From: Nereocystis luetkeana
Taxonomy: Eukaryota; Sar; Phaeophyceae; Laminariales; Laminariaceae
Reading direction: 5' to 3'
NCBI GenBank assembly: GCA_031213475.1
Contig: JARUPZ010000018.1
Span: 2,976,733-3,040,732 of the forward strand
DNA: 64,000 bases
Shown here in pieces: positions 1-64,000 of this stretch. Numbering within the stretch: the stretch's first letter is position 1; each line of letters starts with the position of its first letter. A program made the translations under genes and the position numbers. The notes below the pieces were generated by a model. It saw nothing but the letters and a program-made list of their open reading frames with translations. It did no database searches and was not told where the DNA came from.

Positions 1-1869
1 TATCAATAACAACAACTACTGCTGTACAGTAATAGCTGCTCGCGGCAAGCCTCTGGATCCCCCTTTGGGACTTAAGAGGAGAAAATCGACGATAACAAGG
101 GGCGATTACAGCAACGGCGGTCACTGCGCGTTTCGGGGATGATACAAGTTGGTGTCCAACTTACATACATAAAGTAAAATGCAAGGAGTCGTAAGGTACG
201 GGCAGGCGCAACATAACTCTATATCCGTATAGACTGCTCATGGGCGCTCACACCGCTCGCAGATGGTTGATTCCACTAAATAGTGTCAAGTTTAAAGGCA
301 GTATGGACTTAGGGACGGGCCACTGCTGCTATGCACGTGGTGCTTCTGGCTCTGCTCTGATCACTCACACAAGGTGCTTCGGGGTTATCGTTCTTGTACA
401 TTAGTTGCTTGCTCGCTCGCCGGATGTCTTCTGAAGGAAGGGGCGCGAGGTATTCATCCGCCAGGCAGGCGATAACGCCTGAACAACTCTTTGCCACATG
501 CGAGCACTCCGCTACGAGAACAATACGCATGTGCCAGGGCCAGGGGATATCCCAGGCTCTCGTACGAATATTCACCCACACTCAGTCGCACCACAATTAT
601 TGTGAACTTTTGTATGTGCGTCTCTCCCGCCCTATCATTTGACCATCACATGTGGATGTTTGGTTGGTGTTTTCTGTGTTCTGTGACCCCACGGGCAGAT
701 GAATTTATTGATATTTGTACGTATAAAGTAGACAAGTCAGTAGCCAGTATAATACGTATATACCTGGTACCTGGTATATTATAGTGTTTCTTCATTCGTG
801 GTGCCGCTTTTTGAGCGGGCAGGGCTGGATGCACTTTTTACTCTGTGGTTGGTGTGCATCAATTCGAGACTCATCACCATTTTGACGGGGCGGGTGTTAT
901 AAGGCTCTCAGGTTGGGTACTGCCGTTCGTATTTTTTTTACCAGCACGTAGCCCAACGGACTACTACTACCGTAAGATCTCGACAAATAAATGACGTCGT
1001 CGGCAGGGCATGTGGGCCATTTGTCTTGAGTGCAAATCTCACGCGTCCACCATGAAAACGCTTTATTTTCTAAAAAAGTAAGATAATAGTAAGGGAATTC
1101 CCTCGTGTGAAGATTCTGATAGAAAAAAAGCTACCAGGGTATCTGGTACTGGTATTAAATAAGCGCAGTGTACCCGTTCGTCACTACGAACTGTTGAACA
1201 ATTTTGTACCTGGCGCGAGGTCCCCTCCCTCGTATAGTACTCGTAAGCAGCAAAGTGCTCGTGCTGTATTAATAGTAGTGGTGGATACTTTCCTTCTCTC
1301 ATCTCTCATCTCTCCTCTCCCCTCCCCCCTCTCCTCTCTTCCCTCTCTGCTCTGCCGTGAACCACAGCCAGGTACTAACAAACGTAACTTGAAAAACTTC
1401 TGCCGAGCTCGCGCCCGATCCCGTTAGGCTTTTAGAATAGTAAAGATTCGGGTTCTTTACTTCTACCCGAGCTCGAGCCCAGTGTGTCCACAAACATTTT
1501 CCAGGAAATATATTTCAAAGTACATTCATTTTTTCCTTTTTCAATAAGCCTGCCATGGTTGAGGAGAGCCCTTTTCGCATTTTGTTGCCAAACTTGAAGC
1601 TCGTTTTCCACACGCAGCGCACATCCACACCAGCCCACATTCCCACTCTGCACACACTGCTGCCCGACACCGCACACGACGTAACATCGCCGCGGGTTGC
1701 ACACCAGACAGGAACAGCACAGGAAGCACAACATTGCATCATCGCCAGTGCATCAGGACGGCAATAATCGCGATTCTCACAGTACACAGCGGAGAGAACA
1801 CGCAGTTTTGACTTTACACCAAGCACCACCAGCAGCAGCTGCACCGCAACACTCAACAGCAGAAAGAGG
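1..1869. other. Intergenic DNA upstream of the first WW-like gene
   Basis: I see no supportable gene here. The stretch holds one tRNA-headed repeat copy (893-1082), a TACCTGGTACCTGGTA site near 761-776 and a CT-rich tract near 1300-1350. Short open frames occur on both strands without codon or splice support. A promoter for the gene starting at 1870 should lie here, but I cannot pick out a convincing core element. Confidence 0.5.
893..1082 (+). repeat. tRNA-headed (SINE-like) repeat, copy A
   Basis: The copy starts with a TGTTATAAGGCT-like word, has a pol III A-box match TAGCCCAACGGA at 949-960, and a B-box-like GAGTGCAAATCTC at 1028-1040. It continues with a body (TCCACCATGAAAACGC...) shared with the copies near 16.1 and 34.8 kb. 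The B-box is more decayed than in the 16.1-kb copy. The pattern suggests a tRNA-derived short retroposon; its partner LINE is not visible in this window. Confidence 0.6.
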
Positions 1870-7808
<5,939 letters not shown>

Positions 7809-7861
7809 TAGGAATCCTCCAGTTGACGGGGGGTGGGGGGGCGGGGGCGCGGGGGTGGGGT

Positions 7862-7980
7862 GTACTCGTTGTCATGCATGGCCACATTCGTATGGCCGTA
7901 GACCCTCGCATCCGCATCCCTACAATTCCGGGGGGGTGGAGGGCGTCAGGTTTTCACCGATGTGGCAGGCACTGCTTCCC
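7862..7980 (-). repeat. Fragment of the 36-37 kb dispersed repeat
   Basis: Read on the minus strand, this segment matches the tail of the repeat near 36.5-37.2 kb. The shared parts are the GGTGAAAACC word, the GATGCGAGGGTCTA...GGCCATACGA part and TGGCCATGCATGA. It lies just after the stop codon of WW-like gene 1. Confidence 0.6.
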
Positions 7981-8301
7981 CCAAGCGGAGGGGGGCGGGG
8001 GGCGGGAGGGGGCTTATAATAATTGTTGATACGTATCATATACTGGGTATTTATATCCGTACCAGGGTATGCCCATATTGATAAGGGATATACCCGTACC
8101 AGTACTGGGGCCTTCTTTCGGTATTTTCGAGAGAAAACAAAGGAAACATTAAAAACAAAAGGAGAGGAAACACAAAACAAGATAAAATGTGTCGCTTTTT
8201 TGTATTATTTTTTGGTCACTTCTTTTCTTTTTTTTCTCCGCTGCGCTATTAATCTATTTTTCGCGCCATTCGTTTGATCTGAAATAAATAATACTACTGC
8301 T

Positions 8302-8363
8302 GTACGTCGGATACTTGAGGTTGAAGTCTGCACGTCGGATACTTGAGGTTAAAGTCTCGCTTG
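8302..8363 (+). repeat. Tandem duplication, about 31 bp x2
   Basis: The unit ACGTCGGATACTTGAGGTT(G/A)AAGTCT occurs twice in a row with few differences. Confidence 0.8.
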
Positions 8364-10292
8364 GGCCTGCTTGTCCTGTGTTTTTTGTTGTTGTTGTAGA
8401 CGGGGCGTGTGGCAGATGCAACTACGATAGTACCAAGACCGTTGTCTGTGTGGATGGATACAGTTCATGAGTCAACGGCAGCGCGATGTACAAAAAGCAA
8501 GGGCGTCGGTAAATATGGTGCCTGGTATAATATGTTGTTGCCGACTTGCTGTGCGCCGCGCATTTTTTTTTTCTGCTTGTTTACACTTTTAGCGGGGCAA
8601 CTTTTCTCTTTCTTCTTTATACCCTGGTAGTCGGTTTTTCGTATGTGTAGGATGGCGCGCGCCGGCCGGAAAGAATGGTGACCCGTGGATTATTTCTTAT
8701 TCCTATTTTTCTCTGCTGAGTTCTGTGCTTGCTACCTGGTACGTGCGTGCGTGTTCCTGCGTTGTTCGTGCGTACTGATGTATCGCACTCTGTCTTTTGG
8801 ATGTTGTAGGTGGATGGTATCATGGATTGCATGGACGAATTGAGTGTTGCAATGACTCTCTCCGCGATCCCTGCTATACAGTAGTGCTGGGATGCTTGGC
8901 TGACTGGGTTGGTCGTACGTGTTGCACGGGATATGACGGGTGTGACGATCGGGGGAGTACGTAGAGACACTTGAGCATGTCCATCCAGGGGGTACTTCGG
9001 TGTATATTCCCGGTGGCTGTGGATGGCATGAGCAGTGTGTATCGGTAAATCGCTGGCTGGGGTAACTGCTGTAGGTGCGGGTTCCACTAATTTATCTGGC
9101 TGCCGGGCGACAGGCAGTGCGGGGTGAGGGAGGGGTACAGTAGTACTTCCTTGTGTTTTTACCTGGTTCATGGAATTTAGGTGGTTTTTGCGAATATATA
9201 CGTGCGATAAGAAAGATATTGGGGTACACATTGGTTTGTAGCGGTCTTCTGAATCTGCGCGTTGAACCAGTTCCGAAGGCACCGCCCATCGTTTTATGTA
9301 CGAAACTATAAACCGATCTCTTTTTTTGTTTTTTATTAAACCGGTCTGGGTGAAGGTGTGGGTATAGCCGGCATGAAAGGGAGTGTGATCGTGAATTAGC
9401 TATTGAGATATATAGATGGCGAGGGAATTGTCTTGTGTACCGCACCACGCCCCGCGTAAGGATGGGGCAACCGAACGATAGAAGCACCGCGCACGGCACA
9501 TCTTCTTCAAGCGGTGCATGCATACAGCGTCTCACGGGGGTAACAAGGCAGTAATATGCCCAAGAGAAGGGGCAGGAAGAGCGTCGAATTGGTGCCAACC
9601 ACCAAAGCTGCTCAAGGGCGTAGACACGCTGAATCTGTGTTGCTGGGGGGGGGGTAGTATACCGGTACATGGCGGCTGGGGAAGAAGGGTTGATTGCTTC
9701 CCGCGATTCGCGGTTGAAGCTTGGCGTGTGATCCACCTATTTTTTTCAAAAAATGTTGCAACACAGAAATAACTGCGGTTGAACGCACGAACTGCGTTTG
9801 AACAGACTTTGCGGCGGTTCGTCCGATCAGGGATGGAAACCAACCCGAAGAGTGCCGGGCGGGGATTGGGTTGGGCAGAGAGGGGTCAATGGTCGGGCGG
9901 GGCAACGTTGACGAGGGCTCAAGTTACGCTCTTGTGTGTTGCGTGTCAGAAATGCAGAGTGAACACACTTCATAAACTTGTGTGCGTGTACGTGTGTGTT
10001 GTGTTACTGAATCAAGGGGTTTCCACGTAACAAGGCAGCCAACAGGAACCATAGTGCTGGCTATCGACCTCTCGTTCCTCTCTCCCCTGGTTATGAGGCC
10101 TGAGATCGGGCTTGCCTTGTATCTTAAGTGCTGGGGACGAGAGTTTCTCCCCTCCGCTACACCGTTGAACATCGGATACCTCGTAGGTAACATGAGCCAC
10201 TTCAAGCAGCAACTATTATTAACGTGCTCGCTGGGCATCTTCCTATATGTAATCCCTTCGTCAAACACTTGTTGTGCATGACAGGGAAAGGA

Positions 10293-10310
10293 TTAAGCGT
10301 TAACGCTTAA
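10293..10310. repeat. Perfect 18-bp palindrome
   Basis: TTAAGCGTTAACGCTTAA is its own reverse complement. It stands alone in gene-free DNA. Its function is unknown. Confidence 0.8.
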
Positions 10311-12831
10311 CATACCCAATTCACCGTAATCAATTCCCAATCGGGGGCTGACACAGTTGTTGTCGGGTACATAATCGAGAGACAAACGAAGCGCACGCAA
10401 CTTGTCGGCGCTCGTTGTTGTGCCGGGCGTCGAGCACGACAAGCCCGGCGACCTTCAACTGGATGTGACTTTGTTCCACCATCTTATTTGTTGAATTATC
10501 GGGATTCCCCTGAGCCTTTACACTGTACCATGTATCGTATGCATTATACGTACGCGCACCTTCGTCCTATCCCGCCATTTAACATAACCCCTGCCCTTAA
10601 TAAAGCTGCACGCACGTTTTAGGGAGGTAATTACTTGAAACTAGTGTGGGATACAATTTGCGGTAGATATACGGGTACTGTAGCTGTAGTACGGTTGGGG
10701 CTTGGGGAGCCGCCTTTACCGCTCCCATGAGCAACTACAGTGATAACGCGGCTGCACAACGACGATGGCCTTCATGTATCACTCCACCTAAAATGTGTAC
10801 AACCTTGTCAATATCGTCATCAGTATGATGTCAGTGAACTAAGCTATCTGTTCGAGCCCTTTTTCGAATGCCGGTACTACAGCGTAACATCGTGCTCTGA
10901 TGCCGTCATGTTTGTTCCCCTCTTGATACTACTATTCTACCTGGCGCGTACCTCTGCTTTACAGGTAGACTGTTCTGTTTTATTCGTAGTTTTTTTTTTC
11001 TGATTTTGCGTGTGAAGTAAACGTCTGGGGACGATTGTATAAGACCGCCCGAGAGCACGTATGTATATCGGGGTGAAACGTATTGTTTTCGTCAATCATT
11101 CCCCAGTTTTCTGGGGTTTCTTGAAGAAGAAATATGTTCTTGACCGTGTCTGTCAGTGTGATGTCTGTCCGACTACTCCTCAAGCTTGACTCTCGAACAA
11201 TAAATATTTTGCGTCAACCCGATTACGAATGGTTGACCCCCGTACGGCCACGAGTACCAACAGTCGGAACACAGGTGATCGGCCTGCACCTATACCCTGC
11301 TTCTGGGGTGCTTTGTGCGTTGAGCTCCGGGATTTGGCTGGAAGTCCGTCTTCCGAACCACATATTTATGCACTTTCCGTAAATTTCTATATAGCCCGCA
11401 AGAGAATCATCACCTAATGAGTATTGTTAGTGGTCATGAGTCCATCCCACCGTCGCTCGGCCTCTCTTGGGACGCACGCGGCATTTTATTGGCCCCGTCT
11501 GCCTCACCATTTGCACGTCACGCTGCCTCCGCGTCGATCGCGCGCCGGTTCCGCCGTGTCCCCTTTTCTCGCTAACTACAAACACTCTGTCGCATGGTGC
11601 TGCGCAGCTAATAGTTATATGCTAACTCCCTCGTATATGCAACCGTCCAATCAAATCTAAAAAAGGGCACACACTGGGGAACATCGCACCAATACCGATT
11701 TGGCGCTGCATGCCGACCTGAAACTTATTACGGCCTCTATGTCACATGCCGGGCGATCTATATACATGCACCTCATGATGTAGATACCTTCTGCTGCTGC
11801 CGTGTGTACTGTCATGTACCAGGTGAGTGTGTTCCCGAGCAGCGACCAATCTCTAACACGACCCCTCGATGAAGGCGATGCAGTCAAAATATGCCGTCAA
11901 ATTGACCACGCACTATCGAATTCAATCGAATTATGGTTCAAACTCGTTGAGAATGTGTTCGCTATTTGCGCTACATGTCACAATTTCCGAAACGCACGCA
12001 ACGATGAGCACTGCTGCAGTGTGTGCTTCACGCAGGAATCAGTTCGTTTTCTGCTGTGTCCAAAGAATATTTCTGCTGTGTCCAAAGAATGAAGTCGCAA
12101 TCAAGGGAATTAAACTGATTGTGTTCAGCAGCAATATGATGTTTAATGTTCCTATCTATCGATATGTACTCATGCATGTGATACACGAGTTAAGCAACTA
12201 GCGTAGACACCACAGTAATACTATAATAGTTGCGAACACTACTTCGATCAGCGGTTCAACCAAGGAATACAAGGTGTTCGTGATGGTCTAGTGACTCCGT
12301 CCTTTCCGCAACAAGTATAGTAGGACCGAACAGCCCACCGATGCCCCGGCCGCCTGTTTTACGAAGGAACGAAGTGGCACTGCAAGCGGTTCAGTGCTTG
12401 TTGAAGACTACCGTTTTAATATTAAGAGATGTCACCCCTCGTCTATGGTAACCTCCCCTTCGTACTCATCTAGGTAGCAGGTCCCTACCTGTCATACATC
12501 GTGAGGTACTGGAGAGGACGTAGCCAAGTTTTTTTCGTTCAACGATTAAATCGAAATTACTGCTTTGACTTGGGTACAATGTACCCTCACTAGGTATACC
12601 GACTACGGTCATCGCTGCCCGGAATATTGGACGGCTACGCTACCAATCAACGCAATCACAGTTCTTCAGTGATTAGTTAGTTGACTAGGGAAGGAAGGCT
12701 CTTTTCGCTTACACAAAGACTCCACAGCTTTTTTGGTAAAGGATATAATGTCTTTCAGGTTTCCAATGGCTTGACGCTGTTGGTATAGATGCCCGTGGTC
12801 GTCATGGTCCATGTCCCTCTCTGCTCAGGAC

Positions 12832-13074
12832 TTACTTGATGCGCGACTTCATCTTGTTGGAGAGGTAGGTAACTCCCTTCTCCCATACGCTGATTATCAT
12901 TGCGATCATCCGCTCCGCCTCCGCTGTTGAGTATGCAGTCAGTGTCTGCGTCCTGGCCCCGATGCTAACGGTCCCTACATTCAGAAGGAAGAGGAGGCCT
13001 AAGGCTGATATTGGGGTATACACGAAGGCCGTGGATATCGCCAGTGGTTCTCTGACCTCGTGTGTGGAACCCAC
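12832..13074 (-). mobile_element. Ty1/copia-like RNase H scrap (fossil)
   Basis: The minus-strand frame contains a YTPISALGLLFLLNVGTVS-type stretch followed by LTAYSTAEAERMIAM. This resembles the copia RNase H region, usually of the form FLLNGG.ISW..K.Q..TALSTAEAEYIAM. No LTRs or neighbouring copia domains are visible, so this is an old, broken fragment. Confidence 0.45.
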
Positions 13075-13255
13075 AGGTTTAACGGCGGGGTTTGCCCGCG
13101 GTTGTTTTCAATTTATCGTGAGTTTGTGAACCTTCTTCAGCTGACGGTCGGTCTCGTTGATCAGCTAGCTTTGGACCAAAGGCGCGGCTCAAAAGAGCAA
13201 TTCGTGCGACCGCTGACGAAGCACGCGGTGTCGATCCGTCGATCCCGAAAACTCA

Positions 13256-13552
13256 TCTTCCGACGACGCCAGGCGATGGTACTCCGGCAGATTCTCCAAG
13301 CGTTGATGCTCTGGCAATCCCAAGCTATGATGTTCTGGTGATCCCAAGCGATGGTGCTCTGGCATCCCAAGCGGGGGACCCAATTTCATGGCATTCCTAA
13401 GCGATGGTGCTCCGATGATCTCAAATGCTGATGCTCCGGTGGTCCCACGCGATGGCGGTCCAGTGGCCCCATACGTTGATGGTCCGATTATGCTGATGCG
13501 TCGATGATCCCGGATGCCAATGCTCCGATGATCCCAAGCGATGCTGCTCCGG
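13256..13552. repeat. Degenerate minisatellite, units of about 30 bp
   Basis: Imperfect units built on GATG(C/G)TCC(G/A)GATGATCCCAAGC repeat about ten times. On the minus strand the frame reads a repeating PEHHRLGS-like peptide. More diverged units recur near 13,900-14,050. Coding use is unproven. Confidence 0.65.
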
Positions 13553-15182
13553 AACATGGATGATGTCTTGGCGCTTTGTTGGGGACTTCGATCACTCTGT
13601 TTTACTCCCCTAAGACCTGTTTGTCGCCAGGGTTGGAGGTGGCGTGCGTGGGGGCCTTGCACGACAGAATCGGGTCTCTACCGATGTGGTGGAATCCTAA
13701 GCACTGATGGTAAAAGGGACGTTTCCTAATCCGAGGGGGTTTTTGCCCACGGTGCTCCCTTCGTGAGATAGAACAGCTGGGCAGTGGGGAGCTCGTCATG
13801 CGCTACCTCGCAAGTGTCCTCGGTGTTTGGAACAGGTACGGTACTGGCGGCTACGAGGTGCTGTGCATACGGTGCTAGCCCAGCCTCGGTAGGAGTTGCA
13901 ATCCCGGCGATACATGACGTGTAACCCCGGGTGCAACGGCAGGTGTAATCCCTGTCGATGTCGCTCCAGCCCCAACTTGACGATATACTCCAGCCCTTGG
14001 CGATGACGCTTCGGCCCTTGTTGAGGATATTCCAGCCCTTCAGCCGATGGCGCTCCGGATTTTTTCGATGAGTTGCCTTCCTCCAGGAGGTTTTACCGGC
14101 ATTCTCATTTAGCCTGCCCAGGTTTTGCGCACGTTAGCGCTCCGTCTCAGCGACAGCAGCCTCCTCAGACGTTACGTTGCCGCCCTTTGCACATGCACCC
14201 GGCCATGGCCGCAAGCGTCTACTCATCCCGCGCTTGGATGCCTCGCTCTGTTGGGACTTTGCCGTTGGGCCTAGTGATTGTTGCTGTCGTCTCAGAAGTG
14301 ACCCGGGCCGCAAAGAATCACAACGTGCGAGTACAGACTCTTCGTCCTCCGAGCGTTGGTCCAGCGGAAGCCAACCAGCGTTATTGACGTCGAATCGCAA
14401 GTGTGGGTGTTTCCCGCCTCGAGAATGGTGTTCATATACCCCCAGTTTTATTGCTTCCGCAGGGGGGAAGAGGTTGCGCCCGAGTCCAGGAGCGACCCAT
14501 GGCGGAGATGCCAACTGGAATAGGCTGGCCAGCTTTTTCCTCTTCTTTGAAAAATATCGAGTCGCTGTACGTACAGACAGGATGAATGCGAAACGAAGTA
14601 CCAGTTAGGATATATATATTTTCCCAACCTAAACCCGACTCTCCAGATCCCCTGCCCTCGGCGCTGTACACATCACACTTACTCCTAGATACCCCCCCGT
14701 GTTCGACGGGATATGTTTGCGCCCCCACCGGGTGGTCTTCGTCCTCGACGCACCACTTTTCCATCCCCGCACAAGAATCATTGTAAGGCGATGGCGCTCA
14801 TCTCCTTCGACCACTTGACTTCAGGGTCAAGCTCCTCTTTTACACACTGCATTAACATCATGCTGTAACTTTTCACTCCGTATAGTGGTACGAAAACATG
14901 GGGTGATGCTAATATTATTATTATGCTTTTGCCTTCCGACAATATAGCGTAGATGCTGTTCCCATGTAAACCGAGTATCCTTCCGTAAATCAGCAGTATC
15001 TCTCGTACGCTTCTCTGCCAGCCGTTTCCCATATTATTATTGGTGCTGGTGTTGGGTGTTGGTACTGTTGCTGCCAGTGCTTCGTTTTGTTGGTGTCTGG
15101 TGGATGCTATTGGCCGTTGCTTCTGTGTTGACTTTTGCTCGGATTGCTGTGGTACTTTGCCGTTTAACTAACTGCTGTACAA
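13553..15182. other. Gene-poor stretch after the minisatellite
   Basis: Several overlapping frames of 100-143 codons lie at 14.07-14.76 kb on both strands, but none has a recognisable domain or splice context. Decayed minisatellite units run to about 14,050. A 90-bp dispersed repeat sits at 14,908-15,003. Nothing else is supportable. Confidence 0.45.
14908..15003 (-). repeat. GCATAATAATA dispersed repeat, copy 1
   Basis: The minus strand reads ACTGCTGATTTACGGAAGGA...CATCTACGCTATATTGTCGG...GCATAATAATAAT. This closely matches 63,342-63,427 on the plus strand. Partial copies end near 15,741-15,772 and 53,996-54,030. It is a short non-coding repeat of unknown class. Confidence 0.65.
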
Positions 15183-15288
15183 TTACGGCGGACCATAGTA
15201 AACAGGACCTACGGTAGCCACAAAAACCTATATATTTACCTATTTTTACTCATAAAATTTGGACCTATTTACTATGCCCCCCCGTAGA
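15183..15288. mobile_element. TTACGGGGG MITE, copy 3
   Basis: It starts TTACGGCGGACCATAGTA and ends inverted as TACTATGCCCCCCCGTA, with the usual AT-rich centre. The terminal repeats are slightly diverged. Confidence 0.7.
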
Positions 15289-15937
15289 ATACCTGGCATC
15301 ACGTTTTGTTAGCAATCCGACACAATCTCCAACGTAAAAACTTCCCCATCGTTCATGTAAGTAGTGCTATTAATACTGCTGCAAAAAAGTAGCAATATGT
15401 TCACAGAGTGCCCCGCGCACCCCCCTCCTTTTTCTACGGCAAAAAAAAAGATCGATCGTCGATTGCCAAAGACAGGCGCTCTACGATCAGCACCATTTGG
15501 AACGTGAAAATCCCCGCAAAGTCCACAGGACGTAGTATGTGTGTAGATAGATGTAGAGGCCACAACCCAAACCGAGAGACCTTCCGAGCACCTTTCGGGC
15601 CATGAGATAGAACACAAAGCCCCCAGAACGTAGGCATATTTATCCTCCGCACCTTGCGGGATGATTGACGTTTCTAAAGGCGCTCAGAACTACTTCAAGA
15701 ATCTGTATTTTGCCCACCTTCTATTTCAGGATGTATCACACATTGTCGGATGGCAAGCATAATAATAATCATCTACTATTCGTACTTCGTATGCTGTTAG
15801 ATACTACTGGGAGCATCAGATTCTAACCTGCTGATGTTGTTACGATTTGTTTATGCTTTGCAGGAAGGATCTCTACAAATGAATACGCAGATAGATCTAA
15901 AACCTGGGATACACGCGCTATATTTTTTTTTTTTTCA

Positions 15938-16285
15938 GGTCTTAGTCCGTTGGGCTAAAGGTAAAAGGTTAACCAATCGCCTACCCAATCTAAACCTCAT
16001 AACACTCTCCCCCTCTGGAACGGACGGGGTTTTACGGGTCGACGCGCCACCACACGCGGTTCCAATTTCTGGGGATCCAGAAGCGTTTTCAGATTCTTGA
16101 CATGAGGAAACTTACTTTTCTTTAAAAAGCGATTTCATGGTGGACGTGAGATTCGAACTCACGGCCAACTACTCATGTTCTGCCGTCGTCGCCATTTGTG
16201 ATGGTCCTAGTAGTCCGTTGGGCTAAAGGTAAAAGGTTAATCAATCGCCTACCCAATCTAAATAAGCCTCTTAACAATATGCAGA
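15938..16285 (-). repeat. tRNA-headed repeat, copy B, with the head at both ends
   Basis: Read on the minus strand, a head (TTAGATTGGGTAGGCG...TAGCCCAACGGA, A-box at 16214-16225) is followed by a tRNA-like B-box arm (GAGTTCGAATC at 16150-16160) ending GTCCACCA. A body of about 120 bp comes next, then a second copy of the head (A-box at 15946-15957) running into an A-rich tail. The repeated head makes terminal direct repeats of about 65 bp, which an ordinary SINE lacks. Confidence 0.65.
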
Positions 16286-16410
16286 TTATACGGCTCCCAC
16301 CCAGCAACGTGATGAGCGAGCCAGATCATAGGCAGATAGATCAGGAGAAGTCGATCTGCCTGTACCACCTTGTGAAAGATCTACATTATTATTGAGAAGA
16401 TCCTGAAGTA

Positions 16411-16510
16411 TTAACCCTTTAGGTACTACGCGGCGGTCGGTCCCGTCCTGGGGACAAACTACTTAGAATTTAACTGGTTTTGTTCCCAGAACGGGACTGC
16501 AGTCCTCAAT
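16411..16510. mobile_element. GCAGTCCCG inverted-repeat MITE, short copy 1
   Basis: A left end TTAACCCTTTAGG...GTCCCGTCCTGGGGACAAACT and a right end GTTCCCAGAACGGGACTGCAGTCCT form inverted repeats around a short centre. The element lies about 40 bp outside the left LTR of the large retroelement. Confidence 0.6.
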
Positions 16511-16548
16511 AAAAGTTGGAATCGATGATGAGCTGTCCGACGTCCCTA

Positions 16549-17037
16549 TGTGAAGATATGGCCGAGGTAAGGGTAAAGGACGCAGGTGTTTTCTGGCAGC
16601 TGGGAAGCAGTGCTTCGCTTCTTCTTATATAGATCTTCTTTATTGATGACTAGAGCTGAGGAGGTGCTCTGGTAGAGAAGTGAGAGGTAGGGGGGGTGGG
16701 ACTCGACGCTCAGATATACTCGTCCCACCCCACGCTACGAGCTCTCCTAAACTCCTCTTATCTAACGTACTCCTAAATAACTTTCCTAGGGCTACCGATT
16801 GTTCTTCTGCTAATATAAGAACTTCTCACTTTACGATCCTATCTGCGTTAAGGAACATTACTCTTGTCTAACGGCCTATCCACCTTAGAGAACATTCCTA
16901 AAAGACGGTTACTCTCAACTACCGGAATATCCGCCGGGTTAATCCATTCTTTGGATTATTCTCGTATTCCTCAGGCTACGAAACTGCCGACTATATTATC
17001 TATATCTATAGCCCATGAGCACTCGATTCATATCACA
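16549..17037 (-). repeat. Left LTR (3' LTR of the minus-strand element)
   Basis: This 489-bp repeat matches 30224-30712 end to end with no difference seen. A modest purine-rich run (AGGGTGGGC on the minus strand) lies just inside it and may be the polypurine tract. The flank outside is CCTA. Confidence 0.9.
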
Positions 17038-18439
17038 TTAGCCCACCCTGAATAGTCGTATATGCAGACCACAAGATGGTCGAAGGATGATGACAAAGTT
17101 CATCCCAAAAGACCAGGAAAAGGTGGTCGAAGATGCGGCTATTCGAAACAAAAGAAATGAGGCTATAGATCCCCCCACACCTCGTCATAAGACCCAAACA
17201 CTGCGAAGGGGTGTTTACTTAGAACAACCACTTAAAGGTAGAGACCGAAGGAGAGGAAGAAATAACTCAAAGCGGAAGCGAAAGCAGAGAAAGGCAAAGC
17301 GAAAACCGAAGAAAGAAGAAAGAAAACAGGAGACAGAACAAAAGCCGAAGCGAAGGCTGAAGAAGAAAACTAGTACCGAAGTGAAGGCGAAAGAAGGGCG
17401 CACAAAAAGGTGCGAACGGAGGTTGGTCGCCGAACCGGGTTGGCAAACTAGGAAACTCACGAAGGAGGCAGTGACCGCAATACAAAAAAAAAACACATAT
17501 ATATATTTGGTAGGAGTAATGCCTTGTCTTGTGGCGGAGGTCCTAACGTGGTAGACATCACTCAAGAGAAACGGGGCACTGCTAAAGTGCAAAGAGGGCT
17601 GCGTACACTAGGGCTATTAAAACCGGGAGACGGAGCGAACAACGCTGCGTCTGGGAGACCTCTTCGTGGTATGGACTATACCAGCAAACCTAGCAAGGTA
17701 TTTAACTCAACAAGAAAAAACTGAAGAAGATCCGCAAGGAGATTGGCCTAATGCGTGCAGTTCAAGGTGGTAGATACCGCATGGCTAAAACGCTAGCGTG
17801 TGCAACTCGGCCAACAGGGGCGACATCAAATATGGTGTCGTTTGCCACAGAGCAGAGGGGCGCGCGGAATACCGAACGAAATATGAAGAAACCTAAGAAA
17901 AAGAAAACAAACCACGATCGGGACCAGGAAACTAACTGAAAGCAGAACACGAGTCAGGGAAAATCGATCTTGGTAGAACCGCTATGGTTGATAACTCTGC
18001 GGCCTTCCGGGGCGGCAATGCTATCCGGACCCTACTTGGCAAAGATAGAAGAAACACGGGCGAGCTGGAAGCCCGATAAAATCTTAGCTCGATGACCGTC
18101 TGAAACAGGGGTCGGTGGAAACCGACGGGGGCTAGGGTACAGCCCAGGCTACGACACGATTTTACCTCGGCGTAGTATTGCCAATAATTTGCGGTAGGCT
18201 AGTGAAGTACAAACACATATGAAAATTATGGTATCGCTACGACTCGGTGGCCTGAACGCAAGAAGGCAACACGGACGTGTAGGCGACATGAAGAAAATAA
18301 AGGTAGACGGAAACAAATGCACCCAAGAAGCTGGCTGTTGGTGGCTATTGAAGACTAACCCTGAAGAACTACTTTAATATATTATTGACTAACCAGAAAC
18401 AAGTACCCAGAACTAAAAAAAACAAATGCTAAACCAAGG
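17038..18439 (+). other. 3' non-pol region of the LTR element, with an antisense Lys/Arg-rich frame
   Basis: No pol continuation is seen here. On the opposite strand to pol, a frame at 17087-17554 (155 codons) is packed with Lys and Arg, and smaller basic frames follow to about 17939. They could be accessory antisense frames or an effect of strand-skewed purine content. The stretch from 17.95 to 18.44 kb has no frame, but several GC-rich short inverted words such as GGTCGGTGGAAACCGAC. Confidence 0.4.
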
Positions 18440-21400
18440 CTATCCAGGGGGGGGAGTGGAAACCGTGGGGGCTCCGCGGGACACATCAGAGTTCCGCAGC
18501 AGCCCACGTGCTCGGCTCCCATTCCCATGGCGTTGAAGACACCACGATCCGTACACGGCGTTCCGTGCTGTAGTGTAGCGGGAGGGTTGAAGGTCGATCT
18601 TGATCGGTCCGGGGTCATCCAGGAACCGGATGATGTAGGAGCCGCCCGGTGAAGGTTCCGGTGGAGCTCCCGAAGAGACGTCCGGGGGTGAGCGGTGAGC
18701 GATTTTGCCCAGCCACCAGAGGCCGTCGCGCGCTTTGTACCATATGTGCGCTCCGGGGGGGAGGATGGTGGTGCTGAAGTTGTGGAGCCAGAGGCTGCGG
18801 GAGACCAGGGCGTAGCCGGGGGCGAGAAAGATTTGTCCTTGAGATCGTGCCAGTTCGCGGTGGGCAGCGCCGATGCGCATCTGGCGGTAGAGGCGGTTCG
18901 TCTGGCGGTGTTGTGTCGGCGCTCCTGACCAATAGAGTAGGATGTTGCGCCGGAAGTGTTGAAGGTCCAGTTCGCGTTCCCAAGAGGGGCTGAGAAGTCC
19001 AGCCCAGTGGGTCTCGTACAGAACGGCGATGACCCCGCCGCGGCCGCGTACGAGTTGATGGCCGGTGATCTGCTCGACCTCGAGGCGTTCCGGTGGGGGA
19101 GTGACGTCGTCGACGGTGACGTGGTAAGGTGGGGACTTGGCGGCAGAAGCTGTGAGTACGTATGTAGTGAGGTCCGCGGGCAGATGCTTGGGGATGTCGC
19201 TGGTGTCGTCGGGGTTCCGGCAAGGTTTGCATCGTTGAACGGAGACGCGGGGCTTGGAGTCCCGTCCCGGAAGGTCGGATGGAAGGTCGAGGAAAAGTAG
19301 CTTGTCGTGAAGAGGGCGGTTGTCGGGGGTGTTCGAGGCGGGCGTCGGTCCAACGGCGAGGACCTTGAAGGGCCCATTCCAGTTCAGGGAAAGCTTTGTC
19401 TTGAGTACAGTTGCGTCGGTGCCCTTTTTGACGCCTTGGCGAATGGTTGAGGCGGAGTTGTAGACCCAAACCCAGCCGCCGACGGTGAAGGGGGGGGATG
19501 CTCGGAGGGCGGCCATGATGGGCGCGTTGCGGCGCTGGAGACGCGAGACGGTGAGTCGGTGTAGTTCGCGGATGAGGGAGTACGCGCGTCGTTGTCGGTC
19601 GGTGGCGAGGTTGATGTAGACCGGATGATCGCGGTCCAAGCTTTGGTGGCCGCCGATGTTGTCGGGTTCGAAGACCGAGAGCGGGAGGCGAGGAAGGCGG
19701 CCCATGTGGATTTCGTTAGGCGCAAGCCCTGTAGCGGCGTTCACGGAGTTGTTGTAGGCCGACGACACGTGTGGCAGCAGCACGTCCCAGTCGGTCTGCT
19801 GTTCGTTGCCGACCATAGAGAGCATTTGGGCCAACACATGGTTGACGCGCTCGACGCCGCCGTTGGTGCAGGGGTGGTAGGAGCTGGTGTTGACCTTGCG
19901 GATACCAAGGCGCTCGTAGACGATGTTTGCAAGCTTGGAGGTAAAGTGTAGTCCGTTGTCGGAGAGAAGCGTAACCGGGCACCCCCAGAGAGGGATGTAT
20001 TCGTTCAGGAAGATGTCGGCGGTGCCGGCGGCCGTGAACTGCGCCGCTGAAACGGCAAACATATCGGCGCGCCGGCTGAAGCGGTCGGTGAAGAGAAGGA
20101 TGTGGACGTTGCCGCGCGGCGTGAGCGGCAGGGGTCCGAAGTAGTCGACGCTGACGGTGATGCCAGGCCCGTTGGGCAAAGGAAGAGAAAGGATGGGCCA
20201 GCGACTGGTGTGCCGGGAGGTTTTCCGCGCCTGGCATTGAAGGCAGCGGCGGATCCACCAGCGGGCGGAAGCGTCCATGCCAATCCACCAAAAGAAACGT
20301 GCCAGCATGCGGACCGTTCGGGTGACTCCTAGGTGTAGAGAGGTGGTGGCGTGGCAGGTGTTCAGCACCCAGGGGCGCATTAACATTGGCACGTAGATGC
20401 GTGGGGTAAGGGGGGCGGGTGGTGGTAGGCTGTTCCCGGGTGGGGGTGGGGGTGGTCGTTGGACCAGGAGGGTGGTTTCGTCGTCCGTACGGTGCAGCTT
20501 GCTTTTGGAGGCAAGGGTGAGGACGTCCGGAAGTTGTGGGCGCCGGGCCGAGGGGATGAAATCCAGGAGGTCGTTCGGCGGGGGGGCAGGGGAGTCCAAC
20601 GACAGGAAGCGGATGGTGGCGCAGCACAGGGGCTCTGCTCGTTGTTCTCGCGCCCAGTCTTTGAAGGTGTAGTGCTCGACGCGGGCGAGGAGGTAGGGGT
20701 CGTCATCGGGTTCGACGATGGGCTCCGGGAGGGGCAGCGACGGTGTTGGTGCCGGCGGAGAAGGCGTTGTTGGGGGGGTTGGGGTTGGGTTTGCGGGCGC
20801 AAACGGGTCGGGCGGTGCGGGAGCTGTGGCTGAAGGCGCCGTAGGAGGAGGGGGTCTTGGCTGGACCCCGGTCGGGGGCGTGGGCGCACTGGTGGGTGTA
20901 GATCGTCTGCGTACGACGGGTTGTGGTCGACGGCCGAAGCGATAGACGGCTGTGGGTCGAGGGGTTCCCGCGGCAGCGGCGATGCGATGGCGGGTCCGAG
21001 AAGATATCAGGCCTGAGACGGCTGGTTCCGTGCCGCCAGTGGTGGACGGCGGAGAGATGACGGACGGCCTGGAAGCCGAGCCTGGAGGAGCTCCGCTGTT
21101 CACGGCGGCGTTCTCGGGGCCAACAAGCAGTCCAGCGGTGGAGTCAGGGGTCGCAATAGGCCCGACGAAGGTGTCGGGTGCGGGGGAAAGGGTGGGGTGC
21201 TCCATACGTGGTCCCAGTAGGCGGAAGTCGCGGAAATCGTCGGTGGTGAAGGGAAGCGGCTGGATGGTTGGGATGGGCCTTGAAGGGGGGGATACGAGCC
21301 CACCCAAGCCGATACCCGGGGCGGGAGGGTCGTTCGGCGCGAAGCCGCAGGGGCGGATGAGGTAGATGCCGACGGTGTCCGGGCCGGTAAGGCGGTTGCG

Positions 21401-23947
21401 TCCGGTGCGGTCGGCGTCGGTGGCGGGTTGGGGGAGCCGGGAGAGGAAGTCGGCGTTGCCGTTAGCCGTGCCCTTCCGGTATTCCAGCGTGTAGGTGTAC
21501 GCCGAAAGGAACTCGAGCCAGCGCCGGACGCGGGCGTTGTGTTCTCCGACCTTGGCGATGTTCTCGAGCGCCTTGTGGTCCGAGTAGATCTGGAAGCGGG
21601 TGGACCATAAATGTCCACGGAGGCGTTTGATCGCCCACACGATGCTTCCGGCCTCGAGGTCGAGGGGTGTCCACGAACGTTCGGAGTCCAGGGTGGCACG
21701 GCTGATGAAAAGGATGGGTCGGACTGAGCCGTCGGGTTGTTCTTGCTCAAGGGTCGCGCCGAAGCCGTCGATGCTAGCGTCGCAGTAGAGGCGGAAGGGG
21801 CGGGAGTTGTCGGCGACGGCGTCCCAGTCGGGGTAGACGAGGATAGGCGGTTCGGCAAGTTCTTGGAGGATGGCGCGGACGGTGGTTTCCATGGCGGGGG
21901 TGAAGTCGAACGTGGCGCCTTGCTTGAGTAAAGCGTTGATGGGGCGCAGACGTCGGGAGAGATTCGGCAGGAACTTGCCGTAGTAGTTGATGCCCCCAAG
22001 GAGCGAGCGCACTTGCTTCTTGTCGGTCGGCATGGGCATTCTGGTGAGGGCGGCAACCTTGTCGGAGTTGGGGCTGTATCCGCCGGCGGAGATGGTGTGC
22101 CCCAGGAAATCGGCGGTGGTGGCGCCAAGTTTGGCCTTGGCCGGGGAAAGTTTGAGGTGGTGCTTCCGGAGGCGTCCGAAGAGAGCTCTGATGTTGGCAA
22201 CGTAGTCGTTGGGGTTGGGGTCGAAGACGATGATGTCGTCGAGATACGCGGCGACGCGTTCCAGGCCTTTGATGACCTCGTTGACGACCTTAACGAACCA
22301 GCCGGGGGAGGCGCTGCTGCCTTGTGGCATAACAAGCCACTCAAATAATCGGTTCGGTGTGCAGAACGCTGTCAAGGGGATGGTGTCCTCGTCGATGGTG
22401 ATTTGGTGGAACGAGGAGACCAGGTCGAAGAGGGAAAAGATGCGACCTTTACCCAAGGAGTCGAGGACTTCGTCGACGCGGGGGATGGGGAGTTGTCCGA
22501 GGGAGATGATGGCGTTGAGCCTCTTGTAGTTGATTGTGATGCGAACACCTCCGTCTTTCTTGGGGATGGCGACCATAGGGCTGGAGTATGGCGACGTGGA
22601 ATGCTGGATCAGGCCGGCAGCCAGGTACTGGTCCAATACGGCGTCGGCCTTTTTGGCGAGGATGGGGTTGATCCTGTAGGGGCGGGAAGTGACCGGTGCG
22701 CTGTCCGGAGGTACCGTGATCTTGAACGGCATTAGCGAGCACGAGCCGAAGTCGGTGTTCGACGTGGAGAAAACGTCCTGGAATTCGCAGAGGACGTCGC
22801 CCAAGTTGTTGATCACCGATGGGGTCCATCCAGAACCGTGAAGGTCGAAGTTGACGTCGCGTAGGTGCAACGGCAGGCGTTCCCAGAGGTCGAGGAAGCT
22901 TTTGCGCTGGTCGGCGTCGAGGCGTGCAAGGAGCTGTGGGCACGGGGCTTTTAGTGCGGTAGAGGGGTCGGCTGTTGGTGGACTCTGGTCGGCCACCGGG
23001 ATGTTGTTGTGGAGGGCATGTACGTCCGGAAATGGAGGGGGGAGCGGCGGGTTTAAGGAGGGATGCCCAAGGGTGGCGAGCGGTACCTGTACCAGTGGGG
23101 AGCAGGAGGTTCCGAGGAGGTCACCCGGCTCGAGTTCGGTAGATCCAGATAGGGGGACCGTTTGGTACCCGTCGGAGACGAAAATCGCCGTGTCGGAAAG
23201 GGGGTTCTCGCGGGGGAGCATGTTCACCATGTAATTCCCGGCCAATGCTGGAGCGCCTGACTGGCGCACCAGGTTGACCTTGGCGAGCTGTGGGGTAGAG
23301 GAAAGCGAAATAGCTTTGTTGCCGGCGAATCGGAGGTGGTAGACGTCGTCAGTGGAACGATCGTCGGGAATGAATGCTGAGGCTCCGTTGGGGTCGTGGT
23401 GACTTAAAGAGAGCTCACCACGGGTTCGCCGGGAAGGTTGGTGGGGGAGGGCGGGCTGTTGCCGGAGCGTGGTATACGAGCGTTGCTCGAAGCGCATCCA
23501 GCTGTCTCGTCCCAGGAGGATGGGGTGCTGCATGGTTCCAGCAGGAACTACGCAGGCCCATACTGCTAGGGCAGCGGTGGGGGTCTGGAGGCGCATAAAC
23601 TGGATGCTTAAGCGGATAGAGACGGAGGTGGAGAGTGGGGCTGAGGTCCCGAAGCCTCCCCATGAACGGGGGGAACTGTGCCGTTCGCAGGCGTCGGTGG
23701 CTGACTGGGAGGCCTTCAGTTGTTCCATCGCGGTTGCGGTGATAAACGACTGGGGCGAGCCGGTATCGAGCAGTGCCACGAGTTCGCGGCGGGTAGTGGC
23801 GTCGGGGCCGCTGTGCACGAGTACCTTCGTCGTGAACGACGCGTCGTCGACGGTGATGATGCCGCCTGTAAGGCATGGTCCGTGTTCCGGTATCGGCGGC
23901 CGACGGGTAGGAAGGTGGCTGTGGGCTGCGGTGTTGATGGTGGACAC
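18440..23947 (-). CDS. Gypsy pol polyprotein with chromodomain and Tudor-like tail
   Basis: The single open frame is 1,835 codons. In order: a retropepsin-like protease (DTG at about residue 61); reverse transcriptase with YLDD at about 568-571; RNase H (CDAS near 720); a Pro-rich linker; integrase with a zinc-binding region and a D,D,E core; and a GPF module (NWNGPFKVL). A chromodomain lies at about 1620-1672 (EVEQITGHQLV ... WERELDL...NILLYW). The final 100 or so residues contain WYKARDGLWWLGKI ... YIIRFLDD, which looks like a Tudor/agenet fold. It copies and inserts the element. Chromodomains in this family steer insertion toward marked chromatin, and the Tudor-like tail may add a second reader. 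The frame looks whole. Frames on the other strand within it are shadows. Confidence 0.92.
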   Translation of the reverse strand: MSTINTAAHSHLPTRRPPIPEHGPCLTGGIITVDDASFTTKVLVHSGPDATTRRELVALLDTGSPQSFITATAMEQLKASQSATDACERHSSPRSWGGFGTSAPLSTSVSIRLSIQFMRLQTPTAALAVWACVVPAGTMQHPILLGRDSWMRFEQRSYTTLRQQPALPHQPSRRTRGELSLSHHDPNGASAFIPDDRSTDDVYHLRFAGNKAISLSSTPQLAKVNLVRQSGAPALAGNYMVNMLPRENPLSDTAIFVSDGYQTVPLSGSTELEPGDLLGTSCSPLVQVPLATLGHPSLNPPLPPPFPDVHALHNNIPVADQSPPTADPSTALKAPCPQLLARLDADQRKSFLDLWERLPLHLRDVNFDLHGSGWTPSVINNLGDVLCEFQDVFSTSNTDFGSCSLMPFKITVPPDSAPVTSRPYRINPILAKKADAVLDQYLAAGLIQHSTSPYSSPMVAIPKKDGGVRITINYKRLNAIISLGQLPIPRVDEVLDSLGKGRIFSLFDLVSSFHQITIDEDTIPLTAFCTPNRLFEWLVMPQGSSASPGWFVKVVNEVIKGLERVAAYLDDIIVFDPNPNDYVANIRALFGRLRKHHLKLSPAKAKLGATTADFLGHTISAGGYSPNSDKVAALTRMPMPTDKKQVRSLLGGINYYGKFLPNLSRRLRPINALLKQGATFDFTPAMETTVRAILQELAEPPILVYPDWDAVADNSRPFRLYCDASIDGFGATLEQEQPDGSVRPILFISRATLDSERSWTPLDLEAGSIVWAIKRLRGHLWSTRFQIYSDHKALENIAKVGEHNARVRRWLEFLSAYTYTLEYRKGTANGNADFLSRLPQPATDADRTGRNRLTGPDTVGIYLIRPCGFAPNDPPAPGIGLGGLVSPPSRPIPTIQPLPFTTDDFRDFRLLGPRMEHPTLSPAPDTFVGPIATPDSTAGLLVGPENAAVNSGAPPGSASRPSVISPPSTTGGTEPAVSGLISSRTRHRIAAAAGTPRPTAVYRFGRRPQPVVRRRSTPTSAPTPPTGVQPRPPPPTAPSATAPAPPDPFAPANPTPTPPTTPSPPAPTPSLPLPEPIVEPDDDPYLLARVEHYTFKDWAREQRAEPLCCATIRFLSLDSPAPPPNDLLDFIPSARRPQLPDVLTLASKSKLHRTDDETTLLVQRPPPPPPGNSLPPPAPLTPRIYVPMLMRPWVLNTCHATTSLHLGVTRTVRMLARFFWWIGMDASARWWIRRCLQCQARKTSRHTSRWPILSLPLPNGPGITVSVDYFGPLPLTPRGNVHILLFTDRFSRRADMFAVSAAQFTAAGTADIFLNEYIPLWGCPVTLLSDNGLHFTSKLANIVYERLGIRKVNTSSYHPCTNGGVERVNHVLAQMLSMVGNEQQTDWDVLLPHVSSAYNNSVNAATGLAPNEIHMGRLPRLPLSVFEPDNIGGHQSLDRDHPVYINLATDRQRRAYSLIRELHRLTVSRLQRRNAPIMAALRASPPFTVGGWVWVYNSASTIRQGVKKGTDATVLKTKLSLNWNGPFKVLAVGPTPASNTPDNRPLHDKLLFLDLPSDLPGRDSKPRVSVQRCKPCRNPDDTSDIPKHLPADLTTYVLTASAAKSPPYHVTVDDVTPPPERLEVEQITGHQLVRGRGGVIAVLYETHWAGLLSPSWERELDLQHFRRNILLYWSGAPTQHRQTNRLYRQMRIGAAHRELARSQGQIFLAPGYALVSRSLWLHNFSTTILPPGAHIWYKARDGLWWLGKIAHRSPPDVSSGAPPEPSPGGSYIIRFLDDPGPIKIDLQPSRYTTARNAVYGSWCLQRHGNGSRARGLLRNSDVSRGAPTVSTPPPG

Positions 23948-24014
23948 TTGGGCGAAGTGGCTGATGGGGTAGGCGTCGGGTGTAGACGGCGGTAGAAGCA
24001 GCCCAAGTGGGGAG

Positions 24015-25370
24015 TTAGGCGGTTGCCGTGGGGGGGTCGGGCTTGTCTCGTGGATGCCGTCGGCGGTGGGGAAGACCCGTGTTGAGTCGGTGGAGGCGGG
24101 TGTTTGCTCTGGGTCGTTGGGACTGGTACCAGTAGGAAGTTGGGGGGAGGCGATCGGCGTCGAAGCTTTCTCGGACGTCCATCAGTACCCGGCCCAGCAG
24201 ATTCCGACCACGCCAACGCGTCGGAATGCAGGCGTCCGGATGGTCGGCCTTGAGGCCTATGCCCCAGATGAGGTCGTGTGGGCTGGCCTCGGCAATGTGT
24301 TTGTCGTCCGTTGCCGCCAGCTCTCGCCGTAGCTCCGAGTGTTGGCGGAACTTGGAGAAGTTGAGGTTGAGGACGATGTTGTAGCGGTGTCGCTCCCAAA
24401 CCAGTTCGTCGAAGCCGAAAACGGTGCGTCCAAGTGCTTTTTGGTCGGCCGGGTCGCGGGTCGCTTTGATGCGGCGCTCAGTTGTGGTGTCCCCGAAGAG
24501 CGCAGCCTTCTGCGCCATCATCATCTGCTCGGCGCAGTTGTATGTGATGCCATCGTGTTCGATGTCGCACAGGTACCACTGCGAAAAGACGGAAGAGGAG
24601 TCCCAGAAGAAGTGAAAGGATGAGGGGGCCTCTGCGGTGGTGTGAGCTGTTGATGGCGTGTTGGTTGTTGGGGGTGGGGGGCGACGATAATTTTTTCTAT
24701 CGCCACCTGGCGTCGACGGGGGTAAAGTCAGCCACGATCGAGCGGTGCTGACCGGAACCCTCGTGTTCGCGGGGGAATTGCTCGGCAAAGCCGAGGTACC
24801 GGGGGGGTCCACGCCGGGGCTTATACGCCGGGCGAGACGACCCTGAAGGGCCCTGTCGTCCAACTTTTGGAGGACAGGGGGATACTCGCTAGGAGATACC
24901 ACACCTGGGGCCCGTGTCCACGCGTTGCACAAAGCAGGCGAGGAGGACGGGGCAGGGGGCTCAGGGCATGTCCTGGTCGACGTTGGTCGCGAGTCTTCCG
25001 TTTTTAATACGGGACTGCCCCTCGAGCTCAGGGGCAGCGGTGGTGTCAACACCGTGGCAGCGGATGGAAGCCCGTCGTTCGCGGGTCCAACGCTGTCACA
25101 GGAAAGGCGCGCAAGCTGGAACAAGCGCGTATGGAGCGGCCAATTAGAGGCTGGCTCAGGGGGCGATGGCCCGGTCGACGAAACGGTAGTTTCGTGTGAA
25201 CCGGAACCGCTGGTAGCCGTAATCGTCGAGACGTTTCCCAGGGTAGCAATGTCTGGGGTCTCGGCAATGGTCGGCAAGTAGCGTTGCTCACCGCCGGAAG
25301 ACGTCGAGTGGAGCATCCTGGTGAGGCTCGGCGTCTTGGCCTCCTCCCGCCCACACCTCAAGGCAATCAC
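24015..25370 (-). CDS. NADAR-domain frame between gag and pol
   Basis: This frame has about 451 codons, and the first codon listed is a GTG, so the true start is uncertain. The first 250 residues are low-complexity (Pro/Ser/Thr). A NADAR (YbiA/DUF1768-like) domain follows at about 255-400. It shows FHFFWDSSSVFSQWY, the core YNCAEQMMMAQKA, KFRQHSELRRELAAT, LIWGIGL and GRNLLGRVLMDVRE, each lining up with E. coli YbiA motifs (SEHYFQAQK, QHAELRALLLAT, GKNRLGYLLMELRE). NADAR enzymes cleave N-glycosidic bonds: YbiA acts on riboflavin-pathway intermediates, and other members remove ADP-ribose from guanine. It might counter host ADP-ribosylation of the element's nucleic acid, which is inference. It lies just upstream of pol and in the same direction, so it may be made as part of a gag- or pol-linked product. 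Confidence 0.85.
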   Translation of the reverse strand: MIALRCGREEAKTPSLTRMLHSTSSGGEQRYLPTIAETPDIATLGNVSTITATSGSGSHETTVSSTGPSPPEPASNWPLHTRLFQLARLSCDSVGPANDGLPSAATVLTPPLPLSSRGSPVLKTEDSRPTSTRTCPEPPAPSSSPALCNAWTRAPGVVSPSEYPPVLQKLDDRALQGRLARRISPGVDPPGTSALPSNSPANTRVPVSTARSWLTLPPSTPGGDRKNYRRPPPPTTNTPSTAHTTAEAPSSFHFFWDSSSVFSQWYLCDIEHDGITYNCAEQMMMAQKAALFGDTTTERRIKATRDPADQKALGRTVFGFDELVWERHRYNIVLNLNFSKFRQHSELRRELAATDDKHIAEASPHDLIWGIGLKADHPDACIPTRWRGRNLLGRVLMDVRESFDADRLPPTSYWYQSQRPRANTRLHRLNTGLPHRRRHPRDKPDPPTATA

Positions 25371-25553
25371 TTGAGCAAGAGGATCAGTGCTTGAGCAAGT
25401 GGCTGGGAAATGGGCTGGGTTAGGGGGGGGGGCATGCGGGGGCAGGGGTCGGGGAGGCGTGGTGCACGTGATTTACGCGTGCGTCCTGAGAGCCTCGGGT
25501 GGTCGCAGTAGATGCTGTTGATGGAGATGCGGCAGGTGCTCCATCATCGGCTG

Positions 25554-27178
25554 TCAGTTGGTGCGGAAGGTTCCCGACTGCCGTTGGTTCGGGAGGTTGG
25601 TCGATTTGTTGCTGCCCATCCGCATGTTTGCGGGGGCGGCTGGTGCGGACGTGTTGGTCGCAGGGGTATGAACCGTCAACGCGGAAGACGAGGGGGCAGG
25701 CTCGATGAGTTGTTGTCGGAACTGTTGCCCTGGCGAGTGTCGGTTGCCGTTGTCGTATGCACGGCCGTAGTTCTGGCGCCAGTTGTCGGAGCGCCCGTTG
25801 TTGCTGCGGTAGTTGCGGGAGCGGTCGTGGTTAGAGAGGCTGTTGTTGGAGTTTCCGCTACGGTTGGTGTTGTTGCCTCGACGGTTGTTGTCGTAGCGGT
25901 TGGAACTCCGCTCCAGGTTGCGCTCGTATTGCCCCCGGCAGTAAGAGAGCATCCTCTGTTGCCACTGGCGGTAGGCCTGACCGTCGTCGTTTAGCTGTCC
26001 GAGTGCCGGGTTTAAGATGCCGGACGTGGTGAGGAAGCTCTTGGAGCAGGTCTTCTGGCTATGGTCCGTGCCATTGCAGTTGAGGCAAAGGTCACCGTGA
26101 GCGCGTAGGGCTTGGGCGTGGGACACCGCGACGTTCCGCCTCCGTCATGGGCTCCGTAGAGGCTCTCGTCACCAGGCTGAGCGCTCGTGTGGGGGGGGGC
26201 GCTGCCGTCGTGGGAGGTGTTGTCGAGGTGAGAAGGGGCGGTGTCGCCGGCGATGGCGTATCCGTTGTGGGGCGGGTGGTTGGGGGTGTCGGAGGGGTGG
26301 GTCGAGACTCGGTCGGGTTCCACACGTAGCCGCGGCCGGCGTTGGAGTGGAAATACCTTAGCTCGAGTAAAAGGGTGTGGGCGGCCCCGATGAACTCGGA
26401 CGAGTCACCCTCGGTGGCGGCGCGGGCCAGAACGAAGGTGATCGACGGGTCGCAGTCGGGTGTGAACAGTCGCCAGACGCGGCGTGCCGCTATAGAGACA
26501 TCTGAGGCGCTATCGGGTCGCGTGTACTCTGCATCCAGCGGAGCTTGGCGTCCAGAAAGACCCAGTCATTTGACTCAAAGCCGAACGTCTGCGGTTGCCG
26601 GTGCCCAGTGGGTTTGGGGGCTGGCAAGGATTGGGCCGGTAGTGGTGCCTGGGACATTGTGGTCCAGTGGTGCCTGGGACATTGTGGTCCCAGCTTGGTA
26701 CTGGGGGCGCTGGGAGGTGGTGGTCCTAGACATCGCGGCGGACGCAAAGGGTGGTCCAGGGTGCGGAGCCGGGTGGCCGTGGTCGCAGCTGCAGTCTCGT
26801 AGGTGGGGTCGAAGGGGTAGGAGAGGGCGGTAACACGAGTAGGAGGTCAGCGCTCTCTTTCGCAAGAAGGACGAGCTGCTCGAGGTGGGCTTTGAGGGCC
26901 GCGCGGCGCTCACGGAGAGCCGTGGGATCGCCTTGGTAGTGCCCCGGATTGAGAGCAGGGGTGGAAGTTTCCTGTGCGGAGACTTCCGGCTTGATGGTAG
27001 GCCCGGCACTGGTCGTGCCTGCTCCCAGTGGAGAAGATCCCGGTGTGGTGGGGTGTAGAGCGATGTCACTCAGAATGGTATCGAAGCCGGGGGTGCCGTC
27101 GTCCGTGGCGCGAGAGGACCTTGCGGCATACCTCGCCTCGCGGGGGTTGGTGGTGTCGGTGGAAGGGGCGCCGGGCAT
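25554..27178 (-). CDS. gag region of the LTR element
   Basis: A zinc knuckle of the form C-X2-C-X4-H-X4-C (CLNCNGTDHSQKTC) lies near 26,047-26,088, the usual nucleocapsid mark. The Asn/Arg/Gly-rich tail beyond it would suit RNA binding. Upstream are Pro/Thr/Ser-rich and helical stretches (for example LRERRAALKAHLEQLVLLAKES) and a QTFGFESNDWVFLDAKLRW stretch that would suit matrix/capsid parts. The region is spread over more than one frame, so it is broken in a few places or expressed by splicing or frameshifting. Confidence 0.7.
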
Positions 27179-30100
27179 GTCGGTGGAGGAAGTTGGAGAG
27201 GGCTGGTGGATCCAGGCTTGGATCAGGGTAGGCGGCTACAATACCAACAAACCGATCTAGGGGACAGAAAGGAGTGACGGTAAGGACGTACAATAAGGGG
27301 TATTGAGGGGGGTGTGCCACAATTATAGTGCCCGTCGAAGGATATTTTTATAGTTGAGGACGTCTAGCTAGTAGTAGGCGCCTCGCGTGTGATTGACGGT
27401 AGTCGCGCCCGAGTCACTCAAGTGATATCAGTTGAACCGAATTGAACAGAACTCCGTCTGAAATGTCCAATGTTCGTAGTGATAACAGGGCGTGACGATT
27501 ACTGGGCGTGGGCAGTGCAAGACCTTTCGTTGGGATACAATTATAGTACCCGTAAAGGCAACGTGTAGGTCGAGTCGGGGGGAAAATTGCAGCATGCCGG
27601 CACTATTTGGTAGCTGCACAGCATATCGGGCGATTCCCTACTTGAACGGTGGGCAGTTTTTCGTTCCGTGGTAGAAACAGACAGCAACCGATACGTTTCG
27701 GGGGTCGCGAGGCCCGATACGTTGTGAGATACTTAGGGTATCGTAGAGGTGGCACAAGTGGGGACAAAAATAAATAAATAAAAATAAGAAATAGACCCCG
27801 GTACGTAAAAACATGGAAAAGAGTATCAATCGGCTCCTTTGGGGGAGTCGAAGACGCTAATCCGCCGCGAAGGATGTTGTGTATTGGTGTTAGTTTGACC
27901 AGCATTTAGTTCATCACTTTCGGAAATGGTCACTGCCCGGGCCACAGTTACTATGCTCCATATTCGAGCAGCTTGCAGCTGCTGTGTTTGTGATGAGCTG
28001 GACAAACATGGGAGAAACAGTTGTTTACTAGTTTGTGTAGCCTTTGTGGTGTTACGGTTCTAGGCAGCCTGTACCCTGCTTTATTTGTAAAAGCTGGTGG
28101 GGGTGGGGTGCGTTGGAAAATAACACTTGTTACAAACTTGAACAGTGTCTACCCTGCTTTGATTTAAGGTGGGAGCAAAAAGAAACGATTAGAAAAAAAA
28201 GAAGGCACACGTCGAAAACAAAAAAGAAAGGGAAAACAAACACGACCAAACTAATATTCGGGCCAGATCAGGTAGCATACATTCTGTTTTGATGTGCTAC
28301 AGCTGGGGGGGGGGTAGACGTATACAGCAGTAGGCAAGGTTGCGCGCCACAAAGCCTCGTTTCGTCGGTAACGCTGAGGAACGTGCACGTAAGAGGCTGT
28401 AGCCGGACATATTTGTGCAGCATATATATACCTTATTTCTGGCTTAAAACTGGCAAATTTAAATGCGCCTAGGCAGCAGACGGACAAGGTTCGGCAACAT
28501 AAAGCCGCTTTAAGTCGTTAATGCTGGAAAACGTGCACGTAAAGAGCAGTAGAAAAAAAAATCTAAAAATAATAGACATCGTTTGTATCCTATAGGCCGT
28601 GGGGGTGGGGCATAAATGGCATAAATCCGATTAATTTCCGCAGCATGCGTCCTGTATTTATAGTAGAGCAGCAGGAAAGTAGTGCATCATAGAGCCTGTT
28701 TTGCATGGTAGAGGCAGCGTGTGGACGGGCAATCTGAAGAGGGGTGCAGAAATATAAGCTGGTCCCAATGAGCAACATTTAAAATCCTCCTGCAGATATA
28801 TTCCTAAAGAGCTACGTGCAACCATATAAGAATTGTCGACAGGTATACCTGGTATTCCCAGAGCGCTACCCGTACGTGTGTGTTCTTCGTATTGTATATA
28901 CGTGCAACCAGGTAAGGTTCGCCTACGTACGAGTATAAATATATGCATTCCTATACGGTGGATGTGCTACACCATCACATCAAGAAAGGGGCGCCGACCG
29001 TGCATCGTTTGTCTACCTAAATATATCGTGAGGAAGGAAGGGGGGGTTCACGGGAGATTTCGTCACTAAAATAGTGTTACGCACCCCTATTGGTACCTCG
29101 CTCGTATACCAAACTTTGTAGGCTACTATGTGTGTGTTGAAATCCTGTATCCAAGGCATTCAAATAAAATACCAGGTACATTCATGGCTATTCTCGCTGT
29201 GGGGGGGTCGCCAGTAAGGTTAATTCATACGTATACTATCGCTCGTATCAGGTACCAGGTACCAGGTATGGTCGTTCAATAACTCGCAGGCGAATATCCC
29301 ACGCAATGGATACCAATGGATACAATTCGCAATTATAGCCGAGCCGTTCGTAGGCTGCTCACATATGCATATAATAGGAATGGCGTATTTAGTCACACAA
29401 CCGCTGTTCCTAAAAAAAATTTCCACGTATCAGTATACTGCTGCGGGTGTCCTACCAGTACTACAGCAGCTTCTTTGTAGTCGAGGTAAGGGTCAAATCC
29501 CATACAACGCTTGTCTATACAGGAAGGTGCAGATGAAATGGCGGGGGGGGAGAATGTGAGCAGTTCCACCTAATTTTCACGTGCCTTCCCTATGAAAGGG
29601 CGGGCATACATCGAGGCGGAGGGGGTCATTGTTGTAAAAAACGCTCTCGTTGTTATGCGCGATGAGCACGATGTCATTTGGGGGGGATCTCCAGGTGCAT
29701 TCAACCACATGGTGTCACGTGTCGTGGAGGGGAACGATCTCGTCATTCCACGGCGGAGACGGGGTACAGGGCGCGGAAAAACATACCTCATCACACTGCC
29801 GAGAGCAGCAGTAGTACTTACCAGGTATATGACAAGTACCTGGTACCTACTAAGAAACAGCAGAGAGAACTTGTACGTACTTGTACATGTGCCTGATAAG
29901 GGGGGAAGAATGCGTCTACTCACCTATACTAAGAGGGGAGCAACGTCTACTGTCGCCACTAGGCAGCTTGTCACAATCGTCGGCACTAAAAACGCACTCA
30001 GGAACGCAGGTTCGAAAAGAAAACAAACGAAGAAATAAAATAGACAGCGAGGAAAACGAAAGAGAACACGAAACAAGGAACGAAAAGAAACAAAAATAAA

Positions 30101-30223
30101 AAGTTGACTTCAAAACCAGTTGCCTCCCGGGTAGGGATGGCTCACATGATCGTGAGAAGATCTAGAAGAAGCGCTGCAGTCCTCAGCTTGGCCAGAAGGT
30201 TCGTCGAATGCGAAGACGTCAGA
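27179..30223. other. Leader between the 5' LTR and gag, 3.0 kb, host-like in composition
   Basis: The leader is AT-richer than gag-pol and contains at least six TACCWGGTA words (28.85-29.85 kb) of the kind found in host DNA, along with a 125-bp imperfect tandem pair (about 28,327-28,560). A plus-strand frame at 29592-30038 (148 codons, GNDLVIPRRRRGTGRGKTY) is antisense to the element and unrecognised. The stretch may be captured host DNA or a nested insertion. Confidence 0.5.
29251..29270. repeat. TACCWGGTA cluster inside the LTR element leader
   Basis: AGGTACCAGGTACCAGGTAT gives two overlapping copies of the window-wide word. A second cluster lies at about 29817-29850. Confidence 0.7.
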
Positions 30224-30712
30224 TGTGAAGATATGGCCGAGGTAAGGGTAAAGGACGCAGGTGTTTTCTGGCAGCTGGGAAGCAGTGCTTCGCTTCTTCT
30301 TATATAGATCTTCTTTATTGATGACTAGAGCTGAGGAGGTGCTCTGGTAGAGAAGTGAGAGGTAGGGGGGGTGGGACTCGACGCTCAGATATACTCGTCC
30401 CACCCCACGCTACGAGCTCTCCTAAACTCCTCTTATCTAACGTACTCCTAAATAACTTTCCTAGGGCTACCGATTGTTCTTCTGCTAATATAAGAACTTC
30501 TCACTTTACGATCCTATCTGCGTTAAGGAACATTACTCTTGTCTAACGGCCTATCCACCTTAGAGAACATTCCTAAAAGACGGTTACTCTCAACTACCGG
30601 AATATCCGCCGGGTTAATCCATTCTTTGGATTATTCTCGTATTCCTCAGGCTACGAAACTGCCGACTATATTATCTATATCTATAGCCCATGAGCACTCG
30701 ATTCATATCACA
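30224..30712 (-). repeat. Right LTR (5' LTR of the minus-strand element)
   Basis: This copy is identical by eye to 16549-17037. It should hold the promoter for the minus-strand transcript. CCTA follows directly outside. Confidence 0.9.
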
Positions 30713-30842
30713 CCTATATATGTGTGTCGTGCCAGGTACCGCCCTGACCGGTAATATAAATAATGATACAATCTCCGCTCGGAATCTAATATGAGTATAA
30801 AACGTACCTTATATTCTCGGTCAAAGTGGTAGCACATTACCT

Positions 30843-30936
30843 TAACCCTTTTAGAACTGCAGTCCCGTTTTTTTGGGAATAAACCACTCAAATGCCAAGT
30901 AAGTGTTTTGTCCCCAAAACGGGACTGCGGTCCTGG
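30843..30936. mobile_element. GCAGTCCCG inverted-repeat MITE, short copy 2
   Basis: It starts TTAACCCTTTTAGAACTGCAG and ends inverted (GTCCCCAAAACGGGACTGCG), with a centre of about 30 bp. It lies 130 bp outside the right LTR and is the closest relative of the copy at 16.4 kb. Confidence 0.65.
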
Positions 30937-32199
30937 ACTACTGTGCACGCATCATTCGTACTGTAACAGTAGTAGTAGAGCGCTTACCACTTTGTTGTTG
31001 ATCGGAAACCATGATGGTTGACACACACCGCACACTGCTTGCACAGAACACTGCTGCACAGCATACTGCTTGCACAGAAGAAGACTTGCAGTACCCTGTA
31101 TTAATATAATAGTACACACAGCAGTCCAGTGGGGTGGCCCTCTACCAACGTGTTGGGTGATCGGGGTGGGGGTTGAGAGACCCCGCAGCGGTTTCTGTTT
31201 ACCTCTTCGTCGACAAGAATGGGTTCACACAAACAAAACTCTACGCAGATCTACGACCACGTATACAAGTATAAACTCAGTATAAAAGTCGACGATGTTG
31301 GTAAATCGTCCACTACTATTTATAGAACATTCCTGAGAAAAATTCTGTAGGGACCTCAAAGAACACCCGTCACACTACCCTGGGCCTCGTAATAATAATA
31401 ACAGGGCGAAAGAGCTCGTACGTGCGACATTCTTTTTTTTTATACTCTACGAGTATCTTATTAGTAGTAGTACAGAGTCGTACCTCGGTATCTGGTAGAG
31501 CAGGCACGAGAGTACTGACTGCTGTACGGCAGTGCACGTCGCAGCAGCATCGAAGGGGCAAACACCGCTGCAGCGAGTGCGGGTATAGAGATTTACCTCC
31601 TGTGGGTATGTTTCTGTTTGCAGTAGTAAGCTTGAAAGTCTCCCTCGCGCAGCCAGCCTCCGAGTCCCGCACCTTCGACCCTCGACCTGTGGTGCCCAAG
31701 CAAGAGACCCACCAGGGCCCAAGGCCCGCAGGGCCCAAGGCCCGCTCTGAGACCCGGAGAGTAATTTCCCCAGAAGTTTCCCCCAGCGATTAAATTCATT
31801 GCTGGGTGTGAGGACGGTTCCCAGGATTCGCGCCAAGGCCGAGCGGAGAGGAGAGCAAACGAACAAACAAAAAACATGAAAGCGAAAAGCCCCCCCGCTT
31901 GGCTCGCTCTGCCAAACTCTCCCCACCACAACCTGCCAACACCACAACTACTCCACAGTCTCGATTCTCGATACCATCAGCACACACCTCACGCTGCTTG
32001 GATTGGCCGTGTGCTTATTATCTGCTCCAGAGTTCTACGTGCCAGCAGCAGCTACGAGTACTATACTGCTGTACGAGGGCAGCAACAGGGTCTTATTATT
32101 GCTCGCGATCGGACGACTTTTCTGCCAGCAGTGTCGCACTCGACATACCAGCAGCACCAACACCACCCAGCACCAGCACCACAACACCAGCACCAGCAC
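30937..32199. other. Gene-free DNA ahead of WW-like gene 2
   Basis: Frames of 100-166 codons overlap on both strands at 31.37-31.99 kb, with no domain, splice or codon support. A repeated GGGCCCAAGGCCCGCAGGGCC stretch lies near 31,707-31,745. The start and promoter of the next gene should lie near the right end of this stretch. Confidence 0.4.
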
Positions 32200-32287
32200 A
32201 TGGGCTTTCTCTCGCAGGTCTTCTCCTCGCTACTAGGGATCAGGAGGTTGTGCGACGTGCACATCACCTCATCATCATCCTCATCAC
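32200..32287 (+). CDS. WW-like gene 2, exon 1 (tentative)
   Basis: ATG at 32200 opens 29 codons ending in six Ser, then C|GTGAGA (phase 1). Length, Ser-rich end and phase resemble exon 1 of gene 1, but the encoded sequences do not align well, so the pairing rests on phase and position. Confidence 0.35.
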
Positions 32288-35200
32288 GTGAGAGGAGAGT
32301 GCCTGCCGTTGACAGCAGCAGCAGCGACAAATCTTTCTGAACGGTACCACTCCGTGCCTAAACATAAGAACCATTTGCATTGAATATTATAAGCTAAATG
32401 TCCCCTATATTGAGGTACCTTGGTATGTTGTATGCGTCACATGCGTTCAAGTTTGAGTTCACTGCTGCTGGGTCGTTCGATCTACGTACAGTATCGCGTA
32501 TCGTATTCTATATACTGTAGCTTGCCAGTGCTGCTGCCGTTGCCACCGTGAGCACTCGACCACACCGCCCGCGGACAGACACATCCGCATTGCAAACACG
32601 GGTGGGTATAATACGAGTGCGATACGAGACATCTACAAGTACTACTGCTCTATATCTGTGTTTTATGAAAAGTACCTGTCGACCGCGCCCGATGTAAGAC
32701 ATACCAAACTGGACGGAAATGTAAGGGCCGTTTAGTCTTTATATTTATACTCCAACGGTCATTACATTTCCTCTTAAATGGTACGAAGTAAGTACGAGTG
32801 ATGACTATGTTGTAAGGCTTAGATTGGGTAGTAAATAGTAAGCGATCGGTTAACCTTTTACCTTACGAGCAGCCCAAAATGGACCAAGACCTTAACAAAC
32901 GGCGTCATCGGCAGTACATCGGTCGTTGTTCTTGAGTTCGTGTTTCGGGTTTTTTTCTGGCAGGAGGTGTGTTCCTTGGTTCCTTGGTTGTTTGTTTGTT
33001 AGTTTGTTAGTTTGTTAGTTTGTTTTGTTTTTTTTTTGCTTGGGCTTGGTAGAGGATGTTTTTCGCGTATTATGTCCTGCCTACTCCCCCCGCTCTGTGT
33101 CGGGGCTGGTCTGGGTAATCGGGCCACTCATTTGTGGCACAGGACACGTTTCCCGAGTTGTAGGCTGGGTTTTCGGTGTTTCTTGACATCTTCCGTGTTA
33201 TTTTTTCTTCTCGTTTTTTTGTATCCACTTTTCACTTTCCCTGCATCTTCCTCGTCCCCCCCCGCCGCGGGTGACATGGCGATGGTTTTTCGTTGACGAT
33301 TTATTCCAGCCCCTTAAGGCTATGTCTTCCTTTCATTCTTTTTTACGTACATTGCCGGCTTCGTTGCCTTGCCGTTCAGAGGTGTGGGAGTGGGTTTTGA
33401 GGAGCCGCATGTTCGACTCATGTTCTAGTTTGTGGAATCGGGGTTTCCATGAATTTCCCATAATTCTGCATATACGGCTCATCAGAGTGGGCTAGTGTTA
33501 TGATACTGCTTTGTATGAGGTTGAAAGCCCGGTAATTACCTGGGTTCAGGCACTGGGATCGTATTTGTAGTACTTGGAAGGCGTATCTTAGGTGGAAAAC
33601 CAGGGGTTTTCCAGAGAGGCACCAGCGTGGTCCCAGTCTCCGTCGTGCACGAAAGGAATAAAGCTGCTCTTCTATCTCTAAGCAAGCAACACATGTGAGT
33701 ACCAATGAGCATCGACTTATTAGGCAGATGTTAAGGTCATGGACAGCGGGACACTTTGTATCCCTGGGCAGGTCTGCCTCTTAAGCCGGTACTCGTTGGT
33801 ACTCACGTTGATGTTCGCTTATAGATAGAAGAGTCACTTTTTTCCTTTCGTGCACGACGGAGACTGAGACCACGCTCGTGCCTCTCTGGAAAACCCCTGG
33901 TTTTCCACCAAAGATACGCCTTCCAAGTACTACAAATACGATCCCAGTGCCTGAACCCAGGTAATTACCGGGCTTTCAACCTCATACAAAGCAGTATCAT
34001 AACACTAGCCCACTCTGATGAGCCGTATATGCAGAATTATGGGAAATTCATGGAAACCCCGATTCCACAACTAGAACATGAGTCGAACATGCGGCTCCTC
34101 AAAACCCACTCCCACACCTCTGAACGGCAAGGCAACGAAGCCGGCAATGTACGTAAAAAAGAATGAAAGGAAGACGTAGCCTTAAGGGGCTGGAATAAAT
34201 CGTCAACGAAAAACCATCGCCATGTCACCCGCGGCGGGGGGGGACGAGGAAGATGCAGGGAAAGTGAAAAGGAAACACATAAAAAAGACGAGAAAACACA
34301 TATCACGGAAGATGTCAAGAAACACCGAAAACCCAGCCTACTACTCGTGAAACGTGTCCTGTGCCACAAATGAGTGGCCCGATTACCCAAACCAGCCCCG
34401 ACACTGAGCGGGGGGGGAGGCAGGACAGAATACGCGAAAAACATCCTCTACCAAGCCCAAGAAAAACACTCAAACTAACAACCCAGGGACACACCTGCCA
34501 GAAAAAAGAAACCTCGAACCGAAAACTCGGAAAACGTCAACGAAAATAGAAAGACCACCGCCCAAAATGCAGGAAAACGTCAAGAAAAAAAAATCGAGCG
34601 CAGCCGAGAAGCGAAAATCAGCTATCCACGGCGGCGCCTCGAGATTCGTCTACGGTACGCGGGACCCCCCGTGCAAATGCGCTAGCCAAGTGAATTTGTA
34701 GACACCAAGAGCCACGTACAGCTCTCGTCGAAGTCGTGTAGCGCGCCGGACCTGCCCAGGGATACAAAGTGTCCCGCTGTCCATGACCTTAACATTCGGA
34801 TCTCACGTCCACATGAAATCGCTTTCTGAAGAAAAGTGAATTTCCTCATGTCAAGGATCTGTAAAAAACTTCTGGATCCCCAGAAGTTGAAACCGCGTAT
34901 TGGTGTCACGCGTCGACCCGTATATCCGGTCCGTTCCAAGGCGGGGGGGTGTTATAAGGGTCATAAATTGTGTAGGCGGTCGGTTAACCTTTTACCTTTA
35001 GCCCAACGGACCAAGACCTGAACAACTACCGCTACATGTATCGACCTTTTTTCAAACTGCTATCCTGGAGAAACGGCAAACGGCGTAGGGTGCCTTTCGC
35101 GTACTAGCTGGTGTGACTTTAACAAGAACGGGGCCGGTTCGCCCGTTTCCCGGGTCCATCACGCTTGCGAAGGTGCTGAAACCTCCATTTCCGGCTATCA

Positions 35201-38200
35201 AAATCAGTTTGCCGTAAGAGACGGCTTGAAATCGAAGATTTCGTCGACCCCATATTTGCAAGCTGTGTGTGTCATACTTCGATAACTACTAAGTTATATT
35301 GTTGCAGAATATGCGCTCGTTCGACCAAAAAAAAAACGAAAGGCAGGTGATGACCCCGGTCTTCATCTAACCGGTGACTCTATGAATAGCCGTTATTCTC
35401 CACGCCTGATTCGTACTCAAACACTATTAATAATGGGAAGTTTCGAACGATCCCGGAGGGCCCGACAAGTCCCGCTCAGCTATACGTGTAATATGTATGT
35501 ACATACGGAGATTGCTCAACATGGTTCAACGTGAAAACCTCGAATTCGTTCATTGTGCGCATACAATGCATACACGAGTACGTCTGCATCTATATAATCC
35601 ATATATATGTATATATACTCGAAGTATATACATATATCGTCCACATATATCATCCCACCTCTTCCCGTCGTTCGTTCGTGTTGTCCGCCGATCGCTTCTT
35701 TGGTTGTCCTTTATTTTGTCCACCTCCTACCACGACGTTCAACAACAGCAGTAGACCGGCAGCGCACCCCCAACGGAAGCGAGCCAGAGACTCTCAGCCC
35801 ATGGCTCTTTTGGCAGGACGAGTCGGGTCGCCGTTTCTGGTGAGATAAAGACACATACCATCGCTTCGCATCATACACACTAGTTTTGCGGGAGGATCAG
35901 CAACAACAGCGCAACCCGCGATGCACGCACACTTGTTTCCCTCCGGATCGAGAGTAATGTTTCACGTTCACCAAGCTCGAAATGATAGCCTCATTCCAGG
36001 AGCTTCCCGAGCACTGCCGACCAGACAACGCCAGGAAACTACTTTTGCCTGTCCTCTTCCCACCAGTGCCCACACAAAAAGCCCCCCTCGTCCCCCCTAT
36101 TTTATATAGGATGGGTTGGCGTCGGTTGGCAACGACACTGTAAAACATGCAGCTCACTACGTGAGCTAGGCAAGCAGGGTACCGTTTTTTTTTTGTTTTG
36201 TTTTTGGCGGTCACCCACAGCCGGTTGTCGAGTTAGATCGTTTGTGCGAGGTAAAGAACCTTTACTTCGCACTACTGGGAATGATCGCATCGCGTAGTGG
36301 TCAAGGTAAGGCACCCAAGAGGCAGTTACATAGTACTCCCATTGCTGTCTCTGGAAATGCCTAAACCGGAAATTAAATCAACTCATTGAAGCTGTCGTCC
36401 ATAAGCAAGTCCGCCTCAAAAGCGGTTGTTAGTAGGATGCAGCCCACCCTTCATGCGACTCGCCAGACACCTCACGGCGCTTCGCGCTTGGTGCAAGCAA
36501 TGTCTGCCTGGTCGGTGAAAACCCGACATGCTCCGTCCCGGCATTGCAGGGAGGCGAGGGTGTATGGTCACACGACTACGGCCATGCATGAGATCGAGTA
36601 CATCTCTCCTATCGAGTACACCCCCCCCCCCACGGCCATGCATGATATCGAGTACACCCCCCCTCCCCCCCTCCCCCCTCCCTATTATATATATATAGGT
36701 TGGGTTGGCGTCGGTTGGCAACGATACTGTAAAACATGCCCCTCACTATTTGAGCTACACAACCCGGGTACTGCATTGTTTTTCTTTTGGCGGTCAGTCA
36801 CAGTTAGCTGGTGGTCGAGTTACATCATTTGTGCTAGGCGAAGAACCTTTACTCCGCACAAGTGGGAAGGATCGTATTACGTAGTGTTTATGGCAAGGCA
36901 CCCAAGAGGCAGTTGCATAGTTCTCGAATTGCTGTCTCTGCAAGTGGCTACACCGGAAATTAAATCAACTCATTGAAGCTGTCATCCTTATATGCAAGTC
37001 CGCCTCACAAGCGGTTCTTAGTAGGATGCAGTTCACCCTTCATGCGACTCGCTGGACACCTCACGGTGCTTCGCGCTTGGTGCAAGCAATGTCTGCCTGG
37101 TCGGTGAAAACCCGACATGCTCCGTCCCGGCATTGTAGGGATGCGAGGGTCTATGGCCATACGATTGTGGCCATGCATGAGATCGGGTACGTCTCCCCTC
37201 TCGAATACACCCCCCCCTCCCTCTCCCCTTGCTCCCCTTTCACCTCATGGCGCTTCGCACTTGGTTCAAGCAATGTCTGCCTGGTCGGTGAAAACCCGAC
37301 TTGCTCCGTCCCGGCATTGTAGGGATGCGAGGGTCCTATGGCCATACGACTACGGCCATGGATGATGTCGAGTACATCCCCCTCCTCCCGCCCGGCCCCT
37401 CTACTCCTCCCCTTCCCCCCCCCCCCCACCATTGCAGGGAGGCGAGGGTCTATGGTCATACGACTGCGGCCATGCATGATAATGAGTACAGCCCCCCCAC
37501 TCCCCATCCCCCCCGTGCATTGATGTCTGCGGTTCGTGTAGCGGTCGCAACCGGCCCGTTTCGCGCTGCAGCTCTACTCCGGTCCGCGCCATGCCACCTG
37601 ACAACTGAGGCGCGAGACAGGCCGCGGCCGGGTAGGGGTTGGGGTCAGAGTTAGCGCCAGGGATAGGGGAAGGCGTCGGTTTCAGGTTGGTTGCGGTTGG
37701 CCAACAACAACTACAAACCAACCATTCTCCTCTTGGGGTTGACCCTAACGCTAGAACCCTAATCCCAACCCTAGGCCTAACCCTAGCCCTAATCAGCCTC
37801 CCGTGCAGACCATTCACTTTCTTAGACCATTCTCTTTCTTCGAAGAACGGGTGCAAACAGTACTCTTCTGGGGTAACAAAAAGTTGGCAGAGAGGGGGGG
37901 GGAGGGTCTCGCTTTCAAGCCCGCAACACACACGCCCGTCCGAGAGGCCCCGCGAAAGCCTGCATACCCGTCCGTCCGCCCGCCCGCTCGCACGCATGTA
38001 CCCATGTACCACACTTGCCCCCGGCCGGATAATTTGAATGTTTTGTCCCTATCGTCTTCCTCCTCTCTTTTTTTCTGTCCTTGCCCTCAACCCCCAATAA
38101 TGTCTTCGCATTTCTCAATTCAAGTCAGAACAGGGCGACCGGAGACACCTTCCTCCAGAATGTAGCAAATGAGTTCTTCCCATTCCAAGAACATCATCAT

Positions 38201-38605
38201 CGTCAGCAGCACCTGCCGCCGCAGCACCTGCAGTACTTGCAGCAGCCCCACCAGCTTCAGCAGCTGCAGCTGCAGCTGCAGCCGCCGCCGCAGCAGCAGC
38301 AGCAGCAGTTGCCGCAGGTGTGGCCTATGCCCCCCCCGCCCGGGTTCCAACCGCCAACCACACCGTGGAGCGCCTCGGCGGCGGCGATTCCCATGCCCTC
38401 GGCGCCCGCCTTTCCGATCGTCGAGGCTTTCCCGCCGCGGCACTGGGGGGTGGGGGGAGAGAACAAACAGGGGACGGGAAAGAAAAAGAAGAAGAAGAAG
38501 TATGGCCGTAGGGGGTACTGGGAGGAAGTTTACGAGAACGACGGCAGCAAGTTCTTTCGGCACACGCGGAGCGGCAGGACCAGGCGCTCGGACCCCTACA
38601 TTTGA
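32200..38605 (+). CDS. WW-like domain protein 2, three-exon gene (32200-32287, 35749-35839, 38125-38605)
   Basis: The joined exons give 660 nt, 219 residues plus stop, with splice phases 1 and 2 exactly as in the 1.9-7.8 kb gene. Residues 1-30 end in a Ser run. A WW-like domain spans about 47-70: Trp at 48, a DESGRR turn, QNRATG, and Phe where the second Trp is expected. As in gene 1, the intron falls between the two halves. Next comes a Gln/Pro/His-rich stretch (about 80-125), a Lys run, and a C-terminal WW-like module (190-219) ending in DPYI. The role is unknown; binding of Pro-rich partners is expected of the family, and both proteins carry Pro-rich linkers. Exon 3 is the best supported, exon 1 the least. 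The Cys codon at the second junction replaces the aromatic seen in gene 1. Confidence 0.55.
32809..32950 (+). repeat. tRNA-headed repeat, copy C (decayed)
   Basis: The head GTTGTAAGGCTTAGATTGGGTA ... GGTTAACCTTTTACC is followed by an altered A-box (AGCCCAAAATGGACC) and a decayed B-box (GAGTTCGTGTTTC). It abuts the left arm of the palindrome that follows. Confidence 0.55.
32945..34525. repeat. Large palindrome: two arms of about 750-780 bp around a spacer of about 46 bp
   Basis: The left arm (about 32,945-33,727) and right arm (about 33,774-34,525) are reverse complements over nearly their whole length, with scattered differences and small indels. Related single-arm sequence occurs in direct orientation at 44.8-45.6 kb, so the unit also exists outside the palindrome. 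It lies in intron 1 of WW-like gene 2 and would fold into a long hairpin in RNA. Confidence 0.8.
34795..35020 (+). repeat. tRNA-headed repeat, copy D (3' part plus second head)
   Basis: It begins within the B-box arm (GGATCTCACGTCCACATG) and continues through the shared body (CTTCTGGATCCCCAGAAGTTG) to a head copy with the A-box TAGCCCAACGGA at 34999-35010. This is the same order as the downstream part of copy B. Confidence 0.6.
35749..35839 (+). CDS. WW-like gene 2, exon 2 (first half of the WW-like domain)
   Basis: The acceptor AACAACAG|CA and donor TG|GTGAGA enclose 91 = 2+87+2 bases, encoding VDRQRT ... SPWLFWQDESGRRF. The Trp, acidic turn and Gly-Arg order follow the WW consensus, and the phase equals that of exon 2 in gene 1. 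Confidence 0.55.
36102..37500 (+). repeat. Tandem repeat, units of about 600 bp, in intron 2 of WW-like gene 2
   Basis: Two long units (about 36,110-36,660 and 36,705-37,210) share GGTTGGCGTCGGTTGGCAAC ... GCATGTCTGCCTGGTCGGTG-type sequence and end in GGCCATGCATGA words. Shorter pieces follow at 37,250-37,375 and 37,430-37,490. A further fragment lies at 7,862-7,980. Frames through it are not genes. Confidence 0.75.
37630..37800. repeat. Telomere-like patch with opposed orientations
   Basis: GGGGTTGGGG- and GGGTT-type words near 37,630-37,700 are followed by CCCTAACGCTAGAACCCTAATCC-type words at 37,740-37,795. The G-rich and C-rich telomere-like tracts thus face each other across about 60 bp. 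It resembles a small internal telomeric scar. Confidence 0.5.
38125..38605 (+). CDS. WW-like gene 2, exon 3 (second half of WW-like domain to stop)
   Basis: After a pyrimidine-rich tract and CAATTCAAG|T, the exon reads QNRATGDTF, a Gln-rich run, a Pro-rich run, a Lys run and a C-terminal module GYWEEVYENDGSK ... DPYI, with TGA at 38603-38605. The C-terminal 30 residues align with those of gene 1 at Gly, Trp, Tyr, Gly, Lys, Thr, SGR and DPY. Confidence 0.68.
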
Positions 38606-40323
38606 AAATAAGAAATGAAGGGGGCATTTTCTTTTTAAACTTTAGTATCAACTCCAGGTCCCTTTCTGTTAACGTTACCATCAAATCAAGTTGTTTTGGT
38701 CGCCACGGCAGTTAGTTGGTTTCGTTCGCCGTGTGTATACGCTGTTGTTGTTTTCGTTGTTGTTACTGTTGTTGTTGTTGTTTTTGGCGCGGTATTGGTT
38801 GGCACGGTGTTGTTTTGTGAAGACTGCCGCGTAATTTAGAGCGCCATGAGGAGGAGGTGAAAAGCGGGCGAACACGGTGATTGGTACCCACTCGCCCCCC
38901 CCCCCTTGCGCGCGTTTTTTTTTTTACGTCGAAATTTCAAAGATTTTACCTTTTATCATCCTAGATATAGTCTACCAAGTAAATACTTGGTACGTTGTAT
39001 GCGCTGTATGAAGATCACGCGCATACATGTAGGCAGGTATGTATTTATGTATGTACTTCCAGGTCTGTATGTATGTAGGTATGTATATAGAGTGATGTCT
39101 CGATAACTCAGAAAACGCGCCCGCAGTTTTTACTGGTTGTATATATTAAAGGACTGGTTGGGTTGGTAGAAAACCCATGAGTGACGTAACGTGACTGTTT
39201 AGATACCACAACCTTCTCAGGTGAACATGTTGAACGTAGAGCACCTGCGACCCAGCTAAAAGTCAGCTGCTTCTTTTTGTGAATACACTTTCGAGAGCAT
39301 CGACCATTTGTTTCCCGAAGTATTAATAGATAGGCCGAATTCACAGCTGTCGACATTTTTATTTGGAATCTTCAAAAAAAAAAGCAAGATGGTACTTAGG
39401 TTGCGGACCTCGAGCGCTCTACCTCGGAACGCATTCGTTTGTTCACGATACGTTTTCGGTTTTTATCCTACAGAGTAGTATAGCAGCAGTACGAGAGGTT
39501 GGATTGCGCGTTTTTACCCTAGGAATATCACGGAAACGTATACGTATATGTTCCGGAAGTACTATATCTGGCGCATGATGGATTGCTATACTTCGTGCTA
39601 CGCTGGTAGGCTTCAATTGCTGGTTTTCCCCTGGGTCTCCTTCTTCCGTACGGGAATGCTGACGAGTGTTCAACGTTGAAGCTCATGCCGCGCCTTGTCA
39701 AAGGACTTAAAAATAAATGATGTGATAGTAACAAAAAACTAAGACTAAGCGGACTACATGCGAGAGGAAGACGTCCAAAGACCGCTCACCGCTGACTGAC
39801 GGGGCCGGGCTGCTGCGTCTTGCAGCTCAAAACAGCGGACAGGACCCAGTAGAGGTACCTGGTATTCGACATATTTACAGCAGTAGCTGTAGTACCGTCA
39901 TATATACGGAGGTGCAGATTCTTGTTTGCATGAAGCTGCCCAAAATAAACGATGAAAAACGGCGAGCTTGCGTTGGGAATGCTGAGCCCCATCGCGCGGT
40001 ACGGACAAAGGAAGGTAGAAGACCGAGGGAGAAGAAGGGCGGTCACCTGTGACCACAGCTTGCTCACAATTTTTTTCAAGTGTAACATCTCCTGCGAGTT
40101 CAGCTGGAAAGTACAAATGACAAATAGCAGGTACACAACAACAGCAACACCACCACCACCAACGACGACCATAGAGAACCGTTCGTTCCGTGGACGGGCA
40201 GCCAACGACTCTTTGTTGCAGTTCGTGGTGTATTTGGCCGGGTTGGACCGCAACTTGCATCGCCTCGGTGGACTACACTACATACAGAAGTGTTTTTTTT
40301 TACCTTGTTCGTGACTACTTACT

Positions 40324-40428
40324 ATTACAGGGGACCATAGTACATAGGACCAAATTGTTTGGGTAAAATTAGGTAAATATATAGGTTTTTATGTATACCA
40401 TAGGTCCTATTAATTTTGGTCCCCCGCA
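40324..40428. mobile_element. TTACGGGGG MITE, copy 4
   Basis: TTACAGGGGACCATAG and the inverted GGTCCCCCGCAA bound a typical AT-rich centre. The left side is preceded by TA. Confidence 0.72.
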
Positions 40429-40469
40429 ATGTTACCGGCGGATATACTATTCAGGACCAAATATGCCTA

Positions 40470-40574
40470 TTACGGGGGGCCATAGTTAACAGGACCAAAT
40501 ATTGTTAGTAAAAATGGGTTAACATATAGGTTTTTATGTATACCATAGGTCCTGTTAACTATGTTCCCCCGTAA
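40470..40574. mobile_element. TTACGGGGG MITE, copy 5
   Basis: A nearly complete copy, TTACGGGGGGCCATAG to CTATGTTCCCCCGTAA, flanked on both sides by TA. It lies only about 45 bp from copy 4. Confidence 0.78.
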
Positions 40575-40664
40575 TAGTATAATTAAACATGCTTGAATAT
40601 ACCAGGTATATATTTTTGTGTAGACGATGGGTCCCGATCACTCTTGATATTGCCCCCCGTGATA

Positions 40665-40705
40665 TCTAAGATCGATTGCGTGAGTTCGAATCCCGCCAAG
40701 GGGCC
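40665..40705 (+). repeat. tRNA 3'-half-like scrap with A run
   Basis: GTGAGTTCGAATCCCGCCAAG looks like a tRNA T-arm and acceptor end and is followed by GGCCA and, after 14 bp, ten A. The 5' half does not fold to match, so this is a decayed tRNA-derived piece and not a tRNA gene. Confidence 0.45.
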
Positions 40706-41158
40706 ATTTTGTGATTAAAAAAAAAATGAGTACCGGGGGTAGCAGATAGGAGCGCCTGTACTGCAGCGTGTGTATGATACGCGAGAGATGATTACGATTA
40801 TAGTTCAGATTTCTCAGTGATCAGGTTTCTCCATGTTCTGGCGTCGTGTCCTCTGCATCTCGCTACCACGGCGAAGAGCCAAGGAGGGTGTGCCTTAGGA
40901 TGTACTGCTGTAGCTATAGCAACAAGTGGCGGCGTAATCGATCCTGTTCCTTCTCGAACCTTCCGTCTCGACGCTGCCTGCAGGCATGCACACGTAAACC
41001 ATGTTTGTTTGCTGTTGCCCCCCCCCCCCCCCCCCTCCACCTATTTATTATCTTCGCCTTAGTTATCAGCCCTCTTTTTTTTCGTAACTCTTGTCCGGGG
41101 TCACATGATAAGCACTCCCCCCCCCTCCCCCCCCCCCCCCCCCCCCTCCCCCACTCAT

Positions 41159-41198
<40 letters not shown>

Positions 41199-41798
41199 GC
41201 GGTGCGCGCCTCCGTTGTTCATTGCGTGCACAGTGCGGCATTTGACGCCCTCGTCGACTTGCCCAAAGGCTGAAACACTATCATGACACGCGGCAATCAG
41301 CACGCTGCACGCCAACATCCCTTCATAAACTCTTGTCCGAGGTGTCTTACGTTCTCCCACAGCTCACAGCTATCACTCCTGGGTAGGCCCGAACAACCAG
41401 CTTGAAGGTTTACAGTAGTCCACTATAACACTATTAACATGATAAAATGCTACCCATAGCCCAGCCCGGAACTACGCTTTGCTCATACCCCCCGCCCCCT
41501 AAAATATCTAGCGAGGCTGAGCAACCTTGGGGGTGAGTGGACATCCACGCAGAAGATTGGAGCAAACCACGACGTCGTACGTACAATACACAAAAAAACA
41601 CATGTATCTAAAGGAAAACAAAAAAAACAGAGCGAAGGCAGAGGGAGTTCGACCGACGTCCTCGCGTACAGTAGCCCAAGACGACGCCATATGATACGGA
41701 GTGTAATGGTCTGATGAGCTACCCGCGGGTGAAAGTGCGAGCGAAAATTCACAGTTTTCCGCACCCCGGGCGGTCCTTACCGTCTTCTTGGCTGAGGA

Positions 41799-41801
<3 letters not shown>

Positions 41802-41851
<50 letters not shown>
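41802..41851. repeat. TA dinucleotide microsatellite
   Basis: About 25 TA units in a row. Confidence 0.95.
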
Positions 41852-41854
<3 letters not shown>

Positions 41855-41957
41855 GCCTCCCTTCCGCCTTCTGTGCAACAGCCGAGTCTAGTGAGGTGGT
41901 GTTTCTTCCTGATCACCGCGGCAACCGATCGTGGTGCCTGCTCTCCAGGCACCACGC

Positions 41958-42210
41958 TACGAGAGAGTCCTGCTACACAACGACTGGCTGTTATCTCCTC
42001 ATGTCCACCTGGCACGCCGCCACCCACTCCTATGACCGACCGGGTCATCACCAACTTACGCCAGGCGATACTTCCTCTTCGTCGCCTACGAGAGAGTCCT
42101 GCTTTACTACGACTGGTTGTTATCTCCTCATGTCCACCTGGCACGCCGCCACCCAATCCTATGACCGGGCCGTCACCAACGTTTGCCAGGCGATACCTTC
42201 TTCTCGTCGC
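41958..42210. repeat. Tandem duplication of about 127 bp
   Basis: Two consecutive copies begin CTACGAGAGAGTCCTGCT and end CGTCGC, about 90 percent alike by eye. Both strands stay open through the pair. Confidence 0.75.
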
Positions 42211-42382
42211 TGTGGATGCCAACATCGTCGGGTGGGTTCCCTTGTATTTCGCTCTATATCTATCATACCACACGCCACAAGGGGTTACCGGAGCGTTTAT
42301 CCACCCCCACGATGCCAATTATCACAGCGTACCCCGTCGAGAATACAAGGCATGTCGTCACAATGCGGCGCACAGCACAAAC

Positions 42383-42751
42383 TTATAATTGAAGCGCTGT
42401 GACGGTAGGAGCCTTAGTCCACCACTCGTTCCCTTCCTCCCCGGCCAGCTCTGACCATGACGGCCCGACAAGTGCCTCGCCACCGGAGGCATCTTCAATG
42501 CGGTCGAGCAGGGAAACCACGTCACGGTGCAAAGGCTTCACTACCCTTGCCGCTACCGAATTGTGCTGGCTCGTGAGAGTGGCCTCCGAGGCCGGTCCGC
42601 TCCTTAACCCGGCGCCGCAAACTCGCATGGCCCTCTTAAGTGTGGCGTTCTCCACCCACAACTCGCGGTGCTCGAGAGCACGCACAACCGTCTTCATGGG
42701 GATGCGGCTGCGAGGGTCGCTGTTCAGCATCACTGACAAGATTTTGCGTAC
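42383..42751 (-). CDS. Kinase gene, exon 8 (C-lobe end and tail)
   Basis: The acceptor ATCACAG|GTACGC opens VRKILSVMLNSDPRSRIPM, the last helices of the kinase fold. A tail of about 100 residues with a helical start (ELWVENATLKRAM) follows to the TAA. Confidence 0.75.
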   Translation of the reverse strand, partial: VRKILSVMLNSDPRSRIPMKTVVRALEHRELWVENATLKRAMRVCGAGLRSGPASEATLTSQHNSVAARVVKPLHRDVVSLLDRIEDASGGEALVGPSWSELAGEEGNEWWTKAPTVTALQL

Positions 42752-45700
42752 CTGTGATGACACCACGACGTATTACGCACGCACGCGCCGTAAGAGGGTG
42801 GGAAATAAACATCGCGGCGTCGGAAGAAGAGGTCAGTTGTGTTTACTTGTGTATCCTCAGGCAGAGGAGTAAAACATAACACCTTAGATCGCCAAACTTG
42901 CACGTATATACAGTTACGCACAAAGGTCGTGTATCCGTATAACTCTGCCGTTCTAGTGCACCCAACCGTGCTGCCCTGACCACGGCAACGCAACTTTGCC
43001 GTGCCCTCGAGTGCGGGAGTATGTGACGACCCGACCTGCGGGAAGATAAAAAAATGTTCGAGCATAGCAGCAATTCCGACGCGGACTAACAGGTTCGCTG
43101 CCTTCGGATACTCGCCCCAGTAGGAGTTACGATGACACCTTCTTTCTGTTCGTCTATTACGGGGGGCCATGGTTAATAGGACCTACGGTATACATAAAAA
43201 CCTATCTATTTAACCATTTTTACTAACACTATTTGGTCCTATTAACTATGGTCCCCCGTAATAACAGAGATACACTTCCCAACAGCCAACGGAACATATT
43301 CGCCACCGGTGTTGGGATATCATATAGAGCTCCGACAGGGTGCACAGCGTCGACAAATAGGCTGTGGCGCCTGCAGTTTCACCGGCGTACTGGAGGCACT
43401 CGTCAGAAATTAGACTGGTCACTGGTGGGAGCGACGACCTACAGTTAGGTGCCATAGTGCCTCAGTAGACCATAATTCTTGATCCTTAATAATGCTGGAA
43501 GAAATCTGCAGCCATCACGCAACGTCGTCAAAACTCACCTCGACAAGATGCCCCAGCCCCCACTGTTCCTTCCAAACACGGGGCGACAGGATGTACTTCT
43601 CCGGAGGGCTCATCTTGGCTCGCATCCCTGCGTGCAGCTTCTGTTGCCAAAAGATGATCAAGGGAGACACCAAGAGCAAAAACGTGCCAATAGTAGGTGT
43701 TACGTGCGTTGTGTGGAAGTATGGCATAGGGCGAGGCTACTATTAATAAACGCTATCCCACATCTGCCGCAGCGAACTCTTCAAACGTGAATCACTCGAA
43801 TACACAGCGGGAGACGAAAAAAAAAGAGATGCCACTTGTTTTTTTTAGAAATCACGCGATAGCGACGGAGCACGAGAAGCTTACCGACAAAACAAACTGC
43901 TGCCTTCGACACTGGCTCGGGCTCGTGCCGGATATTACACTACTTCTGACAAACCCTTCGCGCAACGCAGTCGCTCCATTGCACAACACCAACCCACCCA
44001 GTTCAAGCCCTCCGCGCAACGCAGCCGCTCCATTGTACAACACCAACCCACCCAGTTCAGCCAATAACGCAAGCAGACCAACGCGCCAAAGAATACGACT
44101 ACATCCCCTTGCGAATGAAACCCGCCCGGACAAGCACCACGACGACATAACAAAATGTGTAGCTGCTCATGGCACAACGCAGGTTGAGGTGACTCACGAT
44201 CATGCATTTGGCCTCCCATCTAGCTCTGGCCAAGGCGAGCTTGTCAGCTTTAGAGTTGGTATCGTACTCTCGCGCGTGGAGAATTTCCACGTTGATCTCG
44301 GCGGTACGGATAGCTTCGGCCGTTTCGGTGGGGCAGATTCGTTTATAGTGGCGCGACAGAACCTTTGCGGGTGAAAATGTACGGAAGAAGCAGAACGAAT
44401 GCGCGCGCCGCAGATTTAGATGATGCGGTGGGTTGCTTTTCATTCAGTGGACACATGGACCTAGCGTCGCCAGTTGTACATCATGGCTGCTGTGAGTTTG
44501 AAAGTCATCACGGCGATGATTGCGCTAGAACAGCAACGACACAGAAAATAGTTTGGCGCATTAGTGGGGCTACTTTTGCTACCCCGCAAGCAGATACAAT
44601 AAAAACGTGTTGTGTCGTGCGAAAATCGAAAGGAAACCGTCGGAATCCGAGTGATGGCTATACCTAGCTTACAGCGATGCCCATCGGGAAAGAAAAAGCG
44701 GTGTCTGTCGCGTTCGGGTTGTCGCACACGGTATTGTCGCATGGCATGCCATTGCTGTAATTTTCCTCTCATCTCTGAAGATGACTACCCATATGCATGT
44801 GTCGAGACGAACCATCGAGCGAAACAACATGCTATATGAGGCTGAAAGCCCGGTAATTGCCTGGGTTCAGGCACTGGGATCGTATTTGTAGTACTTGGAA
44901 GGCGTACCTTAGGTGGAAAACCAGGGGTTTTCCAGAGACACACGAACTTGGTATCAGTCTCCGTCGTGCACGAAAGGAATATAGCTGCTCTTCTTCTATC
45001 TCTAAGCAAATAACACACGTGGGTACCAACGAGTACCGACTTACTAGGCAGACCTGTCCAGGGATATAAAGTGTCCCTCATGCTTGATCATAACAAGTGG
45101 CGTCGTCGGCTTTAGGACTTTCGGGAGCTGTTCATCCCAACTGCTTTGGAGCTCGTTGACGATTTCTTCCAGCCCCTTAAGGCTAAGTCTTCCTTTCACT
45201 TTTTTTAACGCACTTTGCCGGCTTCGTTGCCTTGCCGTTCAGAGGTGTGGGTGTGGGCTTTGAGGAGCCGCATCTTCGACTCATATTCAAGTTCGTGGGG
45301 TCGGGGTTTCCATGAGTTTCCCATAATTCTGCATATACGGTTCATCAGAGTGGGCTAGTGTTATGGTACTGCTTTGTATGAGGCTGAAAGCCCGGTAATT
45401 ACCCTGGGTTCAGGCAATGGGATCGTATTTGTAGTACTTGGAAGGCGTACTTTAGGTGGAAAACCAGGGGTTTCCGGAGACACACGAGCTTGGTCTCAGT
45501 CTCTGTCGTGCACGAAAGTAATAAAACTGTTTTTCTTCTTTCTCTAAGCAAACAACACACGTGAGTACCAACGAGTACTGACTTAACAGGCAGACCTGTC
45601 CAGGGATACAAAGTGTCCCGCATGCTTGATCATAACAAGGCACCGTAAATGTCTCACATCTCCCTCGGTAGGCGCGTCCGTCAGCCTCGTGATAGCCTGC

Positions 45701-48700
45701 ATCAGCACGATTGCCAAGGACCACACGTCCATGGCTGTGTCGAGAAGCACCGCCCTGCCGACCATCAAGGACATCGCCTCCGGGGCTGCGTATGGTATTG
45801 TCATCGTCGCCACTTTGTCGGTGCGCGCTTCTGCCAAACGCCGGGCAAACACAACGACGTAAGCTGGGCGGTAGAGCTATCCAAAATGCAAAAAAACACA
45901 CTACTAATAGTACGGGTCTGTATGCGGGGGTATCTACGCACCTGGTTTTGGTAGGCCTACCTGTTTTGAGGTTGCTAATGTTGCTATTTATAGTGGAGGA
46001 CGAGGGTCGAGGAATGAGAAGGCAAGGCCGCCGGATTTTTTGGGTTGTTCTTGGAGGCTATCTACTTTCCCCCTTGCAAATACGCGAACGTTGCAGCAAC
46101 TAGGAACGCTCCACCTCAGCAACAGCACATCTCCCTGCGGTACAATCCAAAACTTTCCAATGAAAGAGGCAATCCAAAACTATACAAGTGAAAGAGGCAA
46201 TCCAAAACTATACAAATGAAAGAGGCAAACAACGAACCTGCGTCGTTGGTGTGACACAGTCCCAAGAAAGATAATGGGGGCAGATGAACGTGTTCAATCG
46301 GCTACGATCGTGACAAAACACGCGCGCCACGCGACTGCCGTGTGCTTGAACGAGATGAGGTGCGGCAGGCAAGGTCGGTGTTGGGTACGCAGAAGCCCTA
46401 CAACTCATTCGACTCAAAGCTCAAGGACGGTCAACAATGGCAACAAGTTTGATTACGGAGGGGTCAGCGACAGACTGGCATCCCTGCTGGCGGCAGCGCT
46501 GGTACACACAGCAGCTCGAATCTCGGCTGGCGCATTTTACTGTTCACAGGACTGACTTTTTACCAGTCTTCCGTCGCCTAAAGTGCAAGAGAACTCGAAT
46601 CGGCGAGAAAAAACAATGAAAATCGACAAAGAGTGGGAATGCTGTACCCTCCGCGCGACAAAAAAGAAGTGAATATACAAATGTGCCTTCCTTAGTTGGC
46701 GAGTCCTCACCCCCCGCCGAGCCGAAGTCGATGATCTTCACTCTCCGCAGGTCTTCGGAAACAACAATGTTCTCTGGTTTCACGTCGCCGTGGACCAAGG
46801 ACATCTCGTGCAGGTAAGCCAACCCTCTGGCTGCACCCAAGCACAACCTAGAAATAAACAAACAACGAAGGGTTTATATGCGAGTCAGCAGAGAGAGGGT
46901 GTTGTGTGGGGCCGTACACACGGAATGATAATACTGGCTACCAGGTAGGTAATTTCAGTCGGCGATGTCGGGGCGTGCACGAGGTAAGGAGCAGGTTTTG
47001 TGCCTTTTTTACGTCCCTGGTACGAAAAACCCCGTGTCCCTAAAACGTGACCAAAACGGGGGGGGACGAGGATGCCTTCAGGTTCCGTGGGCTGGGAACG
47101 CCGCAGGGCAATAGCAAGCAGGCGGTCGAGTGTCGCACTAAGCGGGTAACCTCAGTCACAAGTTACTTCCGGGAGGTCATCACTCTCAGGAGCGGGTACC
47201 CCGACTGTTCTGATATGTTGTCGTGACACCTGCTCATCACACGACCGTTTAACGATCATTGACAACGCGTCTTAGTGAGATGTACCAGGTAGACGTTTTT
47301 CGGCCCCGTCGGCCGCTCAACCCACCATAAAAGGAAAGCACATATAGGGCGGTGGTCCCTCTATAGTGCCGGTAAGCGCCAGCCAACAATACTGGGACCA
47401 TAGAGGCGTTCTACGCTGGAGGTTCAACCTAATTTTTCTGAGGCTCCTCACTTGAGGAGCTCCATACTAATAGTAAGTCACCCGAAAACTGGCTTCACCA
47501 AAAATCACCTTGCATCCCGATTAATAACCCCATGGCCGAAATATGCACAAAAATAATTTTCGAAACAAGATGGGCATTCGGACGATTTTGGGTTAAGGAA
47601 CCCCGTCATTTAGAAAACATTTCAGCGGAAGTGTGCTACCTCTATCGTAAAACGCGTCTATAGCAGACCGGCACTACAGCGGCAACCTGCACTACTCCGG
47701 ACACTGCCACACTGGCAAATCCCCCCCTATGCCGAGCGATTTCACCGGCATTATACAGGGCAGCTGGCACTACTAGTAGTCAACCGGCACTAAAAAGGAA
47801 ACCACTAGTACCGTATTTTTTCCCCAGCAAAATAGACTCCCGTCGTAGTGGGATCCAACCTAAGGCGTGAGAACACGTTTATGGGCACGACAAATACCGG
47901 GTGTACGAGCTGCTACAGGCTCTAGGCGTTTGAGAATTTCAGAGAAAATAACGATTTCCATTGTTGTCCTTTTACGCACGTTTCGGCTAGACAAAAAGGC
48001 GGCAACACAAAAAAAAAAAACTCCACCGACCGAAAACGCTCAGTGTTGCCTCAATCAAGCTCAGGACGGGGCACGTTCCCGCAGACAGTCGTGGTCTAGG
48101 GACACGAATGAGGCTAGGGTTGGGGTTATTGGGTCAATGTCAAGATTGAGGTCGAGCCGTTGATCCGGCCTGCTACGAATAACAAAAACTCTGATCGTTT
48201 CCAAAAAAACGCACCGGGGTACCAGGTACTGTTTTCGTCCTCTCGTCTTGTTTGAAGAAACGACAGTCACCGAAACAAGAGCACAAAAAAAAAACCGTTC
48301 GGTTCACAAGTCCCCGTGTTCGAAAGTAGAGTACCAGTAGTCCGAACCAATACATCTGAGTCGATCTGCTTTTTTGCCCGCCATGTCGAGGCCCGCAGAT
48401 ATTTCTTACCCAACCATCTGCTCAGAAGACACGTTGTCCATTAGAATCCTGTCGTCGAGCAGCGACTGCAGGTCCCTGGACATCTTCTCCATGACGATCG
48501 TCCCCTTTGCGGTGTTCGTGGAAAACACGTTGATGATGTTCGGGTGGCAGAGCGGCATCAGCCTATCGAGAAACAAGCCGGGTGGGGGGGGTGGGGGGGG
48601 GGGGGGGTAGGCTCATGGGGGTTTCGAAGACGACACAAGCAGAGGCAAGCGTGAACGTGCCCAACCATTGGTTTGAGTCCACTGCAGGGGGTGACCCCGA

Positions 48701-50563
48701 GCAGAGTTAGGCGCTCGGGGCACCTGCGTCACATCTGTGCACCGTTCCGTCGCGTTTGCAGAAGGTCGACCGTTTAAGAAAATGTGCCTGTTACCGTAGT
48801 AGCGAGTGAGGCAGCACGATGGCGCCGTATATGCCTACTGCAGCCCACCACCAGATAAATACCCGGACAGATTACGCATGTGACAAGAGGCAACCTCTAA
48901 GTGGTCGAAGCCGAAGAGCGTAAAAGAACGGACTGCCTCCCTATCTTACCTTGCCAACACGTTGATCTCCCTCAAACCGTTACGTTCCTCTCCCTGCTTG
49001 GGCCGTCCACAGCAGTGCGAGGGTGATAGTGCGCCAATGTCCAGCGGGTGCACGGGGGTACAAAAACCAGCGTGAGTGTTCCGGTTGCAAATAATTGAAT
49101 ACACTTCCAAAAACGCAGACGCACAACGCAAGCCCGACGGTGATGCACTGTATTTAAGCTCATATTTGGCACGATGATCGACACGATTCGGCCCTCGGCA
49201 GAAGGTTCGCCATCACAATCAACGTTCGCTCGACACAGATCAATCTCACCCGTGCACTCTGATGTATCACAGAAACAAAAAAAACACTTCGCGACGACGG
49301 AATGGTGCGCGGCAATACACGCACGCCTAGAGCTGTCCAAAGACAGCAACGTTGGAGAAAGCATGCATCACTGCGCTGCACGACAACCAGGGCGTCGCCA
49401 CTCGTATATACCGTACCGACACACTCAATATAGCCAGCAACCAACATCATACCTGGTGCTTACGTGTCAACTGTAGAACGTCGAAAATTTCAGGCTAAGT
49501 TTATCTTCACAGACACTCAAACATTACCGCACGGAGACGAAGAATCAGCTGTGTCCATTGCCAGGTCCGGACTGCAGTTAGCGGGTCCGCCTTTTCTTCT
49601 GACACGGCCTCTCTTGCATAAATATTGTCGCCGATACTAGTATACCATGGCGCTTACCTTGTTGAACTTCTTGAGAACGACACCGGCGCCCACGGTGAAG
49701 CTCAGCAACTCGTCCCGCAGATCACTGTCCACCACCTCGAGCTCGAAGACCTCTCCGGACCCGCCGCCTCCAATCCTCTTCCCCTTCGTCGCGACGCCTT
49801 TCTTCAAGTCGCTGAGCGACGCCATGAATCCCACCTCTTCCGCCTGGTGCAGCACTTCCCTACGAGCCGACAATACTCGGACCTCTTCGCTGGAGCGGGT
49901 AGCTCCTTCTTCCTCGGAATCCTCGGAACATTCCGACGATCCAGCAGAAGAAGAGGAAGAGGACGAGGAGGAAGAGCAAGACGCCCAGGTGTCCATGATG
50001 TGCTGTGGTAGTCCGCCTTCGGTGGCCCGCGCCTGGATGAGAGAGGACGAGGAAGAGCAGGACTCCCAGGTTTCCATAATATGCTGTGGGATGGAGGGAA
50101 CGGAAGAAGCGGATGTGGAAGGAACCCTAGCCTGTTCGTCGTCTGAATCGTCCTCCTCAGAGCCGTCCACGCCGGAGCGGTCCTCGCTGGATTCGACTAG
50201 CTCGGAGCGTTGACAGTTAGACTGGAGCGCGGGTGGGGCTGGAGGCGAGGTAGACATGCTGCACATGGGTGTCGCTTCGCCCGATGGGTGCCCCTTGTCC
50301 GGAGATGAAAGAACAACGGGGCTCGACAGGATGGGAGGAGCACCGCCGGTTTCCGTTTCCGGAGCCATCGCTGCTTCCTTGTTGGCGGGAGGCGCGGAGA
50401 ACAGGTCGGGTGCATCGCTTTCCGGAGCCTTTGCTGTGCTGTTGGTGAGAGAGGCGAGGTGCACCGAGGGCTTCGGCGACGAAGACGAAGAAGGAGACCG
50501 AGGTGACTCGTCTCCGTCGTTCACATGTCCATCAAAGGAGACGGTCGCCTCGTTGGGGTGCAC
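42383..50563 (-). CDS. Protein kinase with Ser-rich N-terminal extension, eight exons visible
   Basis: Exons 49658-50563, 48950-48993, 48410-48562, 46711-46847, 45658-45830, 44198-44362, 43539-43640 and 42383-42751 join in phase to 2,049 nt. The first 255 residues are Ser/Glu/Pro-rich and include two PQHIM(E/D)TW(E/A)SCSSSSS repeats. The kinase domain follows: Gly loop GGGGSGEV (about 265-272), Lys in VVLKKF (298), Glu in LREINVLA (311), HGDVKPEN with Asp 389, DFG with Asp 408, APE with Glu 431, DVWSLA, then a C-lobe with a helical insert of about 90 residues and NSDPRSRI. All catalytic residues are present, so it should phosphorylate Ser/Thr. It looks TKL-like (HGDVKPENI, GLAYLHE). The 5' end is uncertain, because the frame is open upstream of 50563 and no ATG is evident there. 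The target is unknown. Confidence 0.82.
43156..43262. mobile_element. TTACGGGGG MITE, copy 6, in a kinase intron
   Basis: TA-TTACGGGGGGCCATGG and GGTCCCCCGTAA-TA flank an AT-rich centre. It lies in the intron between exons 7 and 8 of the kinase gene. Confidence 0.78.
43539..43640 (-). CDS. Kinase gene, exon 7
   Basis: Acceptor TTTTGGCAACAG and donor GAG|GTGAGT enclose 34 codons (KLHAGMRAKMSPPEKY ... GLGHLVE), phase 0 at both ends. It joins in phase to exon 8. Confidence 0.65.
44198..44362 (-). CDS. Kinase gene, exon 6 (charged helical insert)
   Basis: Acceptor CCCGCAAAG and donor ATC|GTGAGT enclose exactly 55 codons, phase 0 at both ends: VLSRHYKRICPTETAEAIR ... ARARWEAKCMI. The sequence is strongly helical and charged, unusual for the middle of a kinase C-lobe. 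Confidence 0.65.
44832..45645 (+). repeat. Direct tandem copies of the palindrome-arm repeat
   Basis: Two copies about 540 bp apart (start near 44,835 and 45,375) match the arm of the 33-34.5 kb palindrome: GAAAGCCCGGTAATT ... GCAGACCTGTCCAGGGATA. The sequence between them matches another part of the same arm. The second copy ends 15-20 bp from the kinase exon 5 donor. Confidence 0.75.
45658..45830 (-). CDS. Kinase gene, exon 5 (activation segment end and helix F)
   Basis: Acceptor GTTTGGCAG and donor GAT|GTGAGA enclose 173 bases in phase with neighbours, encoding KVATMTIPYAAPEAMS ... TAMDVWSLAIVLMQAI. These are the kinase APE and DVWS motifs. Confidence 0.8.
46143..46228. repeat. Tandem repeat, about 30 bp x3, in a kinase intron
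   Basis: Units of AATCCAAAACTATACAARTG AAAGAGGC occur three times in a row with few changes. Confidence 0.8.
46711..46847 (-). CDS. Kinase gene, exon 4 (catalytic loop and DFG)
   Basis: Acceptor TTATTTCTAG and donor GGGG|GTGAGG enclose 137 bases in phase with neighbours: LCLGAARGLAYLHEMS, LVHGDVKPENIVV and VKIIDFGSAG. Confidence 0.85.
46848..48409 (-). other. Kinase intron 3, 1.56 kb
   Basis: I see no exon inside. It holds two TACCAGGTA words (about 46,942, 47,284), a GAGGCTCCTCACTTGAGGAG hairpin near 47,440-47,462 that recurs in altered form near 53.68 and 54.70 kb, and a short GGGTTGGGGTT tract near 48,115. A plus-strand frame at 47,867-48,163 has no support. Confidence 0.5.
48410..48562 (-). 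CDS. Kinase gene, exon 3 (N-lobe)
   Basis: Acceptor TTCTCGATAG and donor GG|GTAAGA enclose 153 bases encoding LMPLCHPNIINVFST, GTIVMEKMSRDLQSLL and a helix. HPNI and the MEKM hinge are standard kinase N-lobe marks. Confidence 0.8.
48950..48993 (-). CDS. Kinase gene, exon 2 (helix C, 44-nt mini-exon)
   Basis: Acceptor CCCAAGCAG and donor GCAAG|GTAAGA enclose 14 codons plus two bases (GEERNGLREINVLA). They supply the conserved helix-C Glu and keep phase with exons 1 and 3. Confidence 0.75.
49658..50563 (-). CDS. Kinase gene, exon 1 as visible (N-terminal extension and Gly loop)
   Basis: The frame runs to AACAAG|GTAAGC. It carries acidic and Ser-rich low-complexity sequence, two PQHIM-TW-SC repeats, then KRIGGGGSGEVFELE and VVLKKFNK. 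The 5' limit is not fixed: the codon at 50563 is GTG and the frame stays open upstream, with a possible acceptor at about 50,590. Confidence 0.7.
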
Positions 50564-51439
50564 GGTTACCAGCGGTTCCCTGTTTGACCTTAAAGGGCAC
50601 CGTCGTTGCGCAGGGGGGCACGCGTTGCTTAAGTAAAACCTCTTTGGGACCGTACCCGCGTTTTTTTAGGGGGAAATCACTTGAAATTAGAGTGGAGTTA
50701 TTGTTGCGGTGGTGAAAGGGGTCTACGGGGACTTAAAGTACGAGTAAAACCGGTGCAAGAGAGTTGCTGATCACGGTCTGCAATACTCTTAATACGAAGA
50801 AAACCCTAACTAGTGTTACGTACGGTTCAGCCTATCAACTATCACGGCAGCCGTGTCTCAAGAAAACAGTTGTATGCGATAGTCTGAATCAACATGCTCA
50901 CACGTGTCTGTGGTCGTAGCACCAGCCGGTTCTGCGGTTGCAACGGAGAGCGACGCGTTAAATTAACACACGAGACGCATCTTTAAGCGTGGACGTGTGA
51001 TGAGAGTTGAATCTTGATATTTACCACAATTCGCCGGGAAGGATAAAAGGGGGGGGGTAAACAAAAGCGATAGCCTATCGGGGAGCCGTGCTCCCGTAGG
51101 AGTTAAGGGGTTTCCCATGTTCTATACCTGGTAATATATACCTGGTACATAATATAATGACCCCACACATTTCTCATAGACGGAGCTCATCAACCATCGT
51201 AAACCTGAGGAGCTACTCAACCACCCAACCATTGGTATATATGGGTCCTCCGATATGTATTTTATTGTACAATTTTTTTGTTCATCATACATGCCTATTT
51301 ATTTTAAAACCCGACAGCTTTCGTCTTCTTCCATTTTTTTCTTCTTAAAACTCGGTTGTTTAAGGGGGTAGGGCATACAAAGAGCTCCCGGGTCAAATCA
51401 AGAGCTTCAAGAACAGACCTTCGCCGTGCCGCGCGACAG

Positions 51440-51960
51440 ATCGAAACCGAGGCTGTAGATGAGTGACGGCATACATATGTTGGTGACGGCGTACGGGCAA
51501 CCGCGAGAGCCAATCAGGCACCTACAGCAGCACACGCCCTCCAACTCTACCAGGTGCCTGTCGGCGTCCTCCTTCCGAAGATGACTGTTCCGGGTTAAAC
51601 AAGAGGCCGACCATTGCCCACTCCTTGATAGCCTTGTTCAGGTGAAAATTGACGCGTTCGAGCCGGGCGTCTCGGAATTGGCGAAGGGGGTCGAACACCT
51701 GAGCGTACGGCCTACCAGCTCGAGCAACGGCAAAGCGGAAGGCGGCTACCGCTAGCCTGAAATCTTCCGGCTTTTTCTGTATCTTTGACGCATTGGATCC
51801 CCCATCCCCACCCCCACCCCCACCCGCAGACCGGACTCCCCACTCTGACGCGGGAGGTCGAGAGCATATGTGTGGAAGATTTGAGGCGCTCGAATGTTGT
51901 CGCGATTAGGACCTCTTTCCTCGAGCACAGATTTTGCAACCATGGTTGGTCCACCACATT
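51440..51960 (-). pseudogene. Broken partial duplicate of the Gly/Arg-rich repeat gene
   Basis: On the minus strand this copies the 3' part of the 55.0-57.0 kb exon and its following intron. Recognisable pieces are the GERGLR-like region, the ACC CCC-rich linker and the helical end (matching LNKATEGRAMASLLLHRERR), and the flanking GCCAATCAGGCACC. It contains frame damage and several substitutions, so it is not coding as it stands. Confidence 0.6.
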
Positions 51961-52379
51961 TTTTTCGTCTGCCCATTATACTTCCGGTCGCGCGAGGAGA
52001 TCTTCCTGTAAGCGGTCGATCAAAAGTTAACCTTTCGCGAACGGTGGAGCTACAGCAACTGATGACTTCTAACCGATAACGATGGCTTCTTTTTTTGTCG
52101 GTGCCACCCTCGGCTCTATCCCCGATTCCACCCTCGCTCTCTCTCTCCCTCCAACTTCTCCGACTGGTTTCGCGAAGGTTAACTTAGATCGACCAATTGG
52201 AGGAAGCTCCTCTCGTGCGACCGGGGGTATATCGGGAAGACTAACGACAAAAAAAAAAATATCCTCGGTGGATCAACCGTGGCTGCGGGGGCTGTACTTG
52301 AGAAAATAAATCCTCTGCACGACAACGTTCAAGCGACCCGTGTCTGCAACAAGAATGTTCGGCCCCTAGCGCCGGAGTG

Positions 52380-52720
52380 GAGAGTCGGGTCCGGGGTTCA
52401 GGGTCGTGGTGGGGATGGGGGGCCCAACGCAGCAGAGATACAGAAATAGCTGGAAAGAGTTCAGGCTAGAGGTAGCCGCCGGCCGCCCTGCCGTTCCTCG
52501 AGGCGGTAAGCCGTACGCTCAGGTGTCCGACCCCCTTCTCCAGTCCGAGATGCCCAGCTCAAACGCGTCAGGTTTGTAGCCGAACAAGGCAGCTATCGAG
52601 GGGCAGGCAATGGCCCCCCTCTTACTGAACCGGGAACATCAACTCCGAGACGAACGACGCCGACAGGCACCTGGTAGAGTTGGAGGAGGTGAAATCTAAA
52701 ATGCCACCGTTTAGTTTGTA
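52380..52720 (+). pseudogene. Second broken duplicate, inverted
   Basis: On the plus strand the segment reads FRLEVAAGRPAVPRGGKPYA, then a region like DLQDAQVKRVN with a stop, then MAPLLLNREHQL and a GGTAGAGTTGGAGGAGGTGA end that retains the donor-like GAG|GTGA. It is an inverted, decayed copy of the end of the 55.0-57.0 kb exon. Confidence 0.6.
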
Positions 52721-54268
52721 GGTGCCAGATTACTGTCTCGCGGTTTCCCATCGCACGCACGCGCGCACGCACCCGCGCGACCAACAAAACCAACCACCGA
52801 CGCACGTGCTGTACATATGCCGTCAATCGTCTACGGTCACGGTTTCGATCTGACGCGTGCCATGGTTGGGGTAGCTCCCAACTGTTTCTGAGGCTTTTGA
52901 CATGAAACGCTCCACACTCTACCCCAGCAGCCGACTTTTGAAGAAAATAAACGTACGCTAATGCAGGCACCTTCGTATTCACCCAAAATCCCAGCCACCA
53001 CGATATATACTAGTAGAAACAAAGATGCGTCTGAAGATTTTTTCGGATGTATAACTATTCCCTTTTTTCGAAAGATAAAACAAGAAAAAAACGTTAAGGC
53101 GACATTCATATATACCTGGTACGAAGTATATATATATATATTATATATACTCGTATACTTATCGTGGTATAGAGACTTCGCACCTGGCCTGGTTTTGTTG
53201 AAACTCGACCCGCGTTGCTGTCAGCTTTTCCAGGCGTGCCGCACATTGCAACCGCGTTGCCCCCTCCGCCGCTTGAGCTCCTTCCCCTTTCGGATGAACC
53301 TGCGTTCCCCCGACAAACGAAGCAACACATGCGGGCTAGGGCTGAACATAGCTTGAAAACAGCTTCCACGGTGGTGGTCTCGCTGGATACTCAACTGTCG
53401 CCGACGAACGCACATCACCCCCGTATACCTACAATGCATCCACGGATCGTTGCCGTAACGTGTCTGCCGCGCAATAGGTGCGAAACTACATCAACTGCAG
53501 TGTGAATGTTGTCGCTCATGGCCAGTTCTCCGACATTCGGTGGCAAGCGTAAGCAAAGCGTTGGTTTGACCTGCTGTGGTAGTAAAACACTCTAGCCAAA
53601 GCGTTCCTTTTGGCAGAGGAGACCAATTGTGCGCTTACAGTATCGGGGTATATAGCACCATTTTTTTCTGAGGCTCCTCGTCCGAGAAATCCTACGTACC
53701 TGGTGTACCATAGCCAAACAAAACCGGCTTCGTAAAAAAAAGGTGAAAAATAAGCCCGACACAAGGTCCCATCCCCATGGGCCCATGGGCGATCGAAATT
53801 CAAATGAATTCGTTCCAAAATCAACATCGAACACAACGATATTGGGCAATTTTGACGAGTTCGTCACTTGCTTAGACTCGATTAGTGAGGCATAAGTAAA
53901 TGTCACCTTTTTAGATTTGATCGGTGAGACCTCGTCTAGGAGTCAGTAGAGTCATTCAAAGGGGGACTGCATAATTGGCATAGTTGTGTAAAGTATTTAT
54001 TATTATTTCCCTTGCCATCCGACAATGTGCAGCATGATCTTCAACATATTCGTGTCTGATTTGATAGCACCTTCAATGTTTCAAGCTTTGGATTTTACCA
54101 GTAGTCGCCCTTTTCTGCGTGGATGCTCCGATCGGAATAAGTACTACACATAGTCAGACGGCAGATGGACTAATCGTATTGGAGAGTTTGAGAGTTGCAA
54201 TAGTCGAGGACCTCCCTCAGTGAGAAACGTCTGGGCTCTTGAAACGCAACCCCTAATTGAAACCCCAA

Positions 54269-54504
54269 CTATAGCCCTGCCCGGCAAGTTTGGCCTTGAA
54301 CGCGCTTTTCCTTCTTCCATTTTTTTACCTCAATCGGAGGCGTTGTCATGCTGGCCGGTGATAACCGTGCTGCTGCTCCCAGCTCCCTCCTCAGCTCAAA
54401 AACGTGATGCCGGCTCTTGGAAAGCTCACCCTCGGCAGCTTCGAGCTTTGTGCGCATCTCCTCCATGGTTGACTCGTACTCGCAGATTTGGCCCCGCCTG
54501 CTCT
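54269..54504 (-). CDS. Possible terminal coiled-coil exon of the Gly/Arg-rich gene
   Basis: Acceptor GCGGTATTGCAG opens a frame YESTMEEMRTKLEAAEGEL ... FELRRELGAAARL, a clear heptad-rich helix, ending at 54269. It is in the right place and strand to be the last exon of the gene upstream. However, its phase does not match the donor at 55041 directly, so another exon would be needed between them or the exon belongs elsewhere. Confidence 0.35.
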
Positions 54505-55040
54505 CTGCAATACCGCGTAGCTGTATACCAGGTACATAATATGTACGTGGTTGGGTATTGTGAGGGATTAGTTGCAGCGAGGTCAGGAGGGTATCTCAGC
54601 GATCGCCGCAGATAAAAGAAGTTTGCGGAAAAGCCGTGCTAATCCCAGGGGTTGTACTTGAGGCCCAAACATTTTTTCACTGGCATGAGCTCCTCAAATT
54701 GAAATTGAGGAGCTGCCTACCGTAAAAATGTCTTCGGATTCGATGGGAACTTTTACAATAATCGTTGTTAAAATGACTATTAATAGTAAGCTTTATGGGA
54801 TTGTGCATCAGGCCTAGCTTTTCGCTTCTTTTTTTTCTGGAAAGTTGATTGTTGGGGTTTGAGTTATGGAGACCCTTGAGTCAGAGCTGGAGAAACATCG
54901 GGTGGTACCCCTAATGTGGCACGTACCAGATCAAAACGAAAATGAGGCTGTAGACGAGCGACGAGATGCATGCGTTGGTGGCGGCGAGCGGGAAACCGCG
55001 AGCCAATCAGGCACCAACAGTAAGTAGCATGTAGCCTCAC

Positions 55041-56987
55041 CTCCTCCAGCTCTGCCAGATACCTGTCGGCGTCTTCCTTCCGGAGGCGCCGTTCCCGGTG
55101 AAGCAAGAGGCTGGCCATTGCTCGCCCCTCGGTAGCCTTGTTCAGCTGGTCATTGACGCGCTTGACCTGAGCATCTTGGAGGTCGGACACCCGAGCGTAC
55201 GGCTTACCGACCCGAGCAGGGGCAGGGCGGCCGGCGGCTACCTCTAGCCTCAGACCTTCCGGTTCTTTCTGGCTCTGACCCCCCCCCCCACCCCCACCCC
55301 GACCCCCACCCCCGCGCCCGACTCTCCGCGTCGCGGTCTTGCCGTCGGTGGTTTTGGCGACAGAATCAAAGCCACCCACAACGGTGGCATCGCCACCAGC
55401 TTGGTTCGGGGTCATCCCGATCACATCGCTCGTTTTTTCGCCTTCACGGGCTCCACTGCATTCGACTACCACGGTGTTACTGGCGGTAGCCGCCGTCGCG
55501 AACACCCCCGCATGTCGTGTTCTTACACAGCCGACCGTAGCCTGGGTCTGCATCCGTGGTTCCCGCCGAGTGATCAACGTTTCACGTACGGGTCCCCTAC
55601 CCCCACCCCGACCGCCACCTCGACCCCGACCCCCACCCCGACCCGCACCCCGACCCCCGCCCCCACCCCAAACTCCACCCCCACCCCCACGCCCGGCGCA
55701 TTGAACTGCGGCGGAGTTATTGGCGGCTGCCGCCGTACCGAACACCCCCGCTTGTCGAGCTTTTCTGATGCTGGCCGTGTCTTGGGTTCGGAACGATTCT
55801 CGTCGTCGGTTCATCAACGTTTCACCAGCGGGCTTCCCACCCCCACCCCGACCCCCACCTCGGCCACAACGCCCGCCCCAACCCCGACCCCCACTCCGAC
55901 CCCCACCCCCACGCCCACCCCCGCACCCGACTCTCCTCTCTGGCGCTGGAGGGCGAGCATACGTCTGCGAGAAAAGGGTCGCCCGAACGCTGTCGCGACG
56001 AGGACCTTTCTCTCGTGTCGGTTGAATAGAGTGTTCTTGACCAGCCCCGCAGTGCGGGGTCTTGTCCAAGTCCGCCGCTACTATATCTACAGCCCGTCCC
56101 TCATCACCAGGCGTTTCGGTCTTGTCGTGGGTGGTTTTCTCGACAGACCCGACACCACCCACGACGGCAACACCTCCATCAGCTTGGATCGTGGTTGTCG
56201 CGGTCTTGCCGGCGCGAGTGGTTTTGTCGACAGAAGTAACGCCACCACTCACAACGAAAACCCCGCCATCAGCTTGGGTCGCGGTCATCCCGACCGCACC
56301 ACCTGATGTCACGCTTTCGCGGGCACCGACGCATTCGAATGTAGCGGAGTTACCAGCGGTAGCCGCCGTGCCACGCACCCCCGCCTGACGCGATTTTACA
56401 TCGCCGACCGTAGCGTGGGTCTGCAGCGGTTCTTCTGGCCGAGTCATCAAAATTTCACTAGCGAGTGAGGACTCGACTTCGCCGGCGGGAAGGACGACCC
56501 CGTCGGTCACGGTGTCGGCCTCGTTAGAGCGTTTTCCCACCGCCTCGGCGTTCCCCAGCGCTCTCATCAACGCTTCCACCACTGTACCCAGCCCTCGGCA
56601 GACAGAGACCGGGTTTTTAATCAACTCGAAGCGCTTCAAGAGGCTCGCCTTCGAGGCCAAGGACGCCGTTTCCGCTTTGCGCAGAAGTTCGAGGGCATGC
56701 TCGCACTTGTTGGCTCTTCTACACATTTCGAGTGCCCATTTGGCAACGGCGCTGACTGCCGCCCTCCCGCGGTCGACGCCGGAAGACGCTTGCAGCTGCT
56801 GGTATTTTGGTGACGTACGCGACTCAGTCAGGGCAATGAGGACGATCCCCAGGCCAGCGTTGAACAGTCCACGCGAGACGTTCTTCGGTCTTTTTTCGCG
56901 TGGGCCGGGCGGAGGGACAGAAGGGAGAGTGTCATTCTCGTTGCTTCGGTGGGCACGGGTATATTCGATGTGATGCTCACGCTCCAC
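55041..56987 (-). CDS. Large exon of a repetitive Gly/Arg-rich protein
   Basis: A 649-codon frame ends at GAG|GTGAGG. The N-terminal 150 residues are helical and charged (ALEMCRRANKCEHALELLRKAE). Three or more imperfect repeats of about 100 residues follow, each with a (S/T)RQAGV.GTAA.A.NS core, then a QADGG.VVGG..SV.KTT segment. They are separated by Gly/Arg-rich linkers coded by CCCCACCCCGACC-type minisatellite. The end is a coiled-coil-like helix (VKRVNDQLNKATEGRAMASL). I do not recognise the family; Gly/Arg-rich linkers often bind RNA. The 5' start is uncertain, since the first codon given is a GTG. The opposite strand is also open through the GC-rich repeats, which lowers certainty. Confidence 0.5.
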
Positions 56988-57148
56988 ACCAGCCCCGTCT
57001 CAAGACATCGGCATTATCTGGTGATTTGTTTTGCGCGCTTGCCGTTCGAAAAGGTAGGACGTCTGTGCTTCGTCTTGGTTTAACCCTCAATTCTCACAAT
57101 TTCACATAGATTCATAATAGTTGATTACTGAGGCATGCGATATTCCAG

Positions 57149-57152
57149 TATA

Positions 57153-57205
<53 letters not shown>
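57149..57205. repeat. TA dinucleotide microsatellite
   Basis: A run of TA units with one short interruption. Confidence 0.95.
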
Positions 57206-57206
<1 letters not shown>

Positions 57207-57720
57207 GTGCTCCCGATCCTACTACTACTGGAGAAATGTATCAACTACTGTTCACCATGTTCCGCGGCTGGAACGTGTGCGAAATTGTACAGAGGAGCCT
57301 GGAAATGGAGCAGTTTGGGAACGATCTACCGGATTATGAGGGGTTTCGGATAGTAATGGGCGTGTGTGAATTTATTCAGCTTATTAATGAAAGGCCCTGA
57401 GCGAGCCTTCAGCTTACACAGCCGCCGCCTGTAGCCGGCAGCGACTGCTGCTGTGTTTCGCGGACACCTTCATCTGGAGAGAGGTAAGACCGCATGAAAA
57501 CACCAGCACGAAACATAACTACCGTATATGCTCTGCAAAAAAATATAATGCCTAGGGCGAGTGAGTCCCGCCGATCCCTTAAAGGGCGTTTTTACCACCC
57601 ACTGCGCTCACGAGGTGGTGCACACGCCTTCCAAGCGTATAGCAAGACCGGCGTAGACCATCCGTCATCACCTTTTTACAAAGTGTACCGTAGACAATAC
57701 AGTCATTTATCAGATGCTAT

Positions 57721-57823
57721 TACGGGGGACCATAGTTAATAGGACCAAATATTGTTAGTGAAAATGGTTAAATATATAGGTTTTTATGTATGCCATAGGT
57801 CCTATTAACTATGGCCCCCCGTA
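57721..57823. mobile_element. TTACGGGGG MITE, copy 7
   Basis: A near-complete copy, TTACGGGGGACCATAG to CTATGGCCCCCCGTAA, with TA on both sides. Confidence 0.8.
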
Positions 57824-59379
57824 ATAGTATTGTCTTGCCTTCGGGAGGCGTTGGAACACCCGGGAAAAGGAAGTTATGAACTTGTCAGATATCGTAGTCA
57901 GCTGTTTTGTTTTGTCACACGCACCGTATAAACATGCATGGTAATGGTAACACACACGCTGAGATGGATTTACGAGCCGATGCCCTCCAAAGCTAGGGGG
58001 GGACGCAAAACAAATTGTGGCTGTGGGTACACGAAGTATCTCTTCCAGATGTTTCCTTAGACGCATCGCTCGGCGCTTGCACACTCTCTACGTTGTCGAG
58101 AAAATCAGCTTCGAGAATCGTGAAGAGAGCGTGTGTTACATTGCTTGTTTTGCGGTGGTGTACACCTCTTTCGTTTCGTGCGTGGCCGTTTGCCGCGCGC
58201 ATATCACAAGTTTTGGCTACGTTGATCCCGCCCCTATTTCTTCCGTTTCGAAAGGGATGCGCGGTCTATCGTCAAATGACTACGGCAAGCATCAAATGAG
58301 TACGCCCCTCCACCATTGCTTCATTTTACGAACACAGGTGGATCAGGGGGATCTGCCTCTACCTGCCGTGCGGTGCAGAATAAACGTTTTGTCGCGCGTT
58401 TTTCGACGACATACCCCTGGGGGTAAGGGGACAAGGCCTCGGAAATTCTTAGCTTTTGCAAACACGACTCACCGAGGTCAACTGTTATTAATAATGGCGT
58501 CGTGGTGTATCGCATTGCCGTGGAAGGCCTGAGAAGATATTTAGGGGTACGGGGACGCATGGCGTATCACTTGGAAGGCTAGCTTGTGTCGGGGCGAGGG
58601 TTCATGGCAAGACACAACCAAGCACCGCCTGTTGGTTCAGTCGCCCATACGGGACGCCAGGTTGGACTACCCGAACCTTTTGTACTATTAATAGAACGCA
58701 CTAGCGCACGTGATTGGTGCTACAACAGGCCCTGTTCAAAGCATTCTACCTGGTACATAAAAAACATAAGTGAGCCTGGAGGAAGATCATTGTGGGTGGT
58801 TCCCCAGCTTCTATCTTCACATTTTTCGCTGCACGTACGACGTACCAGGTACTGCTTTCAGTCTTTAACTTGAAACTATGAGATGCTTCCGGTTTCCAGA
58901 AAAAGCGCGAACCAAGGAATCACTCACGACTTCAGGTGGCCCGCGACTGTCAGCAGCGCCTTCGTCAAAATGTCCGCTCGATCCTTGGTGGCATATCGTC
59001 CCGATGCCACGATGGCCGCACCGGGAGGATTGCCGTTAGCAGAACCCCCCCCCCCCGTGTAGCATGGTGGTACAGAGGAGGGAATTCCGCCGTGACTAGA
59101 CCGCTCGACCACCTGCTGCGTCTTAACAAACCCGAGACAAAAAATGACAGAGGAGGGAGAGGGACAGCGGGTCACGGTTGGGGATAAGGCGCAAGGTTTC
59201 TTTCTCTGCGCGCTTTTTTCAGCCCGTTCAAGCCGCAATATTTAAAGGTTTCAACTGTTAAAACATAACATTCAGACAGTGCGCGGTTTGTAGTTGCACC
59301 TGGTATATCCTTTCACACCTCGGATGACGTAACACTCGGATAACGCTTGTCTACGTTACGGGGCCTAACACAGGAACGT

Positions 59380-61160
59380 GGTAACGTACTAACATTGTGT
59401 TAGCACTGGAGGAGCGATCACGGTAACGCGGTAACGCAGTGTTGACTGGAAACCCACGGACGTGCACAAGCCTTAACGTTATGTTGCAGCTCGATCTTGT
59501 CCAGCTCTGGTAAAGTAACATTATGTTGTGCCGTGATCAGTCCTTGAACTGAAACTGTAACACAGTGCTAGGCTTAGAGCAAACACGTACGTTTTTACTT
59601 GATGGCCAGATCGATATCCGCATATTTCTGACACGATAACATAATGTTACTGTCGACGCAGCGTTAGACATAACACACTAACATAGTGTTGCCCTTAGGA
59701 GGAGTGTTACACATGACGCCCTAACATAACGTTACCATGTTCGCCAGCACTACTAACACTACGTTATCTGGACCCCCCATCTGATTGCCTTACGCCCGGC
59801 TACCGTAACACTTAACGTACGTTGGATGTGTTACAGTCTTAGCCGACCCACACGTAACATTGTGTTAGGATGTTAGCCTAAATGCGGAGGTCTCTCTAGC
59901 TTTATGTTACGGTGTTACCGTCTGTAAACATTTGATGGTAACATTCCGTTACCGTGTTACCATAAAAATCAATCCGGGTTTAACATTCTGTTACTTACTA
60001 CAGTAGTTACCGTTAGGGCCGAAGTCGTTATAACGTACCAGGTAATGGTTTTTACGTTACCCTTTGGATCTTCCCGAGATCTAACATGTGTTACCTGTGT
60101 TAGTGGTAAAGCGGCGTGTGGGAGTAACATAAGGTAGCCGTGTTATCCAATTTCGCCGACATCCCAGTAGGGGATATCTAAAATAATATCCCCGGGGGGG
60201 AAGGATAGCATGGCATCCCCGGTAAACAACGCCTCCATATTTTAAACCCCCAACACAGGGGATATTTAGGAGGGATCCCCGCGAAAAAAAGTCCTCTTTT
60301 TTCTGGAAACCCCGCCAGTACGTTATTCATCTATAACACAGTTTGTTATCCATCTATAACGTAATCAGCACGCTCGCACGTACGAGCTAACACGGCAGTA
60401 ATATATTGTTGATGTTAGATTGGGGGTGTACGTTATCTGTTAACTTGCGTCGCTACATTCAATGCATATGCACTAAGACATCAATATAATGCTACAGCTT
60501 TAGTAGTGTGTTATCGATCATGCACTTTATTCGTTTGGCGTAGGTTATGGTAGCAAGACTTCCGTTTACACCCTCACATAAGGTCGCTCGATACGGACTT
60601 CCGCCGCGGCTGATACGGTAGCATAATAATGGTATCGTTGTAGTGACCATATACGTCATCCCTCTAACGTGTGCTACGATAGCCACTAGGATTTTCACTA
60701 ACACACTAACATAGATAGTGTTATGCACGCCTTTATTTGGCCGTGTACATTATCCGTCTGAAGGGTATCACGGACGGTAGCAAGTAAGAATCCCGACAAC
60801 ACACTAACATAACGTTACTCGCTACGGGCTGATGTCGTTAACACGGTAACATAATGTTAACGCTCAATTGGCCATGTACGTTATCCCTTCAACGTGTGTT
60901 GCGATAGCCACAAGGAATTCCGCCAACACGCTAACATAGTGTTACTCGCTATGGGCTGGATATCCTAACACTATAACACATATACTGCGGTCAGTACGGG
61001 ATCAAGGTAACACTCTAAACATAGTGTTACGCGATCGCCCGCCAATATCATAACACACTAACACTATGTTATCACAGAATCCAGAAAGTAGTTAACGCAG
61101 TAACGTAATCTTACGGGGTTTTTTCGCTGACGCCTAACATTAACATAAAATGTTAAATCT
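59380..61160. repeat. Block of TAAC-N5-GTTA imperfect palindromes
   Basis: Within 1.8 kb the 13-bp word TAAC-AYNNY-GTTA recurs at about 59390, 59637, 59722, 59754, 59855, 59939, 59981, 60805, 60847, 60932 and 61059, with one-base variants near 59515 and 59679 and longer-spaced ones near 60700 and 61141. Many extra GTTAC/GTAAC half-words lie between. Copies are unevenly spaced and the sequence between them is unrelated, so this is not a tandem satellite. There is no gene-like frame. Spacing and symmetry suggest a protein-binding array; its role is unknown. Confidence 0.75.
60172..60275. repeat. GGGGATAT/ATATCCCC inverted words inside the block
   Basis: GGGGATATCTAAAATAATAT followed by CCCC forms one hairpin, and further CATCCCCGG, AGGGGATATTTAGG and GGATCCCC words follow. 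They fill part of the gap in the TAAC-N5-GTTA array. Confidence 0.55.
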
Positions 61161-61380
61161 TACGTTATCCGAGGTGTGTATCCTTTGCGAATACCTAGTT
61201 CCCTGGGTGCCTTCGTTAAGATAAGGAGGTATATCATAGACTGGGTGGCGTACTCTCGGGGTCGAACATTTTGCAGGTCGCTTACTTTGGGATATATCCA
61301 CATCGAAGGCTGCAGCAGCGCAACCACAGTAACGTTCGCGAGCTGGTTCCAGGAGAATGCTTAAAATTCCAGCTTCAGAC

Positions 61381-63043
61381 CAACAATGATGGGAAGTTTT
61401 TGAAGGGCTCTCAGAACTGTTTTTTTCGCCAAAAACCGGCGATTTACTCTACCGGGCTGTCAAAAACACCGGTAGACTCCTGAGGATTCTCCTCTTAGTT
61501 TTCCGAGAGCTTTCTTGAGCATTTTTCCGTTGCTCTAGAGTCGTAGTTGGACTGTTCGTGAGTGTTGTGAATCAATAAAAATACGGGATTGATTTGATGA
61601 TTGATTCAGTTGGGCTTTTTTTTACCAGTTTATCATGATTATTTGATTTTAATCAAATGGCCGTGATTAAATCATGATTTTGATAGTTGCTTGATTAATT
61701 ATTTTTTATATATTTTTACAGAAATGGAAGGCGTTTTCATGCAGGGAAATATTTTCAGCGACCACGAAAGTCCCGGGTAGAATAGCATCCAGCACTACTC
61801 AGCACCCTTGCGTGAAATGAAGAATTTCGGCGTTTTTGCGAGCTTTTTATGGTACTCGCTCGCAACCTCGGATACACGAAAACACCTTCGTGAGTCGTTT
61901 CTCACGACTGCCGTATGGCGCACCCGACGCCCTCACACACTCCATCAGGAGTATCCCTCAATTTTGCGGGTTACAGGTCCCTGTGAAGAGCTGTACTGTA
62001 GCTGTCTGCAAGTGAAGTGCAAACGTTTAATTGGGGGTCGTTTTCTGTCTCTTTTTGTAGACCCCAAATTTCGACCTATTTCGACCACTGGAGCACCTCT
62101 TAGTCGAGGTTTACGCCTCTGTGAAGAACCGGCCGGGTTCAATCTCGAGAGAAACACAAGTTTCTGTGATGAACCTCTTTCAAGTCACCGTCGCTCTCCG
62201 GTGAGCACGAACCAGCCCAAGTTCTAAACGCAGCGTGTTGAGATAGCGATGCTTTTTTCTGTTCCGATAAAACATCCTAGACATTAGAGTGACCGGAAAC
62301 CCGGGGACCAGGAGACGCCTGGGTGCCAGCGCGGCCTTAGGCATTGCTCAGCAGAGGGATGACTAATAGCGAAGGAGTATATTTTGCGAACGCTTTGTTA
62401 TGGGGTTATCCGTGCCATAGGCCAGCTACCTCCCTAGTGGTTTTCGCTCTTACTTGCGAGCAACAAGTTACTTATCGCTTCTTCTCCTCCATCCGCCAAT
62501 ACCCGTCTCCTCCATGGCATACTTCAACCTTGTGTACGGCCCGGGATACGTAGATTTCTCATAAATATACAAGGTACAGGTCTGATTTTGAGGGTGTGCT
62601 CCACACATTAGCTTTGGTGTGTTCTATGTGTTCACTGTTACCCCTTCGAGGGCAGTTGTCTCGGTTAGTTTATTGATGCCTAAGTAGAGGGCGCGCAAAA
62701 TAACAATCGACGACTCAAACTACGCACTACCATCCCCGCCTCCCTCCAAATGGGCCGAGTGTTTTTATTTAAATGCCGCCATGCAAGCTTCCACAGCCCC
62801 GAATGGGGCGCGCGGCCGGTCGAGATATGCACAACAAAGCGTATCTGCTATTGGCTGATCCAAAAATTAAACTAGGACTCTGGAGAAACGGGAAATTATT
62901 CCTGAAAGCTCTCGGAAAACCCCGGGGAGCATTTTGAGGAGTCTACCGGTGTTTTTGGCTGCCCCGCCGAATAAAACCCGTACGTTCGGCCCAAAAACCC
63001 AGTTCTGACAGCCCAGACGTAATTTCCTACAATAGTTGGTCTC
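61381..63043. repeat. Pair of diverged inverted repeats of about 165 bp, 1.3 kb apart
   Basis: 61,381-61,547 and the reverse complement of 62,873-63,043 share CCAAC...CTGTCAGAACTG, AAAAACACCGGTAGACTCCT and GTTTTCCGAGAGCTTTC blocks. They may be the ends of one old DNA element. The interior has an AT-rich GATTAAATCATGATTTTGAT region and one frame (61808-62227, 139 codons, unrecognised) that repeats GAAG...CCTCT-like words. No transposase is evident. Confidence 0.5.
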
Positions 63044-64000
63044 AGGCAAAACAAGTGTGTTTTTTTTTCCAATACTAGAGATGTCCACATGACCGCATGA
63101 ACGAGGGGAACACATCGGCGAAGAGAATTTAGCGTGCGATTTGTGGTTCGCGAGGTATGAGCCTTGTTCGTTCTATTCGGGGAGGCGTCATTTCGTAGGG
63201 ATTGTGGCTTCCTACTGTATGTACGAGTATATAATAATATTATGGTCAAAACTATCTAATTTGTAGTCAGGCCATATAGCGGTCGATACGCCGAGCAATT
63301 CGACAGTGTACATACATGTAGACATGATTTCATCAATAAGGAATACTGCTGCAGATTTACGGAAGGATATTCGGTTTATATTGGAATGGCATCTACGCTA
63401 TATTGTCGGAAGGCAAGCATAATAATAAGGGGAAGGCGTCCATGACACTTGTTTCGTTCTGCGAGCCGTACAAGGGTGTTGTAAGAAGTGCCTGCCAAAG
63501 TACTAGAACAATGTATTGACCTCTTCGAAAACCCTATTAGGTATCATGACGCACAACCCTGCCAAATTTCGTTTTCCAACTCTCGAAAACCAAAGCGAAA
63601 ACCCCCGCAAAGCTCTGGCTGTCGATGAAACCAGCTCGTATAATCAAAACATTCATCAGAAAAACGAGAAACGAATTCAGATTTCAAGCACTCAACACTA
63701 CGCCTGGTACGTATTAATAGTAGAAAGTGAGATATTTAATCGCGGAGAATAAACAAATTACAAAATCGATTGATGGTCGAGTTGAATATACCCCTTTGTC
63801 CGGGAAAATAATTAACGTTCAGACTATGATGTGAATACAAAACGTGTATTATATTCCCGTTCAGCGTGTTACCGACGGACGAGAAGCCAATTCGATATTA
63901 TGAGATTTCGATCGTCGACATATGCCTGGCATGCACGAGCACGTCGAAAATGTTCATGCCACGAACAGATCAGATCCTGATTTCATGATCTGTAGATATT
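63044..64000. other. Right end of the window, no gene seen
   Basis: It holds a copy of the GCATAATAATA repeat (63,342-63,427) and AT-rich sequence. A 78-codon frame at 63516-63752 has no support. Confidence 0.5.
63342..63427 (+). repeat. GCATAATAATA dispersed repeat, copy 2
   Basis: ACTGCTGCAGATTTACGGAA ... CATCTACGCTATATTGTCGG ... GCAAGCATAATAATA matches 14,908-15,003 read on the other strand, about 85-90 percent alike by eye. Confidence 0.65.

What the first reader, a model, noticed from the sequence alone, without database searches (positions are those of the whole stretch)
24015..25370. A NADAR enzyme domain carried by a young Ty3/gypsy element, between gag and pol
Seen: an open frame whose C-terminal half keeps the NADAR core motifs (CAEQMMMAQK, QHSELRRELAAT, GRNLLGRVLMDVRE), in the same direction as pol and inside matched LTRs. 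Known: NADAR proteins cleave N-glycosidic bonds, including ADP-ribose on guanine. Inferred: the element took in a repair or anti-defence enzyme that may undo host ADP-ribosylation of its nucleic acids or tune NAD-derived signals. I know of no standard gypsy layout with this domain.
Basis: partly seen in the sequence, partly recalled or inferred. Interest (0 to 1): 0.87.

Follow-up and report, generated by a model that had tools for sequence, protein, structure and literature searches.

The report
Gypsy retrotransposon carrying a NADAR domain
A recently inserted jumping gene, probably in a brown alga, carries an apparently intact enzyme domain (NADAR) known elsewhere for removing ADP-ribose from guanine bases; the same kind of element was described in another brown alga in 2025, so this is a new member of a known kind whose purpose is still untested.

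Summary
Frame 24015-25472 (-) carries a full NADAR domain (PF08719, E 1.7e-47) inside a 14,164-bp Ty3/gypsy element (16549-30712, -) with identical 489-bp LTRs and a 4-bp target duplication. The domain belongs to the family, not to one insertion: all 150 scored genome hits (of 778 candidates) pass the Pfam cut-off, and 12 of 15 LTR pairs found by LTR alone enclose one in sense orientation. It normally opens Pol, in one frame with the protease; the separate frame here is a one-base difference shared by 3 of 54 family copies. The model matches ADP-ribose-bound Phytophthora NADAR (TM 0.85); most active-site residues are kept. The layout is not new: one Ectocarpus Gypsy lineage with NADAR at the N-terminus of Pol was published in 2025 (PMC12477816). 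Additions: LTR-selected copies, a tree that groups brown-algal NADAR proteins without RT with element NADARs (unsure), a possible separate origin of this family's NADAR (unproven), a Tudor-like module in the Pol tail. Likely role, inferred: guanine-ADP-ribose eraser protecting element RNA or cDNA.

The parts
16549..30712 (-). Ty3/gypsy LTR retrotransposon, 14,164 bp
   Evidence: identical LTRs, flanking TAGG, pol domains
30224..30712 (-). 5' LTR, 489 bp, TG...CA
   Evidence: 100% identical to the 3' LTR
16549..17037 (-). 3' LTR, 489 bp
30713..30716 (-). target-site duplication, TAGG in sense
   Evidence: read by eye
16545..16548 (-). target-site duplication, TAGG in sense
   Evidence: read by eye
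25554..27235 (-). presumed gag region, split over several reading frames in this copy; called gag by its place and one knuckle, outer limits taken from frames
   Evidence: CCHC knuckle and one weak match to P0034 (36% over 77 aa, E 6e-06)
26046..26087 (-). CCHC zinc knuckle CLNCNGTDHSQKTC
24015..25472 (-). open frame: about 280 aa linker followed by NADAR; N-terminal part of Pol, out of frame with the rest through a 1-base difference shared with 2 other copies
24165..24611 (-). NADAR domain (PF08719), residues 288-436; putative active site E315, K322, K345, R349, W359, R363, E395, D400, W403
23606..23785 (-). retropepsin-like stretch (LLDTGSPQS), weak Pfam match
   Evidence: E 0.24, under cut-off; same motif in relatives
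22091..22567 (-). reverse transcriptase (PF00078)
   Evidence: 5.6e-27
21497..21811 (-). RNase H (PF17917)
   Evidence: 1.1e-27
20219..20392 (-). integrase H2C2 zinc-binding domain (PF17921)
   Evidence: 7.3e-15
19871..20170 (-). integrase core (PF00665, under curated cut-off)
   Evidence: 2.3e-05, 25 bits against 32.6
18443..19126 (-). Pol C-terminal tail: chromodomain-like stretch (by eye) then a Tudor-like barrel (about 18527-18748)
   Evidence: no Pfam match over cut-off (best SH3_VIII-1_N, E 0.21) and no credible PDB sequence match

Best explanation
The window holds a young member of the NADAR-bearing Ty3/gypsy lineage known from brown algae. In its relatives Pol begins with a linker and a YbiA-subfamily NADAR domain, then protease, RT, RNase H, integrase and a chromatin-reader-like tail (whole order in one protein seen in P0019). 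Shown: domain identity, predicted fold, active-site conservation, repeated position before the protease, recent insertion. Inferred: the NADAR is made and packaged as part of Gag-Pol (possibly cut free by the element's protease) and acts on the element's own RNA or cDNA in the particle, removing ADP-ribose from guanine bases put there by host ADP-ribosyltransferases, so that reverse transcription can finish. The copy in the window is itself defective (gag split over frames, NADAR and protease out of frame).
For: PF08719 1.7e-47. AlphaFold2 model pLDDT 91.1 matches 8bau (P. nicotianae NADAR with ADP-ribose; TM 0.85 by model length, E 5.1e-10) and 2b3w (YbiA; TM 0.79). Counterparts of the contact residues E43, K50, K75, R79, W89, R93, E125, D130, W133 are kept in 67 to 70 of 70 genomic loci and, in the 19 RT-selected proteins with a NADAR match, in 18 of 18 scorable rows for K50, K75, R79, W89, E125, D130 and W133, 15 of 16 for E43 and 12 of 17 for R93. 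The glutamate at E125 marks the YbiA subfamily (PMC11543638). NADAR in sense orientation in 12 of 15 LTR pairs chosen by LTR alone. NADAR dN/dS 0.44 within family A, 0.55 within family B; A-B dN 0.48 with dS saturated. All 20 NADAR rows of the RT tree lie in one clade of 39 rows, 96/86. NADARs are reported as the only hydrolase family among those tested that reverses guanosine ADP-ribosylation of RNA, and they also act on DNA (PMC11833690, PMC11543638). Close precedent: Ectocarpus.
Against: No activity, packaging or host ADP-ribosyltransferase was tested. Contacts Y84 and D86 are F and E here, and D86 is not conserved among elements. NADAR diverges faster than RT (lower identity in 85 of 91 pairs), which suits an arms race or weaker constraint alike. 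Some relatives that reach far enough upstream lack a NADAR match: P0051, P0054, P0027 and, but for its first part, P0035. E. coli YbiA was active in vitro yet did not rescue DarT1 toxicity (PMC11125620), so in-vitro activity may not be the biological role. The 70 loci are 70 of the best 86 by NADAR score, which favours intact sites. Pairwise dN/dS values are not independent, and the protease-region stretch gives 1.25 within family A.
Confidence: 0.45

Rival explanations
1. The NADAR domain counters diffusible NAD-derived defence signals or toxic ADP-ribose derivatives rather than nucleic-acid ADP-ribosylation.
For: [quoted passage not shown] Active site kept.
Against: Elsewhere the same review argues for macromolecular targets of the NADARs in eukaryotic RNA-virus polyproteins, the closest arrangement to this one. 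I know of no such host signal in brown algae (recall; not searched).
Confidence: 0.2
2. The domain is a non-catalytic reader or structural part of Pol: it binds ADP-ribosylated nucleic acid or chromatin (for example at breaks) and helps RNA handling or target choice.
For: Same polyprotein as a chromatin-reader-like tail; faster divergence than RT.
Against: Catalytic residues E43, K50 and E125 are kept in nearly all rows, which mere binding would not clearly require.
Confidence: 0.15
3. A housekeeping role: metabolite-damage control as in riboflavin biosynthesis (N-glycosidase), carried along for host or element benefit.
For: TIGR02464 'riboflavin biosynthesis intermediates N-glycosidase' 8e-43.
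Against: No evident reason for a retrotransposon Pol to carry it; family names follow annotation, not a test of this protein.
Confidence: 0.07
4. Chance insertion of a host gene, or an artefact of reading frames.
For: The window's own copy has NADAR in a frame separate from pol.
Against: 68 of 70 loci examined have the protease region beside NADAR; 12 of 15 LTR pairs enclose NADAR; the same order in an Ectocarpus protein and unnamed contigs.
Confidence: 0.01

Closest known systems
Gypsy-12_Ec32 and its lineage in Ectocarpus sp. 7 (PMC12477816)
   Same: Ty3/gypsy; [quoted passage not shown] chromatin-reader tail. An Ectocarpus sp. CCAP 1310/34 protein with NADAR (P0018) has 71% RT identity to the window.
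   Different: Other genome and family; NADAR 46-52% identical to the 13 RT-selected elements compared; a Tudor-like module after the chromodomain-like stretch, whereas the text read names chromodomains for three lineages and a Tudor domain only for Gypsy-10. Published figures and supplements, and the Gypsy-12 sequence, were not seen.
NADAR proteins without RT of brown algae (P0142, P0144, P0147, P0176; also P0154, organism not named)
   Same: Group with 16 of 28 element rows in the NADAR tree (95/94) and share the F/Y-D-x-S/T-x-x-Y/F stretch just before the domain (5 of 5).
   Different: Not part of Pol in the protein models seen (their genomic surroundings were not); four carry a Cys/His-rich N-terminus; no match reaching that N-terminus among the 150 scored of 865 candidates in this genome (introns not handled).
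Phytophthora nicotianae NADAR (8bau) and E. coli YbiA (2b3w)
   Same: Fold and most ligand contacts.
   Different: 31% and 28% identity; stand-alone proteins.
NADAR domains in RNA-virus polyproteins (PMC9503650)
   Same: Enzyme domain embedded in a polymerase polyprotein.
   Different: RNA viruses, not LTR retrotransposons; no sequence comparison made here.
NADAR-like ORF1 of Tx1 LINEs in Crassostrea gigas (PMC12477816)
   Same: A retrotransposon with NADAR.
   Different: Non-LTR element; the authors report only divergent similarity.

Membership tests
NADAR superfamily | PF08719 above curated cut-off | tested here: met
   162.1 bits against 35.1
NADAR superfamily | YbiA-like fold | tested here: met
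   predicted model pLDDT 91.1, TM 0.85 to 8bau and 0.79 to 2b3w
NADAR superfamily, YbiA subfamily | catalytic Glu (E125 of P. nicotianae) rather than Asp or His | tested here: met
   E395; E in 69 of 70 loci and in 18 of 18 scorable RT-selected proteins; criterion from PMC11543638
NADAR superfamily | hydrolysis of guanine-linked ADP-ribose | not testable with these tools
   needs an enzyme assay
Ty3/gypsy (Metaviridae) | LTRs with TG...CA ends and a target-site duplication | tested here: met
   489 bp, identical, 4-bp duplication
Ty3/gypsy (Metaviridae) | Pol order PR-RT-RNaseH-IN | tested here: met
   PR and rve matches are under their cut-offs
Ty3/gypsy (Metaviridae) | tRNA-type primer-binding site after the 5' LTR (usual, not defining; recalled) | tested here: inconclusive
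   by eye no TGG right after the LTR (TCTGACGTC...); other primer types and places not tested
NADAR-Gypsy lineage of Ectocarpus | NADAR at the N-terminus of Pol | tested here: met
   in relatives: 33 of 40 loci in one frame with the protease, P0019 and others; in the window copy out of frame
NADAR-Gypsy lineage of Ectocarpus | common RT clade with Ectocarpus NADAR elements | tested here: met
   23-row clade with Ectocarpus P0018 and P0034, 100/100 (bootstrap not settled); the Gypsy-12_Ec32 sequence itself was not at hand
NADAR-Gypsy lineage of Ectocarpus | C-terminal chromodomain | tested here: inconclusive
   chromodomain-like by eye, no Pfam match over cut-off, low model confidence there

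The most novel reading that the evidence does not exclude
Brown algae mark retroelement RNA or cDNA by guanine ADP-ribosylation as a defence, and this gypsy lineage answers with a particle-borne NADAR eraser; the lineage took up NADAR from stramenopile host genes, and the window's family took up or exchanged its NADAR separately.
Probability: 0.15. Interest if true: 0.85.

Novelty: new member of a known kind. Interest (0 to 1): 0.42.

Why it matters
If the domain is an active guanine-ADP-ribose eraser, retrotransposons would join phages and toxin-antitoxin systems as users of this chemistry, and brown algae would be the place to look for nucleic-acid ADP-ribosylation as a eukaryotic defence against mobile elements. 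The activity can be tested with one small purified domain.

Tried and rejected
Chance insertion: rejected. Programmed frameshifting between NADAR and the rest of Pol as the rule: rejected, since 33 of 40 loci are in one frame and this shift is in 3 of 54 family copies. One origin of all element NADARs together with the brown-algal proteins: not rejected (AU p 0.093). All elements without those proteins: p 0.036, weakly rejected. Non-A elements without them: p 0.179, not rejected, and their union with them has only 58/11 support. The groups were named after the first tree was seen. So host-gene origin and a separate origin of family A are leads, not results. IMG/VR scan for NADAR relatives: 3 pattern matches, none confirmed. 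No tRNA by ARAGORN and no Rfam match at gathering scores in the window. Pfam on 7 other long frames of the window: no match over its cut-off. In one search the column for D86 was mis-indexed by one; one search corrects it. The motif pattern was changed after seeing the rows, so it is post hoc.

Rows dropped: in the tree, two long-branch rows (P0011, P0015) and three near-duplicate loci (L013, L036, L008) were left out, 31 of the other stand-alone rows were chosen by me, and 9 short proteins were counted as element rows because of their place in the tree. In the RT tree, rows with an RT match of 220 aa or less were left out. Of the best 86 hits, 16 were not fetched (15 with one same score of 166.4 bits, and C1:10361499).

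Papers: PMC12477816 - section 5 part 1 of 2 and passages; PMC11543638 - section 12 and passages; PMC11125620, PMC9503650, PMC11833690 - passages; all others - search listings only. Those searches found PMC12477816 alone for NADAR with Ty3 and gypsy and nothing for DUF1768 with retrotransposon; the library holds only open-licence PMC papers.

Full report
Observation. The frame at 24015-25472 (-) of the window contains a NADAR domain: Pfam PF08719, E 1.7e-47, 162.1 bits, residues 288-436; NCBIfam TIGR02464, 8e-43. The same-strand frame 18440-24181 holds RT, RNase H and integrase domains; the retropepsin and integrase-core matches are under their cut-offs. Both lie between LTRs of 489 bp that are identical and begin TG and end CA; the four bases TAGG (sense) flank the element on both sides. 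The element is 14,164 bp long. Identical LTRs make the insertion recent; no rate was applied.

Organism. The genome is 465 Mb in 1987 contigs. The nearest named protein by RT is of Ectocarpus sp. CCAP 1310/34 (71%, P0018). A brown alga is therefore likely; this is inference.

Architecture. In the genome 778 first-look candidates for PF08719 were found; the best 150 were scored and all pass the cut-off; 49 of 150 lie in open frames of at least 1900 aa, the longest 2428. I held 70 of the best 86. A protease-region match was found in 68 of 70 (not in L008 and L052; in L006 part of it is inverted). Of the 40 loci whose frame relation one search prints, 33 have the first protease match in the NADAR frame, 6 are shifted and 1 has none. 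The loci reach only to the start of RT; the whole order NADAR, PR, RT, RNase H, IN and tail in one protein was seen in P0019 (2422 aa). So the normal state is a Pol that begins with NADAR. The window copy (L057) and two others (L056, L062) share a one-base length difference between NADAR and protease, absent in 51 of 54 family-A copies: the lesion was copied, perhaps with help from other copies.

Copies chosen without regard to NADAR. The 70 loci were ranked by NADAR score, so I also sampled by LTR. Of 590 LTR candidates the 40 closest to the window's LTR were scored; they form 15 pairs and 10 singles. 12 of 15 pairs enclose a NADAR hit in the same orientation, 9 of them 5.4-6.0 kb from the 5' LTR (the other three at 1.8, 4.3 and 10.6 kb). 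The three pairs without are 5.6, 7.2 and 15.8 kb long; for these, absence is only absence from the scored lists.

Enzyme. The AlphaFold2 model (pLDDT 91.1; the other four models 60.5-68.9) matches the Phytophthora NADAR-ADP-ribose structure 8bau (TM 0.85) and YbiA (TM 0.79); no other PDB match has E under 0.001. The residues that contact ADP-ribose in 8bau (PMC11543638, section 12) were placed by the alignment; chain numbers run two ahead of the paper's, which I infer because the named residues then agree. E43, K50, K75, R79, W89, R93, E125, D130 and W133 correspond to E315, K322, K345, R349, W359, R363, E395, D400 and W403. In 70 loci they are kept in 69, 70, 67, 69, 70, 70, 69, 70 and 70; 7 of 70 loci have a stop inside NADAR. 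In the 19 RT-selected proteins with a NADAR match the scorable rows keep all of them except E43 (15 of 16) and R93 (12 of 17; C in 5). Y84 is F; D86 is not conserved.

Selection. NG86 counts: dN/dS 0.44 among family A (54 loci), 0.55 among family B (16 loci); between them dN 0.48 with dS saturated. The protease-region stretch gives 1.25 within A, 0.49 within B and 0.15 between them, the last with dS near saturation; the within-A values mix in decay after insertion. NADAR is less conserved than RT in 85 of 91 element pairs (median identity 54.4 against 61.9%).

Relatives. The RT search found 554 proteins and listed 120. Of these 120, 42 have RT identity above 45% and 19 of the 42 have a NADAR match; of the 78 at or below 45% none has. 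Of the 23 without, 19 begin too far downstream to hold one (by eye) and 4 reach far enough: P0051 (263 residues before the protease), P0054, P0027 (gene models) and P0035, which shows the start of a NADAR. In the RT tree all 20 NADAR rows lie in one clade of 39 rows (96/86); P0040 and P0051 branch just outside it (bootstrap not settled). A single gain in this lineage fits, with P0051 before the gain or a loss.

Origin of the domain. A profile search gave 2285 proteins, 120 listed. In the NADAR tree of 64 chosen rows, five proteins without RT (Ectocarpus fasciculatus, Ectocarpus sp. 13, Scytosiphon promiscuus, Pylaiella littoralis and one of unnamed source; 100/99) fall in an inwardly unresolved 21-row group with 16 of the 28 element rows (95/94). 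The window's family A lies elsewhere, with P0245 (99/81). AU tests: p 0.093 for all elements plus the algal proteins and 0.036 for elements alone; 0.179 for non-A elements alone. A short stretch before the domain, F/Y-D-x-S/T-x-x-Y/F, is in 5 of 5 of those algal-type proteins, in the Chrysoparadoxa protein P0211, in 13 of 19 testable element proteins (of 20 tried), in 10 of 10 testable family-B loci (of 15), in 0 of 48 testable family-A loci (of 53) and in 0 of 43 testable other proteins (of 104); the pattern was fixed after looking, and P0211 itself groups with bacterial-type proteins in the tree. This favours exchange between elements and algal genes over the direct bacterial origin suggested in the Ectocarpus paper, without settling direction. 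Family A may have an independently acquired, exchanged or simply fast-evolving NADAR.

Tail. The last 228 residues of Pol have counterparts through the clade. The model is of middling confidence (pLDDT 65.9); its barrel at residues 127-200 is better (blocks mostly 77-92, one at 55) and resembles PHF1/PHF19 Tudor domains (best E 0.043, probability 0.98; nothing under 0.001). Sequence searches of the tail found nothing credible.

Prior knowledge. [quoted passage not shown] The finding is therefore a further member of that kind.

Mechanism. Shown elsewhere: NADARs remove ADP-ribose from guanine in DNA (PMC11543638, PMC11125620) and RNA (PMC11833690). Inferred: as part of Pol the domain travels with the particle and protects the RNA or cDNA from host ADP-ribosylation. 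Not shown: any host enzyme that makes the mark, packaging, or activity.

Noticed in passing
G000 contig C1 (21.87 Mb): Holds 54 of the 150 best NADAR hits, against about 7 expected by length; cause unknown (repeat-rich or special chromosome, or assembly).
   Followed up: partly
P0001 (310 aa, 3.6-kb contig): Joins the first half of NADAR directly to the C-terminal Pol tail: apparently a deletion derivative.
   Followed up: no
window 18527-18748 (-): Tudor-like barrel after the chromodomain-like stretch of Pol.
   Followed up: partly
window 27236-30223: About 3 kb between the 5' LTR and the first presumed gag frame; no function sought.
   Followed up: no
window 33086-34415: Large inverted repeat, arms of about 600 nt, 94-96% complementary, with related copies at 44.8-45.4 kb.
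   Followed up: no
window 3527-4019 and a little beyond: Tandem array with mostly 9-nt spacing (33 overlapping copies listed).
   Followed up: no
P0142, P0144, P0147, P0176: Brown-algal NADAR proteins without RT and with a Cys/His-rich N-terminus; possible host genes.
   Followed up: partly
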